Shown: piece by piece, positions 1-64,000 of the stretch
How positions within the stretch are numbered: the stretch's first letter is position 1
Layout of the letters: each line of letters begins with the position of its first letter
Assembly: GCF_020405225.1 (NCBI RefSeq)
Contig: NZ_CP084472.1
Location: 2,418,001-2,482,000, forward strand
Source of the DNA: Natrinema sp. DC36
GTDB taxonomy: Archaea > Halobacteriota > Halobacteria > Halobacteriales > Natrialbaceae
Direction of reading: 5' to 3'
DNA: 64,000 nucleotides
The notes under the pieces: generated by a model
Databases searched by the model: none
The model's input: the letters and a program-made list of their open reading frames with translations, nothing else
What the model was told of the DNA's origin: nothing
Position numbers and translations under genes: made by a program

Positions 1-595
1 CGTTCGGCGAGATGCCGAGTCGCTGGCCGAGTTCGGCGAGCGAACACGACCGCGGAATGTCGAGGTAGCCGGCGTCGACGGCCGCGACGAGCGCTTCCCG
101 CTGTCGATCCGTGATCCCGTACTGAGAGCCGGAGTCGTTGGTGAGCTCGCGCCCATCGTGCAACTGCTGCAGTTCGACAGCGAGATCCTGATCCACGAAG
201 AAGGCGTGAAACCCCTCGAGCGCCTCCTCGCTCGGGAACGCGACGCGAAAGCGCCACCCCTCGTGCGTCGCAGTTACCTCCTGTAAGACATCGCCCGCTT
301 CGATCACGGTCGGATAGACGCTCGCCCGCTGACCGTCGTCCGTTAACTCGAGTTGGTAGAGTCGGCGACCGTCGAGGTCGACCACCTGTAAGGGGGTTTT
401 GACGGTCGGGTCGACCTCGAGACCGGCGTCGAACGCAGCCACCTCGTCGTCGCCGTCGACCCAGACGAGCATCTGATGGGTATCGTCTCTGGTGAGGTCC
501 GACTGTTCCCACGTGACTTTCGTATTCGGTGCGCGCGACAGCGTTTCGCGGAGAATAGGGTAGTCGATTACAAGCGTCGCAAGTAGCATCGCCAT
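1..595 (-). CDS. HTH_10 (Bat-type) transcriptional regulator, 3' end outside window
   Basis: The reading frame runs from an ATG at 595 (a second ATG lies at 589) off the left edge, giving 198 codons. The C-terminal part seen here reads GITDRQREALVAA..., with a PRSCSLAELGQRLGIS helix-turn-helix. That is the HTH_10 signature of haloarchaeal Bat-like regulators. The N-terminal about 150 residues carry no sensor domain that I recognise, only the ligand- or partner-binding-like region usual in short members of this family. The last residues of the recognition helix are cut by the window edge. It is transcribed divergently from the winged-helix gene at 730. The target genes are unknown. Confidence 0.85.
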   Translation of the reverse strand, partial: MAMLLATLVIDYPILRETLSRAPNTKVTWEQSDLTRDDTHQMLVWVDGDDEVAAFDAGLEVDPTVKTPLQVVDLDGRRLYQLELTDDGQRASVYPTVIEAGDVLQEVTATHEGWRFRVAFPSEEALEGFHAFFVDQDLAVELQQLHDGRELTNDSGSQYGITDRQREALVAAVDAGYLDIPRSCSLAELGQRLGISPN

Positions 596-729
596 GAGAT
601 ACCGCTGATACGTATCGGTTGGGTATCTCCGTTTCGGCCCCGTTCCTCACGAGTGATCGCGACCGTCGTAAAAAGGCCGTGAATACTTACGCCCCGTCCC
701 TATCCGGTGGGACCGTTCATTGGGAGGTG

Positions 730-1089
730 ATGACTGACCAAGACGGAATGGGGAGCGAGGACTCCATCCCGATCGATTCGTCTTTTGTCGCGTTGAGCGA
801 TCCGTGCCGTCGTTCCCTCTGTCGGTACGCGATGCGGACGGAGACGGAGCACGTTTCGCACGAGGAACTCGTCGATTACGTCGTCGAACGAGCACCGGAG
901 CCGGTCGCGGCGGACGCCGATCGGCGGACCGTTGCGACGGAACTCGTACACATTCATCTCCCGAAGCTGGCCGACGCCGGATTGATCGAGTACGATCGGC
1001 AAAGCGGCGTCGTTCACGTCGATCGCGCGACGATCGAGGAATGCCTCGAGCGGGCCCGTACGACGATCGCAGACTTACAGGACGTGTGA
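730..1089 (+). CDS. DUF7344-type winged-helix regulator
   Basis: A 119-residue acidic protein with the pattern of the haloarchaeal DUF7344 winged helix: LSDPCRRSLCRYAM near the start, then ELVHIHLPKLADAGLIEYD. It is probably a small DNA-binding regulator. I chose the ATG at 730 because GGGAGGTG sits immediately upstream; the open frame extends back to 619 but that stretch is low-complexity and non-acidic. A second in-frame ATG is at 748. A paralogue with the same HLPKL..YDIIEYD pattern is at 41257-41622. No neighbouring gene points to a specific regulon. Confidence 0.8.
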   Translation: MTDQDGMGSEDSIPIDSSFVALSDPCRRSLCRYAMRTETEHVSHEELVDYVVERAPEPVAADADRRTVATELVHIHLPKLADAGLIEYDRQSGVVHVDRATIEECLERARTTIADLQDV

Positions 1090-1095
1090 GGTATC

Positions 1096-1137
1096 GTGGC
1101 CACTGAAACGAGTTATACACTGACTTTCAGTGGCTAC
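1096..1137. repeat. Palindromic element, GTAGCCACTGA family, copy 1
   Basis: GTGGCCACTGAAA at 1096-1108 is answered by TTTCAGTGGCTAC at 1125-1137, an almost perfect 13-bp inverted repeat. Longer relatives with the same ends occur at 39594-39668 and 49397-49469. It lies just after the stop at 1089, between convergent genes, so it could act as a transcript 3' end or be a tiny non-autonomous mobile element. Confidence 0.75.
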
Positions 1138-1154
1138 TACAGGTACCGACGGCG

Positions 1155-1850
1155 TCAGACCACGTCGCCGCGTACCGTCACGCCGTCCTGTTGTTCGCGC
1201 CAAGCGTGGAGCTCCTGTGCTGCTGTCTCGGCCTCGTCGCCGTCCAGCCCGAGCATCTCGAGCGCCGCGGACAGCGTCGGCAGGGCGAGCTCGCTCTCGC
1301 GGAGCTTCCGGAACGCCTCCTCGCTTCTGGTGCCGTCGGCCCAGAGACAGACCCCGCGGGGGTCGAGCAACTGCGTGTACTCATCGCGCAACTGCGCCCC
1401 GCGCAGCCGCTGGGTGACGTTGTCCTCGAACGACGAGTTACAGACCTCGAGGTGGATCGGCTCGTCGTCCCCGAGGAGGTGGGCCGCGAGACACTGCTCG
1501 GGGGCAGCGTGGCCGTTCGCGTTTGCCCGCAGGTACTGGGGGTACTCGCGGGCCCAGTCGGCCCGGACCGTCTTGCCGACCCCCTCGATACCGTGGGAGT
1601 CCCGGAACCGGGTCTCGGGATCCGATCCGTCACCGTCGCCGTCCGCGCTCGAGGCCGTCGGCTCGCTGTCGTCGCGCAGCAGGATATCCTTCGTAATGTA
1701 GACGTCCAGTCGCTCGACGGGATCGAGTCCGAGCGCCACGTCGCCCACGGCCCACACCTCGCGAACGGGTACCGGCATCCGCTCGCCCTCGACGGCGTCG
1801 ACCAGTCCCTCGAGACGGTCGACCGCGCGCTCCCGTTCGAATCCACTCAT
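1155..1850 (-). CDS. Conserved haloarchaeal protein (DUF7095-like)
   Basis: A 231-residue acidic protein starting MSGFERERAVDRLEGLVDAV at 1850. It contains GLDPVERLDVYITKDILLRD and an HLEVCNSSFEDNVTQRLRG segment. The composition and conserved-looking middle fit a family I recall as DUF7095, known only from halophilic archaea; the function is unknown. The open frame extends back to 2051, but the extra residues are arginine-rich and unlike haloarchaeal coding sequence. An internal acidic linker (SADGDGDGSDPETRF) is probably disordered. No catalytic motif or membrane segment is visible. Confidence 0.7.
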   Translation of the reverse strand: MSGFERERAVDRLEGLVDAVEGERMPVPVREVWAVGDVALGLDPVERLDVYITKDILLRDDSEPTASSADGDGDGSDPETRFRDSHGIEGVGKTVRADWAREYPQYLRANANGHAAPEQCLAAHLLGDDEPIHLEVCNSSFEDNVTQRLRGAQLRDEYTQLLDPRGVCLWADGTRSEEAFRKLRESELALPTLSAALEMLGLDGDEAETAAQELHAWREQQDGVTVRGDVV

Positions 1851-2090
1851 TACGCGAGTCTGGGGTCTCGAGTCGCAAAACGGTTTCCCGTTACGTCCCT
1901 CTGGATCGGTCCGTCGCGGCGTCGACGGCCTGTCGAACGGGTCGGATGAACGGAACCCTCGGCGTCGACCGGCTCGACCGTGTCGGTGCGATCGACGGAA
2001 TCGGTGTCCGCGGCCGCGAGTTCGGCTCGTCGGCGGAACCGCTCGTGTCAAGGAAGCAGGTTTTTACCGTCTCCCGGCGAACGGACACCT

Positions 2091-2831
2091 ATGCGACACC
2101 GGATCTTCAACGAGGACGGCGACGAAGAACTCGTCTTCGTCATGGGCTGGGGCAACCGCTGGACCCACGAGAACGTCAGCTGGCTCGTCGGACAGCTGAC
2201 CGAGGCCGGCTACCGGGTCCACGCGTTCGAGCTCCCCACGAACATCGACGACTTCAAAGCCGACTGGCTCGAGCCGGTTGCCGAGTACGTCCGCGACCTC
2301 GAGGAGTACCAGCTGCTGGGCCACAGCGCGGGTGCGCTCGTCGCACAGGCCTTGGACGGCGCGGACAACCACGTCTACCTGAGTCCGTGGTGGGGGTACG
2401 GCAAGGGGTTCCCGGAACCGCTGCTCGAGGCGGTGTCGAAACTGCCGACCACGTTCCCGTGTCTCCCCGTCGGCGACATGGATCGAGCGGCGCTCGGCTC
2501 GAAGGCTACCGACCATCAGATCGCAACGACCCCGTCGTGGGTCTCCCCGGCGTTCGTCCGGGAAACTCGCCGCGCACAGGACGAGCTACTGACGATCGAT
2601 CACGACGCCGTCGTCTTCTGCTCGCTGCGGGATCCGGTCGTCAGCCTCCGAGCGATCGGCGAGCGCGTACCCGCCGAACACGTCGTGCTGTACGACGGCG
2701 GTCACGAACTGTTCTCGTCTGGGAGCCGCGAGCGACACGTCGACACGCTGCTGGCAGCCCTCGAGGACGGCGCCGAGGCCGTCGAGGCGGACGACGAGTC
2801 CGAAGAAGAGACGGATCCGGTCCCGGCCTGA
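2091..2831 (+). CDS. Alpha/beta hydrolase fold protein
   Basis: 246 residues from the ATG at 2091. LLGHSAGALVAQAL carries the nucleophile elbow G-H-S-A-G (Ser79). SLRDPVVS supplies a likely acid residue and DGGHELF the likely catalytic His (about 205), so the triad order matches the alpha/beta hydrolase fold. MGWGNRWT near the N-terminus fits the oxyanion-hole loop. The last 25 residues are a strongly acidic tail. There is no signal peptide, so it should be cytoplasmic. The substrate cannot be inferred and no operon partner is evident. Confidence 0.8.
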   Translation: MRHRIFNEDGDEELVFVMGWGNRWTHENVSWLVGQLTEAGYRVHAFELPTNIDDFKADWLEPVAEYVRDLEEYQLLGHSAGALVAQALDGADNHVYLSPWWGYGKGFPEPLLEAVSKLPTTFPCLPVGDMDRAALGSKATDHQIATTPSWVSPAFVRETRRAQDELLTIDHDAVVFCSLRDPVVSLRAIGERVPAEHVVLYDGGHELFSSGSRERHVDTLLAALEDGAEAVEADDESEEETDPVPA

Positions 2832-2978
2832 GGCCGCGATCGGCCGGCGACGAGGGATGACGGACCGACGGACCGATGACCGCTTCGGGCCTGCTCAGTC
2901 CGGTAGCGAGGGCACGATGGTTACGAACCGTTCAGAGAAGAATAATTTAATGGAAATTGAAACAATAGTGGAATCGAT

Positions 2979-4395
2979 ATGGGTAGGGGACCGACGGAAC
3001 GCAGATCGACGGGACGACGCCGAAGCCGAACCGATCGTCGAACGTTCCTCCGAATCGCTGGATCGGGTGCGATAGCGACAGCGATCGCCGGCTGCAGCGA
3101 TACTGCGGAACCGACGGCTTCAGATACGGACTCGAGCGGGAACGAGACCGACGACGGCGAACCGTCCGACGACACGGGCGTAGTGAAGATCGGGCATCTC
3201 GCCCCGCTGGAACTGCCGATCGGGCTCGGATCGCAACGAAGCGCCGACGTCGCGGTCGCCGAACTCAACGAAAACGGGGGCGTGCTCGACAGCCGCGTTC
3301 GGCTGGTCCTCGTTCGTCGAGGTCGGCGGCCGGATCCGAAGGGACCCGCAGCTACTACACGACTGCGTTGGAAGCCGCCGGTCGTCTCGTTCACGAGGAC
3401 GACGTCGATGTCCTCGTCGAGGCGAGTACGACGTCGGTGGCCCGCGGAATCGTCGATATCGCCGCCGAGAACGACGTTCCGTGTCTTCTCACCGGAACGG
3501 GATCGACGGCGATCCTCGAGGAAACAGTCGGCGAGGCGTACGACCGGTACCGAAACGTCTTCCGAACGGGGCCGATCAACGGCAACTTCAAGGCCGAACT
3601 GATGGGCGATTACGCCGCGTTCCTCGCGGACACACACGGCTGGACCGACTTCGCCCACCTCCCCGAGGACGCGCCGTGGACCGTTCTGTTCCGCGATCGG
3701 TTCACCGACGAGGTCGAATCCGAGGGCTGGAGATCGTGTACGAAGAGACCGTCTCCCGCAGCGTTAGCAACGACAGGCCGATATTCGACGATATCGAAAC
3801 GGAAGCTGCGGACGCGCTCTTCCGGTTCGTCGATTCGGCAGGGAAACTGCAGATGCAGTGGATTACCAACCTGTACCCGTTTTCGATCGAAGGCATCCAC
3901 TACGCCTCGATGCTCCCCGACTTCTGGGAGCTAACGAGGGGTGCCCGTTCGTACGAGACGACCGGCCACGTCGGAGGCGGTGGGATCGTCGATCTGACGG
4001 ATCAGACGCTGGAGTTCGTCGACGCCTACGAGGACGCGGCCGGCGACGAAGCGCCGGGAAAGCCGTTGGAGACGGGAGTGAGCACGTACGACGCGATCCA
4101 CTGCTACGCGCAGGCCGTCACCGACGCCGGGACCCTCGACTACCGAACCGATCTCGACGCCATCGTCGACGCGATGCTCGGCCTCGAGTACGTGGGTGCT
4201 GCGGGCGAGGTTTCGCTGTACGGCGAGGACGGGGCGTACCCGCACGACGTCCGACCGGTACGCAACGGGGACGGGCGGATCACGAACTATCCGGTGATCC
4301 AGTGGGTACCGGACGGCAGCGGCGGCGGCCGACAGGAGTGTGTCTTCCCGCGCGAACACGCGACCGCAATTCACCGGGTTCCACCGTGGCTGTAG
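2979..4395 (+). pseudogene. Frameshifted branched-chain-amino-acid-type ABC solute-binding lipoprotein
   Basis: Three successive frames together encode one Peripla_BP_6-like protein of about 470 residues. Frame one (2979 to about 3310) starts with a Tat signal and lipobox (RRTFLRIAGSG... AIAGC) followed by VVKIGHLAPLELPIG. Frame two (about 3320-3730) reads EDDVDVLVEASTTSVARGIVDI. Frame three (about 3728-4395) carries the remainder to EHATAIHRVPPWL. The second break is a clean one-base loss: GGCTGGAG at 3726-3733 would read in frame as GGCCTGGAG. The first break lies between about 3300 and 3360 and is less clear. No permease or ATPase genes follow, so the transporter is incomplete here. Sequencing error is the alternative to decay. 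Confidence 0.85.
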
Positions 4396-4463
4396 GGCGG
4401 CGTCGGACGCGATCACACTCGGCAACGAAACCGTGATTGGCGGGGGGCGACAACGGCCCGCTA

Positions 4464-5423
4464 ATGGACTGTAACCGGTGTAACGAGGAGGCGATCATGC
4501 ACGCCGCGTACTCCGGAGCCCACCTCTGTCCGGACCACTTTCGCGAGTCGGTCGAAAAGCGGGTACGTCGCCGGATCCGGCGGGACGATCTCGTCCCCCA
4601 CGATATAACGCCAGAGAACCCCCAGACCTGGGTGATCGGCCTCTCCGGCGGGAAGGACAGCGTCGTTCTCACGCAGATCCTCCACGACACGTTCGCCGAG
4701 GACCCCCGCATCGAACTCGTCGGCCTGACGATTCACGAGGGGATCGAGGGCTACCGTGACAAGTCGGTCGAGGCCTGCGTCGAACTCAGCGAGGAGCTGG
4801 GGATCCGCCACGAACTCGTCAGCTACGAGGAGGAGTTCGGCGTCCGAATGGACGACGTCGTCGAAGATGACCCCGAAAACATGGCCCCCTGTGCCTACTG
4901 CGGCGTCTTCCGGCGGGACCTCCTCTCGGAGTACGCCGAGGCGCTCGAGGCCGACCTCCTCCTGACGGGTCACAATCTCGACGACGAGGCCCAGACCGCG
5001 CTGATGAACGTCCTCGAGGGCGACGTCGAACAGATGGCGAAACACTTCGACGCCAGCCTCGGTCCGCTGTCCGACCGCGAGGAGCAAGACGAGTTCGTCC
5101 CGCGCGCGAAACCGCTCCGGGACGTTCCGGAGAAAGAAGTCGCTCTCTACGCCCACGTCGAGGACCTCCCGGCCCACATCACCGAGTGCCCCCACGCCAG
5201 CGAGGCCTACCGCGGTGAGATCCAGCAACTCGTCTACGACCTCGAGGAGAACCACCCCGGGACCCGGCACTCGATCCTCTCGGGATACGAGGAACTGGCG
5301 TCGATCGCCGCCGAAAAGTACGCCGGCGACGACGGTGCCGACCTGCAGGAGTGCGTCGAGTGCGGCTCGACGACGACCCGAGAGGTCTGTCGAAAGTGTT
5401 CGTTGCTCGAGTCGCTCGCGTAA
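4464..5423 (+). CDS. ncsA: tRNA 2-thiolation adenylating enzyme (NcsA/TtuA family)
   Basis: 319 residues from the ATG at 4464. The PP-loop SGGKDS (residues 61-66) binds ATP. APCAYCGVFRR (Cys143, Cys146) and TGHNLDDEAQT are the conserved TtuA/NcsA motifs. Zinc-binding cysteines flank both ends (MDCNRCNEEA at the start, CVECGSTTTREVCRKC at the end). The enzyme adenylates and thiolates wobble uridine-34 (or U54) of tRNA, with sulfur from a SAMP ubiquitin-like protein. It sits tail to tail with ftsZ2, as ncsA (HVO_0580) does with ftsZ2 (HVO_0581) in Haloferax volcanii by my recollection. Confidence 0.93.
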   Translation: MDCNRCNEEAIMHAAYSGAHLCPDHFRESVEKRVRRRIRRDDLVPHDITPENPQTWVIGLSGGKDSVVLTQILHDTFAEDPRIELVGLTIHEGIEGYRDKSVEACVELSEELGIRHELVSYEEEFGVRMDDVVEDDPENMAPCAYCGVFRRDLLSEYAEALEADLLLTGHNLDDEAQTALMNVLEGDVEQMAKHFDASLGPLSDREEQDEFVPRAKPLRDVPEKEVALYAHVEDLPAHITECPHASEAYRGEIQQLVYDLEENHPGTRHSILSGYEELASIAAEKYAGDDGADLQECVECGSTTTREVCRKCSLLESLA

Positions 5424-5772
5424 TCCGAGTTCGGTCTCCGCTCAACTGTCCCGTTTTCCGATCCCTGTCGTCTTGATCTCGTCCCGTCGGTCGTTCCGTC
5501 CCGGGACCGTTCGTTCTCAGCCGGCAGCGCGACGGACGTTCTACAGTGTATACGTCGTGTTATACACAGTCGAACGAATCGGCCACCGATGGAGCGTGCC
5601 GTCGGTGAGCGGGACGATATCGGATACCGAAGACAGCCATCTCGCCGAATGCTATCGCTCACAAACCAAACGACCGTAAAACGCGACTGGTGATACCGAC
5701 TGCCGGTCGGCACGACGGTGGTGTGTCAATCGTGTGGTCGTGCCGGATCGGTCGAGCGGCGTCCCGTCGCGA
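5424..5772. other. Intergenic region between convergent ncsA and ftsZ2, with an inverted repeat
   Basis: There is no convincing gene in these 349 bases. The one clear structure is an inverted repeat, GTGTATA at 5546-5552 and TATACAC at 5561-5567, separated by eight bases. It resembles a dimeric regulator site or a paired TATA-like sequence. The short open frames here have arginine/serine-rich, non-haloarchaeal composition. Confidence 0.5.
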
Positions 5773-6963
5773 TTACCGGATTACGTCGACGCCGTTCTGT
5801 TTCTCGACTTGCTCGCGGCCGCCGTCGCTCTGCGCGCCGTATTCTTTGCCCGTCTTTTCGACGTTATTGCTCGCGTCGAAGTCGGCATCGTTCAGGCCCT
5901 CGATGCTCTGTCGGGACTTGTCGGCCTGCTTCTGGGTGGTCGGTCCGAGCACCTGTGCGCTCTGGACGCCGGTCATGATCGCCATGACGCGAACCTTGCC
6001 CTTGTAGTTCTCCTGAATTCGGGCGCCCCAGATGACGTTTGCGCTGGCCTCGAGGCGCTCGGTGATGTTGTCCGCGATTCCCTCGGCCTCTTTCAGCGTG
6101 AGGTCGGGGCCGCCGGTGATGTGGACGAGCCCACCGGACGCGCCGCGGTAGTCGACGTCCAGTAGCGGGTGGTTCATCGCGTCCTTGACGACCTCGTCGG
6201 TCTTGTTCTTGTCCTGGGTCTCGCCGACCAACATGACGGCGACGCCGCCCTGGTTCATGATCGTGGACATGTCCGCGTAGTCCAGGTTGATCAGCGAGGG
6301 CTGGGTGATCGTCTCCGAGATACCCTTGACGGTTTCGGCGATGATCTGGTCCATCACCGAGAACGCCTTGCCGATCGGCAGGTTCGGGACGTAGTCGAGC
6401 AGTCGGTTGTTGTCGAGGACGATGATCGAGTCGGCCTGTTCGCGGAGCTTCTCGAGGCCTTCCTCGGCTTTCACCGTGCGGGCGCGCTCGACGTTGAACG
6501 GCGTCGAGACCATCCCGACGACGATCGCACCCTGCTCTTTGGCGATCTTCGAGACGACGGGGGCGGCACCCGTGCCGGTGCCACCGCCCATCCCCGCGGT
6601 CACGAACACGAGGTCCGCGTCGCCGAGGACCTCCTTGATCGTTCCCTGGGCCATCTCGGTCGCGCGCTCGCCCATCGAGGGGTCGCCGCCGGCGCCGAGC
6701 CCGTTCGTGAGCGATTTGCCCACGAGGATCTTCGTGTCGGCCTCGATCATCTTGAGGTGCTGTTTGTCCGTGTTGATCGCCACGGTGTCAGCACCGTCGA
6801 CGCCGATGTTGTACAGTCGGTTGATGGTGTTGTTACCGGCACCGCCCGCACCGACGATGACGATTCGGGGCTCCCCGAACTCGTCGTCATCGTCCATCGA
6901 GGCGTCCATCTCCCGGGCTTCTTCCTCCGCGTTCTCCAGGGCGTCCTGAACGATATCCTGCAT
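5773..6963 (-). CDS. ftsZ2: Cell division tubulin homologue FtsZ2
   Basis: 396 residues. GTP-binding glycine-rich motif GGGTGTG is at residues 126-132, with [12 protein letters not shown] at the N-terminus and the T7 catalytic loop NLDYAD near 226-231. The start [20 protein letters not shown] and the gene context (cdrS immediately upstream, ncsA convergent) point to FtsZ2 rather than FtsZ1. FtsZ2 polymerises at midcell and drives constriction, with SepF as membrane anchor. The ATG at 6963 lies two bases after the cdrS stop, so the two are certainly co-transcribed and probably translationally coupled. The C-terminal 50 residues are a charged linker without an obvious FtsA/ZipA-type tail motif. 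Confidence 0.96.
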
Positions 6964-6965
6964 CG

Positions 6966-7145
6966 TTACACCTTGGCCCAGTTGCGTTTGCCGGATTGGT
7001 CTGTGGGGCCGTCCCCTTGTTCATTTATCATCTCACGGACGGCCGACCGGATCGCTTCGCTCCGGTTCGGGAATTCGCCCGAGTCGACTAATTGCTCTAC
7101 CTCATCGATCTGCTGTTTCGGAATTCGCAGTGTCACACGCTCCAT
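6966..7145 (-). CDS. cdrS: Ribbon-helix-helix cell-division regulator CdrS
   Basis: A 59-residue gene from the ATG at 7145 to TAA at 6966-6968. The translation begins [20 protein letters not shown], then [20 protein letters not shown]: a complete MetJ/CopG ribbon-helix-helix domain (beta strand VTLRIP, then two helices), followed by a short tail ending NWAKV. It is first in the operon with ftsZ2. In Halobacterium the orthologue CdrS controls ftsZ2 and division genes (established knowledge). Its promoter region carries several copies of GTAAGAC/GTCTTAC, a plausible operator for CdrS itself or for CdrL upstream. Confidence 0.93.
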
Positions 7146-7165
7146 GGTTGTATTCCCCGTTTGGG

Positions 7166-7337
7166 GTAAGACGGTGGCGCGCCCCTGTCAGACGCGGCGT
7201 GTCTTACGTTTGAACCGCCCGTCATCGGGCGATTTCCCGTCTTTACGACGAGTGTAAGACAATCCGTCTTACGCGAATAACCCGATGTCCGGCATAGATA
7301 ATAAAGCTTTCGTCGACAGTGATTGTCTTCGTCTTAC
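7166..7337 (-). promoter_or_regulatory. cdrS-ftsZ2 promoter with GTAAGAC/GTCTTAC operators
   Basis: The heptamer GTAAGAC or its complement occurs at 7166-7172, 7201-7207, 7254-7260, 7266-7272 and 7331-7337. The pair at 7254-7272 forms a perfect palindrome GTAAGAC-N5-GTCTTAC. On the minus strand a TATA-like TTTATTAT (7305-7298) would place the transcription start near 7275. The palindrome then lies just downstream of the start and the heptamer at 7331 upstream of TATA. This layout suits repression by a ribbon-helix-helix dimer (CdrL and/or CdrS). Site assignment is inference. Confidence 0.75.
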
Positions 7338-7342
7338 ACCGG

Positions 7343-7984
7343 TCAGAACTGCGTCCCGTCGGACTCGAGGACGTCCGCCGCGGGCGTCCGACGACCGCAG
7401 CTGGGACAGAACGACCAGTCGGATCGGATCTCGTCGCCACACTCACAGAACAATCGTCGGGAGGCCTTCTCGCCACAGTTGGGGCAGTACACGTGGTCGC
7501 CGCCGAGTCGGTCGCCACACTGGTTGCACTGCCGTCCGTTCTCTCGTCCGTCGGGGGACTGCGTCCCCGCGCGTTCACGAGCCCCTGCCGCCTCTCCGTC
7601 GTTCGGAGTCGGCTCGCGCGCACCAGTCTGCCGTTGTCCGCTCGACTGCGAGTTCCGCTCGCTCGACTGGACCGCCGCCCCCTCGAGCGAGATCGAGACG
7701 TTGACGTCCTGCGGTTCGGGCGACGGCGTCGGGTCGCGTGCGTTCGAGCCCGCGCGGTCGATGCCGAGTTCCCGGAGTCGGTCGTCCACACGCGTGCGAA
7801 TCAGTTCGTCGATCACGTCCGTCCGCGCCCGGTCCGATTCCGGGCGATCCTCGCTGCCCGCAGCCTCGTCGCTCCCCTCGAGGTACGATCTGAGCGCCTC
7901 TCGCATCGCTTCGCTCTTGGAGGCGTCGAGCTCCTCGAGTTGCTCGACGAGGTCGTCGTCCGCGCGGAACGTGATCTTGCTCAT
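7343..7984 (-). CDS. cdrL: Ribbon-helix-helix / double zinc ribbon regulator CdrL
   Basis: 213 residues from the ATG at 7984. Residues 1-45 are a ribbon-helix-helix domain (MSKITFRADDDLVEQLEELD, then SKSEAMREALRSYLE). A long acidic, Ser/Gln-rich linker follows. The C-terminal 70 residues hold two zinc ribbons (CNQCGDRLGGDHVYCPNC and FCECGDEIRSDWSFCPSC). This domain order and position upstream of cdrS-ftsZ2 match CdrL, the long partner described in haloarchaea, which binds the cdrS-ftsZ2 promoter. The stop at 7343 is only six bases from the nearest GTCTTAC heptamer (7331-7337), so cdrL and the cdrS promoter are intimately linked. Confidence 0.9.
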   Translation of the reverse strand: MSKITFRADDDLVEQLEELDASKSEAMREALRSYLEGSDEAAGSEDRPESDRARTDVIDELIRTRVDDRLRELGIDRAGSNARDPTPSPEPQDVNVSISLEGAAVQSSERNSQSSGQRQTGAREPTPNDGEAAGARERAGTQSPDGRENGRQCNQCGDRLGGDHVYCPNCGEKASRRLFCECGDEIRSDWSFCPSCGRRTPAADVLESDGTQF

Positions 7985-8109
7985 GGCCGAAGTACCTCCG
8001 TGTTATCACCCCTCCTATATCAATCATTCTGCTGTTCCGGCTCAGTTACACGTTCGTCCAGTCTCGAATAATAACCCTTATGTGTTCCACGGCGGCTACG
8101 TTTGGGTGC

Positions 8110-8183
8110 CCGCCCTTAGCTCAGACTGGTAGAGCAGTCGACTGTAGATCGACTTGCCCCCCGTTCAAATCGGGGAGGGCGGA
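8110..8183 (+). tRNA. tRNA-Tyr (anticodon GUA)
   Basis: The acceptor stem CCGCCCT (8110-8116) pairs with AGGGCGG (8176-8182), and A8183 is the discriminator. The D arm starts at GCTC. The anticodon stem GTCGA/TCGAC encloses the loop CTGTAGA with anticodon GTA at 8144-8146. The T arm is CCCCG-TTCAAAT-CGGGG. CCA is not encoded and no intron is present. The 3' end is duplicated downstream at 8321-8341, which marks it as an integration target. Confidence 0.97.
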
Positions 8184-8341
8184 CTTTTACGACGACCAAC
8201 ACCGCGAGCGGAGCGAGCGGACTGGTCGTCGTAAAAGGAGACCGCGACACGATTTTGAACATGGAAGTCGCACGCCCACGCAGCCGAGCGAAGCGAGGCG
8301 AGTCGGAACGTCTTCCATCTGTTCAAATCGGGGAGGGCGGA
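8163..8341 (+). repeat. Duplicated tRNA-Tyr 3' end (att-like direct repeat) with hairpin between
   Basis: Bases 8163-8183 of the tRNA (GTTCAAATCGGGG then AGGGCGGA) recur exactly at 8321-8341, 158 bp downstream. A partial third copy, GTTCAAAT, is near 8370. This is the scar tyrosine integrases leave when using a tRNA 3' end as attB. Between the copies, CTTTTACGACGACCA (8184-8198) and TGGTCGTCGTAAAAG (8223-8237) form a perfect 15-bp hairpin around GAGCGGAGCGAGCG. A second weaker inverted repeat (TGGAAG / CTTCCA) follows. No integrase gene is present. Confidence 0.8.
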
Positions 8342-8642
8342 AGCGAGCGCACCGGACTGTCTGACAGCTGTTCAAATTCACTCCACTCGAGACGGCCGCA
8401 GATTCTGAGTTGAACGAGGACCGTGTCGGGGGTCCGGGCCGTCCTCGACGAGATTAGCACGCCCCTCGAGGGCGAGAGGGTGTGGGCGCGGACTCAGCAC
8501 GTCTAGGTGATCGTGTCGCCGATACGGTACGCCAACGGTGAGGGCACCGTCGAGCCGGGAGCGAACGCAGTCGCGTTGCGGTCCTCGCCGATTGTATTTC
8601 AGTGAGTCCCCGATCGTCATCCGATCTGCGTCCGACAGCAAC

Positions 8643-8918
8643 TCACTCGTCGATGATCTGGTTCGCGCGGACGATGACATAGAGCAGGACGAGTCCGGTG
8701 CCGATTGCGAGGATGAACTGGCTTGCGAGCATGTACAAAAAGCCGAGTCCGGAAGTCAACCCTAGTAGGCCGTTGAAGACGACCCGAAAGAGGATCGGGA
8801 CGAGGGCAACCAACACGATGGCCCCGATGAGTCTCGCAAGGGGGATCGCTTCTTCGATAAGCGGAACGGTATCGAGTTCTCCGGTCTCGGGATCGAAGAA
8901 CGGTCTGGAGGGCGACAT
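8643..8918 (-). CDS. Small two-to-three-helix membrane protein
   Basis: 91 residues: MSPSRPFFDPETGELDTV, then hydrophobic segments LIGAIVLVALVPILFRVVF, GLTSGLGFLYMLASQFILA and GTGLVLLYVIVRA. The composition is that of a real haloarchaeal membrane protein, not a shadow frame, and the frame is closed by RANQIIDE. The function is unknown. Upstream (8919-8960) is AT-rich (ATAATATATTTTTCG), a plausible TATA box for this minus-strand gene. It is isolated between the tRNA att-like scar and the AT-rich island. Confidence 0.75.
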   Translation of the reverse strand: MSPSRPFFDPETGELDTVPLIEEAIPLARLIGAIVLVALVPILFRVVFNGLLGLTSGLGFLYMLASQFILAIGTGLVLLYVIVRANQIIDE

Positions 8919-8985
8919 CTGCTAGAGATGACTATCTCGCAATAATATATTTTTCGACCGATAGTATCGGAGAGAGCCGCCCATA

Positions 8986-9324
8986 CTACTGCCGCTTCCG
9001 GTGGACAGTCTGCAACTCGAGCGGTTCAAACACGAGTACGACATCGTTCTCGGCGGGGCCGATCTCCACGCCGTCCCGCGTGTACCAGGGATAGTCGACG
9101 CCTTCTCGTCCGGAGGTCGCGACTCGAGTGAGCTGTGACTCGCGCGCAGCGAGCGAGCACGTCTTACAGTCTTCGAATGAGAGCCGTATCGACCGTCGCC
9201 GCTGTCGTTTACACAGAGATTCCGAGTATCCCGTTGCCCACTCGTTCGCGTAACCCGCGCGATTTCGAGGGCACTGCCACGGCCGTTCGACGAGATCGCA
9301 CCATCTCGAGTCGCCGATCCTCAC
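8986..9324 (-). CDS. Hypothetical protein, possible
   Basis: A 112-codon frame from a GTG at 9324. The C-terminal half reads GREGVDYPWYTRDGVEIG and DVVLVFEPLELQTV, acidic and with GC-rich third positions as expected for a host gene. The N-terminal half contains a few cysteines (CKTC) but is arginine-rich. The open frame continues upstream to 9699 into AT-rich sequence, which I regard as non-coding. I do not recognise it. It may be a decayed gene at the left edge of the island. Confidence 0.4.
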   Translation of the reverse strand: MRIGDSRWCDLVERPWQCPRNRAGYANEWATGYSESLCKRQRRRSIRLSFEDCKTCSLAARESQLTRVATSGREGVDYPWYTRDGVEIGPAENDVVLVFEPLELQTVHRKRQ

Positions 9325-9638
9325 GACAGCGGTAGTCCGCGTGCTCGTCGCGAACGTCGTCGGACGCCGCGTTCGATCCGAACTCGAGTCAGCCCATCGA
9401 TCGGTCTCAGTGACATCGTGGGCGAGCCGGTAGTTCGGCAGTGTGCTCGAGTGGCTGTCGGAACCGCCGGTCGGTTCGCTCTCTTGGAGTGGTGAGTGCT
9501 CAAAGAGATCCTTGAGAGAATTGATGAAGGTCCAGCAATGTTGAAGATGCTGGTGCAGCAGTAGTATATTATGAGGAAACACTACGTCAGCGTTCTGCAG
9601 AGTTGTTAAGTAAGGGTCGTCACTAAGAGCTAGTATCC
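9325..9638. other. Left edge of the AT-rich island; promoter of its first gene
   Basis: The base composition drops from GC-rich to AT-rich between about 9480 and 9560. A TATA-like AGTATATTATG around 9561-9572 would start transcription near 9590-9600, giving the gene at 9639 a short leader. No insertion-sequence end or tRNA fragment marks the junction. Confidence 0.5.
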
Positions 9639-10343
9639 ATGAAATCCGGAAGTATTGCCATTTCGAATGGTAGTGTTGAAGAAATCGATTCCTGCACAAA
9701 TACGGTAGACAAACACGGATTTGAGGCCATAGAATGTATTGATATTAGAGAATCGATCACTGACCTATCCGGAAATACATTAGCTTTCAAGGGAGTTGCT
9801 GCAGAACAGTATCTCAAAGATGGGAAGTCAATTTCGATTTCTGAAGAGAGTGATTCGATCTCAGTTATAGAGGGAGCAGACCTTGCCTGGCGATATACAG
9901 ATCTATTGATTATTCCAGATGATATTCTGGTCTTAGGAAGTAGCTCTGCCGACTTTGTATTTGAGATTATCAGATCAAATTTCGGTATTAACTTCGAAAG
10001 GGCGGAAATAGATCTTCAAGCCTACAGAAAGACCGTTGAAGATGAGTATTCGGATGTAGAACCTTGGAAAATAGGATTCTATGGTAGAGAAGGAAATGCA
10101 GATAACGGAGTCATTCACGGGAACAATCTATTGGATGATTCCGATATTGGTGAGATTCTGTCACACAATGCAACTAACCAAATTGGGTTGAATTTCTCAC
10201 GGGACGGTAAACAGATGAAGACATTTGTGACGGAAAGTGGATATGTGGACATTTATCAACCAAGCGATTATGAATCCGGGCAGTTTGTGAATTATCTGAA
10301 GGAAGATATTCGACCATATCTTAGGACGGATTTAGTACTGTAA
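9639..10343 (+). CDS. Island gene 1: unrecognised 234-residue protein
   Basis: 234 residues beginning MKSGSIAISNGSVEEID. It looks like a soluble alternating alpha/beta protein, with strands such as LLIIPDDILVLGSS and ISVIEGADLAW and a C-terminal helix (FVNYLKEDIRPYLRTD). I see no signal peptide, membrane segment or catalytic motif. The region is about 40% GC against about 65% around it, with AT-ending codons, so recent transfer is likely. It lies 49 bp before the second gene on the same strand but is separated by a second TATA-like box, so it may be expressed independently. By position it could be a sensor, immunity or accessory component of the nuclease-encoding cassette; that is inference only. 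Confidence 0.75.
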   Translation: MKSGSIAISNGSVEEIDSCTNTVDKHGFEAIECIDIRESITDLSGNTLAFKGVAAEQYLKDGKSISISEESDSISVIEGADLAWRYTDLLIIPDDILVLGSSSADFVFEIIRSNFGINFERAEIDLQAYRKTVEDEYSDVEPWKIGFYGREGNADNGVIHGNNLLDDSDIGEILSHNATNQIGLNFSRDGKQMKTFVTESGYVDIYQPSDYESGQFVNYLKEDIRPYLRTDLVL

Positions 10344-10356
10344 TATAATTTCAAGT

Positions 10357-10392
10357 AAATATATATGTCAGGACTATACTTGATAGTAGTAT
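10357..10392 (+). promoter_or_regulatory. TATA box for a leaderless island gene 2
   Basis: AAATATATAT at 10357-10366 precedes the ATG at 10393 by 26 bases, the spacing of a leaderless haloarchaeal transcript. Genes 2 and 3 of the island would then share this promoter. AT-rich surroundings make chance TATA matches common, so the spacing is the main argument. Confidence 0.55.
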
Positions 10393-11709
10393 ATGAAATC
10401 AGAACGAGATGTTTTCGCAAATACATATGATTTAAGTGTACTTCGATCATCTGCGAATAAAATATCAAAAGGTGTAGAAGAGGGGCTGAATGGCTCACTG
10501 AGAGAGGAGATTGAAGCCTTAGATGCCTTGTTTTCTCGAGAAGAGTTTAAGGAGTGGATCGACTCATTGGACGAGGATCTATTCCAAAGATTGCGAAGGA
10601 CTGTTCATCGAGAAGACCGCCGAATGACTCTAAGAAACCGAAGTTCGAAGCTCTCTTACATTCATAACGTAGATATTGATTCGGGCTTAAAAAAAGATGA
10701 GAAGATAGAGAAACTCGTTCAGCAACTGTCTTCCAGAGAGACTGCATATTATGATGCCCATTTTGAATTTGCAAGTACTAGCTCTTATTTATATACTATA
10801 GATGGATTTGAGGGAGTAGTAGGGGGTATTGCTACAGACGCCGCTGGGCCTCACGACGCTGAAGAAAAATTTGCAGAACGTGCCAGAGAGCGAGACGACA
10901 TTGACGAAACATATGCATCTGCTGCAGAGGGGCTCGCACCAATCGCTGGAAAACTAGAGAAGGCACCAAAGCCAAGGGTGATTAAATTTGAAGATGAGGA
11001 TCACATATTTATCGAATTTTGGGCTGTAGGGACAGAGGATAGCATATTTGACGGACAAGAGGGATATTCAATGAACTACAATCCTCGAATCCGATCTGCA
11101 GCTCGAATGCATCTTGATACTGGAATGGTAGAAGTGTTTGATGGGAAGAAAAAAGAGCAACACCGAAAAACACTCGTTGATCGGTTAGAAAAGTTGTGTA
11201 ATGGGGCGAAATTAGTAACAGATGGAGGTGAACAAAAAACAAGAGAGATTAATATTCTACGGGAAAAAACACTCTCTGAAGACAATATTTGGGATGTTAT
11301 GGACAGCATTGGTATGCTTACAACGCTAGAAGGTTTTGGAGGTAGGACAGCAGATGCAAAGCTTTCTGCAGTGCATAATAGAGACGTCCGGAAAGACGAT
11401 ACCCATGAGGACCTCCGTCATGATCGTAATTTAGAACTTGCAAATATTAAGTTATTTTTTGATGATCTAGAAGGGATTCGAGAGTTTGTGAAGCCATCTG
11501 AGATAGGTGAAAAAATAGAATTTGAGAAGGAGGCAACACAGTCAGAAATGAAAGAAGAGATAGGAAAAATGTTTGATTATAAAAATATTGACCACGTAAC
11601 TTTGACTTTAAACGAAGACAATAACACGTTTCGAGTGCAAAAGAAAAATTGTTCACCAGCAACCCGCCAAGCAGTATTTCATTTGGTTTCTGAAGAGCTC
11701 GGGTGGTAA
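10393..11709 (+). CDS. Island gene 2: unrecognised 438-residue protein
   Basis: 438 residues, starting MKSERDVFANTYDLSVLRSS. The first about 150 residues are highly charged and mainly helical (LREEIEALDALFSREEFKEW). The middle has a beta-rich segment (VIKFEDEDHIFIEFWAVG) after a glycine-containing loop (GFEGVVGGIATDAAG). The C-terminal part is again charged (EFEKEATQSEMKEEIG) and ends in VFHLVSEELGW. I see no Walker, HTH, nuclease or transmembrane signature. Its TAA is one base before the ATG of gene 3 (TAAAATG), so the two products are almost certainly made together and probably interact. GC is low, like genes 1 and 3. Confidence 0.82.
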   Translation: MKSERDVFANTYDLSVLRSSANKISKGVEEGLNGSLREEIEALDALFSREEFKEWIDSLDEDLFQRLRRTVHREDRRMTLRNRSSKLSYIHNVDIDSGLKKDEKIEKLVQQLSSRETAYYDAHFEFASTSSYLYTIDGFEGVVGGIATDAAGPHDAEEKFAERARERDDIDETYASAAEGLAPIAGKLEKAPKPRVIKFEDEDHIFIEFWAVGTEDSIFDGQEGYSMNYNPRIRSAARMHLDTGMVEVFDGKKKEQHRKTLVDRLEKLCNGAKLVTDGGEQKTREINILREKTLSEDNIWDVMDSIGMLTTLEGFGGRTADAKLSAVHNRDVRKDDTHEDLRHDRNLELANIKLFFDDLEGIREFVKPSEIGEKIEFEKEATQSEMKEEIGKMFDYKNIDHVTLTLNEDNNTFRVQKKNCSPATRQAVFHLVSEELGW

Positions 11710-11710
11710 A

Positions 11711-13144
11711 ATGAGGGAAGAATGGATCACAGATCCAAATAAGTTCGAAGTCCTTACAAAAGTCGTAAGAGAAACTGCTAGAGGAGGAATTCTAAAAGAA
11801 TCAAAGATAGATACTGATGAGTTGGAGATCATTGAAGACGGAGTTAATGAAGATGTGTTTAAGAAGGACGAAATCAGAGCCTGTCCCAGTTGTTACCACA
11901 AATACCCAGAAAATAGTATCCCAGAAATATGTGAGGAATGTGATACAAACTTAGATAGAAACGAACCTATATCATCAAAGACAAGATATTTTGAATCGGT
12001 TTGGCCAGAAAAATTAGAAAAGGTACTTGATCCTTACACAGAAGATATCGAAGTTAACTTTACTAAGTCGAGATCGATAGAAGATGTTTCCCTATCAGAT
12101 GTTACTATTGAAGGAAATGATCCCATATTACATATTTCACCATATTTTGACTTGGAACATCAATGGTACTCATTCCCACAGTATAGTGATGTATTTGTGG
12201 ATTGGGTGCAAATTCCGAAATTGATAACAGAACCAGCTGATTCGAAAGAGGCGATCCGAAATTTTCTCGACACCAATGAGCTTAATGCCTCTAAGATAGG
12301 TGACGAACTTGGTGGTGTGGAAAATATACACTACACTGGTCCTGGGGCACCAGGTCCACAATACACCTCAAAGAGTTCTTGGTGTACTCTTCTTGATCGA
12401 GTCGAAGATAAACCTAAAGCGAATGAACTCTCAAAACGAAGATTTGGTATCAATTACAATGAGATGTTCGAAAGACTTGGGATAGAGTTCACCCACGCGC
12501 TATTTCCGTACGCAAATACACTCCATTTTGGTGGTAACCACGTACCAGACGGACTCCTTCATTTTGCGAAAGAAGGTGTCGAATCCACCTATCTGGTAGA
12601 ATCAAAGTGTTACTCAAGAGATTTTAAAATATTTGAGGAACAGGATAAAGCAACAAGGTATATTGATAGGTTTGTGGAAAACGTTGAGGGTGATCCAGAT
12701 ATGGCTCACGATCTGAAAGGATACGTATTCTTTGCGTGCCAATTTGACGAAAAACGGGTGAAAGAAGACATCCACCAATTCATAGAAAAAAACTCACCGA
12801 AGAAAGATCTGGACATTATATGTATGAATGGTGGTATGTTGGAAGAAGGAATGGGGCGCTTGTCCTACCTATATCGAAGAGAGCCATCAGCAACTTATCG
12901 TATTTGGAAGCATACGAATTGGTATCAAGAAATGATTAACGGACTAATAGATTTTTCAGAGGAATATACAAATGATAAAGATTTATTTAAAAAGGATATA
13001 CTTGAGACACTGGAGAATATCGGACATAAAAAGACTAGTACTGAAGAAAAAATCAGAGATGGTTTGAAGAAACCTCCATCGTGGAACGAGATCCAAAGCC
13101 AGACCGAAAACAATCGTCCTGAAGATTATCGAGTGACTTCCTAA
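11711..13144 (+). CDS. Island gene 3: zinc-ribbon plus PD-(D/E)xK nuclease-like protein
   Basis: 477 residues. A zinc ribbon is formed by Cys58, Cys61, Cys74 and Cys77 (ACPSCYHKY and ICEECD). In the second half, HVPDG places Asp280 after a hydrophobic strand, and STYLVESKC supplies Glu297-x-Lys299, 16 residues later. PD-x(n)-ExK with alternating strands is the signature of the PD-(D/E)xK nuclease superfamily; a Gln311 and the helix after it also fit. The strand GYVFFACQF follows. The C-terminal 80 residues are charged and helical. The function is inferred to be DNA cleavage, perhaps restriction-like, working with gene 2. No methylase or helicase is nearby. The family is unknown to me. Confidence 0.83.
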   Translation: MREEWITDPNKFEVLTKVVRETARGGILKESKIDTDELEIIEDGVNEDVFKKDEIRACPSCYHKYPENSIPEICEECDTNLDRNEPISSKTRYFESVWPEKLEKVLDPYTEDIEVNFTKSRSIEDVSLSDVTIEGNDPILHISPYFDLEHQWYSFPQYSDVFVDWVQIPKLITEPADSKEAIRNFLDTNELNASKIGDELGGVENIHYTGPGAPGPQYTSKSSWCTLLDRVEDKPKANELSKRRFGINYNEMFERLGIEFTHALFPYANTLHFGGNHVPDGLLHFAKEGVESTYLVESKCYSRDFKIFEEQDKATRYIDRFVENVEGDPDMAHDLKGYVFFACQFDEKRVKEDIHQFIEKNSPKKDLDIICMNGGMLEEGMGRLSYLYRREPSATYRIWKHTNWYQEMINGLIDFSEEYTNDKDLFKKDILETLENIGHKKTSTEEKIRDGLKKPPSWNEIQSQTENNRPEDYRVTS

Positions 13145-13162
13145 GCGAATTACAGTGTCGGC

Positions 13163-13183
13163 AGATGTGAATATTTCACATCT
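13163..13183. terminator. Inverted repeat after the island cassette
   Basis: AGATGTGAA (13163-13171), TAT, TTCACATCT (13175-13183) is a perfect 9-bp inverted repeat beginning 18 bases after the stop of island gene 3. A second small hairpin, AGCGT/ACGCT, is at 13227-13242. Either could shape the transcript 3' end. A palindromic operator is the alternative. Confidence 0.45.
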
Positions 13184-13309
13184 CATTCATAGTGTGATTA
13201 GAATCTTCTTGATGTAGGGGTCTTTGAGCGTAATTCCACGCTACAATTTTCTGAAAAGGGGATCGTTTAGTGTTCGCGACCGCACCGTCCTCACATCCCA
13301 GCGAACATA

Positions 13310-13413
13310 TCAAACAAGTACATCTGCGACAAGTATGTAGTCCTGTGGATCTTCAGAGAAATATTCGAGGACCGCTCGTCTAGCGCACAATCCATCAAGT
13401 GGGTTCCGATTTA
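13310..13413 (-). pseudogene. Short coding-like remnant
   Basis: On the minus strand, upstream of a TGA at 13310-13312, one frame reads VINRNPLDGLCARRAVLEYF and then SEDPQDYILVADVLV. The composition is protein-like, but there is no start codon: the frame runs back into the preceding regulator gene in another frame. It looks like the C-terminal stub of a lost gene. I cannot name it. Confidence 0.35.
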
Positions 13414-13730
13414 TTACGGTTCCGAGGAATGACTTGCAGGGGGGTCGTCTTGTGAGTCGTTTCCGGTGAGATAAACCTCGTTTTCAGCGTCGTACTCCTC
13501 ATCGAGGTACGCTTTTCCTCGGTCGGTGATTGTGTAGACACCATTCCCGAGAGGAGTGAGCAATCCGTGCTCTGCGAGCTTCTTGCATCGCCGGGATACC
13601 GAGGATTGAGAAATTCTAATCCCGTTCCGTTCCGTTCCGTGAGATCCCCCACTCTCCCCGCGTCTTCCTCTCGAATGATCTCGAGGATCCGATCATCCCA
13701 GATCGTCATCCATGTCCCAGATTGCCTCAT
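13414..13730 (-). pseudogene. Winged-helix regulator, out of frame by one 5-bp repeat unit (phase-variable or decayed)
   Basis: From the ATG at 13730 the frame encodes MTIWDDRILEIIREEDAGRV and GDLTERNG, then leaves the conserved frame at a CGTTC tandem repeat (13622-13640). Removing one 5-base unit continues as GIRISQSSVSRRCKKLAEHG, then LLTPLGNGVYTITDRGKAYL and an acidic tail to a TAA at 13414. The repaired product is 103 residues and matches the PhiH1-repressor-like winged helix common in haloarchaea and their viruses. An alternative start is the ATG at 13709. Gain or loss of repeat units could switch the gene on and off. Confidence 0.85.
13622..13640. repeat. CGTTC pentanucleotide tandem repeat
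   Basis: CGTTC is repeated three times from 13623 to 13637 and followed by CGT, inside the winged-helix gene at the exact place where the reading frame breaks. The unit length of five is not a multiple of three, so each slippage event changes the frame. Confidence 0.9.
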
Positions 13731-14082
13731 TACTACCCATAACGGTATAGATAGCCCTAACAGCCCGCATTATACTGAATGAGGGTATTTTAGCCATATT
13801 TGCCTAACCAATTCATTTATGCAATATTAGCCCGAATGTAGTTGGTAGGAGTAACTAACTCGGCGAGGATGGCTCTCTCCGGGTAGTCACACCGGACGGC
13901 GTCCCAGCGCCGTCCGGCAGAAGCTCCGTGATCCAGAATGAATCTCGAGCGTTCCGTGGGACGAAAATCCCACACACGGCAGGAGGTATCGCCAGCACAA
14001 AGATTTGGGGTTCCCGCTCCCTGTAACACCCGAGCCCCAACCCCCACTAGCACCGCCTCGACGGCGCGGGAGGTGATCCGAA
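13731..14082. other. Intergenic region with a strong hairpin
   Basis: I support no protein gene here. CCGGACGGCG (13892-13901) and CGCCGTCCGG (13908-13917) form a perfect 10-bp hairpin with a 6-base loop. TGGGA and TCCCA around 13955-13975 make a second small stem. The left part (13731-13850) is AT-rich and belongs to the island edge. The sequence does not match RNase P or SRP RNA as far as I can judge. Confidence 0.5.
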
Positions 14083-14589
14083 TTGCTCCCTGACCCGCGA
14101 CCGCCGACGTGGATCCAACTCACCGCCTTCCAGCGCGACTGTCTCGAGGCCGTCGCCCGCCGCGAGCGGACCGGTCGGTGCTGCGACGAGCGCGGGATTA
14201 TCCACGCCCTCGAGCGCCGGTATCCCAGCGTCACCCGAACCCGACTCGAGCCGAACCTGCGGACCCTCGTCGGGCGCGGCCTCCTCGCGAACCGCGCGGG
14301 AGCCGACGACCGGCCGAGCTACGCCCTGACCGACGAGGGGCGCGCCCTCCTCATCCAGCGCGCCGAGCGCTTCGCGGTCACCTGCGGGATCGGCGCGACC
14401 GATCGCGACGCTGGGGCCGGAGCCACCTCGAGCGAGATTCGGAGACGGATACTCGAGGCTCGAGACGAGAAGCCGAAACGGTGTCCCGACTGCGGCGCGG
14501 CGGTGCCCGAACGCGATCCGCTGGTCGGCTGGTGGTGCTGTGACGACTGCGGGATCCTCCTCGACGACGACGGCGAGCGGCTGACGTGA
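14083..14589 (+). CDS. Winged-helix protein with C-terminal zinc ribbon
   Basis: 168 residues. The N-terminal 90 residues resemble a PadR/MarR-like winged helix (FQRDCLEAVARRERTG, then RLEPNLRTLVGRGLLANR and YALTDEGRALLIQR). The C-terminus has a zinc ribbon, CPDCGAAVPERDP...WWCCDDCG. I chose the TTG at 14083 because GGGAGGTGATCC, a near-perfect complement of the 16S 3' end, ends a few bases upstream. It is probably a DNA-binding regulator. It stands alone on the plus strand beside the island, and neighbours give no clue to its targets. Confidence 0.75.
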   Translation: MLPDPRPPTWIQLTAFQRDCLEAVARRERTGRCCDERGIIHALERRYPSVTRTRLEPNLRTLVGRGLLANRAGADDRPSYALTDEGRALLIQRAERFAVTCGIGATDRDAGAGATSSEIRRRILEARDEKPKRCPDCGAAVPERDPLVGWWCCDDCGILLDDDGERLT

Positions 14590-14916
14590 CGACCGACTGC
14601 TGTCGTCCGACGCATCCGGAATCCGGCCGCCGTCCGGGCGATCGAACCCCTCCCAGAAGCTGACTACCACGGTCGCCAACCTGTACGCCCACCTTTCAGC
14701 GCCGGTCCAGCGGACAGTACGTCCCTACCGCGGCGGAACGTTCTCGAGGAGGCGACCGTCACACAACGCGATGGAGCGTCGCTAACGCTCGCATCTCGGA
14801 GTGGCTACCCGACCGTTGCCGGCGACGGGAACGGGGTTAACGGGCGTCTTTCAGGGGTAACCGGGTCGAAACAATGTGCCGGTGCGCCGTCCGCTGGCAG
14901 TGAGACCCCCGTGAGG
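14590..14916. other. Intergenic region upstream of the ABC exporter operon
   Basis: About 320 bases with no convincing gene and no strong repeat. The promoter of the ABC operon must lie here, but I see no clear TATA box. Confidence 0.4.
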
Positions 14917-15678
14917 ATGTTCAACCGATCAGTTCAGGATTCGCGATCGCCGGCGAGGGACCGAACGGACGAGCGCGAATCGACGACGGCCGTTCGCCTC
15001 GAGGGAGTCACCCACCGCTACGGCTCGAGCGGGGGCCGGTTCCGATCGGGTGACGAGCGCACGGTGACCGCGCTCCGCGACGTCTCCTTCGACGTCCCGA
15101 CGGGGACCATCGTCGGACTCGAGGGCCCGAGCGGAAGCGGGAAGTCGACGATCCTGCACGCGGTCGCGGGGCTGCTGGTGCCGACGGAGGGCAGCGTGGA
15201 ACTGCGCGACACCGACCTCGCGGCGCTGTCCGACGGGGAGCGAACCCGGGCGCGGCGACGCCACATCGGGATCGTGTTCCAGCGGTTCCACCTCCTGCCG
15301 TCGCTGTCCGCCCGCGCGAACGTCGCCCTGCCGCTCGTGCAGGCGGGCGTCCCCCGGTCCGACCGGCGAGAGCGCGCGACCGACCTGCTCGAGGCGGTCG
15401 GCCTGGGCGATCGCACCACGCACCTGCCCGGCGAACTCAGCGGCGGCGAGCGACAGCGGGTCGCGATCGCGCGGGCGCTCTCGACGGACCCGGACGTGAT
15501 CGTCGCCGACGAGCCGACGGGCGAACTCGACACGGCGACCGGCGGGGACGTCCTCGAGCTCCTGACCGATATCGGGCGCGACCGAGCGGTACTGGTGGCC
15601 TCGCACGACGCGGCCACGCTGTCCGTCGCGGACCGCGTCGTCACGCTTCGCGACGGGCGGGTGGACGATGTCCGATGA
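14917..15678 (+). CDS. ABC transporter ATPase, MacB/LolD type
   Basis: 253 residues. Walker A is GPSGSGKST, the ABC signature LSGGERQRVAIARAL, and Walker B VIVADEPTGELDTATGG. The E-L-D-T after Walker B and the H-loop (VLVASHDAA) are typical of the MacB/LolD/FtsE class. It should power the two FtsX-like permeases encoded immediately downstream, with which it overlaps by 11 bases. A GTG at 14911 is an alternative start. The first about 30 residues are an acidic/basic extension not found in bacterial LolD. The exported substrate is unknown; lipoproteins or small hydrophobic molecules are typical for the class. Confidence 0.93.
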   Translation: MFNRSVQDSRSPARDRTDERESTTAVRLEGVTHRYGSSGGRFRSGDERTVTALRDVSFDVPTGTIVGLEGPSGSGKSTILHAVAGLLVPTEGSVELRDTDLAALSDGERTRARRRHIGIVFQRFHLLPSLSARANVALPLVQAGVPRSDRRERATDLLEAVGLGDRTTHLPGELSGGERQRVAIARALSTDPDVIVADEPTGELDTATGGDVLELLTDIGRDRAVLVASHDAATLSVADRVVTLRDGRVDDVR

Positions 15679-16966
15679 GACCGACGAGTTACCCGAGGGC
15701 GTCGAGACGCGGCGACGAACCCGGTGGTCGGGCCTCGTCGGACTGACGCTCGCGAGGTGGCGCCAGCGGGCGACGGGAACGACGGCGGGCCGGATCGCGT
15801 CGACCGTCGGCGCCGTCGCACTGACGATCGCGTTCCTGCTCGTCGTGACGGGCATCGCGCTGGCGCTGGCCGACGGCGGCGCGACGAGCAGGGACGACGC
15901 GGACGTCCGTATTACGCCGACCGAGGGGAGCACCCTCTCGTCCGTCGACGGGGTCGAAGGCCCCCGCCTCGGAGCGACGAACGAACGGGCCGGGACGATC
16001 CGCTCGCACGACGGCGTCGAGCACGCGTCCCCGGTGCTCGTCGAGACGGCGCGACTCGAGTCGACCGACGGCGACCCGCGGACGGTCCGTCTCGTCGGCG
16101 TCGTTCCCGACGGCGAATCGCGGACCGTCGCGGGACTACCGACGGACCGCCTCGAGCCGGGTGACTCCCACTACGCGAACGGATCGTACGACGGCCCGCG
16201 AAACGGGGAGATCGTGCTCTCTCGCACCGCCGCCGACCGACTCGACGCGTCAGGCGGCGACGAGCTGGCCGTCTCGAGGGGGCCGATGCAGTCGAACGAG
16301 ACGGCAGTAACGGTGACGGTTGCGGCCGTGGGGGATGGCGGTGGCGGCGGTGGCGGCAAGGGCAGCGAGGGCGGCGCTCCGATCGCCCTCGTGCACGCGA
16401 GCGAACTCCAGTCGCTTTCCGGGGCCGCGGACGGCCAACTCGCCGATCGGGTGTTAGTCTGGGGCAACTCCGACGCGGCGCAGTCGGCCGCCACCGACGC
16501 GTATCCCGACGCGTCGGTCGAGATCGCCGGAACCGCCGATCCCACCGCGTTGTTCGAGGACGGCCTGGCGTTCGCGACCAGCGTGATCGCGCTGATCGTC
16601 GGCGTGACGATCTGTGCCTCGTTCGTCGCGACGACCATGGGCATGACCGTCGACGAGGACCGGCGGACGCTGGCCGTCCTCGAGTCGATCGGCGTTCCCA
16701 CTCGCGGTCGCCTCGCCGTCGTCGCGATTTCGACGGGGATCACCACGTTCGTCGGCTCGCTCGTGGGAATCGTCTTCGGCGCGGGAGGGATCGTGGGCGT
16801 CAACGCGATCGCCAGCGCGACTATCGCGCCGGGGGCGGTCGCCCAGTTCCATCCCTTGTTCGTCCCGTACGCGATCGCCGTCGCGCTCCTGTCGGGCCTC
16901 GTGGCCGTTCCCTACCCGCTCGCGGTAGCCGCGCGAACGTCAGTTCTCTCGGAGGTGGGACGATGA
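15668..16966 (+). CDS. FtsX-like ABC permease (first of pair)
   Basis: 432 residues with the MacB/LolC-E arrangement. One N-terminal transmembrane helix (VGAVALTIAFLLVVTGIALAL) is followed by a large extracellular domain of about 230 residues containing a glycine-rich run (GDGGGGGGGKGSEGG). Three C-terminal helices then follow (FATSVIALIVGVTICASFVA and others, ending VPYPLAVAA). ESIGVPTRGRLAVVA fits the coupling region before the second helix. The gene starts inside the ATPase gene and its stop overlaps the next permease by four bases, so the three form one operon and one heteromeric exporter. Confidence 0.88.
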   Translation: MSDETDELPEGVETRRRTRWSGLVGLTLARWRQRATGTTAGRIASTVGAVALTIAFLLVVTGIALALADGGATSRDDADVRITPTEGSTLSSVDGVEGPRLGATNERAGTIRSHDGVEHASPVLVETARLESTDGDPRTVRLVGVVPDGESRTVAGLPTDRLEPGDSHYANGSYDGPRNGEIVLSRTAADRLDASGGDELAVSRGPMQSNETAVTVTVAAVGDGGGGGGGKGSEGGAPIALVHASELQSLSGAADGQLADRVLVWGNSDAAQSAATDAYPDASVEIAGTADPTALFEDGLAFATSVIALIVGVTICASFVATTMGMTVDEDRRTLAVLESIGVPTRGRLAVVAISTGITTFVGSLVGIVFGAGGIVGVNAIASATIAPGAVAQFHPLFVPYAIAVALLSGLVAVPYPLAVAARTSVLSEVGR

Positions 16967-18195
16967 GCGTCGGCGGCGCGGTCGTTCGAACGCGAGCCGT
17001 CATCGGACTCGCGCTCGCCCAGCTTCGGCGCTCCCCCGGCCGAACCGTCCTCACCGTGCTCGCGGTCACCCTGGCCGTCCTCTCGGTGACCGTTCTCGCG
17101 AGCCTCGGCGTGGGCGTCGTCGAGAAGGGAGAGCAGGGACTGGACAGCGCCGGTCGGGACATCTGGATCTCGCGCTCCCCGGTCGATCCGGGGTCCAGCG
17201 GCACTGAAAACCCGATATCTGGCGCTCACGGCACGGCAGCCGAGCTCACCGCGCGGGACGATATCGCCTCGGCCTCGCCGATCGCGATGTACGACGTCTA
17301 CCTCGGAACGGATCCGTCGGACCTCCAGCGCAGACCCGCGGTCGGCGTCCAGGAGACCCACGACGGCTTCGACTTCGAAGCGGGCCACGGGTTCGAGGTG
17401 GACAGGGAGACCGCCGCCAGCCCCCCACCTGACGAGCCCCAGCGCGACGAGATCATTCTCGATCCGCAGGTCGCCGACGAACTGGGCGTCTCGGTCGGCG
17501 ACACGATCTACGTCGGGACCAGCCGACACACGGCGGAGGCGAACGAGCTCACCGTCATCGGGATCTCGGGCTACTACTCGCAGTACCTCGGCTCGCCGGC
17601 GGTGACGGTCCCGCTGGGCGACCTGCAGGCCATCGCCGGCACGTCGGGAACTGACCGGGCGACCTACCTCACCGCCGACGTGGCGGACGGCGCCGACCGC
17701 GACGCCGTGGCGGCAGAGCTCGGCGAGGCGTATCCCGAGTACGACGTTCGGACCAGCGATAATCAGGTACAGTCGATGCTCGAGGAGCGCACGATGGTGC
17801 TCGCGAGCGGCGCGACGCTGGTCGGGCTCGCCGTCCTCGGCGGAATCGTCCTGACGGCCAACCTGTTCGCGCTCGTGGCCCACCAGCAGCGCGAGGAACT
17901 GGCGGCCCTCCGTGCGATCGGCCTCTCTCGCCGGCTGCTCGCCGGCACGATCGGCACGCAGGGGCTCGTCATCGGTCTGCTCGGCGGCCTGCTCGCCGTC
18001 GCGGTGACGCCGCTAGCCGTGATCGGGTTGAACCGGTTCTCGGCGTCGGTGCTCGGCTTCGAGCGTCTCCTCCGGACGCCGCCCGAGGTCTACGCGGGCG
18101 GGTTCGCGCTCGCGCTCGGTGCCGGAACGATCGTCGCGATCGTCGCCGGCTGGCGCGCCGGCCGCTACGCTCGTATCGAGCATCTCCAGGCCTGA
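16963..18195 (+). CDS. FtsX-like ABC permease (second of pair)
   Basis: 410 residues. The N-terminal helix RTVLTVLAVTLAVLSVTVLA is followed by an extracellular region with MacB-like fold features (DEIILDPQVADELGVSVGD, VIGISGYYSQYLG), then three C-terminal helices. The motif ELAALRAIGLSRRLLAGTIG is the FtsX/MacB coupling segment that contacts the ATPase. The ATG overlaps the previous stop (ATGA). The TGA stop at 18193-18195 is also the first part of an 82-bp palindromic element. It partners the permease upstream. Confidence 0.9.
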   Translation: MSVGGAVVRTRAVIGLALAQLRRSPGRTVLTVLAVTLAVLSVTVLASLGVGVVEKGEQGLDSAGRDIWISRSPVDPGSSGTENPISGAHGTAAELTARDDIASASPIAMYDVYLGTDPSDLQRRPAVGVQETHDGFDFEAGHGFEVDRETAASPPPDEPQRDEIILDPQVADELGVSVGDTIYVGTSRHTAEANELTVIGISGYYSQYLGSPAVTVPLGDLQAIAGTSGTDRATYLTADVADGADRDAVAAELGEAYPEYDVRTSDNQVQSMLEERTMVLASGATLVGLAVLGGIVLTANLFALVAHQQREELAALRAIGLSRRLLAGTIGTQGLVIGLLGGLLAVAVTPLAVIGLNRFSASVLGFERLLRTPPEVYAGGFALALGAGTIVAIVAGWRAGRYARIEHLQA

Positions 18196-18276
18196 TACGG
18201 TCTGGTGTACCGATGTACCGGAGCAACCGCAGGACGGTTCGCGGTTGCTCCGGAACTGACTGACAACAGTCCGTAT
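18195..18276. repeat. 82-bp palindromic element, TGATACGG family, copy 1
   Basis: The element begins ATACGGTCTGGTGTA and ends CAGTCCGTAT. The inner stem CCGGAGCAACCGC (18218-18230) / GCGGTTGCTCCGG (18241-18253) is perfect around a 10-base loop; the outer parts are partly decayed. It matches the perfect palindrome at 60949-61030 in length (82), loop size and most of the left arm. Its first base is the A of the permease TGA stop, so it may function as a transcript terminator. Confidence 0.85.
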
Positions 18277-18384
18277 GAGACCCTCGAGGCCTGAACCCGA
18301 ACCAGCGGTACTGACCGAGTCCCGTCGACGCTGCCGGCTTTCGCACGCCGAACCCACTTGCCGGCCGGACCCGTACGTCTCGTG

Positions 18385-18912
18385 ATGCGACTACGAACAC
18401 CTGCTCGAGATCGATCGCCCTCGGCGGCGTCCGGATCGGAATCGACGGCTGACGCTTCCTCGACGAGCGGCCTCGCCAGACACCTTCTCACCGCCGTCGG
18501 GATCATCGCGCTCGCGTACGCCGTGTCGCGGCTTCTGGACTCGAGGGAGTCGATCCCCGCGGTCGAGGAAATCCGAGAGCGAGCCGTGGAGACCGTTCCG
18601 GACGAGGTCCAGAGCCGAGCCGTCGACGCCGTCCCCGACGATCGGATCGAGACGATACGGAACCGAACCGGTCAGACCGTTCCCGACGATGTCACTGAGA
18701 TTTCCATCGACGGGCCCAGGAACGAAGCGGCCGAGGCCGGGTCCGATCCCGACTCGTCCACCGAGACGATCGAGAGCGGCGACGAGTCCGACGTGACGGG
18801 GCTGAACGAGGACGATACCGACGAACTCGACGAAGGGAGAACGGACGAGGACGGCGACGACGCGGTCGACGCGGAGTCCGATAGCGATCACGATGCGGGA
18901 CTCGAGGAGTGA
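18385..18912 (+). CDS. Membrane-anchored acidic hypothetical protein
   Basis: 175 residues from the ATG at 18385. An N-terminal basic segment precedes one hydrophobic stretch (HLLTAVGIIALAYAVSRLL). Then come three loosely repeated units resembling ERAVETVPDEVQSRAVDAVP and RTGQTVPDDV, and a 70-residue tail that is almost all Asp, Glu, Ser and Thr. It probably anchors a disordered acidic domain at the membrane. I do not recognise a family with certainty; proteins of this build are common in haloarchaea and poorly conserved. Confidence 0.7.
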   Translation: MRLRTPARDRSPSAASGSESTADASSTSGLARHLLTAVGIIALAYAVSRLLDSRESIPAVEEIRERAVETVPDEVQSRAVDAVPDDRIETIRNRTGQTVPDDVTEISIDGPRNEAAEAGSDPDSSTETIESGDESDVTGLNEDDTDELDEGRTDEDGDDAVDAESDSDHDAGLEE

Positions 18913-18976
18913 GTCGTCCCGCGGTGAAGGCGACAGCGAGACGATAGCATGACGAAATCGGAATGACAGCGAGACG

Positions 18977-19020
18977 AAAGCGGAAGGAAAGCGGAAGGAA
19001 AGCAGAAGGAAAGCGGAACG
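18977..19020. repeat. Four-copy 11-bp tandem repeat
   Basis: AAAGCGGAAGG is repeated four times with single-base changes (AAAGCAGAAGG, AAAGCGGAACG). It lies in the spacer before the Lhr-type helicase gene. Neighbouring bases (GACAGCGAGACGA) are also loosely repeated. Confidence 0.8.
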
Positions 19021-19106
19021 ATAGCGAGGAGAAATACACGGCGTCGGTCGCGGGTAACTGGCCGAAAACGTGGTCCTTATCCGCCGTTCGTCCCTAGCGC
19101 GTTTCG

Positions 19107-21998
19107 ATGACTGACGGGGACGTCGCGGCGTTTACGCACCTCGGGTCGACGGTTCGGGGAGCGCTCTCCGAACGCGGCTTCTCGCAGCCGACGGCGCCGC
19201 AGCGACTGGCGATTCCGCCGCTGTCGGCCGGCGAGAACACGCTCGTGATCGCGCCCACCGGGAGCGGCAAGACCGAGACGGCGATGTTGCCCGTCTTCGA
19301 CCACCTCGTGGCGGACGACGGTGAGCCGAGCACACCGAGGCAATCCTCGTCGGAGGATCCCGCCGACGGCGGTCCGCCGGAGGGATTCGGCGTGCTCTAC
19401 ATCACCCCACTACGGGCGCTCAACCGCGACATGCGCGAGCGCCTCGAGTGGTGGGGCGACTACCTCGGCCTCGAGGTCGACGTTCGCCACGGCGACACGA
19501 CCCAGTACCAGCGGGGGAAACAGGCCGAGGATCCCCCGGACGTGCTGATCACGACCCCCGAAACCGTGCAAGCGATGCTCACCGGCAAGCGGCTGCGGGA
19601 GGCGCTCGCGGACGTCTCTCACGTCGTGATCGACGAAGTCCACGAACTCGCAGCGTCCAAGCGGGGCGCGCAGTTGGCGATCGGCCTCGAGCGACTCCGG
19701 GACCTGGCGGGGCCGTTCCAGCGGATCGGGCTCTCGGCGACCGTCGGCGATCCGGGAGAGGTCGGCCAGTTCCTCACTGGCGGCCGCCCCTGCGAGATTC
19801 GCGAGATCGACGTCGGGAGCAACGTCGACGTGACGGTCCGCGAGCCCGCCGTGACCGAGGAAGACGAACGACTGGCCGGCGAACTCATGACCGAAGCCGA
19901 CACGGCCAGTCACGTCCGGCTGATCCGGGATCTGGTCGACGAACACGAATCGACACTGATCTTCGTCAACACGCGGCAGACGGCCGAAGCGCTGGGGTCG
20001 CGGTTCAAGGAACTCGACCTGCCGATCGGCGTCCACCACGGCTCGCTCTCGAAGGAGGCCCGGATCGACGTCGAGGACCGGTTCAAGGCCGGCGAAATCG
20101 ACGGCCTCCTCTGTACGTCCTCGATGGAGCTCGGGATCGACGTGGGGCAGGTCGATCACGTGATCCAGTACAAGAGTCCCCGACAGGTTACCCGCCTCCT
20201 CCAGCGGATCGGTCGCGCGGGCCACCGACAGGACGAGGTCTCGAGCGGCACGATCGTCACGACGCGACCCGACGACACCTTCGAAGCGCTGGCGATCGCC
20301 CGCCGGGCCCGCGACGGCGAGGTCGAGCCGGCGGCGATCCACGAGGGGAGTCTGGACGTGGTCGCGAATCAGCTGCCGGCGATCGTCCAGAGTCGCGGCG
20401 ACACGTACGTCGACGACGCCGCCGAAACCGTAAGGCGGTCGTATCCCTTCCGGAACGTCCCCGAAGCGACTATTCGCGAGATCGTCTCCGAACTCCACCG
20501 GAATCGGATTCTGTGGTTCGACGAGGCCGAAGATCGCATCGAGACGACCGGCGGCACCTGGCAGTACGTCTACGCCAATCTCTCGATGATCCCCGACGAG
20601 GAGACCTACGAGGTCCACGACATCGCATCGGGAGGCCAGATCGGGACCCTGGACGAGCGCTTCGTGGTCAACTTCGCCCAGCCCGGCGAGGTGTTCATCC
20701 AGCGCGGTGAGATGTGGCGGATCGCCGAGATCGACGACGAGGAGGCCCGGGTCAAGGTCAGTCCGATCGAGGACCCCGCGGGCGAGGTGCCGTCGTGGAT
20801 CGGCCAGGAGATTCCCGTCCCCGCCGCGGTCGCCGGCGAGGTTGGCGAAATTCGGGCCGTCGCGGAGCCCCAATTGGAAACCGGTGCCGACGCCGCCGCA
20901 GTCGGCCGCGAACTCGCGGGCCGCTATCCGGCCGACGAGTACACCCTGACCGAGGCCTGCGCGCAACTCGAGGCCCAGATCGACGCCGGCGCGCCGATGC
21001 CGACGGCGGATCGACTGGTGCTCGAGCGGCAGGGCCGGACGATCGTGCTCAACGCCCCCTTCGGCCACACGGCGAACGAGACGCTCGGACGAATTCTCTC
21101 GGCACTGCTGGGCCAGCGCGCGGGGTCGTCCGTCGGCCTCGAGACCGATCCCTACCGGATCGAACTCGAGGTGCCGAACTCGATCGCGACGAGCGACGTG
21201 CTCGCGGTGCTCGAGGAGACCGACCCTGACCACGTCGAGGCGATCGTCGAACTCGGGCTCAAGCGCTCGGACGCGCTCGCCTTCCGCCTCGCACAGGTCT
21301 CGGCGAAGTTCGGCGCGCTCAAGCGCTGGCAGAATCAGGGGTCGGGCCGCATCTCGAACGACCGCTTGCTCGCCGCGCTCGAGGACACGCCGATGTACGA
21401 GGAGGCGATTCGGGAGGTGTTCCACGAGGACCTCGACATCGAACGCGCGAGTTCGGTGCTCGAGCGGGCCCAGTCGGGGGACCTCGAGCTGGTGACCCAC
21501 CGCGGGCGCACGCCGGTCGGACTGGGCGGTCGTTCGTCGGGTGGCAAGGAACTCCTCGCGCCCGAAAACGCCGATGCGAGCGTCATCAAGACGGTCAAGG
21601 AGCGGATTCAAGACGACCGCGTCATTCTGCTGTGTACCCACTGCACCGAGTGGAAGGTGAAGACGAAAGTCAAGCGGGTGCCCGACCAACCCGAGTGTCC
21701 CGAGTGCGGGTCGACGCGGATCGCCTCCCTGAACCCGTGGGCCGACGAGGTCGTGCAAGCGGTCCGGTCGCAGGAAAAGGACGACGAGCAGCGGGAGATG
21801 ACCGAACGCGCGTTCCGGGCCGCGGGCCTCGTCCAGAGCCACGGCAAGCAGGCCGTCATCGCGATGGCCGCCCGCGGCGTCGGCCCCCACAACGCCGCTC
21901 AGATCATCAACAAACTTCGCGAGGACGAAGCCGAATTCTATCGGGACATCCTCTCGAAGGAGCGCGAGTACGCCCGGACGCAGGCGTTCTGGGACTGA
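19107..21998 (+). CDS. lhr: Lhr-type superfamily 2 DNA/RNA helicase
   Basis: 963 residues from the ATG at 19107. Motif I is PTGSGKT (50-56), motif Ia ITPLRALNRDM, motif II DEVH (176-179), motif III LSATVG, motif IV IFVNTRQTAE, motif V SSMELGIDVGQVDHVI and motif VI RLLQRIGRAGHR. The long C-terminal region holds the Lhr winged-helix and core-associated domains. It then adds a zinc ribbon (CTHCTEWKVK...CPECGS) and a helical tail. Length and motifs match archaeal Lhr (aLhr) proteins, 3'-5' translocases acting in DNA repair or RNA turnover. It is a single gene with its own promoter. An acidic insertion (about residues 70-93) separates motifs I and Ia. Confidence 0.92.
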   Translation: MTDGDVAAFTHLGSTVRGALSERGFSQPTAPQRLAIPPLSAGENTLVIAPTGSGKTETAMLPVFDHLVADDGEPSTPRQSSSEDPADGGPPEGFGVLYITPLRALNRDMRERLEWWGDYLGLEVDVRHGDTTQYQRGKQAEDPPDVLITTPETVQAMLTGKRLREALADVSHVVIDEVHELAASKRGAQLAIGLERLRDLAGPFQRIGLSATVGDPGEVGQFLTGGRPCEIREIDVGSNVDVTVREPAVTEEDERLAGELMTEADTASHVRLIRDLVDEHESTLIFVNTRQTAEALGSRFKELDLPIGVHHGSLSKEARIDVEDRFKAGEIDGLLCTSSMELGIDVGQVDHVIQYKSPRQVTRLLQRIGRAGHRQDEVSSGTIVTTRPDDTFEALAIARRARDGEVEPAAIHEGSLDVVANQLPAIVQSRGDTYVDDAAETVRRSYPFRNVPEATIREIVSELHRNRILWFDEAEDRIETTGGTWQYVYANLSMIPDEETYEVHDIASGGQIGTLDERFVVNFAQPGEVFIQRGEMWRIAEIDDEEARVKVSPIEDPAGEVPSWIGQEIPVPAAVAGEVGEIRAVAEPQLETGADAAAVGRELAGRYPADEYTLTEACAQLEAQIDAGAPMPTADRLVLERQGRTIVLNAPFGHTANETLGRILSALLGQRAGSSVGLETDPYRIELEVPNSIATSDVLAVLEETDPDHVEAIVELGLKRSDALAFRLAQVSAKFGALKRWQNQGSGRISNDRLLAALEDTPMYEEAIREVFHEDLDIERASSVLERAQSGDLELVTHRGRTPVGLGGRSSGGKELLAPENADASVIKTVKERIQDDRVILLCTHCTEWKVKTKVKRVPDQPECPECGSTRIASLNPWADEVVQAVRSQEKDDEQREMTERAFRAAGLVQSHGKQAVIAMAARGVGPHNAAQIINKLREDEAEFYRDILSKEREYARTQAFWD

Positions 21999-22094
21999 CG
22001 GGCGCTCAGGAGTGACGATCGGCGTCCGACCGACTGACCCCCCGCCACACCTCGTTCCACAGTCCTTATCTACGCTACGACCAAATTCGGGTCA

Positions 22095-24119
22095 ATGAAT
22101 CCCGGCCCGTCAAATGACCCGTCCGCGGCTGCGGACGAGTCCGAAGCCGGTTCGTACCCCGCCCGGCTAGAGGGGCTACTCGAGGCGGCGGACGTCGCCT
22201 GTTTTCGAGCGACGCCGTCCGGGACGATCGTCGCTGTCAACGACGCGTTCACGCGGCTGACGGGCTACGCGCGGAGCGAACTCGACGAGCGGCCGTTCGA
22301 CGCGCTTTTCGACGACGGAACGAGCCTCGAGTCGCTCGGTTCGGATCTCGACGGAGGGAGTTCGTCGCCGACGTCGACGCCGGTTTCGATTCGAACGAAG
22401 ATGGGGAGCATCCCCTGTACGGTCCACCTCGAGGTACGGCTGCGAGGCGACACCGATCGGGAACCGACGATCACCGGAATCGTCCGCCGACGGCGCGTCC
22501 CCGCCCGCTCGTCGGCGGCGTCCGACTCCGATCTCACGTACGGTCGGACCTTCGAGGCGCTGGCGAACGCGCTCCCCGACGGCATCATCGTCCTCGATAC
22601 GGACAGCGACATCCAGTACGCCAACCCGGCCGTCGAACGCATTCTCGGCCACGATCCCGACGAGCTCGTCGGCTCGAGCAAGGTCACTATCATCCCGGAA
22701 CGACTGCGCCAGACCCACCTCTCCGCGCTCCAGCGCTACCTCGAGACCGGCGAGCGAAACATCAACTGGACCTACGTCGAGCTGCCGGGCCAGCACGCGG
22801 ACGGCAACGAGGTCCCGCTCGGTGTTTCGCTCAACGATTTCACGTTCGACGGGGATCGGTACTTCGTCGGCCTCTTTCGGGATATCTCGCCGCGCAAAGA
22901 GGCCGAGCAAACCCTGACGGAGAAAGTCGTCCAGCTCGAGTCGGTCTCCTATCTCGGTCGAAACGCCCTGGAGAACGGGGATATCGACGCTCTGCTCGAG
23001 AAAGCAACCGAACTGGTCGCGGCGTCGCTCGACGCGGAGTACGCGACCGTCTTCGAACACGACGCGGCGGACTCCGACGCCGCGGTGCTCCGACTCCGGG
23101 CCGGCAGCGGTATCGATGTCGCCGACGGTGCGACGACGCCCGTGTCGGACTCGATCGCTGCCGCCGTACTGGCCGGCGACGGCCCCGTCGTGATCGAGGA
23201 CCTCGAGTCCGACGACCGGTTCGACGGTCCGTCGGTATCGGGCGATCGCGACGTCCGGAGCGGCATCACCGTCACGATCGGACCGGTATCCGACCCGTGG
23301 GGTGTCCTCGACGTCTACGACACCGATCGACGGGAGTTCGCCGACCACGACGTCGACTTCCTCGAGAGCGTCGCCACGATCATCGCGACGGCGATCGAGC
23401 GCCAGGGGTACGAGCGACGCCTCAACGAGACGGTTTCGGAGCTCGAGGCGTCGAACGAACGCCTCGAGCAGTTCGCCTACGCCGCCTCCCACGACCTGCA
23501 AGAGCCCTTGCGGATGGTCTCGAGCTACCTCCAGCTCATCGAGAGCCGGTACGCCGACGAACTCGACGCGGACGGCCGCGAGTTCATCGACTACGCGGTC
23601 GACGGCGCGAATCGCATGAGCGAGATGATCGAGTACTCCCGAATCGACTCGCAGGGCGACCCCTTCGAACCCGTCGATCTCGACGCCGTGCTCGAGGACG
23701 TGCTGACCGACCTGCAGATGATGATCGACCGATCGGACGCGGAGATTTTGATCGGGCCGTTACCCGAGGTGCGAGGCGACCCACATCAGCTCCGCCAACT
23801 GTTCCAGAACCTGCTCTCGAACGCGATCGAGTACAGCGGCGACGAACCGCCGCGAGTGGACATCACCGCCGAGCAGTGCGGCGGGACGTGGGAGATTTCG
23901 GTCCGCGACGAGGGGATCGGCATCGGACCCGACGAGCAGGATCGAGTGTTCCGGGTATTTCAGCGCCTCCACAGTCACGAGGAGTACGAGGGGACGGGAA
24001 TCGGACTCGCGCTCTGTCGCCGCATCGTCGAGCGCCACGGCGGCCGCATCTGGGTCGACGCCGAACCCGGCGAAGGCTCGACGTTTACCTTCACGATTCC
24101 CGTCGACGGATCGCGGTAG
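22095..24119 (+). CDS. PAS-PAS-GAF sensor histidine kinase
   Basis: 674 residues. PAS 1 spans about 25-130 (VACFRATPSGTIVAVNDAFT) and PAS 2 about 155-275 (ALPDGIIVLDTDSDIQYANP). GAF spans about 285-440 (GDIDALLEKATELVAASLDA). A coiled linker leads to HisKA with the phosphoacceptor in AYAASHDLQEPLRMV (His466), and HATPase_c has the N box NLLSNAIEY, DEGIGIG and GTGIGLALC. There are no transmembrane segments, so it senses a cytoplasmic or diffusible signal. The HDLQEP form of HisKA resembles phytochrome-like kinases, but no chromophore cysteine is visible. No response regulator is adjacent, so its partner must be elsewhere. Confidence 0.92.
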   Translation: MNPGPSNDPSAAADESEAGSYPARLEGLLEAADVACFRATPSGTIVAVNDAFTRLTGYARSELDERPFDALFDDGTSLESLGSDLDGGSSSPTSTPVSIRTKMGSIPCTVHLEVRLRGDTDREPTITGIVRRRRVPARSSAASDSDLTYGRTFEALANALPDGIIVLDTDSDIQYANPAVERILGHDPDELVGSSKVTIIPERLRQTHLSALQRYLETGERNINWTYVELPGQHADGNEVPLGVSLNDFTFDGDRYFVGLFRDISPRKEAEQTLTEKVVQLESVSYLGRNALENGDIDALLEKATELVAASLDAEYATVFEHDAADSDAAVLRLRAGSGIDVADGATTPVSDSIAAAVLAGDGPVVIEDLESDDRFDGPSVSGDRDVRSGITVTIGPVSDPWGVLDVYDTDRREFADHDVDFLESVATIIATAIERQGYERRLNETVSELEASNERLEQFAYAASHDLQEPLRMVSSYLQLIESRYADELDADGREFIDYAVDGANRMSEMIEYSRIDSQGDPFEPVDLDAVLEDVLTDLQMMIDRSDAEILIGPLPEVRGDPHQLRQLFQNLLSNAIEYSGDEPPRVDITAEQCGGTWEISVRDEGIGIGPDEQDRVFRVFQRLHSHEEYEGTGIGLALCRRIVERHGGRIWVDAEPGEGSTFTFTIPVDGSR

Positions 24120-24194
24120 CGACTCGAGAGGAGAACCGTCGTTCCGATCCGTCGATCCGTAACGGCCATACGCCTCGCTCACGTCAATTGGCCC

Positions 24195-24920
24195 ATGAAA
24201 TTCGCGCCGGGGGCCTGGAAGTACGCCATCGTTCCACTGCTCGCCGCCCCGTTTGCCCTTCTCATTAGCGTTACAGCGAGTCTCGTCGCGCTCGCGGTCG
24301 GTACGGGAACCCTCGCGTTCTTTCGGGATCCCGAGCGCTCCCCGCCGCCGACCGGCGTCGTCTCGCCGGCCGACGGAAACGTCTCCGTTCTCCGTGAGGA
24401 AGGCGACCGAGTTCGGCTGGGCGTCTTCATGAACGTCTGGCACGTCCACGTCGTCCGTTCTCCCTTCGCGGGCCGGGTCACCGACGTCGAACACGTCTCC
24501 GGTGCGAACCGTCCGGCCTTCTCGAAGGAGTCCGACCGAAACGAACGCGTCCACGTCCGCTTCGAGACCGATTCTTCGCAACTGCCGTCGGCGGAAGCCG
24601 ATGGCGACGAGACGGAATCGATCGCAGCCGACGACCCGAACGCACACCCAGACGAACCCGACCACGACGCCGACGTCACGCTCATCGCCGGCGCGTTCGC
24701 CCGCCGCATCCACCCCTACGCCGAGCGCGGCGACGATCTCGAGCGGGGCGAACGGATCGGCCACATCGCCTTCGGCAGCCGCGTCGACCTGCTCTTTCCC
24801 CCGACGGTCGATCTCGAGGATGTTACGGTCGATATCGGGGACTCGATGACCGCCGGCGAGAGCGTCGTGCTCGAGTCGTCGGCCGACGCGCTGGCCGGCG
24901 AGTTCGACCTCGAGGCCTGA
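24195..24920 (+). CDS. asd: Archaeal phosphatidylserine decarboxylase proenzyme
   Basis: 241 residues. Two N-terminal hydrophobic stretches are followed by AFFRDPERSPPP...VVSPADGNV and VFMNVWHVHVVRSPFAG, the conserved PSD core. HIAFGSRVDLLFP contains the Gly-Ser self-cleavage site (Ser195) that makes the pyruvoyl group. The protein converts archaetidylserine (or phosphatidylserine) to the ethanolamine lipid at the membrane. An unusual acidic insertion of about 35 residues (PSAEADGDETESIAADD) precedes DVTLIAGAFARRIHPY. The length otherwise fits the short archaeal/PSD type II class. No archaetidylserine synthase gene is adjacent. Confidence 0.92.
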   Translation: MKFAPGAWKYAIVPLLAAPFALLISVTASLVALAVGTGTLAFFRDPERSPPPTGVVSPADGNVSVLREEGDRVRLGVFMNVWHVHVVRSPFAGRVTDVEHVSGANRPAFSKESDRNERVHVRFETDSSQLPSAEADGDETESIAADDPNAHPDEPDHDADVTLIAGAFARRIHPYAERGDDLERGERIGHIAFGSRVDLLFPPTVDLEDVTVDIGDSMTAGESVVLESSADALAGEFDLEA

Positions 24921-24962
24921 ATTCGGCGATCCTTTATCCGATATCGAGCGGCCAACACGAGC

Positions 24963-25328
24963 ATGATCGAACTCGACTGGGAGATCGACCGGATCGAGGG
25001 AGTGACGCTGGTTTCCGCGACCGTCGCGACCACCGCGACGACGCCGCAGCGAGTCCGTATCGAGAGCCGACTCGACGGCCCCCTCTGGCATCCAGGTCGC
25101 GGACCGCATCCAGATCCCGAGTGGACCGACGCAGGCTGGGACGGGATCGTGGAACCGAATCAGTACCGCGGTATCGGCTTCGCGAGTCCCGCAGCGCCCG
25201 CTGAGCCGCCGCTCGAAGTGGTTGCCGCTCGGCGGGCACCGACCGATCGGTCGGCAACCGAGGGCGACGCGCTCGCGTCACTGACCGAGTGGAAACCGAC
25301 GCCCGACGTTCTCGAACGGCAGCGATGA
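24963..25328 (+). CDS. Conserved haloarchaeal hypothetical protein upstream of MinD-like ATPase
   Basis: 121 residues: MIELDWEIDRIEGVTLVSAT, beta-rich first half, then a tryptophan-containing middle (LWHPGRGPHPDPEWTDAGWD) and an acidic C-terminus. I recall such proteins as an uncharacterised haloarchaeal family. The stop overlaps the start of the MinD-like gene (ATGA at 25325-25328), so the two are translationally coupled. That coupling suggests a partner or regulator of that ATPase. No enzymatic motif is visible. Confidence 0.75.
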   Translation: MIELDWEIDRIEGVTLVSATVATTATTPQRVRIESRLDGPLWHPGRGPHPDPEWTDAGWDGIVEPNQYRGIGFASPAAPAEPPLEVVAARRAPTDRSATEGDALASLTEWKPTPDVLERQR

Positions 25329-26023
25329 TCGTCGCCGTCAGCGGCGGCAAAGGCGGCGTCGGTAAATCGACGATCGCGTTGAACCTCGGTCGCGAACTGG
25401 ACGCGGTCGTCGTCGACGGCGACCTCACGACCGCCGACCTCCCGCGCGGTCACGGCCCGGACCTCCACGACGTGCTCGCCGGTCGCGCCGAACCGCTCGA
25501 GGCGATCGACCGCCGCGATGCGGTGCGCGTCCTTCCGTGCGGGCGAACCCTCGCCGGCGCTCGCGCTGCGGACCTGACCGCGTTCGCGCGAGTGATCGAT
25601 CGGATCGAACGCGAGTTCGGTCGCGTCCTCGTCGACTGTCCCGCCGGGCTGGCGCGTGACGTGGGCCGACAACTCGCAAGCGCCCACCTGGCCGTCCTCG
25701 TGACGACGCCGACCGAGCCGGCTCTGACCGATGCGCTCCGGACGAAGCGGCTCGCTCTCGCTCTCGAGACGCCGATCGCCGCCGTCGTCCTCAACAGGGC
25801 CGACACTGCGGCCATCGATCGGATCGGTGACCGCGTCGAACGACACTTCGGCGCACCGGCGATCGGGCTCGAGGAACTGCCGGCGGTCGCCGACGCGCAG
25901 GCCCGTCGGCGTCCCGTTCGCGACGTCCATCCCGACTGTCCGACCGTCGACGCCGTTCGGACGGTCGCTCGGCGGATCGAACGCTGCGAGAAACGACTGA
26001 CCGATCGAATCGGTGTCCACTGA
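25325..26023 (+). CDS. MinD/ParA-like P-loop ATPase
   Basis: 232 residues from the ATG at 25325. MIVAVSGGKGGVGKSTIALN is a deviant Walker A (KGGVGKST) with the signature lysine. VVVDGDLTTADLP corresponds to the switch I region and VLVDCPAGLARD to Walker B/switch II. It belongs to the haloarchaeal MinD paralogues, which position chemosensory arrays, archaella and pili rather than the Z ring. It lacks an obvious C-terminal amphipathic membrane helix: the tail reads RIERCEKRLTDRIGVH. It is coupled to the hypothetical gene before it and convergent with the MinD-RecA-like fusion gene at 26076. Confidence 0.88.
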   Translation: MIVAVSGGKGGVGKSTIALNLGRELDAVVVDGDLTTADLPRGHGPDLHDVLAGRAEPLEAIDRRDAVRVLPCGRTLAGARAADLTAFARVIDRIEREFGRVLVDCPAGLARDVGRQLASAHLAVLVTTPTEPALTDALRTKRLALALETPIAAVVLNRADTAAIDRIGDRVERHFGAPAIGLEELPAVADAQARRRPVRDVHPDCPTVDAVRTVARRIERCEKRLTDRIGVH

Positions 26024-26075
26024 TCGGTCCGATACCGGAGATCAGGTACGAGTCGGCTACGTCTCAGAGAGCGAG

Positions 26076-27359
26076 TCAGAACCCGTTACTATTCGGAGCG
26101 ACCGTCTCCTCTCCGAACTCGAGTTCGATCGCCTCCGTGGTCGCCCCGTCGGCTCTATACTTCAGAATCGACAGATAGTGTTCGACGTTCGCCCCTGTCT
26201 CGGGCGTGACCGCCGTTATCTCGAAGACCGCATCGGCCGCGTGCGTCGTCACTGTTCGATTCGACGGAATCGTGTGACCCTTCAGACAGTGTAACAGGCC
26301 AATGCTCCCGGTTTCGACCAGTTGCTCTTTGAGGTCGTCGAGAAACGAGACGTACTCGTCACGACCGTCCCGCTCGAACGCGTTCACGGGATCGACGATC
26401 AGCGTGGACGACGCCGGGAGTTTATCGGTCATCGACCTCGCCTCGGCGATCCCGTTCTCGTCAGAGAGGCGGCGAACCGTCGGCTTTCCCGTCGCCGTCG
26501 GAACGGACTCGAGCGCTCGCTGAACGTTGGCCGGCGACCGTTCGGTCGACAGATAGAGCGTGCCACGGACGGCGGTTGTCTCGGAGAGAAACCGTTCGGA
26601 GCGACTGGCCGGGGCTGCCACGACCGCGACCATGGATCCCGGTTCCAGCCCGCCACCGAACGCCCGATCGAGTGGATCGTAACCGGTCCGCAGCAGGTCT
26701 TCGTCGTACGGTGGAGCCGATCCGTCCATCGCGGTTCTCGTCGCTATCGTCGCCGCGATCTCGTCGTAGGCCGCTCGAGTCGCCTCGTCCGTCAGCGGTG
26801 CCGTTCCGTCGGGTACCCGGCCCAGGACCGGCACGTCGGTCCACGACCTGATCGTCTGTGGGACGCTCTCGCATCTGTTTACTACCGTTCCGAGTATCGG
26901 CACCTCGAGTCGGCGAGCTATCTCGATCGTCGTCTCCGCGGCGGAGATGCTGCGCTCGCTGTCAGTCGTCACGACGATCACTCCCTCGGCTGCCGAGAGC
27001 GGTTCGACAACGTCGATCCCCGCCCCTGACGGACAGTCCACGAACGTTCGGACGGTGTCGGACTCGAGCCGGTCGAGCGCCACCTCGAAGTTTACCCGGT
27101 TCGACGATTCGGGGGCCGACAGCAGCCCGACGTTCGACGTTCGTGGACTCGGCTGGACGACCGATTCGACGGTGGCGTCAGACTCGAGTGCGGCGAGCGT
27201 CGGCGTCCGATCAACGCCGCCCGCGACGTGCAGGTTCGGCAGTTGACAATCGGCGTCGACCGCGATCGACGTCGTTCCACGTCTCCCGACGGCCTCCGCG
27301 AGTCCGATCGTCGTTACCGTCTTTCCACAGCCGCCCTTCGCGCCGGCGATAGCAATCAT
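26076..27359 (-). CDS. MinD-like ATPase fused to a RecA/KaiC-like domain
   Basis: 427 residues. Residues 1-about 210 are MinD-like: MIAIAGAKGGCGKTVTTIG (Walker A KGGCGKT), IAVDADCQLPNLHVAGG and TFVDCPSGAGID. Residues about 225-420 resemble KaiC/RadA-like proteins (LLRTGYDPLDRAFGGGLEPG, TLYLSTERSPANVQRALESV, SSTLIVDPVNAF). The second Walker A is degenerate: APASRSER stands where GxxxxGK[ST] is expected. The C-terminal domain therefore probably binds a partner or ligand without hydrolysis. I recall this as a haloarchaeal family (DUF7125 C-terminus). It converges on the other MinD gene. Function unknown; spatial organisation of a surface machine is one possibility. Confidence 0.85.
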   Translation of the reverse strand: MIAIAGAKGGCGKTVTTIGLAEAVGRRGTTSIAVDADCQLPNLHVAGGVDRTPTLAALESDATVESVVQPSPRTSNVGLLSAPESSNRVNFEVALDRLESDTVRTFVDCPSGAGIDVVEPLSAAEGVIVVTTDSERSISAAETTIEIARRLEVPILGTVVNRCESVPQTIRSWTDVPVLGRVPDGTAPLTDEATRAAYDEIAATIATRTAMDGSAPPYDEDLLRTGYDPLDRAFGGGLEPGSMVAVVAAPASRSERFLSETTAVRGTLYLSTERSPANVQRALESVPTATGKPTVRRLSDENGIAEARSMTDKLPASSTLIVDPVNAFERDGRDEYVSFLDDLKEQLVETGSIGLLHCLKGHTIPSNRTVTTHAADAVFEITAVTPETGANVEHYLSILKYRADGATTEAIELEFGEETVAPNSNGF

Positions 27360-27566
27360 ACCGACAGTGGTGCGGCATCCTTTTTCAACCTCCGTCCCGG
27401 TCCTGAAAGGCGGTCACTCTGGTTCTCGGGATGGCTGTCGCTTGAGGCGAGAATCCGACGATAGTCAACTACTACTCCGCAAACGATCGCATTCGACGTC
27501 AGCGTTCCTGATCGAGACAGTATCCTAAGAATTATACTTTGCTGAAGTAAAGTGATCGTATATAAC

Positions 27567-28778
27567 ATGGGTCGGAAATCGATTCGGACACGCCGGAACT
27601 GGTTGGCGAGTTGTGCGAGCGTTACTGCGGGGCTTGCAACGCTGGCTGGCTGTATGAATAGTGACGAGACGAGTGACGAACCTGAAAACAGCGATGACCT
27701 CCCGCCTACCACATGGCCGATGTACGGCGTCGACCCACAGAATACTGGTCATCATCCGACAGCGACTGGACCGAGTGGTGGAGAGGTAGAACTGCGGACC
27801 GTCTTTGAATCGGAGGGAGTGATTAGTAATAGTCCAGCAATCGCTGACGGGACGTTGTACGTCGCTGCGGACAACCATCTCCACGCAGTTGATCTTGCGA
27901 CTGAGGAACTCGAGTGGAAGAAACAAGTGAATGCCTCACCTAGTGCTCATCCCGCTGTTTCTGATAAAGGGGTGTATGCCGGAACGAAAGACGGGATTGT
28001 CGCAGTAGAGCGTGGCGGCGATTCGGTGCTCTGGCGGAATGATGTGGGAATCAGTAGCATAAATCCTGTGATAGCTGACAATGCTGTAGTCGGTACGCAG
28101 AATCTGATTCTCCATCGCTTTGATCCGGAATTTGGTGACGAAAAACCCCTGCATAATATGCGAGATTATCAGGGCGGTGGACCGCATACAAATGTTCCTG
28201 CCGTTGCTGATGGAACTGTGTATTTTGCGGGTGAAAATACCCTCTATGCGGTGGATCTCGAGACTGGCGAAGTTGAGTGGCAATTCGAAAACCCAGCAGG
28301 AGAACCGTTAGGTGAGAGTAATCCTGCAGTCAAAGATGGGACAGTTTATGTTGGTGGCGAAGACCAGCGTCTTTATGCGATCGATACTGAGAATGGCTCT
28401 GAAGAGTGGTCAATAGAAATTAACGCAAGCGTAGAATGGAGTCCATCAATAGCAGATGGGACGATCTATTTCGGTGGAGCTGGTGCGGGTGCTCAGAAGT
28501 TTTTTGCTATTGATCAAGAGTCTCAAGATCATGTTTGGGGACCGAAGGACCTTCGATACAGTGTGCGCTCAAAGCCGATAGTTGCTGATGGGATTGTCTA
28601 TCTCTCTAATTATCGTGATTTGATTGCCTTCGATTCTGAGAACGGAACAGTGAATTGGAAATATGAAGATATCGGAGAGGGAGTGAGTGAATCTATAGGT
28701 GCTACACCTGCACTTTCTGATGGCCAACTCTATTTTTCGTCATTAGCTGGTGAGGTTTGTAAGATTACCAGTTCGTGA
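27567..28778 (+). CDS. Tat lipoprotein with PQQ-type beta-propeller
   Basis: 403 residues from the ATG at 27567. The signal RTRRNWLASCASVTAGLATL ends in a lipobox LAGC, so the protein is exported through Tat and lipid-anchored outside the cell. The rest is a PQQ/quinoprotein-like propeller with about seven repeats of the pattern PAVADGTVYFAG...LYAVDLETGEVEWQFE. Such propellers often act as scaffolds or BamB-like partners; a catalytic quinoprotein role would need metal and PQQ ligands that I cannot confirm. Its base composition is clearly more AT-rich than the genes before it, matching the distal part of the convergent pilus operon. It may belong to a transferred surface patch. Confidence 0.88.
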   Translation: MGRKSIRTRRNWLASCASVTAGLATLAGCMNSDETSDEPENSDDLPPTTWPMYGVDPQNTGHHPTATGPSGGEVELRTVFESEGVISNSPAIADGTLYVAADNHLHAVDLATEELEWKKQVNASPSAHPAVSDKGVYAGTKDGIVAVERGGDSVLWRNDVGISSINPVIADNAVVGTQNLILHRFDPEFGDEKPLHNMRDYQGGGPHTNVPAVADGTVYFAGENTLYAVDLETGEVEWQFENPAGEPLGESNPAVKDGTVYVGGEDQRLYAIDTENGSEEWSIEINASVEWSPSIADGTIYFGGAGAGAQKFFAIDQESQDHVWGPKDLRYSVRSKPIVADGIVYLSNYRDLIAFDSENGTVNWKYEDIGEGVSESIGATPALSDGQLYFSSLAGEVCKITSS

Positions 28779-28839
28779 GTATCAGCACCTATTATTAGAT
28801 TAAATAGTATTTATATAGTTAGTTATGGCCACTATAAGA

Positions 28840-31800
28840 CTAAACTGGCAAACTTCCTGTAGCCTTATCGGATATACACTCGTTACTATTTGCTTCAAAA
28901 CTAGGGCCAGTACTGTTCCAAGCGACTGAACAGTCCTCCTGTGGAGAATTTGAAGTCTTGTATCGCCATGTATCACCGACTCCCGGGGATCCCTTAGCCA
29001 GTAGTTGGGGACTCGGAACAACGATTGGGATCGCGAGGTTATTATCGAATGAGATCGGTTCAACAGACCCGGCTACAAGTTCGTCCTTTTTAGCCCAAGG
29101 TGGTGTATCAATCGTTACATCTGTATCTTGTCGCACATATGTTATTCCGCTTGTGCTCGTTGGGTCTCCGCTATTGCCACGTACTTCGAACCGGGCGTAT
29201 TCTCCTTGTATCTCAAGATAATACGCATCAAGCTGCAGGTAGAACAGTGATGGCCACGGCATAAGAGGGAAACCGGGATGTCCGACACCGTCGAAGTATC
29301 CAACTCCCAACGGGGCATGATCTGTCTCATTGATATTATCGATAGAGAGTGCATCACCTCCTTCTGGTCGGACTGCAGGGACATCAGTTCGATTAATAGT
29401 TTCTAACGAGAGATACGTCGGTGACGCCTCGACCTGATAATTCACGTCCTCCATCAATGGTGGACCCTTGAGCGATACTCGTGCATCTTCAGGACGCGTT
29501 TCGGGATCCATCTTCTGATCAACGAAGTTCATTGGACCACCGAGGAGATCATTACTGGTATCGAGAAGGCCTCCAAGAAGATCATTGAGTATGGCATTAC
29601 TTTCACCGAGTGTATCGTCGTGCCAGCTACTGATCCGATCGATATTATCGTATGTATTCTCAAAATATTGCTTCCGAACCTCTGCCCGGAGGAGATCGGC
29701 TGTATTATCGTACGGTTCGGAGACGTTTTGATACACTATCTCGCCTTCTAGACTACTCACATTCCTCTTAATTTTCTTGAGAGGGCTTGGCTTCTCAACC
29801 ATATTCCAGAGATCAGTTTGATGGGGTTCCACGGTCGTTATGACTTTGTAGTGTGTCTGATTAAGGTCGGCTAGTACCCACTGGTACAGTTCGTCCTTGT
29901 TCCGTGGCTTGACATCAATATTCGGAGATGAAAAGTATGGAATCGCCTTGTCGAAGTCCCCTGCCGTGATTATCGATTCACTTGAACTCTCAATCTTCCG
30001 TTCAAGTTCCCGTTCTTGTGACTGCACAGAGGTTGAGCTCAGATTAAATACCTCTTTGATAGCTTTGCTCTTGATATTTCTAAAATTCCAAACTGGACTA
30101 TACTCTTCACCCCACGAATTTGTTTTAAAGAGCGACTGAATACCACGGGTTTCCCTCTCAACTTCAATATCATTCGAGATAAAATCTCCAGTAATCTCAT
30201 AGCTTGCACTATATGTTATGTTATCTTTCCAGTTCCAGCGTGTACGTGATGAATCATTTTCGTCTTCATGCACCCATTCTGTCCTGACTCCAATAGAATT
30301 CTTATAGTCAATAGTGATTCGAGCCAGATCTCGGTTATCGAAGCTAGTATCATCTTCTTCTGAAATTATGTTAATTGAGGCATCAGCATCTGCTGGTGAG
30401 ATACCAGCATAATACGTTCTGTTAGCGGAACCAGACCAGTTTTTTGGGTTTGGAGCCCATTCACTCGGAGGCAATGGTTCTGGTAAGTTGTCATTCCTAA
30501 GCAATCTAGATTCAGTCGACTTAATTTCTGCCTGGTAAATGTCGTTTATTGAATTCGATATCTGATCACTTCCGGGGTATTCATTTGTGAACACTCTCTC
30601 AATGCGCTCCATAACACCGCTATCATCGTCTCTCAGATTCCCTACCCTGTCCGCTATACCTTGGTTATCTACTCTGTCTGAGTAGTAGCTTTCCAGATAT
30701 GCTTTGGAAAATTGGTTGCTTTTCTTAAGCCGTCCGTTAAACTCCGACTCTACTCGATCCATGTTCATTCCAGCCACCATCTGCATATACGCAACATCGG
30801 CAAACGGGTGGGCCTGAATCTCGACATCGGTCTCGACGTTGTCCTCGAGCATCGTCAGCATTATATCCTGTACAGTCGGCGGATCCGGAAGTTCCCCTTC
30901 CTGATCGATTAGATCACTATTACAGATATTAGTCCGATTAGAGAGATTACTCGCCTCCCCGTCCGGGAGGAAGTCCGCGGTCTCGATATCGCCCGCGCTC
31001 GAGGCGAGATCACCGGCCATACAGAGCGTCGGTAAGAGCATGGCGCGGTCTTTGTACGGGTCGGTTGTACCGAAGGTTTTCTCCTGCAGTCCGAAGACGG
31101 CGTCGTTGACCATGACTTCGGTGTGCTCGTTGGGAGTAAGGTTGTGGAAGGCGCGATCACCGCTGTCGAGTCGGTCGTAGTAGGCTTTCCCCCACGCGTA
31201 CGGGTACATCCGAGCGGCAAAGTACCGCCCGAAGCCGTCGTACTGGCCGTCGCTTTCGAAAAAGCCCGTGTTGAGCTGCGATTGGAACTCGTCGGTTCGG
31301 TCTTTGAGTTGATAGAGCGGCGTGCCGACAGTCACCGACAGCTCCCGCCGCTCGGTGACTGGCTGACGCTCCGTTTCGTCGACGGTGAGTTCGATGCCGT
31401 CAACCGTGACGGTGAGGACCCCCGATTCCTCTTTCTCGAGCGAGACTCGATCGATCGCCGCCTCGAGGTCGTCGCTGTCGCTCCAGTCGATCCGTTCGAC
31501 GGCGGCACGGGCGGTCGTCTCCCCATCGAATTGCTGATGAGCGCTCGCGAACGACTCCGAAACCTCTCGGTAGATGAGGAGTTTGAGATACTGGTCGAAG
31601 ACGGCCTCGTCGTCGTCCATCGCGGCGCGAACGGGGGCATCTGCCCCGTCGGTCGACGTGACGGGGGCACCAGCGGCATCCTCGGTTGCGCGGACGACCG
31701 CCTGCCGCAGTTCGGCGATCGCGACCGACTCGGCGCGATCCATGGCGAGCGCCCGATCGGTGTCGACGGCTGGGGTGTCTCTGGACTCCAACACGCCGAC

Positions 31801-31902
31801 GATCGCGATGCTACTGACCAGTAGCAGCACGGCGATCAGGGCGAACGGAATCCGGGCTCGGTCGTCGTCTGCGATCGAAACTGTGTGGGGTCTGCGTGTC
31901 AT
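28840..31902 (-). CDS. Large secreted/pseudopilin-like protein, last gene of Tad-like operon (DUF7286-like)
   Basis: 1020 residues. One N-terminal helix (IPFALIAVLLLVSSIAIVGV) leads into a very long extracytoplasmic region beginning with tyrosine-rich sequence (FARFDGFGRYFAARMYPYAW-like, near residues 215-240). Near the end come LMPWPSLFYLQLDAYYLEIQ and QDTDVTIDTPPWAKK. It overlaps the upstream gene by four bases (ATGA at 31902-31899). Size and position match a haloarchaeal family I recall as DUF7286. Codons 1 to about 315 are GC-rich like the operon, whereas the rest (below about 30950) is AT-rich. That pattern suggests a recombined, surface-exposed C-terminal region. A role as pilus tip or adhesin is inference. 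Confidence 0.82.
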   Translation of the reverse strand: MTRRPHTVSIADDDRARIPFALIAVLLLVSSIAIVGVLESRDTPAVDTDRALAMDRAESVAIAELRQAVVRATEDAAGAPVTSTDGADAPVRAAMDDDEAVFDQYLKLLIYREVSESFASAHQQFDGETTARAAVERIDWSDSDDLEAAIDRVSLEKEESGVLTVTVDGIELTVDETERQPVTERRELSVTVGTPLYQLKDRTDEFQSQLNTGFFESDGQYDGFGRYFAARMYPYAWGKAYYDRLDSGDRAFHNLTPNEHTEVMVNDAVFGLQEKTFGTTDPYKDRAMLLPTLCMAGDLASSAGDIETADFLPDGEASNLSNRTNICNSDLIDQEGELPDPPTVQDIMLTMLEDNVETDVEIQAHPFADVAYMQMVAGMNMDRVESEFNGRLKKSNQFSKAYLESYYSDRVDNQGIADRVGNLRDDDSGVMERIERVFTNEYPGSDQISNSINDIYQAEIKSTESRLLRNDNLPEPLPPSEWAPNPKNWSGSANRTYYAGISPADADASINIISEEDDTSFDNRDLARITIDYKNSIGVRTEWVHEDENDSSRTRWNWKDNITYSASYEITGDFISNDIEVERETRGIQSLFKTNSWGEEYSPVWNFRNIKSKAIKEVFNLSSTSVQSQERELERKIESSSESIITAGDFDKAIPYFSSPNIDVKPRNKDELYQWVLADLNQTHYKVITTVEPHQTDLWNMVEKPSPLKKIKRNVSSLEGEIVYQNVSEPYDNTADLLRAEVRKQYFENTYDNIDRISSWHDDTLGESNAILNDLLGGLLDTSNDLLGGPMNFVDQKMDPETRPEDARVSLKGPPLMEDVNYQVEASPTYLSLETINRTDVPAVRPEGGDALSIDNINETDHAPLGVGYFDGVGHPGFPLMPWPSLFYLQLDAYYLEIQGEYARFEVRGNSGDPTSTSGITYVRQDTDVTIDTPPWAKKDELVAGSVEPISFDNNLAIPIVVPSPQLLAKGSPGVGDTWRYKTSNSPQEDCSVAWNSTGPSFEANSNECISDKATGSLPV

Positions 31903-32894
31903 ACGTGCCAGGTTTGAATCGTAATCGTGACCTCGTCGGTCGATACTTCGTCGGCGAGCAACGCGGCGATCTCCTCGTCGCGTCGCTCGCCGTCGTACTG
32001 CTCCTCGATCGCCGCGATTTCGTCTGCCAGCGCCGTTTGCAGGTCCTCCCCGAGCCAGTGTCCCAGCCCACTCCGGCCGAATGTGTCCGCGTCCGCGATC
32101 CCGCGAACCACCTGTGCGTTCGCTTCGACCGCGTCCGCCTCCTCGCGCTTGAGCGGACCGTGGTGAGCCGGAGCCGTCGTCCCCGTGAACTCGTACTCGA
32201 GCGGTTTCACCAGCCGCTCGTACTGTGAGACGGTGAGTTCGTGGGAGAGCCCCTGGCTCTCGAGGGATCGCTGGGTCGCCGCGGGCGGGAAGTAGCCGTC
32301 GACGATCGCGTCTCCGATCACCATTCCAACCGCTTCGTACGCGTCTGCGTCCACGGACGCGGTTTCGACCTCGTCCGAATCGATGGCCGGAATCCCGCTC
32401 GAGGCCGTCAGCGTGACGCTCGAGACGTCCTCGTTCGGCGGCGGTCGTTCACCGGCCGTCGCCGTACCGTTGATCGAGGCGCCGTCGTAGGGCTCCCACT
32501 CGGCGATGACGTAGAAATGGCGGTTCGACCCGATGAGGGCGCTTTCGACGGACGCACCGACGGCGGTTTCGAACTCGTTCCCTGTAGGGCGAATTCGAGT
32601 GCCGTCGACGCGGGCGTTCGCGACGGCTGCGTCCGCGAGGAGTCCGGTGGCGGAGCCGTACTCGGTTCGGTGGTACTCCCCCTCCCGATCCGCGATCGGC
32701 GCAGCGTCTTCGAGGCTGTACTGAACGCTGATGGTCGATTCGCCGAGAAGTTCGGCCGTCCGGTCGGCCCGATTCTCGTCGAGCTCGTCGTCCGAGTTGT
32801 GCAGGTGGATCCCGATCAGCAGGACGCTGGCACTAATGAGCAGGAGGGCCATCGCGACGTCCATGACCGTACTCACGGCGCGGTCGACGCTCAT
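31899..32894 (-). CDS. Tad-like operon pseudopilin-type protein (DUF7284-like)
   Basis: 331 residues from the ATG at 32894, which overlaps the upstream stop as ATGA; an ATG at 32903 is the alternative start. MSVDRAVSTVMDVAMALLLI is a class III signal-like start with one long hydrophobic helix (ALLLISASVLLIGIHL). An acidic extracytoplasmic domain follows, rich in Glu/Asp, ending DEVTITIQTWHV. The architecture (short basic start, single helix, globular exterior) is that of minor pseudopilins such as TadE/TadG. It is co-transcribed with all genes from 39430 down. I recall the family as DUF7284. Confidence 0.8.
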   Translation of the reverse strand: MSVDRAVSTVMDVAMALLLISASVLLIGIHLHNSDDELDENRADRTAELLGESTISVQYSLEDAAPIADREGEYHRTEYGSATGLLADAAVANARVDGTRIRPTGNEFETAVGASVESALIGSNRHFYVIAEWEPYDGASINGTATAGERPPPNEDVSSVTLTASSGIPAIDSDEVETASVDADAYEAVGMVIGDAIVDGYFPPAATQRSLESQGLSHELTVSQYERLVKPLEYEFTGTTAPAHHGPLKREEADAVEANAQVVRGIADADTFGRSGLGHWLGEDLQTALADEIAAIEEQYDGERRDEEIAALLADEVSTDEVTITIQTWHV

Positions 32895-33376
32895 CCGTTC
32901 CACACCCCAACGAGTAGCGTTCCACCGCGGACCGCACCGGGCCTCGTGGCGACGGCGATGGGACGGGTAGCAACGCCCGCTTCGGCCGGCGGCCCCTCGA
33001 GTTCGCCGCTCTCGATTGGATCGCGATTCGGCTGCCCGTCAGTTCCGAACAACGCGTCGGCGACGACGGTCTCACGGCCGTCATCGACGACCGTTACCTG
33101 CACGTAAACGTTCCGTCCGTGCGGGAGCGACGCCGTCTCGATCAGGGCCTCGAGTTCGTCGTGATCATAACTGCGAACGACGCCATCGGTCTCGATGTCC
33201 CCTTTGATCCGAGTCACTGCCGTCTCTTCGGTCGTCCGGTCGGTGGTTCCGGGAAGCGTATCCGTCAGATAGAGGCCGTAGAGTCCGATACCGACGATAA
33301 GCGCCGAAACGGCGACGAGTGCGGCGAGCGGCTCGGTCTGCCCGCGCTGTCCGTTAGGCGCTGACGAGCGTGACAT
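32891..33376 (-). CDS. Tad-like operon small pseudopilin (DUF7285-like)
   Basis: 161 residues. MSRSSAPNGQRGQTEPLAAL has the G/Q-T-E-P-L form of a type IV pilin-like signal: a charged leader, a Glu at +5-like spacing, then a hydrophobic helix VAVSALIVGIGLYGLYLTD. The exterior domain is small and beta-rich (NVYVQVTVVDDGRETVVADA). It could be processed by the prepilin peptidase PibD. It overlaps the upstream gene by 23 bases and the downstream gene by four. The family is recalled as DUF7285; a role as major or minor subunit of the fibre is inference. Confidence 0.8.
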   Translation of the reverse strand: MSRSSAPNGQRGQTEPLAALVAVSALIVGIGLYGLYLTDTLPGTTDRTTEETAVTRIKGDIETDGVVRSYDHDELEALIETASLPHGRNVYVQVTVVDDGRETVVADALFGTDGQPNRDPIESGELEGPPAEAGVATRPIAVATRPGAVRGGTLLVGVWNG

Positions 33377-34250
33377 AGAACGACTCCGATTCCTGGTTTT
33401 TGTTCACGTATCCGCGGGTCTCGAGGTTGGTATCCGTGATATCGATTGTTTCTCCACCGGGCCCACAGAGAGGGACCATCTCACTGCCACGGTCGGCCCG
33501 AATAGTCTCCTTACAGATGGTCGCGCCCTCGGCGTCGATCTCAACGTCGACTGGAAATTTCAACCAACTGTTCTTATGGAAATCGTACGGTCTAGCGGGT
33601 GCGGTTTCTCTCGAGGGAGACGCTTCGACGGATTTCTCGATGTATGTGTCCAGTTCCCTGCTTTCGGCGGTAAACGTCAGTTTCGTGTCAGTGTTCGCCT
33701 CGTACGCAAATGTGGCCTCATGAGTCGTGCCAGCTGCATAGATCAGTTCGATTGACGCGCGTATCGTCGGAACCGGTGTCGTACTGATCGTTCTGACCCG
33801 TAGCTGATCGTCTGCAGTCCGCCACTCACCTGTGTTATCGTCATATGCGTCTTCGACGTCCTCGAGAAAGTCGTCGAGCGCGTGCGTCTCCGTATCATCG
33901 AGTTCCGCCGCGTATTCTTCTTCGAAGGATCGGCCCGCTGTGAGGTTCTCGAGGCGTTCGTGCCCCATCACGGGGACGACGTGGCCGTAGCTGAGACTCG
34001 CCCGGGAGGTGCCGTGCTCGTTTCGCATCGCGAGCGTTCGGCCATCGAACTTGATCTCGGTCGCGTCGTGATCGTACGTGGCACTCGCGTCGTACGAGCT
34101 CCCTGCGGTTCGCTCGATGGTGTTTACGGCTCGGTTCGTGTCCGGGGGTGGTCCGGTCGGTAGCCCGAGTGCGATACCGGCGACGGTGGCGCTGATAATC
34201 GAGACCGCCAGCCAGACGTACCACGCGTCGACCGGAGCTTCCAGATCCAT
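33354..34250 (-). CDS. Tad-like operon secreted protein (DUF7283-like)
   Basis: 298 residues. MDLEAPVDAWYVWLAVSIIS with one transmembrane helix (LAVSIISATVAGIALGLP) is followed by an exported domain containing two cysteines (TICKETI and PLCGPGG) that could form a disulfide, and ending NKNQESESFYVTLVSA. It lies 112 bp after the TadC-like gene, the only real gap in the operon, and overlaps the next gene. I recall this family as DUF7283. The likely role is a minor pseudopilin or assembly factor. Confidence 0.8.
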   Translation of the reverse strand: MDLEAPVDAWYVWLAVSIISATVAGIALGLPTGPPPDTNRAVNTIERTAGSSYDASATYDHDATEIKFDGRTLAMRNEHGTSRASLSYGHVVPVMGHERLENLTAGRSFEEEYAAELDDTETHALDDFLEDVEDAYDDNTGEWRTADDQLRVRTISTTPVPTIRASIELIYAAGTTHEATFAYEANTDTKLTFTAESRELDTYIEKSVEASPSRETAPARPYDFHKNSWLKFPVDVEIDAEGATICKETIRADRGSEMVPLCGPGGETIDITDTNLETRGYVNKNQESESFYVTLVSA

Positions 34251-34362
34251 GCTGCTGGTGGCCGCGTATTCGTATTTAAATCCGAGTCCGGATCGAACCG
34301 AGTCCAGATTGAACCGAGGCCGGATCGAGAGCCGCGACGCGACGAGCGCGGGACCGAGTTGA

Positions 34363-36078
34363 TCAGAGCAAGACGCCGATGACGGCTACGGTCAGGACGT
34401 AGAGAATCATCGCCGAGACGAGGGTACGACCGACGTGATACCCGACGAGGGCCCGGTCGAGGCCGTGACGAAGCCCGATCGAGAGCGGGGTGATGATGAA
34501 ACAGAGCGCGATCAGGTAGAGACCGACGACGATCGCGAGCGATTCCGCGGGGAACGCGGCGGCGTTCACCTCGCCCGAAGCGATGATATCCTCGCTCGAC
34601 ATCATGGCGGCCATGCCGACGGTCGCGCCGGCGACGAGCGGAGCGAAATACGCCGCCGTGTTGTCGAGCGTCCCGGTAACCTGCTCGAGGTTTCGTTTCG
34701 TCTCGGCTTCGACCTCCTCGAGTTCCTCCAGATGGTCGGCCATGGAGACGATAGCGCGGCCGGCTGGTTTCCCTTCCTCCGAGGCGATCGCGAGCAACGC
34801 GGCGGTCCCTCGAGTCCGGGGGCTTGGAACGTTCCGAAGGGCACCATACTGACCGAGGAACGCCTCTCGAACGCCCGTATGGAGCCGCTGCTGAAGACCG
34901 GCGGCGTCTTCGAAGACGGCACCGGTCTCGGCGGGGACGCGGTCGCCGGCGAGTTCAACCGCCGACTCCACGGACTCGCCTTCGGCGACCTGTCGGCCGA
35001 CGATGTAGAGCGCGTCGGTCAGGTGGGCCTCCACGTCGCGGACGTACTGCCGAACCGCGAGGACGGGATGATACGTTGCCACCAGTGCGACGCCGACGCC
35101 GAGGCCGATCGCCGCGACCGGGGCGAGGTGACTGGGCCCGATCGCGACGATTGTCACGTACCCACAGAGGCCCGCGAGAATGCCCCATAGCAACCGCAAT
35201 CGGAGCCGATCGGGAACGTCCGGATGATCGTGGTCGATCGTCGGTGGCGGAAACGCGACCGGTCGCCGGACGAGCAGCCAGAGGCTCGCCGCGATCAGGG
35301 TTCCGGGGAGAACGACGTTGTACAGCAGCACGAACAGCCAGATGTTGACGGAATAGCCGACCATCGGCACCGTCGGAACGAGCGAGACGAGCGCGAGCGG
35401 AAGCATGATCCCGAAGGCGAACAGGCCGGTCGCCGGTGCGCGGATCGCCGACGTGAAATCCGCCATCTGGTTTCGAGTGCCGTTGAGAACGGCCGAGAGC
35501 GACCGGTCGAGCGTTCGGACGCGTTCGGCGTCAGGTGCGTCCTGGGCGGCAACGAGCAGATGCGAGGACCGCCGAAGCGCCGGGAACCACTCGGCCCATT
35601 CTTCGGCGAACGAGAGCAGACCCGTCCCGGACGTTCCAATCGATCGATCGATGTGGCCGGCGAGACTCGTGGACAACGGGCCGGAGCCGGTCTCGGCCGC
35701 GAACCGAACCGCGCTCTCCAGTGCCGGCTGTACCTGCATGCGCAACACGGCCCGCCCGACGAGGTTCGGCGTCTCACCGAGCGCCTCGGTTCTGCGGAAC
35801 GCCGCCTGCAAGTGCGGCATCGAATGGACGCTATGGATCGCCGCGAGCGGGAACACGAGCACGAAAAACAGGACGAACGAAATCGGAGCCGACGTCAGCA
35901 ACAACGGCAGCGGCATGACGGCGGCAACGATACCGGCTCCGTATCCCGCTCGGACGATCGTCTCGCCGTCATAGCGAGAGTCGGTAAACGACAGCGACTC
36001 CGCGAGTCTATCACTGACGGCGACGTCGGCCGGGTACAGTGCAGCGAGCGCCTGAACGAGAATCGATACCAACGGCAT
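34363..36078 (-). CDS. TadC/PilC-like platform membrane protein of archaeal type II/IV secretion
   Basis: 571 residues from the ATG at 36078 (MPLVSILVQALAALYPADVA). It contains two T2SSF-like units, each a cytoplasmic helical bundle followed by paired transmembrane helices. The first hydrophobic pair is AGIVAAVMPLPLLLTSAPIS / FVLFFVLVFPLAAIH. Later helices include ATGLFAFGIMLPLALVSLVP and YLIALCFIITPLSIGL. EEGKPAGRAIVSMADHLEEL is a typical T2SSF stretch. It starts seven bases after the ATPase gene ends. It should form the membrane platform rotated by that ATPase during pilus assembly. I judged the longer open frame to 36189 unlikely because it only reads back through a 27-bp tandem repeat. 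Confidence 0.88.
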   Translation of the reverse strand: MPLVSILVQALAALYPADVAVSDRLAESLSFTDSRYDGETIVRAGYGAGIVAAVMPLPLLLTSAPISFVLFFVLVFPLAAIHSVHSMPHLQAAFRRTEALGETPNLVGRAVLRMQVQPALESAVRFAAETGSGPLSTSLAGHIDRSIGTSGTGLLSFAEEWAEWFPALRRSSHLLVAAQDAPDAERVRTLDRSLSAVLNGTRNQMADFTSAIRAPATGLFAFGIMLPLALVSLVPTVPMVGYSVNIWLFVLLYNVVLPGTLIAASLWLLVRRPVAFPPPTIDHDHPDVPDRLRLRLLWGILAGLCGYVTIVAIGPSHLAPVAAIGLGVGVALVATYHPVLAVRQYVRDVEAHLTDALYIVGRQVAEGESVESAVELAGDRVPAETGAVFEDAAGLQQRLHTGVREAFLGQYGALRNVPSPRTRGTAALLAIASEEGKPAGRAIVSMADHLEELEEVEAETKRNLEQVTGTLDNTAAYFAPLVAGATVGMAAMMSSEDIIASGEVNAAAFPAESLAIVVGLYLIALCFIITPLSIGLRHGLDRALVGYHVGRTLVSAMILYVLTVAVIGVLL

Positions 36079-36085
36079 CTCGAGA

Positions 36086-38143
36086 TCACTCGCCGCCTCG
36101 ATCGGTAGCTGGTGGCTTGTCGGTCCGATCGATAGCTGGTGACTCGTCGGTCCGATCGGTGTGAGCCGTCTCGCCGATCCGCGAGACATCTCCTCTCTGG
36201 TCGCCGCGGTCGGCGTACGCTGTCGCGACCGCCTGTGGGCTCGTTCGGCCGTCGTTCGCGAGCGTCGACAGGAGTTCGGTTCGCGAGGAAATCGCCCGCC
36301 GAACGGCGGCGTAGTCTTCAGTCGGCCCGGCGAGTCGGTTCACGATCCGACTCTCGCCGCGATCGATCCGCCTCGTCGCGACGGCGCGGTCGCCCTCGAG
36401 TTCGTACAACGATTCGAACCGGATGTCGTCGCCGTTCCCGACGACTTCCTCGACCCTGGCGAGTCGTCGATTTCGTCCGTCGGGGGCCCGGTAGGCCTGA
36501 ACGGTGACGACGATGTCCGTCGCACCGAACGACGACGGTTCGACACCGAGGTCAGAAACGACCCGCTCGTAGACGTCGTCGGCACCGTCGCCGTGTATCG
36601 TTCCCAGTACTGCGTTGGCGTTCGCACCGACCCGCATGGCCTCGTAGAGGACCTGTGCTTCTTCACCGCGGATTTCGCCGACAACGAGGGCTCCGTCGCC
36701 GAGACGAAGCGCAGTCCTGAGCGCTTCCGCGGCCGATATTTCGGGACCGTCGCCGGTTCCGGTTCGGAGCGCCTGCACGTCGCGGCCGACCGACTGCAAC
36801 GCCTCCACCGGGAGCTCGGGCGTATCTTCGATCAGAACCGTCCTCGTTTTCGGTGTGAGTTCGTACAGGAGCGTCCCCAGTAGCGTCGTCTTCCCCGATC
36901 CCCGGGTTCCGGCGATGAGGGTCGCAGCGTTGCGTTCGACGGCGACCGAGAGAAACGCCGCGACCGCTGCAGGGACGGTTCCGTTCGCGACGAGCGCCGG
37001 GAGCGTGAACTCGTCAGCGGGCTGCTCCCGGAAGGCGAAGGCGATTCCGTCCGCGACCGGATCTGTGACACCCGCGACCCGAATCCCGGTACCGTCTCCG
37101 AGCGAGGCCGTCGCGTCGACCGTCGGACTCGCCCGGGAGAACGCCCGCCCGCTGGTGCGGCGAACCCGCGAGGCGAGTGCTCGCGCACCGCTGGGCGTGA
37201 GCTGGACGTTCGTGGGCATCGACTCTCCGTCGACGACGACGCGAATCGGGTTCGCTGCCACCGGCGACGTGACGTACACGTCGGTGACGCGCGGATCGGC
37301 GAACAGGTCCTCGAGAATCCCGTACCCGCTCGTGTGCTTCGTCAGAATAGCCGTCAAGAGCGGGTCGGCCGGCCCGTCGCTGGCGTACTCGATCGCTCGG
37401 GAGGGCGCGCGGTCGCCCTCGACGACTCCCTCGGCGATCGCCTCGTATCCCTCGAGGAGCCGTCGTCGGTCCGCGTCGGAAAGGGACGTATCGACCACGT
37501 CGAGGGCGTAGCGCGGAACGTCGCCGGGCCGGCCGTAGATCCGCACCTCGCTTCCCGTCCGCAGCGACTGGAGGTCTCGGAGATGCGCGCCGTCGTCGAT
37601 CGTTCGGTCGACGAAGTACTGGCCGATGGTGAGCCCGACGGTGGCGGGCAGGACCGTCTCGTCGCTCTCGAGACCGGTCGCCGCCGCGATCAGCCCCGAT
37701 TCGACGCCAATATCGGCGATCGGTCCGGCTCTCGTTCGGACCTCCGAAGCGACGGCGATCGGGTCCCGCGCAGCGGCCGCGGCCAGCCGCTCGTCGCGCT
37801 CGCCGAGCAGCGAGATGAACCGCCCGGCGGACTCGAGGAGGTCGACGCCGCGGTCGGCGTACCGGCGTTCGAGGCCGTTCGATCTGACGACGATTCGTGT
37901 AGCCGCTCGATCGGCGAGCGCTTCGATCGCCGTTCGACGGCAGGCGGTCGCGTTCTCGAGGTCGCCGTCGCAGTCGGTCGCGTCGAGAACGAGCGTCTCG
38001 TCGTCGAACGATACGGTGCAGCCACACGACGAGGGAGTGTCGGTTCGGCTTCCGAACACGCCGCCGAGGGCCAGATCGTCGACGACCGATCGAAGGCGCG
38101 TGATCCCGTCCGGAGACATACCGATGCTGGCAGCGGCATCCAT
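36086..38143 (-). CDS. Type II/IV secretion (TadA/VirB11-like) assembly ATPase
   Basis: 685 residues from the ATG at 38143, one base after the upstream TAA. Walker A is AGTRGSGKTTLLGTLL and the Asp box RTVLIEDTPELPVEALQSVG. Walker B/His box follows in ALVVGEIRGEEAQVLYEAMR and VLGTIHGDGADDVYERVV. The N-terminal 250 residues form the archaeal N-domain and contain an early CGC pair. It energises assembly of the Tad-like pilus together with the TadC-like protein. The C-terminal tail carries two 9-residue repeats (DRTDESPAI, DRTDKPPAT) encoded by a 27-bp tandem repeat at 36100-36153. An ATG at 38119 is an alternative start. Confidence 0.92.
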   Translation of the reverse strand: MDAAASIGMSPDGITRLRSVVDDLALGGVFGSRTDTPSSCGCTVSFDDETLVLDATDCDGDLENATACRRTAIEALADRAATRIVVRSNGLERRYADRGVDLLESAGRFISLLGERDERLAAAAARDPIAVASEVRTRAGPIADIGVESGLIAAATGLESDETVLPATVGLTIGQYFVDRTIDDGAHLRDLQSLRTGSEVRIYGRPGDVPRYALDVVDTSLSDADRRRLLEGYEAIAEGVVEGDRAPSRAIEYASDGPADPLLTAILTKHTSGYGILEDLFADPRVTDVYVTSPVAANPIRVVVDGESMPTNVQLTPSGARALASRVRRTSGRAFSRASPTVDATASLGDGTGIRVAGVTDPVADGIAFAFREQPADEFTLPALVANGTVPAAVAAFLSVAVERNAATLIAGTRGSGKTTLLGTLLYELTPKTRTVLIEDTPELPVEALQSVGRDVQALRTGTGDGPEISAAEALRTALRLGDGALVVGEIRGEEAQVLYEAMRVGANANAVLGTIHGDGADDVYERVVSDLGVEPSSFGATDIVVTVQAYRAPDGRNRRLARVEEVVGNGDDIRFESLYELEGDRAVATRRIDRGESRIVNRLAGPTEDYAAVRRAISSRTELLSTLANDGRTSPQAVATAYADRGDQRGDVSRIGETAHTDRTDESPAIDRTDKPPATDRGGE
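36100..36153. repeat. 27-bp tandem repeat in the secretion ATPase 3' end
   Basis: Two copies of GATCGGTAGCTGGTGG... (27 bases each) start at 36100 and 36127, and a third partial copy starts at 36154. They encode the 9-residue repeats in the acidic ATPase tail. The period keeps the frame, so copy number can vary without disrupting the protein. Confidence 0.85.
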
Positions 38144-38144
38144 T

Positions 38145-38615
38145 TTAAACTCGAGCACGGGTGGCGACGACGATCGGTGTTCGGTTCTCGTCAGCGTGTA
38201 GCGACAACACGAGTTGCACCTCACCAGCTCCGTCGAGTTCGACCGATTCGTTCCCGTGTGGGTCGTTCCAGACCACTGGTTCGTCGATCACCCCGGTCCG
38301 CGTTGTCCCGTCGTCGAGAACGTACCGAACGGAGCTGTACCGTCCGGTTTCCGCCACAATGATCTCGAAGTGAGCGACGGATTCGGTCGTGAGCGATCCT
38401 CGAGGCAATTGCACGTCGACGACTCGCCTGGGGTTCGGATGGTCGTCGGGAGAGATCTCTTCCGTTTCCACGAGCGACGTCGCCGCATCGTCGATCGCCG
38501 CGATGCTCGTTTCGACCTGCCGTTGCGTGTTCAGCGATGCACCCCGCTCGATCGCCGGGACGGCGAGAACGATGAGGGCGACCGCGAGCAAAACGGCGAC
38601 GACGATCCGGATCAC
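38145..38615 (-). CDS. Tad-like operon single-helix protein (DUF7311-like)
   Basis: 156 residues: MIRIVVAVLLAVALIVLAVP is a single N-terminal membrane helix, followed by an acidic extracytoplasmic domain (IEDAATSLVETEE-like helix, then beta-rich QVQLVLSLHADENRTPIVVA). The build is that of a TadE-like minor pseudopilin. Its start overlaps the upstream coiled-coil gene stop by four bases and its stop lies one base before the ATPase start, so all three are coupled. The family is recalled as DUF7311. Confidence 0.78.
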   Translation of the reverse strand: MIRIVVAVLLAVALIVLAVPAIERGASLNTQRQVETSIAAIDDAATSLVETEEISPDDHPNPRRVVDVQLPRGSLTTESVAHFEIIVAETGRYSSVRYVLDDGTTRTGVIDEPVVWNDPHGNESVELDGAGEVQLVLSLHADENRTPIVVATRARV

Positions 38616-39430
38616 GGGAGCTTCGACCGAAGTGATTCTAATACGCCGTCTCCGGGTTCGTCGTCCACGTTCGACGCTGGTTCCTCGTTCGACACCGATC
38701 CCTCGCTCGAGCGGTCGCCGTTCGCCGAGTCCGCGAGCCGGCAGTCGAGTGCGTCCTGTGTGGCCTGCCTTCCGCTCCAGGTGCTATCGGCGCTCGTCGA
38801 CATCGAGTCCGCTCGATCGTCGAAACTGCGCCCGTCCTGTCGGTTTGGGCACTCGCCTTCGCCGGTCGGTGCTGCGACGATCTCCGTGGCAGTCTGTTCG
38901 ACGGAGAGCGAGCCGTCGGCTTGCTCGTTCGAATCGACTGGCAGTAGTGCCCCGCGACCGTATCCATCGGTGGCCGAGTCGGGTGCCGCGGCCGTCTTCC
39001 CTCGGATCCCCGCTCCGTCGCTATCGGAGGGGTCCCCTCCGCCGTCGGCCGTCTCAGTGCCACGTTCGAGCGGGACGTCGTCTCGATCGGTGGGAGCGGT
39101 CCTGACTCCATCGGCGTCGCGAGAGTCGAGGACGCGCTCGAGTTCGTCGATACGGTACTCGAGCCGATCGACGGCTGCGACGGCCCCGTTGGCCCGCTTC
39201 TCGACGGTCTCGTTAACGGATTCGACGGAACCGACGAGTCCGTCGAGTGCGTCGATCCGTCCCTCGAGATCGGCGATTCGTTGCTCGTGCGCGTCGATCC
39301 GGTCGGTGAGAGCCGCGAGATCCTCGGTGAGGGACGCGGCGTCGCCGACGGCAGCCAGTTCGAGATCGCCGTCGACGACCGCGCGTTCGACGGTCGACAG
39401 CCGCCGTTCGATGCGTTCGATATCACTCAT
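38612..39430 (-). CDS. Coiled-coil protein, first gene of Tad-like operon (DUF7310-like)
   Basis: 272 residues. Residues 1-about 105 are a long coiled coil (IERIERRLSTVERAVVDGDL, DRIDAHEQRIADLEGRIDAL, EYRIDELERVLDSRDADG). The rest is low-complexity acidic sequence with scattered cysteines. It has no membrane segment, so it is a cytoplasmic partner of the ATPase or a regulator of the machine. It is the operon's promoter-proximal gene. The family is recalled as DUF7310; orthologues occur beside the same secretion ATPase in other haloarchaea by my recollection. Confidence 0.78.
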   Translation of the reverse strand: MSDIERIERRLSTVERAVVDGDLELAAVGDAASLTEDLAALTDRIDAHEQRIADLEGRIDALDGLVGSVESVNETVEKRANGAVAAVDRLEYRIDELERVLDSRDADGVRTAPTDRDDVPLERGTETADGGGDPSDSDGAGIRGKTAAAPDSATDGYGRGALLPVDSNEQADGSLSVEQTATEIVAAPTGEGECPNRQDGRSFDDRADSMSTSADSTWSGRQATQDALDCRLADSANGDRSSEGSVSNEEPASNVDDEPGDGVLESLRSKLP

Positions 39431-39849
39431 GGCGTGCGTTGCCGCCCCTTCTCATTTAAACTCTGAGCTAGATCGGGTTCGAATCGGCGAGTCGAGTCCG
39501 GATCGGCGAATCGGATTCGGATCGCCATTTCGACCGGTCGCGTTCGTCGACTGTCACGCACCACGGCTCGATTGCGTCTACTGTCGGCTATAGGTGCCAC
39601 TGAAAGTCATTGTCCACTTGATCGAGCGACAGCGTTGCGATCAGTGTGTACATCGTTTCAATGAGTACGGGAGTACCGCGGCGATCTGTTGGCCTGTGCG
39701 GGCGAATCAGTTGCCTAATCGCGGCTATGACTATCGTTTCGATCGGTAAACCGCTCGTTCACTGCGGACGATTCCGTTGAATCAGTCGCGATTATTCGAA
39801 ACGGTCGGACCGGTATTTGCGTCGTCGCCGAGAATACGTACCTCCCCCA
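39431..39849. other. Promoter region of the Tad-like operon and spacer
   Basis: About 420 bases without a supported gene. It holds a loose repeat of GGATCGGCGAATCGG-type sequence (39482-39530), one copy of the GTAGCCACTGA palindromic family (39594-39668) and the promoter of the small membrane protein at 39850. A minus-strand TTTAAA element (39453-39458), close before the start at 39430, may be the operon TATA box. Confidence 0.5.
39594..39668. repeat. Palindromic element, GTAGCCACTGA family, copy 2
   Basis: The sequence GTGCCACTGAAAGTCAT ... AGCGTTGCGATCAGTGTGTAC ... AATGAGTAC matches the reverse complement of the copy at 49397-49469 along its full length, including the AGCGTTGCGATCAGT core, with about a dozen differences. 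The right end is decayed, so the terminal palindrome is incomplete. Confidence 0.75.
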
Positions 39850-40125
39850 ATGGCGAGCCCACCCTCCCCCACCGACCGTCGATCCGCCGACTCGAGCCCG
39901 CCGAGCGAACGTCGTGATGACGAAGATGGCATGCTCGAGCGAGCGACACCGGGGCTCGCCACCCCGATCCGCGCCGCGGGATTCTGGACGGCGATCGCAA
40001 TGCCGATTCTGTACGTCCCCGTGCTCGCGACCGGGTTGTCGTCCTCGTTCGACGGCGTTCTGTTTCTCGGACTGATCGCCGGCAATCTCCTCGCGCTGTA
40101 CGTCGGCCACGCCCATCGCCGGTAG
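39850..40125 (+). CDS. Small two-helix membrane protein
   Basis: 91 residues from the ATG at 39850. A hydrophilic, charged N-terminus of about 42 residues is followed by two membrane helices (FWTAIAMPILYVPVLATGL and DGVLFLGLIAGNLLALYVGH) and HAHRR. The function is unknown. Its stop lies 10 bases before the convergent EamA gene ends. The composition is consistent with a real gene. Confidence 0.72.
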   Translation: MASPPSPTDRRSADSSPPSERRDDEDGMLERATPGLATPIRAAGFWTAIAMPILYVPVLATGLSSSFDGVLFLGLIAGNLLALYVGHAHRR

Positions 40126-40135
40126 CGGCGCCGGA

Positions 40136-41062
40136 CTACTCGCTCGAGCCTCGCGATCGAACGTGGCCGAACTCCCGTCGGATCGCCCGTCGTTTGACGA
40201 GACAGAAACCGACCGCGATGAGCGAGAATCCGATCAGCGTCGCGGTATCGACCACCTCGCCGAGATAGAGCCAGCCGACCACCGCGGTGACGATCGGTGC
40301 GACGTACGAGACCATATTGATCTCGACGGCCCCCAGTCGCTCGAGCAGGTCGAAGTAAACGAGGAAACCGATCGCGCTCGCGCCGAGCGAGAGATAGGCC
40401 AGCGCGCCGATCGCCTCGGGATGAGTCCACGCGGCCGGCTCGAGCGGTTCGCGAATCGCGGCGCTGACGAGGTGTAATACGAGCGCGCCGCCGAGCATCG
40501 ACCAGGCCTCCATCGTCTCGATCGGCAGCGAGGTGTCGAAACGGCGAGTGAGAACGCTGCCGAGCGCGAACGACACTGCGGCACAGAAGACGAGCCCCTT
40601 CGCCACGATGCCGGTCGCGAGGAGGTTCGACGGATCCGGCCGAACGATGACCGCGACGCCGGCGAGGCCGACGACGACGCCAACGATGCCGACCGGGGAG
40701 AGAGCGTCTGCGGGAACGAGCACTCGAGCGAATCCGGTGCTCAGAATCGGCGAGAGACTCACTAGAATAGCGGCGGCCGCCGCCGTCGTGTGCTGCTGGC
40801 CGACGAAGAGGAACGCGTGGTAGGCCGCGATCAAGAGCACGGCACCGACGGCGACCTGCCGCCATTCGGCTCCGGTGCGAGGTCGCCATCGATCGACGGC
40901 GACCGCGGCGTAGCCGAGCATCACGACGCCGGCGATGTCGTAGCGCAACGCCGCGAACAGGATCGGCGGAATATACGAGAGCCCCGCACTGATCGCGACG
41001 AACGCCGCGCCCCACAACGTTGCGAGCGTCAGAAAGAGACCGAGGTTTCGATACCGGGACAC
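40136..41062 (-). CDS. EamA/DMT-family permease
   Basis: 308 residues from a GTG at 41062. There are ten hydrophobic helices in two EamA repeats. The first starts LGLFLTLATLWGAAFVAISA; the second starts near IVAKGLVFCAAVSFALGSVL and ends GFSLIAVGFCLVKRRAIRRE. Proline and glycine positions (GPLYIGEVV-like segment GWLYLGEVVDTATLIGFSLI) fit RhaT/YdcZ-like exporters. It probably exports amino acids or other metabolites. No neighbouring gene identifies the substrate. Confidence 0.9.
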   Translation of the reverse strand: MSRYRNLGLFLTLATLWGAAFVAISAGLSYIPPILFAALRYDIAGVVMLGYAAVAVDRWRPRTGAEWRQVAVGAVLLIAAYHAFLFVGQQHTTAAAAAILVSLSPILSTGFARVLVPADALSPVGIVGVVVGLAGVAVIVRPDPSNLLATGIVAKGLVFCAAVSFALGSVLTRRFDTSLPIETMEAWSMLGGALVLHLVSAAIREPLEPAAWTHPEAIGALAYLSLGASAIGFLVYFDLLERLGAVEINMVSYVAPIVTAVVGWLYLGEVVDTATLIGFSLIAVGFCLVKRRAIRREFGHVRSRGSSE

Positions 41063-41256
41063 GGTGACTGTCTCGAGAGAAATCGCCTATACATTTCGGT
41101 TCGAAAGGTCGGGATCGAGCCGCCACTGAGCCGTCTCCATCATGGGCTGAAGAAGCGACATCCGTCGCTACCGGATCGCAGCCTCGGATAGCCGTGTTGT
41201 TGCGGGCTCGGACAGCCGTCTTCCAGCGGGTTACGAGGACTCAGAATAGGCGCGCT

Positions 41257-41622
41257 TTAGAGCGGCGGTCGCTCGCGGATCTCGGGTTCGTCCTCGGTCT
41301 GCCGGAACTGCTCGAGGAGGGGTTTGACGTCATCGAATCCCGTTGCCAGCACGATGTCGCCGCTTCGCAGGTCGTATTCGATGATGTCGTAATCCTCGAG
41401 CCGCGGCAAGTGGTTGTGGACTAACGAGACGTACATTCGTTGTCTGCTCTCCTTGTCGACCGCGTGGGCGTGGACGTCGAGCTCCCAGGCGGCGACCTGC
41501 GCGACCAGATCCTCGAGGTTTGCGGTTCGGTCGTCCGCCAACTGGTAGAGCAGGTACCGTCGTTCGGATTCCGCGAGGAGAGAGCACGCCGCTTCCATCC
41601 GGCTGGCGTTCGTCTGGTTCAT
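41257..41622 (-). CDS. DUF7344-type winged-helix regulator
   Basis: 121 residues. ACSLLAESERRYLLYQLADD, VSLVHNHLPRLEDYDIIEYD and DIVLATGFDDVKPLLEQF are the typical DUF7344 elements. It is a paralogue of the protein at 730-1089. It should bind DNA as a small dimer. It is transcribed divergently from the RNase H-like gene at 41897; the 274-bp spacer between them contains the promoters and an AGTTAGTTTTTTCG stretch near 41775. Confidence 0.82.
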   Translation of the reverse strand: MNQTNASRMEAACSLLAESERRYLLYQLADDRTANLEDLVAQVAAWELDVHAHAVDKESRQRMYVSLVHNHLPRLEDYDIIEYDLRSGDIVLATGFDDVKPLLEQFRQTEDEPEIRERPPL

Positions 41623-41896
41623 ATCTTGACCAAGTACCAGGCGGTATTACACCTACCGCCAACACAGATAGGGTTCGGACCGGTCGGTCGAAACCGAGAT
41701 CCCCCGATGATCGGTAGTTCAGCTGTTTCAGCCTCAAAATGCCCGAAACAGTCTCATTAAGATGACCGTCATACTTAGTTAGTTTTTTCGAGGGAACCAC
41801 ACAGATATAGCGTCGAACGGCTGACTCCCATGTGAAACAATGTCAGCTGTTACCACGGGCGGTATCGTTAAGTGTGCAAATAGCCTACGCGTTGAT

Positions 41897-42547
41897 ATGG
41901 CCGCTCACGGCCGGCCCGCACTGCGGGACTTGTTCGACGAGTCGCCCACGCCCCACATCGCCCACCCCCCGCGGACCCACCATCGTGATTTCTACGTCGC
42001 AACCGACGGGTCCTTCCGGGACGCTGGTGGTGGGCTGGGTGCCGTTATCGAAACGCGCGACGGCACGCGCGTCGCACGCGTCGCGACCGCGGATACGCCG
42101 CCGGACAACAACGTCGCCGAGTATCGGGCGTTGCATCTCGGACTTGACGTCCTCGCCGCTCGAGCGCCGCGGGACGCCGCCGTCGGCGTCCTCATCGATC
42201 ACGACGCGCTCGCCAGTAACGTCAACAACGCCATCCTCGCGACCCGTCATCCCGACGGGAAATCTCCCCGTCCGGTTACCGTCCCGACCGCGACGCAGTA
42301 TCACTGGCGCGGCATTCAGGCCCGACTCAACGGGTTCGACGAGGTCCGGGCCGCCCGCATCGACAGCGACCAGAACCCCGCACACCCCCTCGCGAACGCG
42401 CCGGAGCAATACTACCACGTCAACCGGGAACCCGACCGCTGTGTCCTCCCCGAAACGCCGGAGGCAACCGCCACCGAATTCCCGCCGCCGTCCCGAGCCG
42501 ACCGCAACGGCGGCAGTGGTGGCAGCGGCGGCCGCGCCTCGGACTGA
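41897..42547 (+). CDS. RNase HI-like protein with altered fourth catalytic position
   Basis: 216 residues from the ATG at 41897. VATDGSFRDAGGGLGAVIET (Asp37), NNVAEYRALHLGLDVLAAR (Glu75) and VGVLIDHDAL (Asp101) are the first three RNase HI carboxylates. The fourth motif, normally N-x-x-A-D-x-L-A, reads NPAHPLANAP with His163 in place of Asp. The equivalent Asp134-to-His change in Escherichia coli RNase HI is known to keep activity and raise stability, so the enzyme may still cut RNA in RNA-DNA hybrids. A glycine/serine-rich tail ends the protein. The open frame continues upstream to 41840. Confidence 0.82.
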   Translation: MAAHGRPALRDLFDESPTPHIAHPPRTHHRDFYVATDGSFRDAGGGLGAVIETRDGTRVARVATADTPPDNNVAEYRALHLGLDVLAARAPRDAAVGVLIDHDALASNVNNAILATRHPDGKSPRPVTVPTATQYHWRGIQARLNGFDEVRAARIDSDQNPAHPLANAPEQYYHVNREPDRCVLPETPEATATEFPPPSRADRNGGSGGSGGRASD

Positions 42548-42655
42548 TCGCGGGCCGACGTGCGGTGGCGCGCGCTGTCCGCCGACCGTGATTTCGGAGA
42601 CGGGCATCGCCCGGAACCGCCATCGTTTTCTCACCGCTCGAGCAAGTCGTCTCCG

Positions 42656-43114
42656 ATGAGCCTTCGCGTCGCGGTCGCCGCCCCGTTCATCCAGCACGGC
42701 GCGCGTCGCCTCAAGGAAAACGAGGTCGTCGTCGCCCTCTCGCTCGATCGGGACTGGTTCTCCCCCGATCAGGCCAAACGGCTGATCGACATCGCCACAC
42801 GGGAAGGGCTCCTCGAGCGCGGTGACGACGGCCTCGAGGTGACGTTCGATCCCGCGGAGGTGACGGTGCCCGAGGAGTTCGCCCCGAGCGAGGACCTCCT
42901 GCAAGAGCGCTCCGCGTTCGAACGCGTGCTCGATTCGCTGGTCGCCGACGGGATGGAGAAACACGAGGCCGTCGGCGCGATCAACACGCTGCAACAGGAA
43001 CTCGGCCTGACCATCGAGGCCGCCGCGGTCGTCTACGCCCGCCGTCAGGGGATCGACGTCGGCGACCTCGCCCCGATCGCCCGATCGGCCGTGCTCGACA
43101 CCGAAGACGGTTAA
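42656..43114 (+). CDS. DUF2240 family protein
   Basis: 152 residues from the ATG at 42656. MSLRVAVAAPFIQHGARRLK, then LSLDRDWFSPDQAKRLIDIA and EGLLERGDDGLEVTFDPAEV form a winged-helix-like N-terminus. The C-terminal region ERVLDSLVADGMEKHEAVGA...AAAVVYARRQGIDV matches the archaeal DUF2240 family. The function is unknown; a role in nucleic-acid binding is suspected for the family. It is 23 bp upstream of the next gene on the same strand, so they probably share a transcript. Confidence 0.85.
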   Translation: MSLRVAVAAPFIQHGARRLKENEVVVALSLDRDWFSPDQAKRLIDIATREGLLERGDDGLEVTFDPAEVTVPEEFAPSEDLLQERSAFERVLDSLVADGMEKHEAVGAINTLQQELGLTIEAAAVVYARRQGIDVGDLAPIARSAVLDTEDG

Positions 43115-43137
43115 TCCCGCCGCCCCGACCGGTCGGT

Positions 43138-43530
43138 ATGGTCGACGACCGGATCACCGACGGCCGCCGAATCGCCGAACTCCTCTCGAGCGAAATCGAC
43201 GGCCGCGAGGACGGCGAACTCGCACACTTCGCCGTGACCAACGCCGATCGAGACGTCGAACCGACGGCCGACGGCGCTCGCGCCTACGACATCACTCGTC
43301 ACGACGAGCGGATCGGTCGCGCGTTCGTTCACGACGACAGGGCGCACCTCGAGCTCGAGGCGGGGCAAGACGTCGCGGCCGAGGCGGCAGCCGATGTCGA
43401 TCTCCGGGTGCGGCCGAAGACGACGCAGCCGCCGAAAACGCTCGTGTTCGTCGAGAGCGGGGCCGAGGTCAAGCGAGCCACGGACGTGTTACAGACCGTG
43501 AGCCGGCGGCTCGAGGAACCCGACGCGTAG
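43138..43530 (+). CDS. Conserved haloarchaeal hypothetical protein
   Basis: 130 residues, beginning MVDDRITDGRRIAELLSSEI. The sequence alternates acidic helices with beta strands (LAHFAVTNADRDVEPTADGA, YDITRHDERIGRAFVHDDRA) and ends KTLVFVESGAEVKRATDVLQ. It looks like a compact cytoplasmic protein. I do not recognise a named domain. It follows the DUF2240 gene at 23 bp and likely forms an operon with it. Confidence 0.75.
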   Translation: MVDDRITDGRRIAELLSSEIDGREDGELAHFAVTNADRDVEPTADGARAYDITRHDERIGRAFVHDDRAHLELEAGQDVAAEAAADVDLRVRPKTTQPPKTLVFVESGAEVKRATDVLQTVSRRLEEPDA

Positions 43531-44081
43531 GGCGGATCTCCCCTGATTGACCATTCCTCGAGCGGTGGCGCGCGCTGGGCCGCGGTGAACTGCGAGGCCC
43601 GAACGAAGTGACGGCCTCGATGGTGTGAGCGGTGACCGCAGGGAGCCGCGAACCACTGTGAACCGCGGCACGATGCTGCGCGAGGGATGAGCGAGGGAGC
43701 GGAGCGACCGAGCGAATCGGCTGGGGAGAGTGAGGCACTCCTAGTTGCCAGAAGAAGCCATTTTAGAACTAATAGAAGGGTTGTTTCGCCAAATGGATTC
43801 TAATGAGAAGGAACGCGATCGAGTATCCTGCTACCGTGGCAACAGGGAATTTCCACACCCTCCCCAGCCGATTCGCTCACTAGCGTTCGCTCATCCCTCG
43901 CGCAACGTCGTTGGCCGACCTCACTGGTGTTCGGTCGGCCCACGGCGCGCGCCACCGCACGCCGGTTGACCAGTCTCGAGTGACATTGCCCTTCCCCTGT
44001 ACTGATCGATTCCGTGGAGAGCGCAACGGCTCGTCTATAGAAAACGTTCGTCAGGCCGAAACGGATCTCACAGGATCCGTT
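43531..44081. repeat. Composite inverted-repeat element in a 550-bp gene-free region
   Basis: Nested inverted repeats surround an AT-richer core (about 43740-43855). Outer arms are CGGTGGCGCGCGC at 43563-43575 and the complementary GCGCGCGCCACCG at 43945-43957. Inner arms are about 55 bases each (43678-43735 and 43858-43912), both carrying GCGCGAGGGATGAGCGA and GAGCGAATCGGCTGGGGAG on opposite strands. The core encodes a short coding-like stub (LPEEAILELIEGLFRQMDSN). It looks like a non-autonomous mobile element or a decayed insertion; no transposase is present. Confidence 0.7.
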
Positions 44082-44741
44082 TCACTCGAGCGTCGCAACG
44101 AGTTCCGGAAGCGTCGCCGCGATTTCCCGCTGCTCGACGTGACCGATCGCGCGCGAATCGGGTTCGGAGCCGTCCTCGAGCAGTACCTGAATCGCTCGCA
44201 TCCCCGCCTCGGTCGCGCCCCGAATATCGGCTTCGACCTCGTCGCCAATGTAGACCGCGTCGGCGGGATCGACGCCCAGCTCGTTGGTGATCGCCTGGAA
44301 CGCGCGCGGATCGGGCTTGCCGGCCTCGAGTTCGCCCGTCACGAGCGCGGCGTCGAAGGCGTCCTCCCAGCCCAGCGTCTCGAGTTTGTCCCGCTGGGCG
44401 CGGACGGGGCCGTTGGTGAGCAGGCCGACCCGGTACTCGCCGCGCAGGTCCGCGAGCATGGCTTCGACGCCGGGGAGCGCCTCGAGGTCGTCGGCGATCG
44501 TCTCGCGATAGGCCGTCGCGACCGCGGCCGGGTCGGCGTCGCTCTCGCTGTCCGCGAGCAGGTCGGCGAAGATGGGCTCGCGCGTCTCGGTGGTGAGATT
44601 CCGGCGGTGGGCCGCGAGATACGCGTCGCGAGTGAGCGACGGCGCACCGGTTGCGGTCGTGGCATCCTCGAGAATCGTCGCTCGATCCCGCTGGGGAACG
44701 GCGAGCGTGTAATCGAGATCGAAGACGACCGCCTGTGGCAT
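44082..44741 (-). CDS. HAD-superfamily hydrolase
   Basis: 219 residues from the ATG at 44741. Motif I is VVFDLDYTLA (nucleophile Asp8 and Asp10), motif II LLTNGPV, motif III GKPDPRAF (Lys) and motif IV YIGDEVEADI. A helical cap domain lies between motifs I and II, so it is a C1-cap phosphatase of the phosphoglycolate-phosphatase/pyrimidine nucleotidase type. The substrate is unknown. It stands beside the antiporter gene on the same strand with a 59-bp spacer; no functional link is evident. Confidence 0.88.
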   Translation of the reverse strand: MPQAVVFDLDYTLAVPQRDRATILEDATTATGAPSLTRDAYLAAHRRNLTTETREPIFADLLADSESDADPAAVATAYRETIADDLEALPGVEAMLADLRGEYRVGLLTNGPVRAQRDKLETLGWEDAFDAALVTGELEAGKPDPRAFQAITNELGVDPADAVYIGDEVEADIRGATEAGMRAIQVLLEDGSEPDSRAIGHVEQREIAATLPELVATLE

Positions 44742-44800
44742 AGGAGTGAAAGGGGACTCGAGCGGGTTGAAGCTATCCCTTCGGAGACGCCACCCCGCTC

Positions 44801-46132
44801 TCACTCCTGTACCGCCTCGGCGGAGCCGGAGCGCCGCCGCTCGAGCGCCGAGACGACGACGGGTTCGATCCGGCTCGAGTACTGCATGAGCGACGTGCCG
44901 AGGATGCTCATGACGAGGACGTAGCCGACGGTGAAGGCGTAGATCGTCTGTGCCGTCACCGTCGCGATGCCGCTGCCGGCCCCCGAGAGCGCGAGGCTCG
45001 CGATGATCAAGGAAAACTCGCCGCGGGTGGCCATCCCGAAGCCCACCCGGAGCGAGCGACGGTCGTCGAGACCGTAGATCCGGCCGCCCAGGTAGCCGCT
45101 GACGAGTTTCGTCGGCGTCGTCACGACGACGGCGGCGGCGATCATCCCGAGAATCGAGAGCGTGAACAGCCCCGGATCGGTGACGAGGCCGATCCAGAAG
45201 AAGAAGATCGCCGCGAAGGCGTCCCGGAGCGGTTCGAGCAGTCGCTCGAGGTCGTGGACGTGGTCGGTCGACGAGAAGGTCATGCCGACGAAGAACGCGG
45301 CGACGGCCTCGCTAACGCCCATCGCGAGGGCGATCCCGGCGACGAGGATCGTGACGCCGAGCGCTCGGACGACGACGAACTCGTTGGTGTCGGCGTCCAG
45401 AAAGCGCTGAAAGAAGTCGGTTCCGAACGTAACGAGTGCGAGCAGCGCGAGGATGACGCCGATCGCGATGCCGATCTGGCCCGCGGCCGCCCCGACGTCG
45501 CCGCCGCCCAGCACCAGCGCCGACGCGATCGCCAGATAGACCGCGATGAACAGGTCTTCGTAGACGAGCGTCCCGAGCAGCGGTTCGGCCTCGCTGTTGG
45601 CGATCCAGCCCAGATCGATCAGCGACTTCGTGATGATCGCGCTCGAGGAGATGTAGACGATCCCGGCGGTGAGAAAGGCCGCGAGAAAGTCCCCGAAGAC
45701 GAGGTAGCCGAAGATCAGTCCGATCCCGAAGTTGATCGCGAGATCGACGGTCCCCGCCTTGCCGATCCGATCCCTGCTCGCGAGCAGCCGATCCAGGTTG
45801 AACTCGAGGCCCAGAAAGAACAACAGGAGGACGATCCCGATCTCGGCGCCGACGACGATGAAGTCCGTCTCGCCGAGCGCGAGTCCGCCCAGCGCTGCCA
45901 GGAGGTCCATCCCGCCGATCGTCACCTCTGGAACGACGACCGAGACGCCGCCGACGCCGACCTCGCTGCCGACGAGCGCGGGAAGTTCGCCGAGTACGTT
46001 CGAGCCCAGCACGACGCCGATGATGATGTAAAAGGGGATCACCGACTGATCGATCCGACTCGAGAGAATGCCGGCGAACGCGGCCGCGGTAAAGAGGATG
46101 CCGACGTCGATGAGCGCCGTTTCAGTTGCCAC
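44801..46132 (-). CDS. CPA2-family cation:proton antiporter membrane subunit
   Basis: 443 residues with about 12-13 transmembrane helices. It shows the Na+/H+ exchanger fold: SRIDQSVIPFYIIIGVVLGS early, LLLFFLGLEFNLDRLL in the middle, and SSAIITKSLIDLGWI as the half-helix crossing region. MATRGEFSLIIASLALSGAG follows near the end. It resembles KefB/AmhT-type K+ or Na+ antiporters. The partner RCK-C protein is encoded just upstream on the same strand (46167-46661), so they form a two-component gated antiporter important for osmotic and pH control. Confidence 0.92.
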   Translation of the reverse strand: MATETALIDVGILFTAAAFAGILSSRIDQSVIPFYIIIGVVLGSNVLGELPALVGSEVGVGGVSVVVPEVTIGGMDLLAALGGLALGETDFIVVGAEIGIVLLLFFLGLEFNLDRLLASRDRIGKAGTVDLAINFGIGLIFGYLVFGDFLAAFLTAGIVYISSSAIITKSLIDLGWIANSEAEPLLGTLVYEDLFIAVYLAIASALVLGGGDVGAAAGQIGIAIGVILALLALVTFGTDFFQRFLDADTNEFVVVRALGVTILVAGIALAMGVSEAVAAFFVGMTFSSTDHVHDLERLLEPLRDAFAAIFFFWIGLVTDPGLFTLSILGMIAAAVVVTTPTKLVSGYLGGRIYGLDDRRSLRVGFGMATRGEFSLIIASLALSGAGSGIATVTAQTIYAFTVGYVLVMSILGTSLMQYSSRIEPVVVSALERRRSGSAEAVQE

Positions 46133-46166
46133 TACCGCTCACCTCCGGCGGATGTATCCGTGGCGA

Positions 46167-46661
46167 TCACTCTTCGAGTCCGGCTCCGAGCAGTTCCTCG
46201 AACTGGGCACAGCCCTCGCGGTCGCCGGTGACGACTAACGTATCGCCGACCGTGAGAACCGTCTCGGGCGTCGGCGGCGAAATCAACTCGTCATCGCGCT
46301 GGATGGCGACGATGGAGACGCCCGTCCGGTCGCGGATGTTCGCCTCGGCGAGGCTCTGGCCGGCGACTTCGGCACCCTCGGCGACGCCGTACCACTCGAG
46401 GTAGGTGTCCTCGGAGAGCATCGTTTCCACCTGGTCGGCCTGCACCGGCTGGAAGTACGCCCCCTCCAGGATGGTGCCGATCTTCCGGGCGAGCCGATCC
46501 GAGGCTTCGAACAGCTTGTCGCCGTCCGCGTCCGCGTCCGCCTTCAGGTACACCTCCCGTTTCCCCGTGTTGTGCGTCACGATGACGAGCCGTTCTCCGT
46601 TCTCGAGTTCGACCTCGAACTTCTTCCCGACGCCGGGGAGGTCGCTCTCGTAGACAGTCAT
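46167..46661 (-). CDS. TrkA-C/RCK regulatory subunit of the antiporter
   Basis: 164 residues. An N-terminal domain (YESDLPGVGKKFEVELENGE) precedes a TrkA-C domain (GAEVAGQSLAEANIRDRTGV, then AIQRDDELISPPTPETVLTV and GDTLVVTGDREGCAQFEELL). Proteins of this build (KhtT/AmhM type) are cytosolic regulators that bind a ligand and gate a CPA2 antiporter. The gene lies 34 bp upstream of the antiporter gene and is the first of the operon. Confidence 0.92.
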   Translation of the reverse strand: MTVYESDLPGVGKKFEVELENGERLVIVTHNTGKREVYLKADADADGDKLFEASDRLARKIGTILEGAYFQPVQADQVETMLSEDTYLEWYGVAEGAEVAGQSLAEANIRDRTGVSIVAIQRDDELISPPTPETVLTVGDTLVVTGDREGCAQFEELLGAGLEE

Positions 46662-46784
46662 ACCAGTACGTTCGAAGCCGACGCATTAAATAGCGTGTCC
46701 TCGCGGAAATGCGAGATCGATGCTCCCCCGCAGTGATCGATTCTCGGAGCCGACGAGGAACTATTTCGCGAGCCCGCGATGAAA

Positions 46785-47153
46785 CTACTCCGCGAGTCCC
46801 TCGATGAGGAACGCCGCGGAGGCGAGGTTCGTCGCGAGCGCCGTGTCGCGAACGTCACAGATCCGCAACAGCGCCGAGATATCGGGCTCGTGGGGCTGGG
46901 CTCGCAGCGGATCCCGGAGGAAGACGATCCCGTCGAGTTTCCCCTCCGCGACCTCCGCACCGATCATCAGGTCCCCGCCGAGCGGTCCCGACTCCTTGCG
47001 TTCGACCTCGAGATCAGTCTCGTCTCTGAGCCGCTGCCCGGTGGTTCCGGTCGCGATCAGTTCGTATGCTCGCAGTTGTTCCTCGTGAGTCCGCGCGAAC
47101 TCGATGAGGTCCGGCTTCTTCTCGTCGTGGGCGATCAGTGCGACGCGAGTCAT
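46785..47153 (-). CDS. mgsA: Methylglyoxal synthase
   Basis: 122 residues from the ATG at 47153. VALIAHDEKKPDLIEFA carries the conserved His/Asp/Lys of the phosphate site, TGTTGQRL the phosphate-binding loop, and SGPLGGDLMIGAEVAEG the catalytic Asp region. PHEPDISALLRICDVRDTAL follows, with the family's conserved His. The enzyme converts dihydroxyacetone phosphate to methylglyoxal and phosphate, a bypass of lower glycolysis. The length matches the short MgsA class. Confidence 0.92.
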   Translation of the reverse strand: MTRVALIAHDEKKPDLIEFARTHEEQLRAYELIATGTTGQRLRDETDLEVERKESGPLGGDLMIGAEVAEGKLDGIVFLRDPLRAQPHEPDISALLRICDVRDTALATNLASAAFLIEGLAE

Positions 47154-47337
47154 ACCCAGCCCGTCCACCCCGCGGCAGATAAGCGCTCGCTCGCGGGGAC
47201 GATTCACTCACCCCAACGAGCGGGCCATTCGGGACGGCGGAGTGGCCGGCAGCCGAGATCGAAACGCTTCGACGGCAGCCCGACGAGCGGACTCGAGGCG
47301 GCTATCGACTTTTGACGCTGGCGACCGACCACCGACT

Positions 47338-48138
47338 ATGGACGATCCCACCGAGCCCGGCGATCGATCGGCGAGACACGTCTGGTCGGCCGGTCGGTAT
47401 CCCGCGATGGCACCGAACATGCTGCCCGCCATCGCACGACTGGTCAACACCGCGGGGATCGATCCGGGCAACCGCGTCCTCGACGTCGGCTGCGGGACCG
47501 GAAACGCCGCGCTGACGGCCCGTCGAGCGGGCGCGAACGTCGTCGGCCTCGATCTCGCTCACGGAATGCTCGAGTTGGCCCGTGACAACGCCTCGCTCGC
47601 CGCCGAAGACGATATCGGCTGGCTCACCGGCGACGCCGAGGCCCTTCCCGTCCCGGACGACGCGTTCGACGTGGTCCTCTCGAACTTCGGCCACGTCTTC
47701 GCGCCGGACTCGGCCCGCGCCGGCGCGGAACTCCGACGCGTAACGAAACCCGGTGGTCGAGTCTGTTTCACCGCGTGGTCGCCCAACGGCGTCGTCGGGG
47801 ACCTCACAGCGGTCCTGACCGACCACGTCGCCGAACCGCCGAGCGATCCGTGGTCGCACCTGCAGTGGGGCAAGCCGGAGTTCGTCCGCGAGCAGTTCGC
47901 CGACGTCGCCGCCCTCTCGTTCCAACGTCGGCTGCTCGAGTTCCGCTACGCCACGCCACACCACTTCTGGCGGGAGTTCGCCGAGGAGTCCGGTCCGCTT
48001 TCGCCCGTCCTCCAGCGCATGAACGACGACGACGCGCGGGCCGCGCTCCGCCGGGACGCGGTCGCCGCGCTCGAGGACTGGTTCGGGGACAACGCGATCC
48101 GCGTCGAATACCTTCAAGCGCGAGCCGTGATCGGGTAA
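47338..48138 (+). CDS. SAM-dependent class I methyltransferase
   Basis: 266 residues from the ATG at 47338. Motif I is VLDVGCGTGNAAL, motif II region VVGLDLAHGML, motif III GDAEALPVPDDAFDVVLSNF and post-motif VTKPGGRVCFTAW. This is the UbiE/COQ5-like methyltransf_11 layout. The N-terminus ARHVWSAGRYPAMAPNMLPA is the typical small-molecule methyltransferase lead-in. The substrate is unknown. No quinone or cobalamin genes are nearby. Confidence 0.87.
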   Translation: MDDPTEPGDRSARHVWSAGRYPAMAPNMLPAIARLVNTAGIDPGNRVLDVGCGTGNAALTARRAGANVVGLDLAHGMLELARDNASLAAEDDIGWLTGDAEALPVPDDAFDVVLSNFGHVFAPDSARAGAELRRVTKPGGRVCFTAWSPNGVVGDLTAVLTDHVAEPPSDPWSHLQWGKPEFVREQFADVAALSFQRRLLEFRYATPHHFWREFAEESGPLSPVLQRMNDDDARAALRRDAVAALEDWFGDNAIRVEYLQARAVIG

Positions 48139-48273
48139 CTCCGTCAGCGCGATCGATCGTCGTCGGCGAGCGCCGAGACGCGTACGGCAGTTCCTCGAGC
48201 TGACGGTCACGCATCGAGTACCGTTTTGCTTTCCGGCAGGGCGCTTTTGGCGCTCACTCCTGTGACAGTGACC

Positions 48274-49365
48274 ATGGGCGTGTTCGACAGTTGGGACGGC
48301 AAGCGCGTCGCCTGGGTCGTGCTCGGAGGAGTCCTCGCGGTGCTGATCGGACTCGCTCTCTTCAGGTACATCGGTCCGTTGCTCTTCGCGGTCTTCCTGT
48401 ACTACGCGACGCGGCCGCTCTACCGCCAGATCGATCGGGTCATCGACCATCCGAACGTGACGGCGACGGCCACGATCCTGTTCGTCATCCTGCCGATGAT
48501 CGCCGTCGTCGCCTACGCGGGCATCGTCGGGCTCAGGGAACTCGATCAGTTCCTCGCCGCGAGCGACCTCGAGGCCTACCGGTCGACCCTCGAACCGTAT
48601 CTGCAGCCGATTCGTCGGGGAAACGTCGGTGAACTTCGAGACGCGCTCGGGAGCGGCTCCGGCGGCTCGTTCGCGGGTGCGCTTCGACAGGGCGTCCCGG
48701 GAGCCGTCGGTCAGCTGCTGTCGATCGCCGGAGCGATATTCTCGGTCCTCGCCCGGTTCTTTCTCATGCTCACGATTCTCTTCTACCTCCTGCGGGACGA
48801 CGAGAAACTGCGTCGGTGGTTCTACGAGAGTATCGACCACGACGACGACATCGTCTCGTACACCCAGGCGGTCGACGACGACCTCGAGACGGTCTTTCTC
48901 AGCAACTTGGCGGTAATCCTGGTGGCAGCCACCGCCGCCGTCGTCATATACTACGGGCTCAATTTCGTCGCCTCGGGCGGGACCGTCGTCGGGACGCCGG
49001 TGTTGCTCTCCCTGCTCATCGGGATCGGGACGCTGATCCCGGCCGTCGGGATGAAGATCGTCTACGTCCCCTACGGGTTGGTTCTCCTCGGCGTCGCGCT
49101 GACGACCCCGAAGCCGCTCTGGCACCCGCTCGCGTTCTTCGCGCTCACGTTCGTCGTCATCGATACCATCCCCGACTTCTTCGCGCGGTCGTTCCTCTCC
49201 GCGCGTAGCGGCGTTCACATGGGACTCGTCCTCCTCGGCTACTTCCTCGGCACGCTCGCCTTCGGCTGGTGGGGGCTGTTCCTCGGTCCGATCGTCGTCG
49301 TCCTCGCGGTCCACTTCGGGGAGACGGTCTTTCCCGACCTCGCGAGCGATTTCCTCCGAGAGTGA
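48274..49365 (+). CDS. AI-2E family (PerM/TqsA-like) membrane transporter
   Basis: 363 residues from the ATG at 48274. About eight transmembrane helices occur. N-terminal ones (VLGGVLAVLIGLALFRYIGP, AVFLYYATRPLYRQIDRVID) are followed by an extracellular loop, and then the conserved C-terminal block (GIGTLIPAVGMKIVYVPYGL, FFALTFVVIDTIPDFFARSF, GYFLGTLAFGWWGLFLGP). Members export autoinducer-2, act as Na+/H+ antiporters or have unknown substrates; which applies here cannot be told. The open frame to 48226 is less likely because it adds no hydrophobic segment. Confidence 0.88.
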   Translation: MGVFDSWDGKRVAWVVLGGVLAVLIGLALFRYIGPLLFAVFLYYATRPLYRQIDRVIDHPNVTATATILFVILPMIAVVAYAGIVGLRELDQFLAASDLEAYRSTLEPYLQPIRRGNVGELRDALGSGSGGSFAGALRQGVPGAVGQLLSIAGAIFSVLARFFLMLTILFYLLRDDEKLRRWFYESIDHDDDIVSYTQAVDDDLETVFLSNLAVILVAATAAVVIYYGLNFVASGGTVVGTPVLLSLLIGIGTLIPAVGMKIVYVPYGLVLLGVALTTPKPLWHPLAFFALTFVVIDTIPDFFARSFLSARSGVHMGLVLLGYFLGTLAFGWWGLFLGPIVVVLAVHFGETVFPDLASDFLRE

Positions 49366-49396
49366 CGCTGCCGATGGCCCCGCGAGGGCTCCGATA

Positions 49397-49469
49397 GTAG
49401 CCACTGAAACCAGTTACGTACTGATCGCAACGCTAGGCGGTCAGCTGTACGATGACGGTCAGTGGCTAC
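49397..49469. repeat. Palindromic element, GTAGCCACTGA family, copy 3
   Basis: The ends GTAGCCACTGA (49397-49407) and TCAGTGGCTAC (49459-49469) are perfect 11-bp inverted repeats enclosing 51 bases with the core ACTGATCGCAACGCT. The whole element matches copy 2 (39594-39668) in reverse orientation and shares its ends with copy 1 (1096-1137). It lies between two genes on the same strand. Confidence 0.85.
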
Positions 49470-49542
49470 GATACGACCGCTGGTTGAACGACGCGGACTG
49501 CAAGGCATCATTAAAGACGGTTCGCGTCGAGAGGGACGATAA

Positions 49543-49833
49543 ATGAGTGACCAGGTCGTTCTCACCGCGGAAACCGCTCCGGACGCCGTCGACGAGACCC
49601 CGCCGAGCGCCAAACTCGTGCTGACGGTCCTCGCACACGAGGGAAGTCTCACCCAGTCTCGACTCGCCGACGAGACGATGCTCCCCGCTCGAACGGTCCG
49701 CTACGCGTTACAGCAACTCGAGGAGCACGACCTCGTCGACTCGCAAATCTCGTTCGCGGACGCCAGACAGCACGTCTACTCCCTCAACGAGGCCCTGTTT
49801 GTGAAATCGGACGCACGAGAGCCGCAGTCGTGA
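49543..49833 (+). CDS. Small winged-helix transcriptional regulator
   Basis: 96 residues. AKLVLTVLAHEGSLTQSRLA followed by LPARTVRYALQQLEEHDLVD is a MarR/TrmB-like helix-turn-helix with wing (DARQHVYSLNEALF). It has no ligand-binding domain, so it is a minimal regulator. ATAAATG at 49537-49543 suggests a leaderless or very short-leader transcript. Its targets are unknown. It is followed 149 bp later by the dioxygenase gene on the same strand. Confidence 0.82.
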   Translation: MSDQVVLTAETAPDAVDETPPSAKLVLTVLAHEGSLTQSRLADETMLPARTVRYALQQLEEHDLVDSQISFADARQHVYSLNEALFVKSDAREPQS

Positions 49834-49982
49834 CGGCTCGAGCACACAGTATTTTCTGAGGAGCCGAACCCACGGCACTCCACAGCGGTCTTTCCAGTCC
49901 TTCCCGGCGATCTTCTCCCGTCACCTGCGCTCTTCTCCGTTCGTTCCCGGGTTTATTGACGCTGACTCGCGTACGGCTTCGT

Positions 49983-50912
49983 ATGCCCGAAGACATTCCC
50001 GGCATCCACCACGTGACCGCTATCGGGAGCGATCCCCGTCGCAATCTCGAGTTCTACACCGAGACGCTCGGGCTCCGTCTGGTGAAGCGAAGCGTGAATC
50101 AGGACGACGTCTCGGTCTATCACCTGTTCTACGGTGACCACGGCGGGAGCCCCGGAACGAGCATGACGTTCTTCCCGTACACCGACGCCCGTCCGGGACG
50201 GGTCGGAACCGGCCAGGCCAGCGCGGTCGCGTTCCTGATCCCGGCCGAGTCGCTCGAGTTCTGGACCAACCGACTGGCGGACGCCGGCGTCGACGCCGAG
50301 ACGGGAACGCGGTTCGGCGACACCGTCGTTTCGTTCCGGGATCCCGACGGCCTCCCGCTCGAGCTGGTCGCCCGATCCGATGCACCCGCCGGCGATCCGC
50401 CCGAGGGACCGGTTCCCGACGAGCACGCGATTCGGGGCTTCTTCGGCGTGACGCTCTCGCTGTCGACGGCCGATCCGACCGCGGAACTCCTGCGGACGAT
50501 GGGATACAGCGAAACCGACGAAGCCGGCAGCCGTCGGCGCTACGAGAGCGACGGCGAGCTGGGATACGTCGTCGATATCTGTGAGGAGCCACAGGCTCCG
50601 CGCGGACAACCCGGTGCCGGTACCGTCCATCACGTGGCGTTTCGAACGACGAGAGACGACCAGCCCGAGTGGCGCGACGTGCTTCAGGGGCAGGGGCTCC
50701 GGCCGACCGAGATCATCGACCGCAAGTGGTTCGAATCGGTCTACGCCCGCGAACACGGTGGCGTCCTCTTCGAGTTCGCCACGAAGGAACCGGGATACAC
50801 CGTCGACGAGGACCTCGAGGAACTCGGCGAGCGCCTCGTTCTCCCCGAGTGGCTCGAGGATCGGCGCGACGAGATCGAGGCCGGCCTGCCGGAACTCCGG
50901 TCAGAGGGGTAA
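49983..50912 (+). CDS. VOC-superfamily ring-cleaving dioxygenase
   Basis: 309 residues from the ATG at 49983. There are two VOC modules: DIPGIHHVTAIGSDPRRNLE ... DPDGLPLELVAR and GFFGVTLSLSTADPTAEL ... HGGVLFEFATKEPGY. Metal ligands are His8/9 in the first module, His in GTVHHVAFRT and Glu in VLFEFATKE of the second. This is the MhqO/LinE-like arrangement of hydroquinone dioxygenases. It may detoxify quinones; the redox genes at 50929-54089 are a fitting neighbourhood. It converges with the CoA-disulfide-reductase-like gene. Confidence 0.9.
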   Translation: MPEDIPGIHHVTAIGSDPRRNLEFYTETLGLRLVKRSVNQDDVSVYHLFYGDHGGSPGTSMTFFPYTDARPGRVGTGQASAVAFLIPAESLEFWTNRLADAGVDAETGTRFGDTVVSFRDPDGLPLELVARSDAPAGDPPEGPVPDEHAIRGFFGVTLSLSTADPTAELLRTMGYSETDEAGSRRRYESDGELGYVVDICEEPQAPRGQPGAGTVHHVAFRTTRDDQPEWRDVLQGQGLRPTEIIDRKWFESVYAREHGGVLFEFATKEPGYTVDEDLEELGERLVLPEWLEDRRDEIEAGLPELRSEG

Positions 50913-50928
50913 CGCGGCTCGAGGTCGG

Positions 50929-52347
50929 TCAGCCCCGAAGCGTTCCGCCGAGGACCTTCGCGGCGACCAGGACGGGATCCCACGTGGTGTTGAACGGCGG
51001 CGCGTACGCGAGGTCGTAGTTCTCCACGTCGGCGACGGTGGCCCGCTCCGAGAGCGCCGCGACGACGGCGTGGCTTCGATGCACCGCCCCCTCGCCGTAC
51101 TCGCTGACGAGACTGGCCCCGAGGACGCGCTCGGAGTCGCGGTCGGCGGTCAGCGTGATCGTCACGTTTCCGCCGTCGGGGTAGTAGCCCGCGCGCGACT
51201 TCGCCGTCACCGTCTCGGTTACCGGATCGAACCCGGCGGCGCGGGCCTCGTCGTGGTCCAGAATTCCGGTTCGCGCGGCCTCGACGTTGAAGGCCTTCAC
51301 GGCGGCCGTCCCGGCGACCCCGCCGCCTTCGGTCGGCGTCCCGGTGACGGTCTGACCGATCGCCCGACCGTGCCGATTGGCGGTCAGCGCCAGCGGGACG
51401 TACGCCGGTTCGCCCGTGACGACGTGGGCGGCCTCGGCGCAGTCGCCCGCGGCGTAGACGTCCGGCGCGCTCGTCTCGCGGTAGGCGTCGGTCGCGATCG
51501 CCCCCGTTGCGCCGCGTTCGATTCCGGCGGCTTCCGCGAGCTCCGTTCGGGGTCGCACGCCGGTGCCGATCAGGACCATCTCGACCGGAATCCGGTCGTC
51601 TGCGGTGACGACGGCCTCGACGCGGTCGCCGCCCGCGAGTCCCGTGACTTCGGCGCCGAGATGGAGCGCGACGTCCTCTTCCCGGAGGTGGTCGACGACG
51701 TACTCGCTGGTCGCCTCGCTAAAGCCCTTCAGCACGCGGTCGCCGCGCTGGAAGAGGTTCACCTCGAACCCGTTGGCAGCGAGCGCTTCGGCCATCTCGA
51801 TCCCGATGTAGCCGCCGCCGACGACGCCGACCGGCCCCGCACAGTCCTCGAGGTAGCGACAGGCCGGTCCCCGATCGGGCTGCTGGAAGCCCTCACCGTC
51901 GCGGGCGCGGGCCACGTACTCGCGGAGTTCCTTCCCGTCGCTCATCGAGCCGAGCGTGTAGACGCCCTCGCGGTCGGTGCCGTCGATCGGCGGCACGACC
52001 GATTCCGAGCCGGTCGCCAGCAGGAGGTCGCCGTAGGACTGCGTGACCGTCCCCGACTCGCTCTCGGCGGTGACCGTTCGCTCGTCGGTGTCGACGGCGA
52101 CGACTTCGTGGCCCGTCCGGAGGTCGATGTCGCGCTCCTCGCGGAACTCCTCGGGTGTGACCGAGACGAGTTCCTCGAGCGACTGGATCTCTCCCTTGAC
52201 GTAGTAGGGGAGTCCGCACGCGCCGTAGGACACCCACTCTCCCTTCTCGAAGACGACGATCTCCCGGTCGGGCGCCTCGCGCCTGGCCTTGCTCGCCGCG
52301 GACATTCCGGCTGCGTCACCGCCGACGACGACGAACGGATCGGTCAT
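50929..52347 (-). CDS. CoA-disulfide reductase-like FAD/NAD(P)H oxidoreductase
   Basis: 472 residues from the ATG at 52347. FVVVGGDAAGMSAASKARRE is the FAD Rossmann motif. SYGACGLPYYVKGE holds the single redox Cys44, characteristic of CoA-disulfide/persulfide reductases and NADH oxidases. PVGVVGGGYIGIEMAEALAA is the NAD(P)H site, DVYAAGDCAEAAHVVTGE the second FAD motif, and a C-terminal dimerisation domain follows. It probably maintains low-molecular-weight thiol balance (CoA or gamma-glutamylcysteine) in the cytoplasm. An insertion (about residues 165-180, DGEGFQQPDRGPACRYLEDC) precedes the NAD motif. Confidence 0.9.
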   Translation of the reverse strand: MTDPFVVVGGDAAGMSAASKARREAPDREIVVFEKGEWVSYGACGLPYYVKGEIQSLEELVSVTPEEFREERDIDLRTGHEVVAVDTDERTVTAESESGTVTQSYGDLLLATGSESVVPPIDGTDREGVYTLGSMSDGKELREYVARARDGEGFQQPDRGPACRYLEDCAGPVGVVGGGYIGIEMAEALAANGFEVNLFQRGDRVLKGFSEATSEYVVDHLREEDVALHLGAEVTGLAGGDRVEAVVTADDRIPVEMVLIGTGVRPRTELAEAAGIERGATGAIATDAYRETSAPDVYAAGDCAEAAHVVTGEPAYVPLALTANRHGRAIGQTVTGTPTEGGGVAGTAAVKAFNVEAARTGILDHDEARAAGFDPVTETVTAKSRAGYYPDGGNVTITLTADRDSERVLGASLVSEYGEGAVHRSHAVVAALSERATVADVENYDLAYAPPFNTTWDPVLVAAKVLGGTLRG

Positions 52348-52437
52348 AACGACCGTGAGAACGGGAAGCCACATAACTACTGACCGGACTGCGGCGCCGC
52401 AGTCCGGCAACGGCGAACCGGCCCGAGGACGCCGGAC

Positions 52438-52812
52438 TCAGGCGATCGAATCCGATTCGTCCGACGCGGCCGCGAGGTGTTCGCGTCCCCAGTCGCGCAT
52501 CTCCACGATGACCGGTTCGAGCGATTCGCCGAGTTCGGTCAGCGAGTACTCGACGCGGACCGGTTTCTCGTTGACGATCTCGCGGTTCACGAGGCGTTTT
52601 TCCTCCAAGTCCTCGAGCGCATCCGAGAGGACCTTGCTCGAGATGCCGCCGACCTCCTCCTCGAGGGCGTTGAACCCGAGCGGCCCGTTCTCGAGCAGCC
52701 GGTGGACGATGACGGTGTGCCACTTCTTGCCGAGCAGCGTTGCGGTCGAGGTGATCGGGCACCACTCCTCGCCCGCACACCAGACCTCGAGTTCCCGTGT
52801 CGACTCTTCCAT
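52438..52812 (-). CDS. HxlR-family transcriptional regulator
   Basis: 124 residues. WCAGEEWCPITSTATLLGKK is the HxlR N-terminal motif with Cys12 and Cys18. LGFNALEEEVGGISSKVLSD and ALEDLEEKRLVNREIV form the winged helix. HxlR proteins of this type often sense quinones or disulfide stress through cysteines. The gene is divergent from the thioredoxin-reductase-like gene at 53043. The shared spacer carries three GTAAC-N3-GTTAC-like sites, one close to this gene's own start, suggesting autoregulation. Confidence 0.92.
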   Translation of the reverse strand: MEESTRELEVWCAGEEWCPITSTATLLGKKWHTVIVHRLLENGPLGFNALEEEVGGISSKVLSDALEDLEEKRLVNREIVNEKPVRVEYSLTELGESLEPVIVEMRDWGREHLAAASDESDSIA

Positions 52813-52852
52813 GCGCGTGAGTTGGCGCTGGCGTCGTTTATAGTTACCACCT

Positions 52853-53041
52853 GTAACCGACTTACTAGCTGTTACTCTCGACCGTTCGGGTAACTGGACC
52901 GTCCCACCGCCGTTCCCGAGGGGCGAACGGCCGCGGCCGCCATGTATTCGTGACTGCTGTCGTGGGGTCGCTTACCGATCCGTAACCGAGTTACCTTCAC
53001 GATAGCTGATAATTATACGTGAGGAGTGGTAACCGAGTTAC
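52853..53041. promoter_or_regulatory. GTAAC-N3-GTTAC operators and promoter between hxlR-like and oxidoreductase genes
   Basis: The identical palindrome GTAACCGAGTTAC occurs at 52982-52994 and 53029-53041; a one-mismatch copy, GTAACCGACTTAC, is at 52853-52865. A TATA-like AATTATAC (53011-53018) lies between the first two, and the right one ends one base before the ATG at 53043. The oxidoreductase transcript is therefore probably leaderless, with its promoter bracketed by operators. The HxlR protein encoded next door is the obvious ligand; this is inference from position. Confidence 0.85.
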
Positions 53042-53042
53042 T

Positions 53043-54089
53043 ATGAGTGAGTCAGATGGGACGACCCGCGATTCGATCGCAGAGGAGCGGCGGTACGACG
53101 TCGCCGTCGTCGGCGGCGGCCCCGCGGGGCTGACGGCCGCGCTGTACGCCGCGCGACTCGGCCACGAGACCGCCGTGTTCGACCGGGGCGGCGGCCGCGC
53201 GGCGATGATGCAGGACACGCACAACGTCATCGGCACGCCGGAGTCGGTGTCGGGAAACGAGTTCCTCTCGACGGCCGTCGACCAGCTCCGGTCCTACGGG
53301 GCCGACTACCGGCGGGAGTTCGTGACCAGTGTCGAACGCGCCGGCGACTCGTTCGCACTCGAGACGACCGAAGGGCCGGCCGCCGCGGAACAGGTCGTCC
53401 TCGCGACCGGCTTCAGCGACGAGCGACCCGACCCGCCGCTGCCCCGGACCGGTCGCGGGCTACACTACTGCCTGCACTGCGACGCCTACATGTTCGTCGA
53501 CGAGCCGGTCTACGTGATGGGCCACGGCGAGAGCGCGGCCCACGTCGCGATGATCATGCTCAACTTCACCGACGAGGTCGACCTGCTGACGCGGGGCGAC
53601 GAGCCGACCTGGAGCGACGAGACCGCGACCCTGCTCGAGGGCCATCCCATCGACATCGTTCGCGAGGACGTGACGGGCGTCAGAAACGGCGACGACGGCT
53701 GGCTCGAGGCGCTCGAGTTCGCCGACGGCTCGACCCGGGAGTATCGCGGCGGCTTCGCGATGTACGGCTCCGAGTACAACAACGAAATCGCGGCGTCCCT
53801 CGGCGCGGACGTAAACGACGACGGCACGGTCGCGGTCGACGACCACGGCCGCACGTCGGTCGACGGGCTCTACGCGGTCGGCGACCTGACGCCCGGCCAC
53901 AACCAGATCCCCGTCGCGATGGGACAGGGCGCGAAGGCGGGGCTCGCGATCCACAAGGAACTCCGCGAGTTCCCGAAATCGATCGACGAACTCGAGGCCG
54001 AGGGGTCGGTTTCGGCGAGCGACGTGCCCGCGATGCCGGCCGAGTTGCGAAATCAGGCGAGCGACCACGGCTCGACGGCGGACGACTGA
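53043..54089 (+). CDS. Thioredoxin reductase-like FAD oxidoreductase
   Basis: 348 residues from the ATG at 53043. DVAVVGGGPAGLTAALYAAR binds FAD; GRGLHYCLHCDAYMF holds a CxxC (Cys143, Cys146) at the thioredoxin-reductase position; VYVMGHGESAAHVAMIM is the NAD(P) region with a diverged GxGxxA; and GLYAVGDLTPGHNQIPVAMG is the second FAD motif. It probably reduces a thioredoxin- or glutaredoxin-like partner. The CLHC differs from the usual CATC. Control by the divergent HxlR protein through the operators in the spacer is likely. Confidence 0.9.
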   Translation: MSESDGTTRDSIAEERRYDVAVVGGGPAGLTAALYAARLGHETAVFDRGGGRAAMMQDTHNVIGTPESVSGNEFLSTAVDQLRSYGADYRREFVTSVERAGDSFALETTEGPAAAEQVVLATGFSDERPDPPLPRTGRGLHYCLHCDAYMFVDEPVYVMGHGESAAHVAMIMLNFTDEVDLLTRGDEPTWSDETATLLEGHPIDIVREDVTGVRNGDDGWLEALEFADGSTREYRGGFAMYGSEYNNEIAASLGADVNDDGTVAVDDHGRTSVDGLYAVGDLTPGHNQIPVAMGQGAKAGLAIHKELREFPKSIDELEAEGSVSASDVPAMPAELRNQASDHGSTADD

Positions 54090-54138
54090 TCGCGAGCGGA
54101 CGCGGACGGGAATCGCGGGCCGAGACGCCGGCGGGCGC

Positions 54139-54400
54139 TTACTCCGAGACGCGCGTGTTGACCCCCTCGGAGACCCGTTCGCCGGGACGGCGGAGCGCGC
54201 CGCTCTCGACCTCGTAGACGTACCCGTAGACCTCGACCTCGTCGGGGATGAGGGGATGCTCCTCGGTAGTCGATCTGGGCCCGGCAGGCTTCGTCGATGT
54301 CGTCGGTTATCGAGACCCAGTCGGCGATCGACGCGTCGCCGATGTCCAGTTAGCGTAACGGCAACCGGTGCACCACATCGCTGGGGTGACCGTCTCGCTG
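54139..54400 (-). pseudogene. Decayed beta-carbonic anhydrase fragment
   Basis: On the minus strand, three frames give pieces of one protein: MWCTGCRYAN (about 54355-54385), then LDIGDASIADWVSITDDIDE (54290-54358), then EEHPLIPDEVEVYGYVYEVE ending at the TAA at 54139. TGCRYAN ... IGDASIADWVS ... YGYVYEV is the order of the C-terminal half of haloarchaeal beta-carbonic anhydrase. The N-terminal half, with the first zinc ligands, is missing and at least two frameshifts are present, so the gene is dead. Confidence 0.75.
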
Positions 54401-54436
54401 AGCGGACGGCGGGAAACCCGCGATCGAGCGCGGCCG

Positions 54437-54793
54437 TCAGAACGTGAGTACCTCGTACCCGTCGTCGACGAGCGACCGGACGCTCGGGTGGCCCTCGTTC
54501 TCGTCGAGGCGCACGATACCGGCGTCGTCGACGGCCTCGTCCGCTCCGAACGTCCCCGCGCAGTAGTCACAGACCGCTACCTCGTCGCGGACCGCCCGAT
54601 AAAGGTCGTGGTACTGGTGACCCTCGTCCTCGAGTTCCTCGATCCACTGCGTCCCCGCCCCGTCGAAGATCAACGCCAGATCGTCTCCGGCCGTCTCCGC
54701 GAACTCCCTGGCGGCTTCGAGCCCGTTGACGAGGCGGCCGGTATCGGCCTGCGATTCGGTACCCGCGAGGATGATGATGGCTGCGTCTCCCAT
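54437..54793 (-). CDS. DsrE-family protein
   Basis: 118 residues from the ATG at 54793. DAAIIILAGTESQADTGRLV and NGLEAAREFAETAGDDLALI form the DsrE/YchN-like alpha/beta start. VAVCDYCAGTFGADEAVDDA contains the two cysteines at the position of the sulfur-carrying cysteine. Relatives handle protein-bound sulfane sulfur or are structural trimers. No sulfur-transfer genes are adjacent. The open frame extends to 54985 but only through non-acidic sequence. Confidence 0.87.
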   Translation of the reverse strand: MGDAAIIILAGTESQADTGRLVNGLEAAREFAETAGDDLALIFDGAGTQWIEELEDEGHQYHDLYRAVRDEVAVCDYCAGTFGADEAVDDAGIVRLDENEGHPSVRSLVDDGYEVLTF

Positions 54794-54941
54794 GGTGCGG
54801 CGTCCTATCGGCGGCCGACGTAAAACGAGACGGCGGGAGTATGCGGGCTCCCCCACTAATCGGCGCGTCTCGAGCGATCGTCCCCGTCGCCACCGGCGAT
54901 CAGACGGAAGCGTTTTTCCGCCGCGCTGGGACGACAGAACC

Positions 54942-55361
54942 ATGGCTGCCCTCAGCGCACACCACGTCGGAATCACCGTGGCCAACCTCGAGGAGACGCT
55001 CGCGTTCTACCGCGACGTGCTCGACCTCTCGGTCGCCGACCGATTCAGCGTCGGCGGCGAGGCGTTCTCCGACGCCGTCGGCGTCGACGGTGCGAGCGCG
55101 GAGTTCGCGCACCTCGAGGCGGACGGAGCCCGGATCGAACTCGTCGAGTACGAGCCCGAAGCGCGGGGCTCTCCGGCGGCGGGGCTCAATCAGCCGGGCG
55201 CGTCACACGTCGGCCTCTCGGTCGACGACCTCGAGTCCTTCGCCGAGGCGCTCCCCGAGGACGTGCCGACGCTCAGCGAGCCCCGGACGACCGAGAGCGG
55301 GACGACGATCATGTTCCTGCGAGATCCTGAGGAGAACCTGATCGAAGTGCTCGAGGCATAA
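54942..55361 (+). CDS. VOC-family protein (glyoxalase-like)
   Basis: 139 residues from the ATG at 54942. One VOC module: LSAHHVGITVANLEETLAFY ... FAHLEADGARIELVEYEP and SHVGLSVDDLESFAEALPED ... FLRDPEENLIEVLEA. Metal ligands would be His9 (HVGIT), Glu in RIELVEY, His in SHVGLS and Glu in LIEVLEA, the glyoxalase I / methylmalonyl-CoA epimerase pattern. The substrate is uncertain. A methylglyoxal synthase is encoded about 8 kb away, which makes a glyoxalase role possible but unproven. Confidence 0.88.
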   Translation: MAALSAHHVGITVANLEETLAFYRDVLDLSVADRFSVGGEAFSDAVGVDGASAEFAHLEADGARIELVEYEPEARGSPAAGLNQPGASHVGLSVDDLESFAEALPEDVPTLSEPRTTESGTTIMFLRDPEENLIEVLEA

Positions 55362-55409
55362 CGAAAACGAATCGCGAATCCGAGCGACCGAGAGCGGAGT
55401 CCGGGACCG

Positions 55410-55667
55410 TTAGCGGCCGTTGCAGGCCAGCGTCGAGCTGACCTGTTCGACCTCCTCGTCACAGCCCGAGCAGACGCGTTTCTCGGTGGCGATGTAGACG
55501 TCGCCACACCGCGAGCAGTGGAAGAGATTGCCGAACCTGCTCGAGACGCTGTCCCCTCTCCCCCGATCGCTTTCGTCGGCCGCTGTCTCCGTCTCGTTCG
55601 TCAGCGTCGATTGAACTCGCTCGCGAAGTCGCTGCGAGAACGACGTCGCGTTCTGTCGTATTCCCAT
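55410..55667 (-). CDS. Small zinc-ribbon protein
   Basis: 85 residues from the ATG at 55667. A polar N-terminal half (RQNATSFSQRLRERVQSTLT, then TETAADESDRGRG) precedes a zinc ribbon LFHCSRCGDVYIATEKRVCS with CSGCDEEV. It ends SSTLACNGR. Such small zinc-finger proteins are abundant in haloarchaea and several affect motility or biofilms, but nothing here indicates the role of this one. It is divergent from pyrF across a 179-bp spacer. Confidence 0.78.
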   Translation of the reverse strand: MGIRQNATSFSQRLRERVQSTLTNETETAADESDRGRGDSVSSRFGNLFHCSRCGDVYIATEKRVCSGCDEEVEQVSSTLACNGR

Positions 55668-55846
55668 ACAGTGGCAAACGATTATAGGAACGAAGTAGCT
55701 GATGTCTAAAGTATTTGGAACGGTTCGGTGTACCGTGGCATGCCACTGCTCGTCCGCTGTCGGGCCGATCGGCACTGATACCGATTCGCTGCCGGTCGAT
55801 AGGTGCGTATAGCAACCTTTTCGACTATCGCGTGACCACTCCCGGC

Positions 55847-56650
55847 ATGAACTTCTTCGATCGCCTGCACGACCGCATCCGAACGGTCGACAGCGTCGTC
55901 TCGGTCGGGCTCGATCCCGACCAGTCGCTCATTCCCGATCACCTGCACGAACACGACCTCCCCAGGTGGGCGTTCAACCGGCGCATTATCGATGCGACCC
56001 ACGAGCACGCCGCGGTCTTCAAGCCGAACGCGGCCTTCTACGAGGACCCGGACGGTTGGCGCGCCCTCGAGGAGACCGTCGCCTACGCCCATGGGAAGGG
56101 CGTACCCGTCCTGCTCGACGCCAAGCGCGCCGATATCGGGAACACGACGCGGCAGTACGCGCGGCTGCTCGAGACCGTCGACGCGATCACCGTCAACCCC
56201 TACATGGGACGCGATTCGTTGCAGCCGTTCCTGGCGAACGAGGAGGCCGGCGTGTTCGTTCTCTGTCGAACCTCGAACCCGGGCGGCGCGGATCTGCAAG
56301 ACCTCGAACTCGAGACCGGCGAGTCCGTCTACGAGCGAGTGGCCGCGCTGGCGGATCTTTGGAACGAAAACGACAACGTCGGGCTCGTCGTCGGCGCGAC
56401 CCAGCCCGACGAACTCGAGGACCTCCGCGAGCAGGTCCCGGATCTCCCCTTCCTCGTCCCCGGAATCGGGGCGCAGGGCGGCGACGCCGAAGCGGCGATC
56501 GAGTACGGGCTGGCCGACGGCGTCGGACTCGTCAACTCCTCGCGCGGAATCATTTTCGCGGGCGAGGATCGCGGTGAAGAGTTCGCTACCGCCAGCGGGC
56601 AAGCCGCGAAGCGACTCAAAAAGCGGCTAAATCAGTATCGAGACGAGTAG
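55847..56650 (+). CDS. pyrF: Orotidine-5'-phosphate decarboxylase
   Basis: 267 residues from the ATG at 55847. SVGLDPDQSLIPDHL, AVFKPNAAFYEDPDGWRALE and VLLDAKRADIGNTTRQYA, with the catalytic D-x-K-x-x-D (DAKRAD), then FVLCRTSNPGGADLQDLELE and FLVPGIGAQGGDAEAAIEYG, define type 2 OMP decarboxylase. It catalyses the last step of UMP synthesis. TATAGCAAC about 35 bases upstream suits a near-leaderless promoter. The gene is single, as pyrimidine genes are scattered in haloarchaea. Confidence 0.95.
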   Translation: MNFFDRLHDRIRTVDSVVSVGLDPDQSLIPDHLHEHDLPRWAFNRRIIDATHEHAAVFKPNAAFYEDPDGWRALEETVAYAHGKGVPVLLDAKRADIGNTTRQYARLLETVDAITVNPYMGRDSLQPFLANEEAGVFVLCRTSNPGGADLQDLELETGESVYERVAALADLWNENDNVGLVVGATQPDELEDLREQVPDLPFLVPGIGAQGGDAEAAIEYGLADGVGLVNSSRGIIFAGEDRGEEFATASGQAAKRLKKRLNQYRDE

Positions 56651-56676
56651 CGGTCCGTCGCCTTCTCGCCGGCGTT

Positions 56677-56934
56677 CTACCGGTGGTCCGGATCGGCATC
56701 GACTACCCGCCCCGCGAGACGACCGTCGACCACTCGAGCGACGACTTCCACCGTGACCGGCTCCGCCGGCGGCCGCTCCTCGAGGCGAGCCAGCCCCTCG
56801 ACGACGGCGATGTCCATCGGACTGGCGTCGTTCGGGTGGTCGGCGACGAGGGTTCCGTCGTACTCCTCGAGTCGGAGCCGATACGTCTCGCCGACGCCGA
56901 GTGAGTCGCCGAGCAGGTCGCGTATCGAGGTCAC
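56677..56934 (-). CDS. Conserved haloarchaeal hypothetical protein
   Basis: 85 residues from a GTG at 56934. The sequence (translated V/MTSIRDLLGDSLGVGETYRL, then EYDGTLVADHPNDASPMDIA and VVEGLARLEERPPAEPVTVE) is acidic and ends VVDADPDHR. The frame upstream of the GTG is arginine-rich and overlaps the zinc-finger gene in another frame, so I take the GTG as the start. It lies 31 bp downstream of that gene and is probably co-transcribed. The function is unknown. Confidence 0.7.
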   Translation of the reverse strand: MTSIRDLLGDSLGVGETYRLRLEEYDGTLVADHPNDASPMDIAVVEGLARLEERPPAEPVTVEVVARVVDGRLAGRVVDADPDHR

Positions 56935-56965
56935 GAGATCGCCATCCTCGGTTTCGTCGGTCGGG

Positions 56966-57145
56966 TCAGAGCTGGTTGATCTCCACGTCGTCGTTCCCGG
57001 GGCCCGGCTGAGCCTGCGAGGCGCAGTCGGCACACAACCCCATGCTGTCCTCGTAGTGAACCGCACACGCGAGCGTCCCGCAGTTGGAACATCGCTCCTG
57101 GGCCGGACGGGATTCACAGATCTGACAGAGGCCACTGACGCTCAT
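56966..57145 (-). CDS. HIT-type zinc finger protein
   Basis: 59 residues from the ATG at 57145. CQICESRPAQERCSNCGTLA, CAVHYEDSMGLCADCASQ gives the eight-ligand zf-HIT pattern (C-x2-C, C-x2-C, C-x3-H, C-x2-C), followed by an acidic tail ending VEINQL. In eukaryotes HIT fingers sit in chromatin and snoRNP factors; the archaeal stand-alone forms are uncharacterised. It heads a two-gene minus-strand unit. Confidence 0.82.
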   Translation of the reverse strand: MSVSGLCQICESRPAQERCSNCGTLACAVHYEDSMGLCADCASQAQPGPGNDDVEINQL

Positions 57146-57354
57146 GGCTCGAGGTACGGACTCGAGGGGCTTGAAAGCGGCCCCGGCACGTTCGGCCCGG
57201 TCGCGCGGCCACGCGACGATCTCGGACACTTCAGGACGTTTTCGCGGCGTTCGAGTCCCTGTCGGCGTAGTTTTCTTCGATTCAGGAGTTGTACCATGTC
57301 AAACATTGTCAATACACGGGAAGGCTTTTGCCATGTGCCCCGCTACCAGGGGAT

Positions 57355-58956
57355 ATGAGCCGTGACCGGGCTCTCCTCGAGCGAGCCCTGGACCGTGGCG
57401 AACAGGACGGTGGCAACGTCGAGTTCAAGGAACGACTGTCGCGAGACGTCCACCTCGAGGGTGGACGACGAGAGAGCCTGGCCGCGCAACTCCGACACCG
57501 ACTCCTTTCGGGCGACGGCGAGGCGACGTACGTCGTCGGCGTCACCGACAACGGCGGTCTCGCCGGCATCGATCCCGACACCTTCTCCGAGACGATGGAC
57601 GTCCTCTCCCTGCTGGCCGAGGAGGCCGACGCACACATCGAAGACGTGCAGACCTGGGGGATCAACGAAGGGCTCGTCGGCGTCGCTCAGGTTCGCGAGG
57701 GCGGCGTCCTCGAGACGGACGACGAACACGTCGTCGTCGGGACGGCGGGCCACGTCGACCACGGAAAGAGTACCCTGGTGGGGTCGCTCGTAACGGGCAA
57801 ACCCGACGACGGGGACGGTGCGACGCGCGCGTTTCTCGACGTGCAGCCCCACGAGGTCGAGCGCGGGCTCTCGGCAGATCTCTCCTACGCCGTCTACGGC
57901 TTCGACGGCGACGGACCCGTTCGAGTGCGGAATCCGAACCGTAAGGCCGATCGCGCCGAAGTCGTCCGGGAGGCCGATCGACTCGTCTCCTTCGTCGACA
58001 CCGTCGGCCACGAACCGTGGCTCCGGACGACGATCCGCGGCCTCGTCGGGCAGAAACTCGACTACGGTCTGCTGGTCGTGGCCGCCGACGACGGGCCGAC
58101 CCGGACGACTCGCGAACATCTCGGCGTCCTGCTCGCCACGGACCTCCCGACGATCGTCGCGATCACGAAGACCGACACCGTCGACGAGGAGCGCATCGAG
58201 GAAGTCGAACGCGAGGTCGAGCGACTCCTCCGCGAGGTCGACAAATCGCCGCTGCGGGTCGCCCGCCACGGCGTCGACGCCGCCGTCGAGGAGGTCAGCG
58301 AGCGCGTCGTTCCGATCGTCGAAACCAGCGCGATCACGATGGCCGGTCTCGAGACGCTGGACGAACTGTTCGATCGGCTGCCTAAAACGTCCCAGGACAC
58401 CGGCGAATTCCGGATGTACGTCGACCGAAGCTACTCGGTCACGGGAGTCGGCGCGGTCGCCTCCGGCACCGTCATGGCCGGCGAGGTCGAGGCCGGCGAC
58501 GAACTCCTGCTCGGCCCGATGGCCGACGGCCGGTTCCAGGAGGTCGAGGTTCGCTCGATCGAGATGCACTATCACCGAGTCGACAAGGCCCAGGCGGGCC
58601 GGATCGTCGGCATCGCACTCAAGGGAATCGCGGAGAGCGCGGTCGAACGCGGTATGGTCCTCCTACCCCGCGACGCCGATCCGGACCCCGTCCGGGAGTT
58701 CGAAGCCGAAGTCATGGTTCTCAATCACCCCACCCGAATCGGGGAGGGGTACGAACCGGTGGTTCACCTCGAGACGATCGGCGAGGCCGCGGCCTTCTAC
58801 CCCGAGAACGGTCGGCTCCTGCCGGGCGACACGGGCGAGACCACCGTCCGGTTCAAGTTCCGCCCGTACCTCGTCGAGGAGGGTCAGAAGTTCGTCTTCC
58901 GCGAGGGCCGCAGCAAGGGCGTGGGAACGGTGACCGACGTCCATCCCGCGGACTGA
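57355..58956 (+). CDS. GTPBP1-like translational GTPase
   Basis: 533 residues from the ATG at 57355. The N-terminal domain (GNVEFKERLSRDVHLEGGRR) is followed by a G domain: G1 GTAGHVDHGKST, G2 region ERGLSADLSYAVYGF, G3 DTVGHEP and G4 TKTD. Two beta-barrel domains follow (YSVTGVGAVASGTVMAGEVE, FEAEVMVLNHPTRIGEGYEP). This layout matches the archaeal GTPBP1/GTPBP2 branch of the EF-Tu/EF-1A family, linked to mRNA turnover and ribosome rescue in eukaryotes. It is monocistronic. The open frame upstream to 57289 is less likely because its cysteine-rich start is unlike the family. Confidence 0.9.
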   Translation: MSRDRALLERALDRGEQDGGNVEFKERLSRDVHLEGGRRESLAAQLRHRLLSGDGEATYVVGVTDNGGLAGIDPDTFSETMDVLSLLAEEADAHIEDVQTWGINEGLVGVAQVREGGVLETDDEHVVVGTAGHVDHGKSTLVGSLVTGKPDDGDGATRAFLDVQPHEVERGLSADLSYAVYGFDGDGPVRVRNPNRKADRAEVVREADRLVSFVDTVGHEPWLRTTIRGLVGQKLDYGLLVVAADDGPTRTTREHLGVLLATDLPTIVAITKTDTVDEERIEEVEREVERLLREVDKSPLRVARHGVDAAVEEVSERVVPIVETSAITMAGLETLDELFDRLPKTSQDTGEFRMYVDRSYSVTGVGAVASGTVMAGEVEAGDELLLGPMADGRFQEVEVRSIEMHYHRVDKAQAGRIVGIALKGIAESAVERGMVLLPRDADPDPVREFEAEVMVLNHPTRIGEGYEPVVHLETIGEAAAFYPENGRLLPGDTGETTVRFKFRPYLVEEGQKFVFREGRSKGVGTVTDVHPAD

Positions 58957-59001
58957 TTCGTTTCGGAAACGACGTCTTTCTCCGGCCTGGTCACCCACTG
59001 C

Positions 59002-59014
59002 GGTGGCGCGCGCT
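59002..59014. repeat. GGTGGCGCGCGCT motif
   Basis: Exact copies of this 13-mer are at 42564-42576, 43564-43576 and 59002-59014, and a 12-base match lies on the other strand at 43945-43956. All lie between genes (58957-59168 here). No gene is visible in this spacer. The motif may be a binding site or the end of a mobile element. Confidence 0.65.
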
Positions 59015-59168
59015 ATCCGCGAGAACTCCAGTCTCGCAGACCGGTTACTATACCCCCTGTTGCCGCGATAGCAGGACGCTTTCCGTCACCGCTTCTCCGC
59101 CGAAATTCGATCCTCAATTCACACCAGACACACCTGAAAAAGCGGCCGCAATCGGAGCCGTTTCCGGA

Positions 59169-59477
59169 TTACAGCGCGTCGAGCCCGAGCAGGTCGTCCT
59201 GCACCCGCTCTCCGACCCGGATCTCGCTGTCCGCTCGCGGGTACGAACAACACAGCAACACGTAGCCGTCGTCCTCCTGTTCGGGGGTGAGCCCCGTCCC
59301 TTCGCGCCCGTCGAGTTCGCCCTCGAGCAACTCGCCGGCACAGGAGGTACACATCCCGTTTCGACAGGAGTGGGGCAGCCCGAGGCCGGCGCGCTCGGCC
59401 GCGTCGAGGACGTACTCGTCCGGGCCGACCGAGACGGTCTCCGTCCCGTCCTCGAGGTGGAACGTGATCTCGTACAT
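59169..59477 (-). CDS. Plant-type [2Fe-2S] ferredoxin
   Basis: 102 residues. SCRNGMCTSCAGELLEGELD provides Cys38, Cys43 and Cys46, and VLLCCSYPRADSEI provides the fourth ligand (Cys76 or Cys77): the C-x4-C-x2-C...C pattern of plant-type ferredoxins. It is shorter than the main haloarchaeal ferredoxin and lacks the N-terminal insertion of that protein. It is the last gene after the R2-like oxidase and small protein, with its ATG directly after the upstream TAG. It is therefore the likely electron donor to that oxidase. Confidence 0.92.
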   Translation of the reverse strand: MYEITFHLEDGTETVSVGPDEYVLDAAERAGLGLPHSCRNGMCTSCAGELLEGELDGREGTGLTPEQEDDGYVLLCCSYPRADSEIRVGERVQDDLLGLDAL

Positions 59478-59801
59478 CTATATCCGCTGGCGGAGCTTGT
59501 ACAGTTCCAGCGCTTCCAGACGCGGGTCGCCGGTGCCGACCTCGTCGTGCTCGAGGCTGGCACCGCTAATGCTCTCGTTGAACGACGTGCTGACGCCCTC
59601 CTCCTCGAACGTCGAGTCCATGATGTAGGCGACGTTATCGCGCACCGTCTCGAAGCTCTGGCCGAGTTCGTCGGCGGCGTCCTCGATCGCGTCGATTACC
59701 TCGTCCTCCGAGGCGGTGAACTCCGCGCCGCGGGACAGTTCCCGCAGTTCGGTCTCGGTCGCTGTATCGGACTCGGTCGCCGTTTCGGTGTCGTCACTCA
59801 T
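59478..59801 (-). CDS. Small acidic partner protein in the R2-like oxidase operon
   Basis: 107 residues. An acidic, threonine-rich N-terminus (MSDDTETATESDTATETELR) precedes a helical part (DEVIDAIEDAADELGQSFET, VRDNVAYIMDSTFEEEG) and a conserved-looking end (GDPRLEALELYKLRQRI). I do not recognise the family. It overlaps the oxidase gene by eight bases and abuts the ferredoxin gene, which argues for a complex of the three products: perhaps an effector or scaffold of the oxidase. Confidence 0.8.
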   Translation of the reverse strand: MSDDTETATESDTATETELRELSRGAEFTASEDEVIDAIEDAADELGQSFETVRDNVAYIMDSTFEEEGVSTSFNESISGASLEHDEVGTGDPRLEALELYKLRQRI

Positions 59802-60855
59802 GGTATCGCCCTCCGTCCGCCGCGACGCCGCGTTTGCGCTGGTAGACCTCCTGGTACTCCCGGACCTCCTCGTCGATGTCCGTCTCGAGACACTCCTGAT
59901 GGCGGTCGGCGACGAGGCCGATGATCTTCCGGTGGTCGATGTCGAGGGCCAGCGTCTCGTTGAACTGGCCGTCGATAAGGTGGCCCACCCGCATCAGGAG
60001 GTCGTCGAAACTGATCTCGAGGGGGTCGCCGACGGCGTCCGTGAACATGTAGCCGAAGTCCGCGACCGACGCCACGTTCTCGTAGAGGACGTCCTCGATG
60101 GCCCGGCCGACGCCCTGAAACTCGGGCTCGCCGGCGCGTTCCTTCGCGAGCAGTTCGCCCAGCGCCTCGACGCCGTGGGTCATGTGCCGCCCTTCGTCGG
60201 TGCTGATGAACTTGAATCCGTGGTTCAACAGCGGGAGCGGGGCGTTCCGCGAGAGTTTGTTGATCGCGTAGAAGCCGCCGCGGGCGAGCAGTCCCTCCAC
60301 GATCATGTGGTAGACGGTCAGCGCCTTCGCGATATCGACGGGGTCCCGCGAGTGGGCCGCTCTGGCGGTCAGTTGCCCCTGTCGGTCGAAGATCTCGCCG
60401 AGCCCGGTCGCCTGCACGATCGGGATCCGAGCGCCGCCGCGTTTCGGGTTCAGATCGGCGAACACGTCCTGGTCGCCCATCACCTCGTGCATGTAGACGT
60501 CGAGGAACTGCGTGTGCTTGTGTTCGGTCAGCGTGAACATCGTCATGTACATCTCCATCTCCTCGTTGTCGTCGAAACACGGCGCACCCACGATGCGCTG
60601 GAGGTGATGACTCGCGTCCTCGCCGACCGCGAACTCGCCGTCGAGAAAGCCCGATACCAGATACCGGATCTGCTTTCGTTCGACGGGCTCGAGCGAGTGC
60701 CAGATCTCGCGGTCCTCCTCGAAGCCGACCTCCTCGAAGAGCTTCTCGACGTTCCACGTGCCGAGTTCGACCCCCTTCTGGAAGAGGTCGTACCACTTGC
60801 TCTCGGTGTCGATCCGTTCCGCCCGGAACCCGTCTGTTGTGGTAACTTGTGACAC
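59794..60855 (-). CDS. R2-like diiron oxidase (ribonucleotide reductase beta-like)
   Basis: 353 residues from a GTG at 60855. Diiron ligands fit the R2 pattern: Glu79/Asp80 (DGEFAVGEDAS), E111-x2-H114 (LTEHKHTQF), Glu187 (HMIVEGLLA) and E221-x2-H224 (STDEGRHMTHG). The R2-like fold oxidises a substrate or generates a radical using O2. No class I large subunit gene is nearby and haloarchaea usually rely on a B12-dependent reductase, so the physiological role is open. The operon supplies a dedicated ferredoxin. The frame extends to an ATG at 60927, but the extra residues are His/Arg-rich and a TATA-like TTATTCGAA lies within them. Confidence 0.85.
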   Translation of the reverse strand: MSQVTTTDGFRAERIDTESKWYDLFQKGVELGTWNVEKLFEEVGFEEDREIWHSLEPVERKQIRYLVSGFLDGEFAVGEDASHHLQRIVGAPCFDDNEEMEMYMTMFTLTEHKHTQFLDVYMHEVMGDQDVFADLNPKRGGARIPIVQATGLGEIFDRQGQLTARAAHSRDPVDIAKALTVYHMIVEGLLARGGFYAINKLSRNAPLPLLNHGFKFISTDEGRHMTHGVEALGELLAKERAGEPEFQGVGRAIEDVLYENVASVADFGYMFTDAVGDPLEISFDDLLMRVGHLIDGQFNETLALDIDHRKIIGLVADRHQECLETDIDEEVREYQEVYQRKRGVAADGGRYHE

Positions 60856-60948
60856 AAGCGTAGGTCGCCGGTGTCGACAATGAGCGTACTCGTTCGAATA
60901 ACTGGCAGTTGAAGTCACGCCGAGCATCCGCGCTCGACCGATCCGCTC

Positions 60949-61030
60949 ATACGGTCTGCTGTAACGATTTACCGGCGCGACCGCGATCCGGCCTGCGGTC
61001 GCGCCGGTAAATCGTTACAGCAGACCGTAT
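60949..61030. repeat. 82-bp perfect palindromic element, TGATACGG family, copy 2
   Basis: Arms of 36 bases (60949-60984 and 60995-61030) are perfectly complementary around a 10-base loop. The left arm begins ATACGGTCTGCTGTAACGAT. On the minus strand the element starts in the TGA stop of the gene at 61030-61743 (TGATACGGTCTG), exactly as copy 1 does at 18193. Perfect symmetry suggests recent origin or selection on the hairpin. A strong terminator or a tiny mobile element both fit. Confidence 0.92.
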
Positions 61031-61743
61031 CAGAACAGGTATCGCGCGTCGGTCTCGCCGGCGACGTCACCCATCGCCGCTGCGGCGTCGCCGTAGTGGA
61101 TGACCCGCGTCACGCTTCCCTCGAGCGACATCTCGTTTGACATCACCGATTCGATGACGTCCGCACCCTCGAGGAGGTCCGTCCAGGTCTCGTAGGGTGC
61201 CTCGAGTTCGAACCCCGGATCCTGCGCCGACGGCTCTTCCACGAGTTGGGCCCGCCGGCAGACGCCATCTTCCAGTTCGAGGTGCGCGTGGACTCGCGAA
61301 TCGTCGACGACGTACGTCTCCAGTTGCGCGAGCAGCGAGTCGAGGTCGCCCCGGATCTGGTCCTCGAGCGCCGGCCAGGCCACGTCGGGGACGTCGGCGA
61401 GCGCTATGCCCGAGAGAGTTCGCCGGAACCGCTCTCGGTCGCTGTCGTCAGCCTCGCCCTCACCCGACTCGAGTCGCTCTTCGAAAGCCGATGTCGCGGT
61501 CTCCCGCAGGCGGTCGAACTCGTCGTCCTCGAGCGCGTCGATCCGGTCGTAGAGGTCGGCGGTCAGTTCGTCGGGGAGGTCCCCGAGCGCGGTCTCCTCG
61601 AGCGGGAGTCGCGTCAGGACGAACCGGAAGTCGCCGTTGAAATCGACGCCCCAGCCGTCGCTTTCGGCCGCGTACGCGTCGTCCTCGTTGAGATTGGCGC
61701 GGTAACTCTCCAACCACTCTCTGGACGGAAACCAGTCAGCCAT
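61030..61743 (-). CDS. SCP2-like (sterol carrier-type) domain protein, paralogue A
   Basis: 237 residues from the ATG at 61743. The start MADWFPSREWLESYRANLNE and GWGVDFNGDFRFVL match the divergent neighbour. The C-terminal segment (WTDLLEGADVIESVMSNEMS, LEGSVTRVIHYGDAAAAMGD) resembles the lipid-binding SCP2 fold's end (G-D-hydrophobic-SG-K-x-x-G-D). There is no signal peptide. It may bind lipids or acyl-CoA; haloarchaeal members are uncharacterised. The stop is embedded in the 82-bp palindrome. The open frame extends to 61941 through unlikely sequence. Confidence 0.78.
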   Translation of the reverse strand: MADWFPSREWLESYRANLNEDDAYAAESDGWGVDFNGDFRFVLTRLPLEETALGDLPDELTADLYDRIDALEDDEFDRLRETATSAFEERLESGEGEADDSDRERFRRTLSGIALADVPDVAWPALEDQIRGDLDSLLAQLETYVVDDSRVHAHLELEDGVCRRAQLVEEPSAQDPGFELEAPYETWTDLLEGADVIESVMSNEMSLEGSVTRVIHYGDAAAAMGDVAGETDARYLF

Positions 61744-62005
61744 GGGTTCACGGACGAGATTCGTCGGTTTCAGCGTTCGTCCGGGAATCCGAGGCGATAT
61801 ATGTGAGTGTGGTTCGCACGGGGACCGATCGACGGACGCGGAAGTCAGCGGGAAATCCGCCGAACGGGTACGGCCGGCAGCGAGCGGCTCATCTCGAGCG
61901 TCACCCGATGGCTGATAAACCCCCTCGGATACGCGGAGCAATCACAACAGACGTTCACACTGTGCACAGTTCTATATCGGGTCCATCACGGCCCGGTGGC
62001 CACAC

Positions 62006-62734
62006 ATGAGCACGCAACGACTCCGACCGATCGAACAGTATTTTCCGACCAAACCGTGGCTCGAGGCGTATCGAGACGCGATCAACGAGAACGACGAGTA
62101 CGGGGAGCACTCGGCGGGCTGGGGCGTCGACTTCGACGGCTCGTTCATCTTCCAGATCGAGGACATCCCCCTCGAGAGCAACGCGATCGCCGACCTGCCG
62201 CCGGAGATCGTCGACGCGGTCGAGGACGAACTCTCGGAGCCCTCGGAGAGCGAACTCGAGGAGATGCTCGAGGAAGCGCCCGCCGAGGTACGCGAGCATA
62301 TCGAGTCCCGTAGCGGGCCGCTCGAGGAACGCGTCACCGAGGAGGTCCTGGAGACGACGATGGCGGAGGTACCCGACCGAACCTGGCCGGAACTGCGGGC
62401 GGAACTCCCCGACCTCCTCGCCGAACTGATCACGCAACTCGAGGAGAACATCGCCGACGACGGCACCGTGTACTCGTATCTGGACCTCTACGACGGCGAG
62501 TGCCGGGCGGTGGACACGATCACCGACCTCGACGAGCGGGAGTACGGGTTCCGACTCGTCGGCGACTACGAGCAGTGGACGAGGCTCGTCCGCGGCGAGG
62601 GCGGCGTCATCGACATGCTGATGTCCGGCGACTTCGAGATCGACGGCGACATGCAGAAGATCCTGCAGTACTCCGACGCCGCGGTCGATCTCGCCGAAAT
62701 TTCGGCAGACGTCGACTCCCGGTTCATCTTCTGA
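62006..62734 (+). CDS. SCP2-like domain protein, paralogue B
   Basis: 242 residues. PTKPWLEAYRDAINENDEYG and GWGVDFDGSFIFQIEDIPLE parallel the divergent gene at 61030-61743. The middle is a Glu-rich helical region, and the end WTRLVRGEGGVIDMLMSGDF, EIDGDMQKILQYSDAAVDLA is a clear SCP2-like terminus. Both proteins end in D-[SA]-R-[FY]-[IL]-F. The two genes share a 262-bp divergent promoter region, so coordinated or opposite regulation of two duplicated lipid-binding-like proteins is likely. The function is inferred from the fold only. Confidence 0.8.
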   Translation: MSTQRLRPIEQYFPTKPWLEAYRDAINENDEYGEHSAGWGVDFDGSFIFQIEDIPLESNAIADLPPEIVDAVEDELSEPSESELEEMLEEAPAEVREHIESRSGPLEERVTEEVLETTMAEVPDRTWPELRAELPDLLAELITQLEENIADDGTVYSYLDLYDGECRAVDTITDLDEREYGFRLVGDYEQWTRLVRGEGGVIDMLMSGDFEIDGDMQKILQYSDAAVDLAEISADVDSRFIF

Positions 62735-62832
62735 TTCGACTCACGGCACGAACGGTCTGCCAGCCACCGGTCGGAAGCGATCCGGTGGCGTCCTGGTTCG
62801 AGACCGCTCGAGCGCGGTGACTCGTTTCCAGA

Positions 62833-62950
62833 CCGTCCTCGACTGCACTCCCTTTCGCTCCGTCCTTGACCACACCACTTTCAGTTCCGTCCTCGACTGC
62901 ACTCCCTTTCGCTCCGTCCTTGACCACACCACTTTCAGTTCCGTCCTCGA
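62833..62950. repeat. 54-bp tandem repeat
   Basis: CCGTCCTCGACTGCACTCCC... is repeated exactly with a 54-base period (62833-62886, 62887-62940), and the first ten bases recur at 62941. It lies in the spacer between the convergent SCP2-like and corA genes. The minus strand is open across it (18-residue repeats containing VKDGAKGSAVEDG), but no start or family supports translation. Confidence 0.92.
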
Positions 62951-62969
62951 GCGTCCCCTGGCGACCGAT

Positions 62970-63956
62970 TCAAAGCCATTCCTGTCGGCGAAAGTGGACG
63001 AGCAGCAGCCCGGCGAGTACTCCCATTCCGAGCATCGTCGCCGGATAGCCGTACGTCCAGTACAGTTCGGGCATGGCCAGGGGCGTGTCGGCGAAGTTCA
63101 TGCCGTAGACTCCGACGATGAACGTCAGCGGGATGAAAATCGTCGCGACGACCGTCAGCGTCTTCATCACGTCGTTGGTCGACTGCGAGACGGTATTGAG
63201 GTAGATATCCCGCGATCCGCCGGTGAGGTCGCGGTACGTCTCGATGAGGTCGACGACCTGAACGAGGTGGTCGTAGACGTCTCGAAAGTACTTCTCGTTC
63301 TGATCGGCGATCTGGGGAACGTCACCGCGCGAGAGGAACGAAATGGCCTCTCGAGCGGGCCAGGCGACTTTTCGGAACGCGAGGAGATCCCGCCGGACGT
63401 CGTTCAGCGTCGCCAATAGCTGGGGGTCCGGCTCGTCGAGAACGCGCTCTTCGACCGCTTCGATATCGGCTTCGATCTCGTCGAGGAGAACGAAGTAGTC
63501 GTCGACGATGGCGTCCATGATCCGGTAGACGAGGAAGTCGGTCCCTCGGTCGGCGAATCGGTGGCCGTTCTTCGCCCACCGGGACGCCGAGGGGTCGACG
63601 AGCTCGACGTCGGTCGTCGACATCGTCACCACCCAGTCGGTACCGATAAAGAACCCGACGGGGCTCGTCTGTACCTCCTTGTGGAACGCGATATCGTCGC
63701 GCTGACTGAGCCGAACGGTCTTCAGCAGCACGAACGTGTGCGTCTCGTACTCCTCGGTCTTCGGTCGCGTCCCCTGGTCGAGCACGTCTTCGATGGCCAA
63801 CTGGTGAATGTCGAAGCGCTCCGCGATCGCGTCCACCTCGCTTGGCGCGGGGTCGGCAGCGTGTATCCACGTTTCCCCCGGCGTCTCGATCGCGGTCGCC
63901 AGATCGTCGTACTGCTCGGCGCCATCGGGCGTATACACCATCGCGTCGAGACTCAT
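62970..63956 (-). CDS. corA: CorA-family magnesium/cobalt channel
   Basis: 328 residues from the ATG at 63956. A large N-terminal cytoplasmic funnel domain (AIEDVLDQGTRPKTEEYETH, FVLLKTVRLSQRDDIAFHKE) is followed by a long helix and two C-terminal membrane helices. The signature GVYGMNF (G-M-N) at the mouth of the pore precedes the acidic loop. It forms a pentameric Mg2+ (or Co2+/Ni2+) channel. The gene is single, ends 20 bp from the 54-bp tandem repeat and has its promoter at the right edge of the window. Confidence 0.95.
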   Translation of the reverse strand: MSLDAMVYTPDGAEQYDDLATAIETPGETWIHAADPAPSEVDAIAERFDIHQLAIEDVLDQGTRPKTEEYETHTFVLLKTVRLSQRDDIAFHKEVQTSPVGFFIGTDWVVTMSTTDVELVDPSASRWAKNGHRFADRGTDFLVYRIMDAIVDDYFVLLDEIEADIEAVEERVLDEPDPQLLATLNDVRRDLLAFRKVAWPAREAISFLSRGDVPQIADQNEKYFRDVYDHLVQVVDLIETYRDLTGGSRDIYLNTVSQSTNDVMKTLTVVATIFIPLTFIVGVYGMNFADTPLAMPELYWTYGYPATMLGMGVLAGLLLVHFRRQEWL

Positions 63957-64000
63957 ACGCTCTCTCCCGAGTCGGACCGTCCTGCGATCGCGACGAGAGC

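Follow-up and report, generated by a model that had tools for sequence, protein, structure and literature searches.

A pair of tightly coupled genes (genes 2 and 3) in a low-GC insert of the Natrinema sp. DC36 chromosome is a candidate for a mobile, modular two-gene restriction-like defense system, a reading that we consider reasonably probable. Archaeal defense beyond CRISPR and classical restriction-modification is thinly known. Gene 3 is predicted to encode a nuclease with an N-terminal zinc module and a FokI-type PD-(D/E)xK domain, and gene 2 a partner protein that matches no known family. The pair is conserved in other haloarchaea, and relatives of gene 2 in two genomes lie among restriction genes. 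The first-pass annotation, which was made from the letters of the sequence, had proposed a three-gene defense or restriction cassette; the defense role fits the neighbors of the gene 2 family in these two genomes (McrBC, DNA methyltransferases, and an SNF2 helicase), but the unit comprises genes 2 and 3, not three genes.

The low-GC insert and its gene layout

The window, i.e., the whole stretch of 64,000 nucleotides that was analyzed, contains three AT-rich open reading frames (ORFs) on the plus strand: gene 1 (positions 9639 to 10343; 234 amino acids [aa]), gene 2 (10393 to 11709; 438 aa), and gene 3 (11711 to 13144; 477 aa). Their coordinates, strand, and lengths had been given exactly in the first-pass annotation. 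The GC contents of the three genes are 0.397, 0.407, and 0.385, respectively, against 0.645 for the remainder of the window, and their GC3 values are 0.33 to 0.36, against approximately 0.87 in the genes adjoining the cassette. In a blastn comparison with G071 (the closest relative compared; locus L130), DNA homology extends up to position 9480 and begins again at 13494, which delimits an inserted segment (9481 to 13493; GC, 0.402) that is absent from G071. The same site spans 4.01 kb in the window and 705 bp in G071, where it holds a small intact winged-helix-like gene whose counterpart in the window (13395 to 13730) is broken. The entire patch, including gene 1, was either gained in the window genome or lost in G071 as a single block; we favor gain because of the low GC content and the rarity of the patch.

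Winged-helix-like genes of this kind, starting with MRxSGxWMTIWDDRILE or a similar sequence, border low-GC cargo in numerous haloarchaeal genomes (e.g., L130, 3017 to 3334 on the reverse complement; L039, 8758 to 9093; L062, 2337 to 2693; L063, 2622 to 2960; and L066, 8191 to 8502, in addition to the broken copy in the window) and are a possible marker of a hot spot for cargo insertion. Upstream of the insert, the 21-bp 3' end of a tRNA-Tyr gene (8163 to 8183) is repeated exactly 158 bp downstream (8321 to 8341); the repeat looks like an attachment-site scar left by a past integration event, and G071 apparently has it too. A second low-GC stretch of the window (27552 to 31902) carries a PQQ beta-propeller lipoprotein-like gene and a DUF7286 gene.

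The layout of genes 2 and 3 is that of a predicted operon. As had been noted earlier, a single base separates the gene 2 stop from the gene 3 ATG (11709/11711); GGTGG stands immediately 5' of this ATG, and a promoter would not fit between the two genes. The leaderless-type promoter previously proposed for gene 2 also found a match in the sequence: a TATA-like element, AAATATATAT (10357 to 10366, plus strand), lies approximately 31 bases upstream of the gene 2 ATG, as expected of a leaderless haloarchaeal gene, and is the putative promoter of gene 2.

Gene 1, which had been counted as a member of the system, does not share this coupling. Its family (phrog_18169; E = 3.5e-29) is common in haloarchaea, occurring in 31 of 194 genomes and twice in the genome of the window, and gene 1 is absent at every other gene 2 locus. 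Elsewhere, the family often heads a different conserved low-GC cassette of about four genes, which encode a gene 1-like protein and proteins of ~350, ~215, and ~150 to 220 aa. This cassette, a separate candidate system, was found in five haloarchaeal genomes (L060, 3807 to 7028; L061, 3874 to 7036; L062, 3716 to 6661; L063, 3993 to 7194; and L064, 6108 to 9115); one of the five copies lies close to a C5-cytosine DNA methyltransferase gene. When gene 2 was compared with the proteins that accompany members of the gene 1 family, no relation emerged. From these sequence comparisons, we treat gene 1 as a probable co-inserted passenger rather than as a conserved member of the module.

Gene 3 as a putative FokI-type nuclease

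Weak but agreeing evidence from sequence and structure prediction indicates that gene 3 encodes a putative zinc-binding PD-(D/E)xK nuclease, more exactly one of the FokI type. Shuffled copies of gene 3 served as a control for its motifs: the D...(D/E)xK pattern arose in 99% of the shuffles and PD...(D/E)xK in 28%, and CxxC-n-CxxC arose in none of 2000. Because the D...(D/E)xK motif is so common in shuffles, the nuclease claim must rest on homology. The residues that the first-pass annotation had singled out (C58, C61, C74, C77, D280, E297, and K299) are at the positions given there and are invariant across three homologs of gene 3 with 32 to 36% identity.

The best Pfam match of gene 3 is the FokI cleavage domain (FokI_cleav_dom, PF09254; residues 252 to 320; E = 2.1e-4), with a score of 21.2 that is under the cut-off of 25, and the homolog from Halogeometricum limi independently matches the same domain. 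A PDB search with a profile of the three homologs placed FokI (1fok and 2fok) at the top with an E value of 0.1, and GG..PDG, (D/E)xK-x-YS, Q-x-D, and RY align in order with 1fok. The AlphaFold model of gene 3, built from a two-sequence alignment, is poor (mean pLDDT, 35.7); its predicted secondary structure over residues 249 to 390 (alpha-beta-beta-alpha-beta-alpha-beta-alpha) fits a FokI-type fold at this low pLDDT, and a Foldseek search with the model (mean pLDDT, ~36) returned FokI first (E = 5.4e-4; probability, 1.0) and Nt.BspD6I second. The sole defense match of gene 3 is the generic PADLOC REase_II profile (residues 250 to 324). Weak matches in G125, G195, G302, G407, and G164 proved to be TFIIB-type zinc ribbons and were rejected as relatives.

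The cleavage core (12464 to 12670, plus strand; residues 252 to 320; PD280G ... E297-x-K299-x-YS ... QxD ... RY) is thus alignable to FokI with its catalytic residues conserved, by methods that agree and with no single strong score. The earlier assignment to zinc-binding PD-(D/E)xK nucleases can thereby be narrowed to the FokI type (Pfam, PDB profile, and Foldseek). Ahead of this core lies a putative adaptor module (11750 to 11956, plus strand; residues 14 to 82), identified with hhalign, which carries the zinc ligands C58, C61, C74, and C77 and is shared with the Mrr-type nucleases found beside relatives of gene 2.

The gene 2 family and its genomic contexts

Gene 2 has no significant match in Pfam, PADLOC, NCBIfam, PHROGs, or PDB, and specifically none to a helicase or ATPase family (Pfam and NCBIfam). 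Its AlphaFold model, likewise from a two-sequence alignment, is poor, and a fold search with it returned nothing. A profile search detected gene 2 homologs in 8 of 391 genomes of the class and no further relatives in a 393-genome sample across the phylum. No relatives of genes 2 and 3 were found in the viral contigs and phage records scanned, and a scan of public genomes recovered them in Halogeometricum limi only.

Members of the gene 2 family occur in three contexts: (A) with a FokI-type nuclease (the window, G023, and Halogeometricum limi); (B) with a shorter Mrr-type nuclease (G083, G280, and a plasmid of Haladaptatus halobius); and (C) divergent from a TrmB gene and a SocA_Panacea gene, without a nuclease (G068, G025, and G044; L037, 8217 to 10782; L038, 7901 to 10449; and L039, 9514 to 12027). 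Homology of gene 2 between contexts A and C on the one hand and context B on the other is firm (hhalign E = 5e-20), and a profile built without the B members finds gene 2 of the G280 locus (L053; 2.7e-69) and of the Haladaptatus halobius locus (L059; 7.7e-35). In the gene 2 tree, contexts B and C each form a group with good support, and the A members are not resolved. The context C branch may be a variant of the Panacea toxin-antitoxin systems. A TrmB-Panacea-like pair without gene 2 was also observed (L054, 9797 to 10989).

The coupling of genes 2 and 3 that had been claimed from the window recurs elsewhere. Each of the three genomes with gene 3 has the two genes side by side; they are 1 bp apart in the window and in Halogeometricum limi and overlap in G023. 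The pairs of G023 and Halogeometricum limi (32 to 36% identity) lack gene 1. The co-occurrence envisaged for the cassette was found for genes 2 and 3 and not for gene 1; at two Mrr-type loci, relatives of gene 2 lie near restriction genes.

An N-terminal module is shared by the nucleases of contexts A and B, which carry different nuclease domains behind it. The first 80 residues align in register (14 to 81 with 14 to 79) with an hhalign score of 33.8; none of 200 column shuffles scored above 24.5, and other alignments scored 14 to 21. The hhalign probability is low (21%), as would be expected of profiles with three sequences. With the zinc ribbon removed, the match is narrowly above 300 shuffles (17.6 versus 15.5). 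The C-terminal halves do not match each other, and the Mrr-type nuclease of G280 passes the cut-off of Pfam Mrr_cat (PF04471). A nuclease with the N-terminal zinc module adjoins a gene 2 family protein in 6 of 6 nuclease loci, in a sample of only three FokI-type and three Mrr-type pairs, of which the third Mrr-type locus (Haladaptatus halobius) came from a plasmid collection. Among the 391 genomes, no A-type (3 genomes) or B-type (2 genomes) nuclease was found without an adjacent gene 2. We read this as one putative docking or recognition module that appears fused to two different PD-(D/E)xK domains, always beside gene 2.

A broader interpretation is put forward tentatively: gene 2 may represent a haloarchaeal family of sensors or adaptors with interchangeable effectors (FokI- or Mrr-type nucleases attached via one zinc-binding N-terminal module), with a third branch wired to TrmB-Panacea genes, which would amount to a plug-in immune platform without a known counterpart.

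Proposed function, alternatives, and relation to known systems

In the proposed system, gene 3 would be the effector: the FokI-type domain would cut DNA, and the helical and zinc-ribbon module at the N terminus would dock the enzyme onto either gene 2 or the target. Gene 2 would act as a recognition or control subunit that keeps the nuclease inactive or steers it to foreign or modified DNA. Because the pair encodes no methyltransferase, discrimination between self and foreign DNA would have to rest on DNA modification or state, with a target that is itself modified or unusual in some other way (type IV-like), or on activation of the nuclease only after a phage trigger. The absence of a methyltransferase and the existence of Mrr-type sister pairs point to a possible type IV (modification-dependent) mode. 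A defense role would fit the neighbors of the pair in two relatives. In G280, a McrB-like AAA gene and then an McrC gene follow the pair on the same strand, and a DUF1156 methyltransferase gene lies farther on. The Haladaptatus halobius pair has in its vicinity an SNF2-type helicase that resembles DrmD/BrxH and an IIG/DrmMI-like methyltransferase.

The main rival explanation is a toxin-antitoxin system, in which gene 3 would be a DNA-cleaving toxin and gene 2 an antitoxin that stabilizes the mobile insert, with defense as a by-product. The compact order (partner first, nuclease second), the location of the pairs in mobile inserts, and the relatives of gene 2 that elsewhere lie opposite a TrmB-SocA_Panacea pair are consistent with it; Panacea is a domain of antitoxins that partner a wide range of toxins (PMC8832971). 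We nevertheless regard it as unlikely, given that both proteins are large (438 and 477 aa) and that relatives couple gene 2 to a restriction-type (Mrr) nuclease near restriction genes. Panacea (PanAT) toxin-antitoxin networks resemble the family in one gene 2 branch, but none of the window's three proteins has a Panacea domain (Pfam).

Still less likely is an orphan type IIS-like restriction enzyme, in which the N-terminal half of gene 3 would read a DNA sequence and gene 2 would help or would protect host DNA without methylation. The type IIS-related restriction and nicking enzymes FokI and Nt.BspD6I top the fold search and share the core order GG..PDG...(D/E)xKxYS...QxD..RY with gene 3, and PADLOC offers REase_II as its only defense match. 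Against this, the N-terminal zinc module that gene 3 has in place of the FokI recognition domain is shared with the Mrr-type enzymes, and no methyltransferase was found within the insert or in the ten neighboring window genes tested, which also distinguishes the pair from type II restriction-modification systems with a cognate methyltransferase alongside. The conserved partner gene is a further difference from FokI and Nt.BspD6I.

Neighbors of the FokI-type loci are mobile-element-like (DUF7845 and an HNH repeat) and not clearly related to defense. In G023 and Halogeometricum limi, the pair is immediately preceded by a DUF7845 gene of the same orientation (L035, 7105 to 8724; and L036, 12107 to 14254), and the Mrr-type pair of G083 (L040) stands between conjugation-like (TraC/TraG-like) genes and an integrase. 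Such neighbors would suit a function for an integrative element itself (i.e., excluding competitors, or integrating or processing DNA, rather than protecting the host), but this is improbable, as the window insert has no transfer or integrase gene and the same kind of pair is also found among restriction genes.

The preferred reading, a restriction-like defense pair, also differs from the described systems closest to it. Known Mrr-type (type IV) enzymes resemble the sister pairs, which carry an Mrr domain behind the same N-terminal module, but the nuclease domain in the window is of the FokI type instead; Mrr enzymes are not known to be accompanied by a protein like gene 2. Two-gene systems that combine a nuclease with a sensor, such as Hachiman (HamAB; PMC12278908), are alike in having two genes, a nuclease effector, and a presumed sensor or control protein, but gene 2 matches no helicase or ATPase family and the nuclease belongs to another group. 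PADLOC-DB 2.0 matched no described system, with the generic REase_II for gene 3 and nothing for genes 1 and 2. The first-pass annotation had recognized no published system, and in agreement with this, the combination matched nothing in Pfam, PADLOC, NCBIfam, or PHROGs and was not described in a literature search, where absence is not proof. Defense by a nuclease with a partner is of a known kind; what appears to be undescribed is the gene 2 family, together with the swapping of FokI-type and Mrr-type domains behind a common zinc module.

If this reading is true, genes 2 and 3 would represent an undescribed archaeal defense module that reuses one partner with different cutting domains, a case of natural effector exchange. 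The zinc module would then serve in nature as a docking tag for nucleases, one of them of the FokI type, and the short operon would be directly testable in haloarchaeal laboratory hosts.
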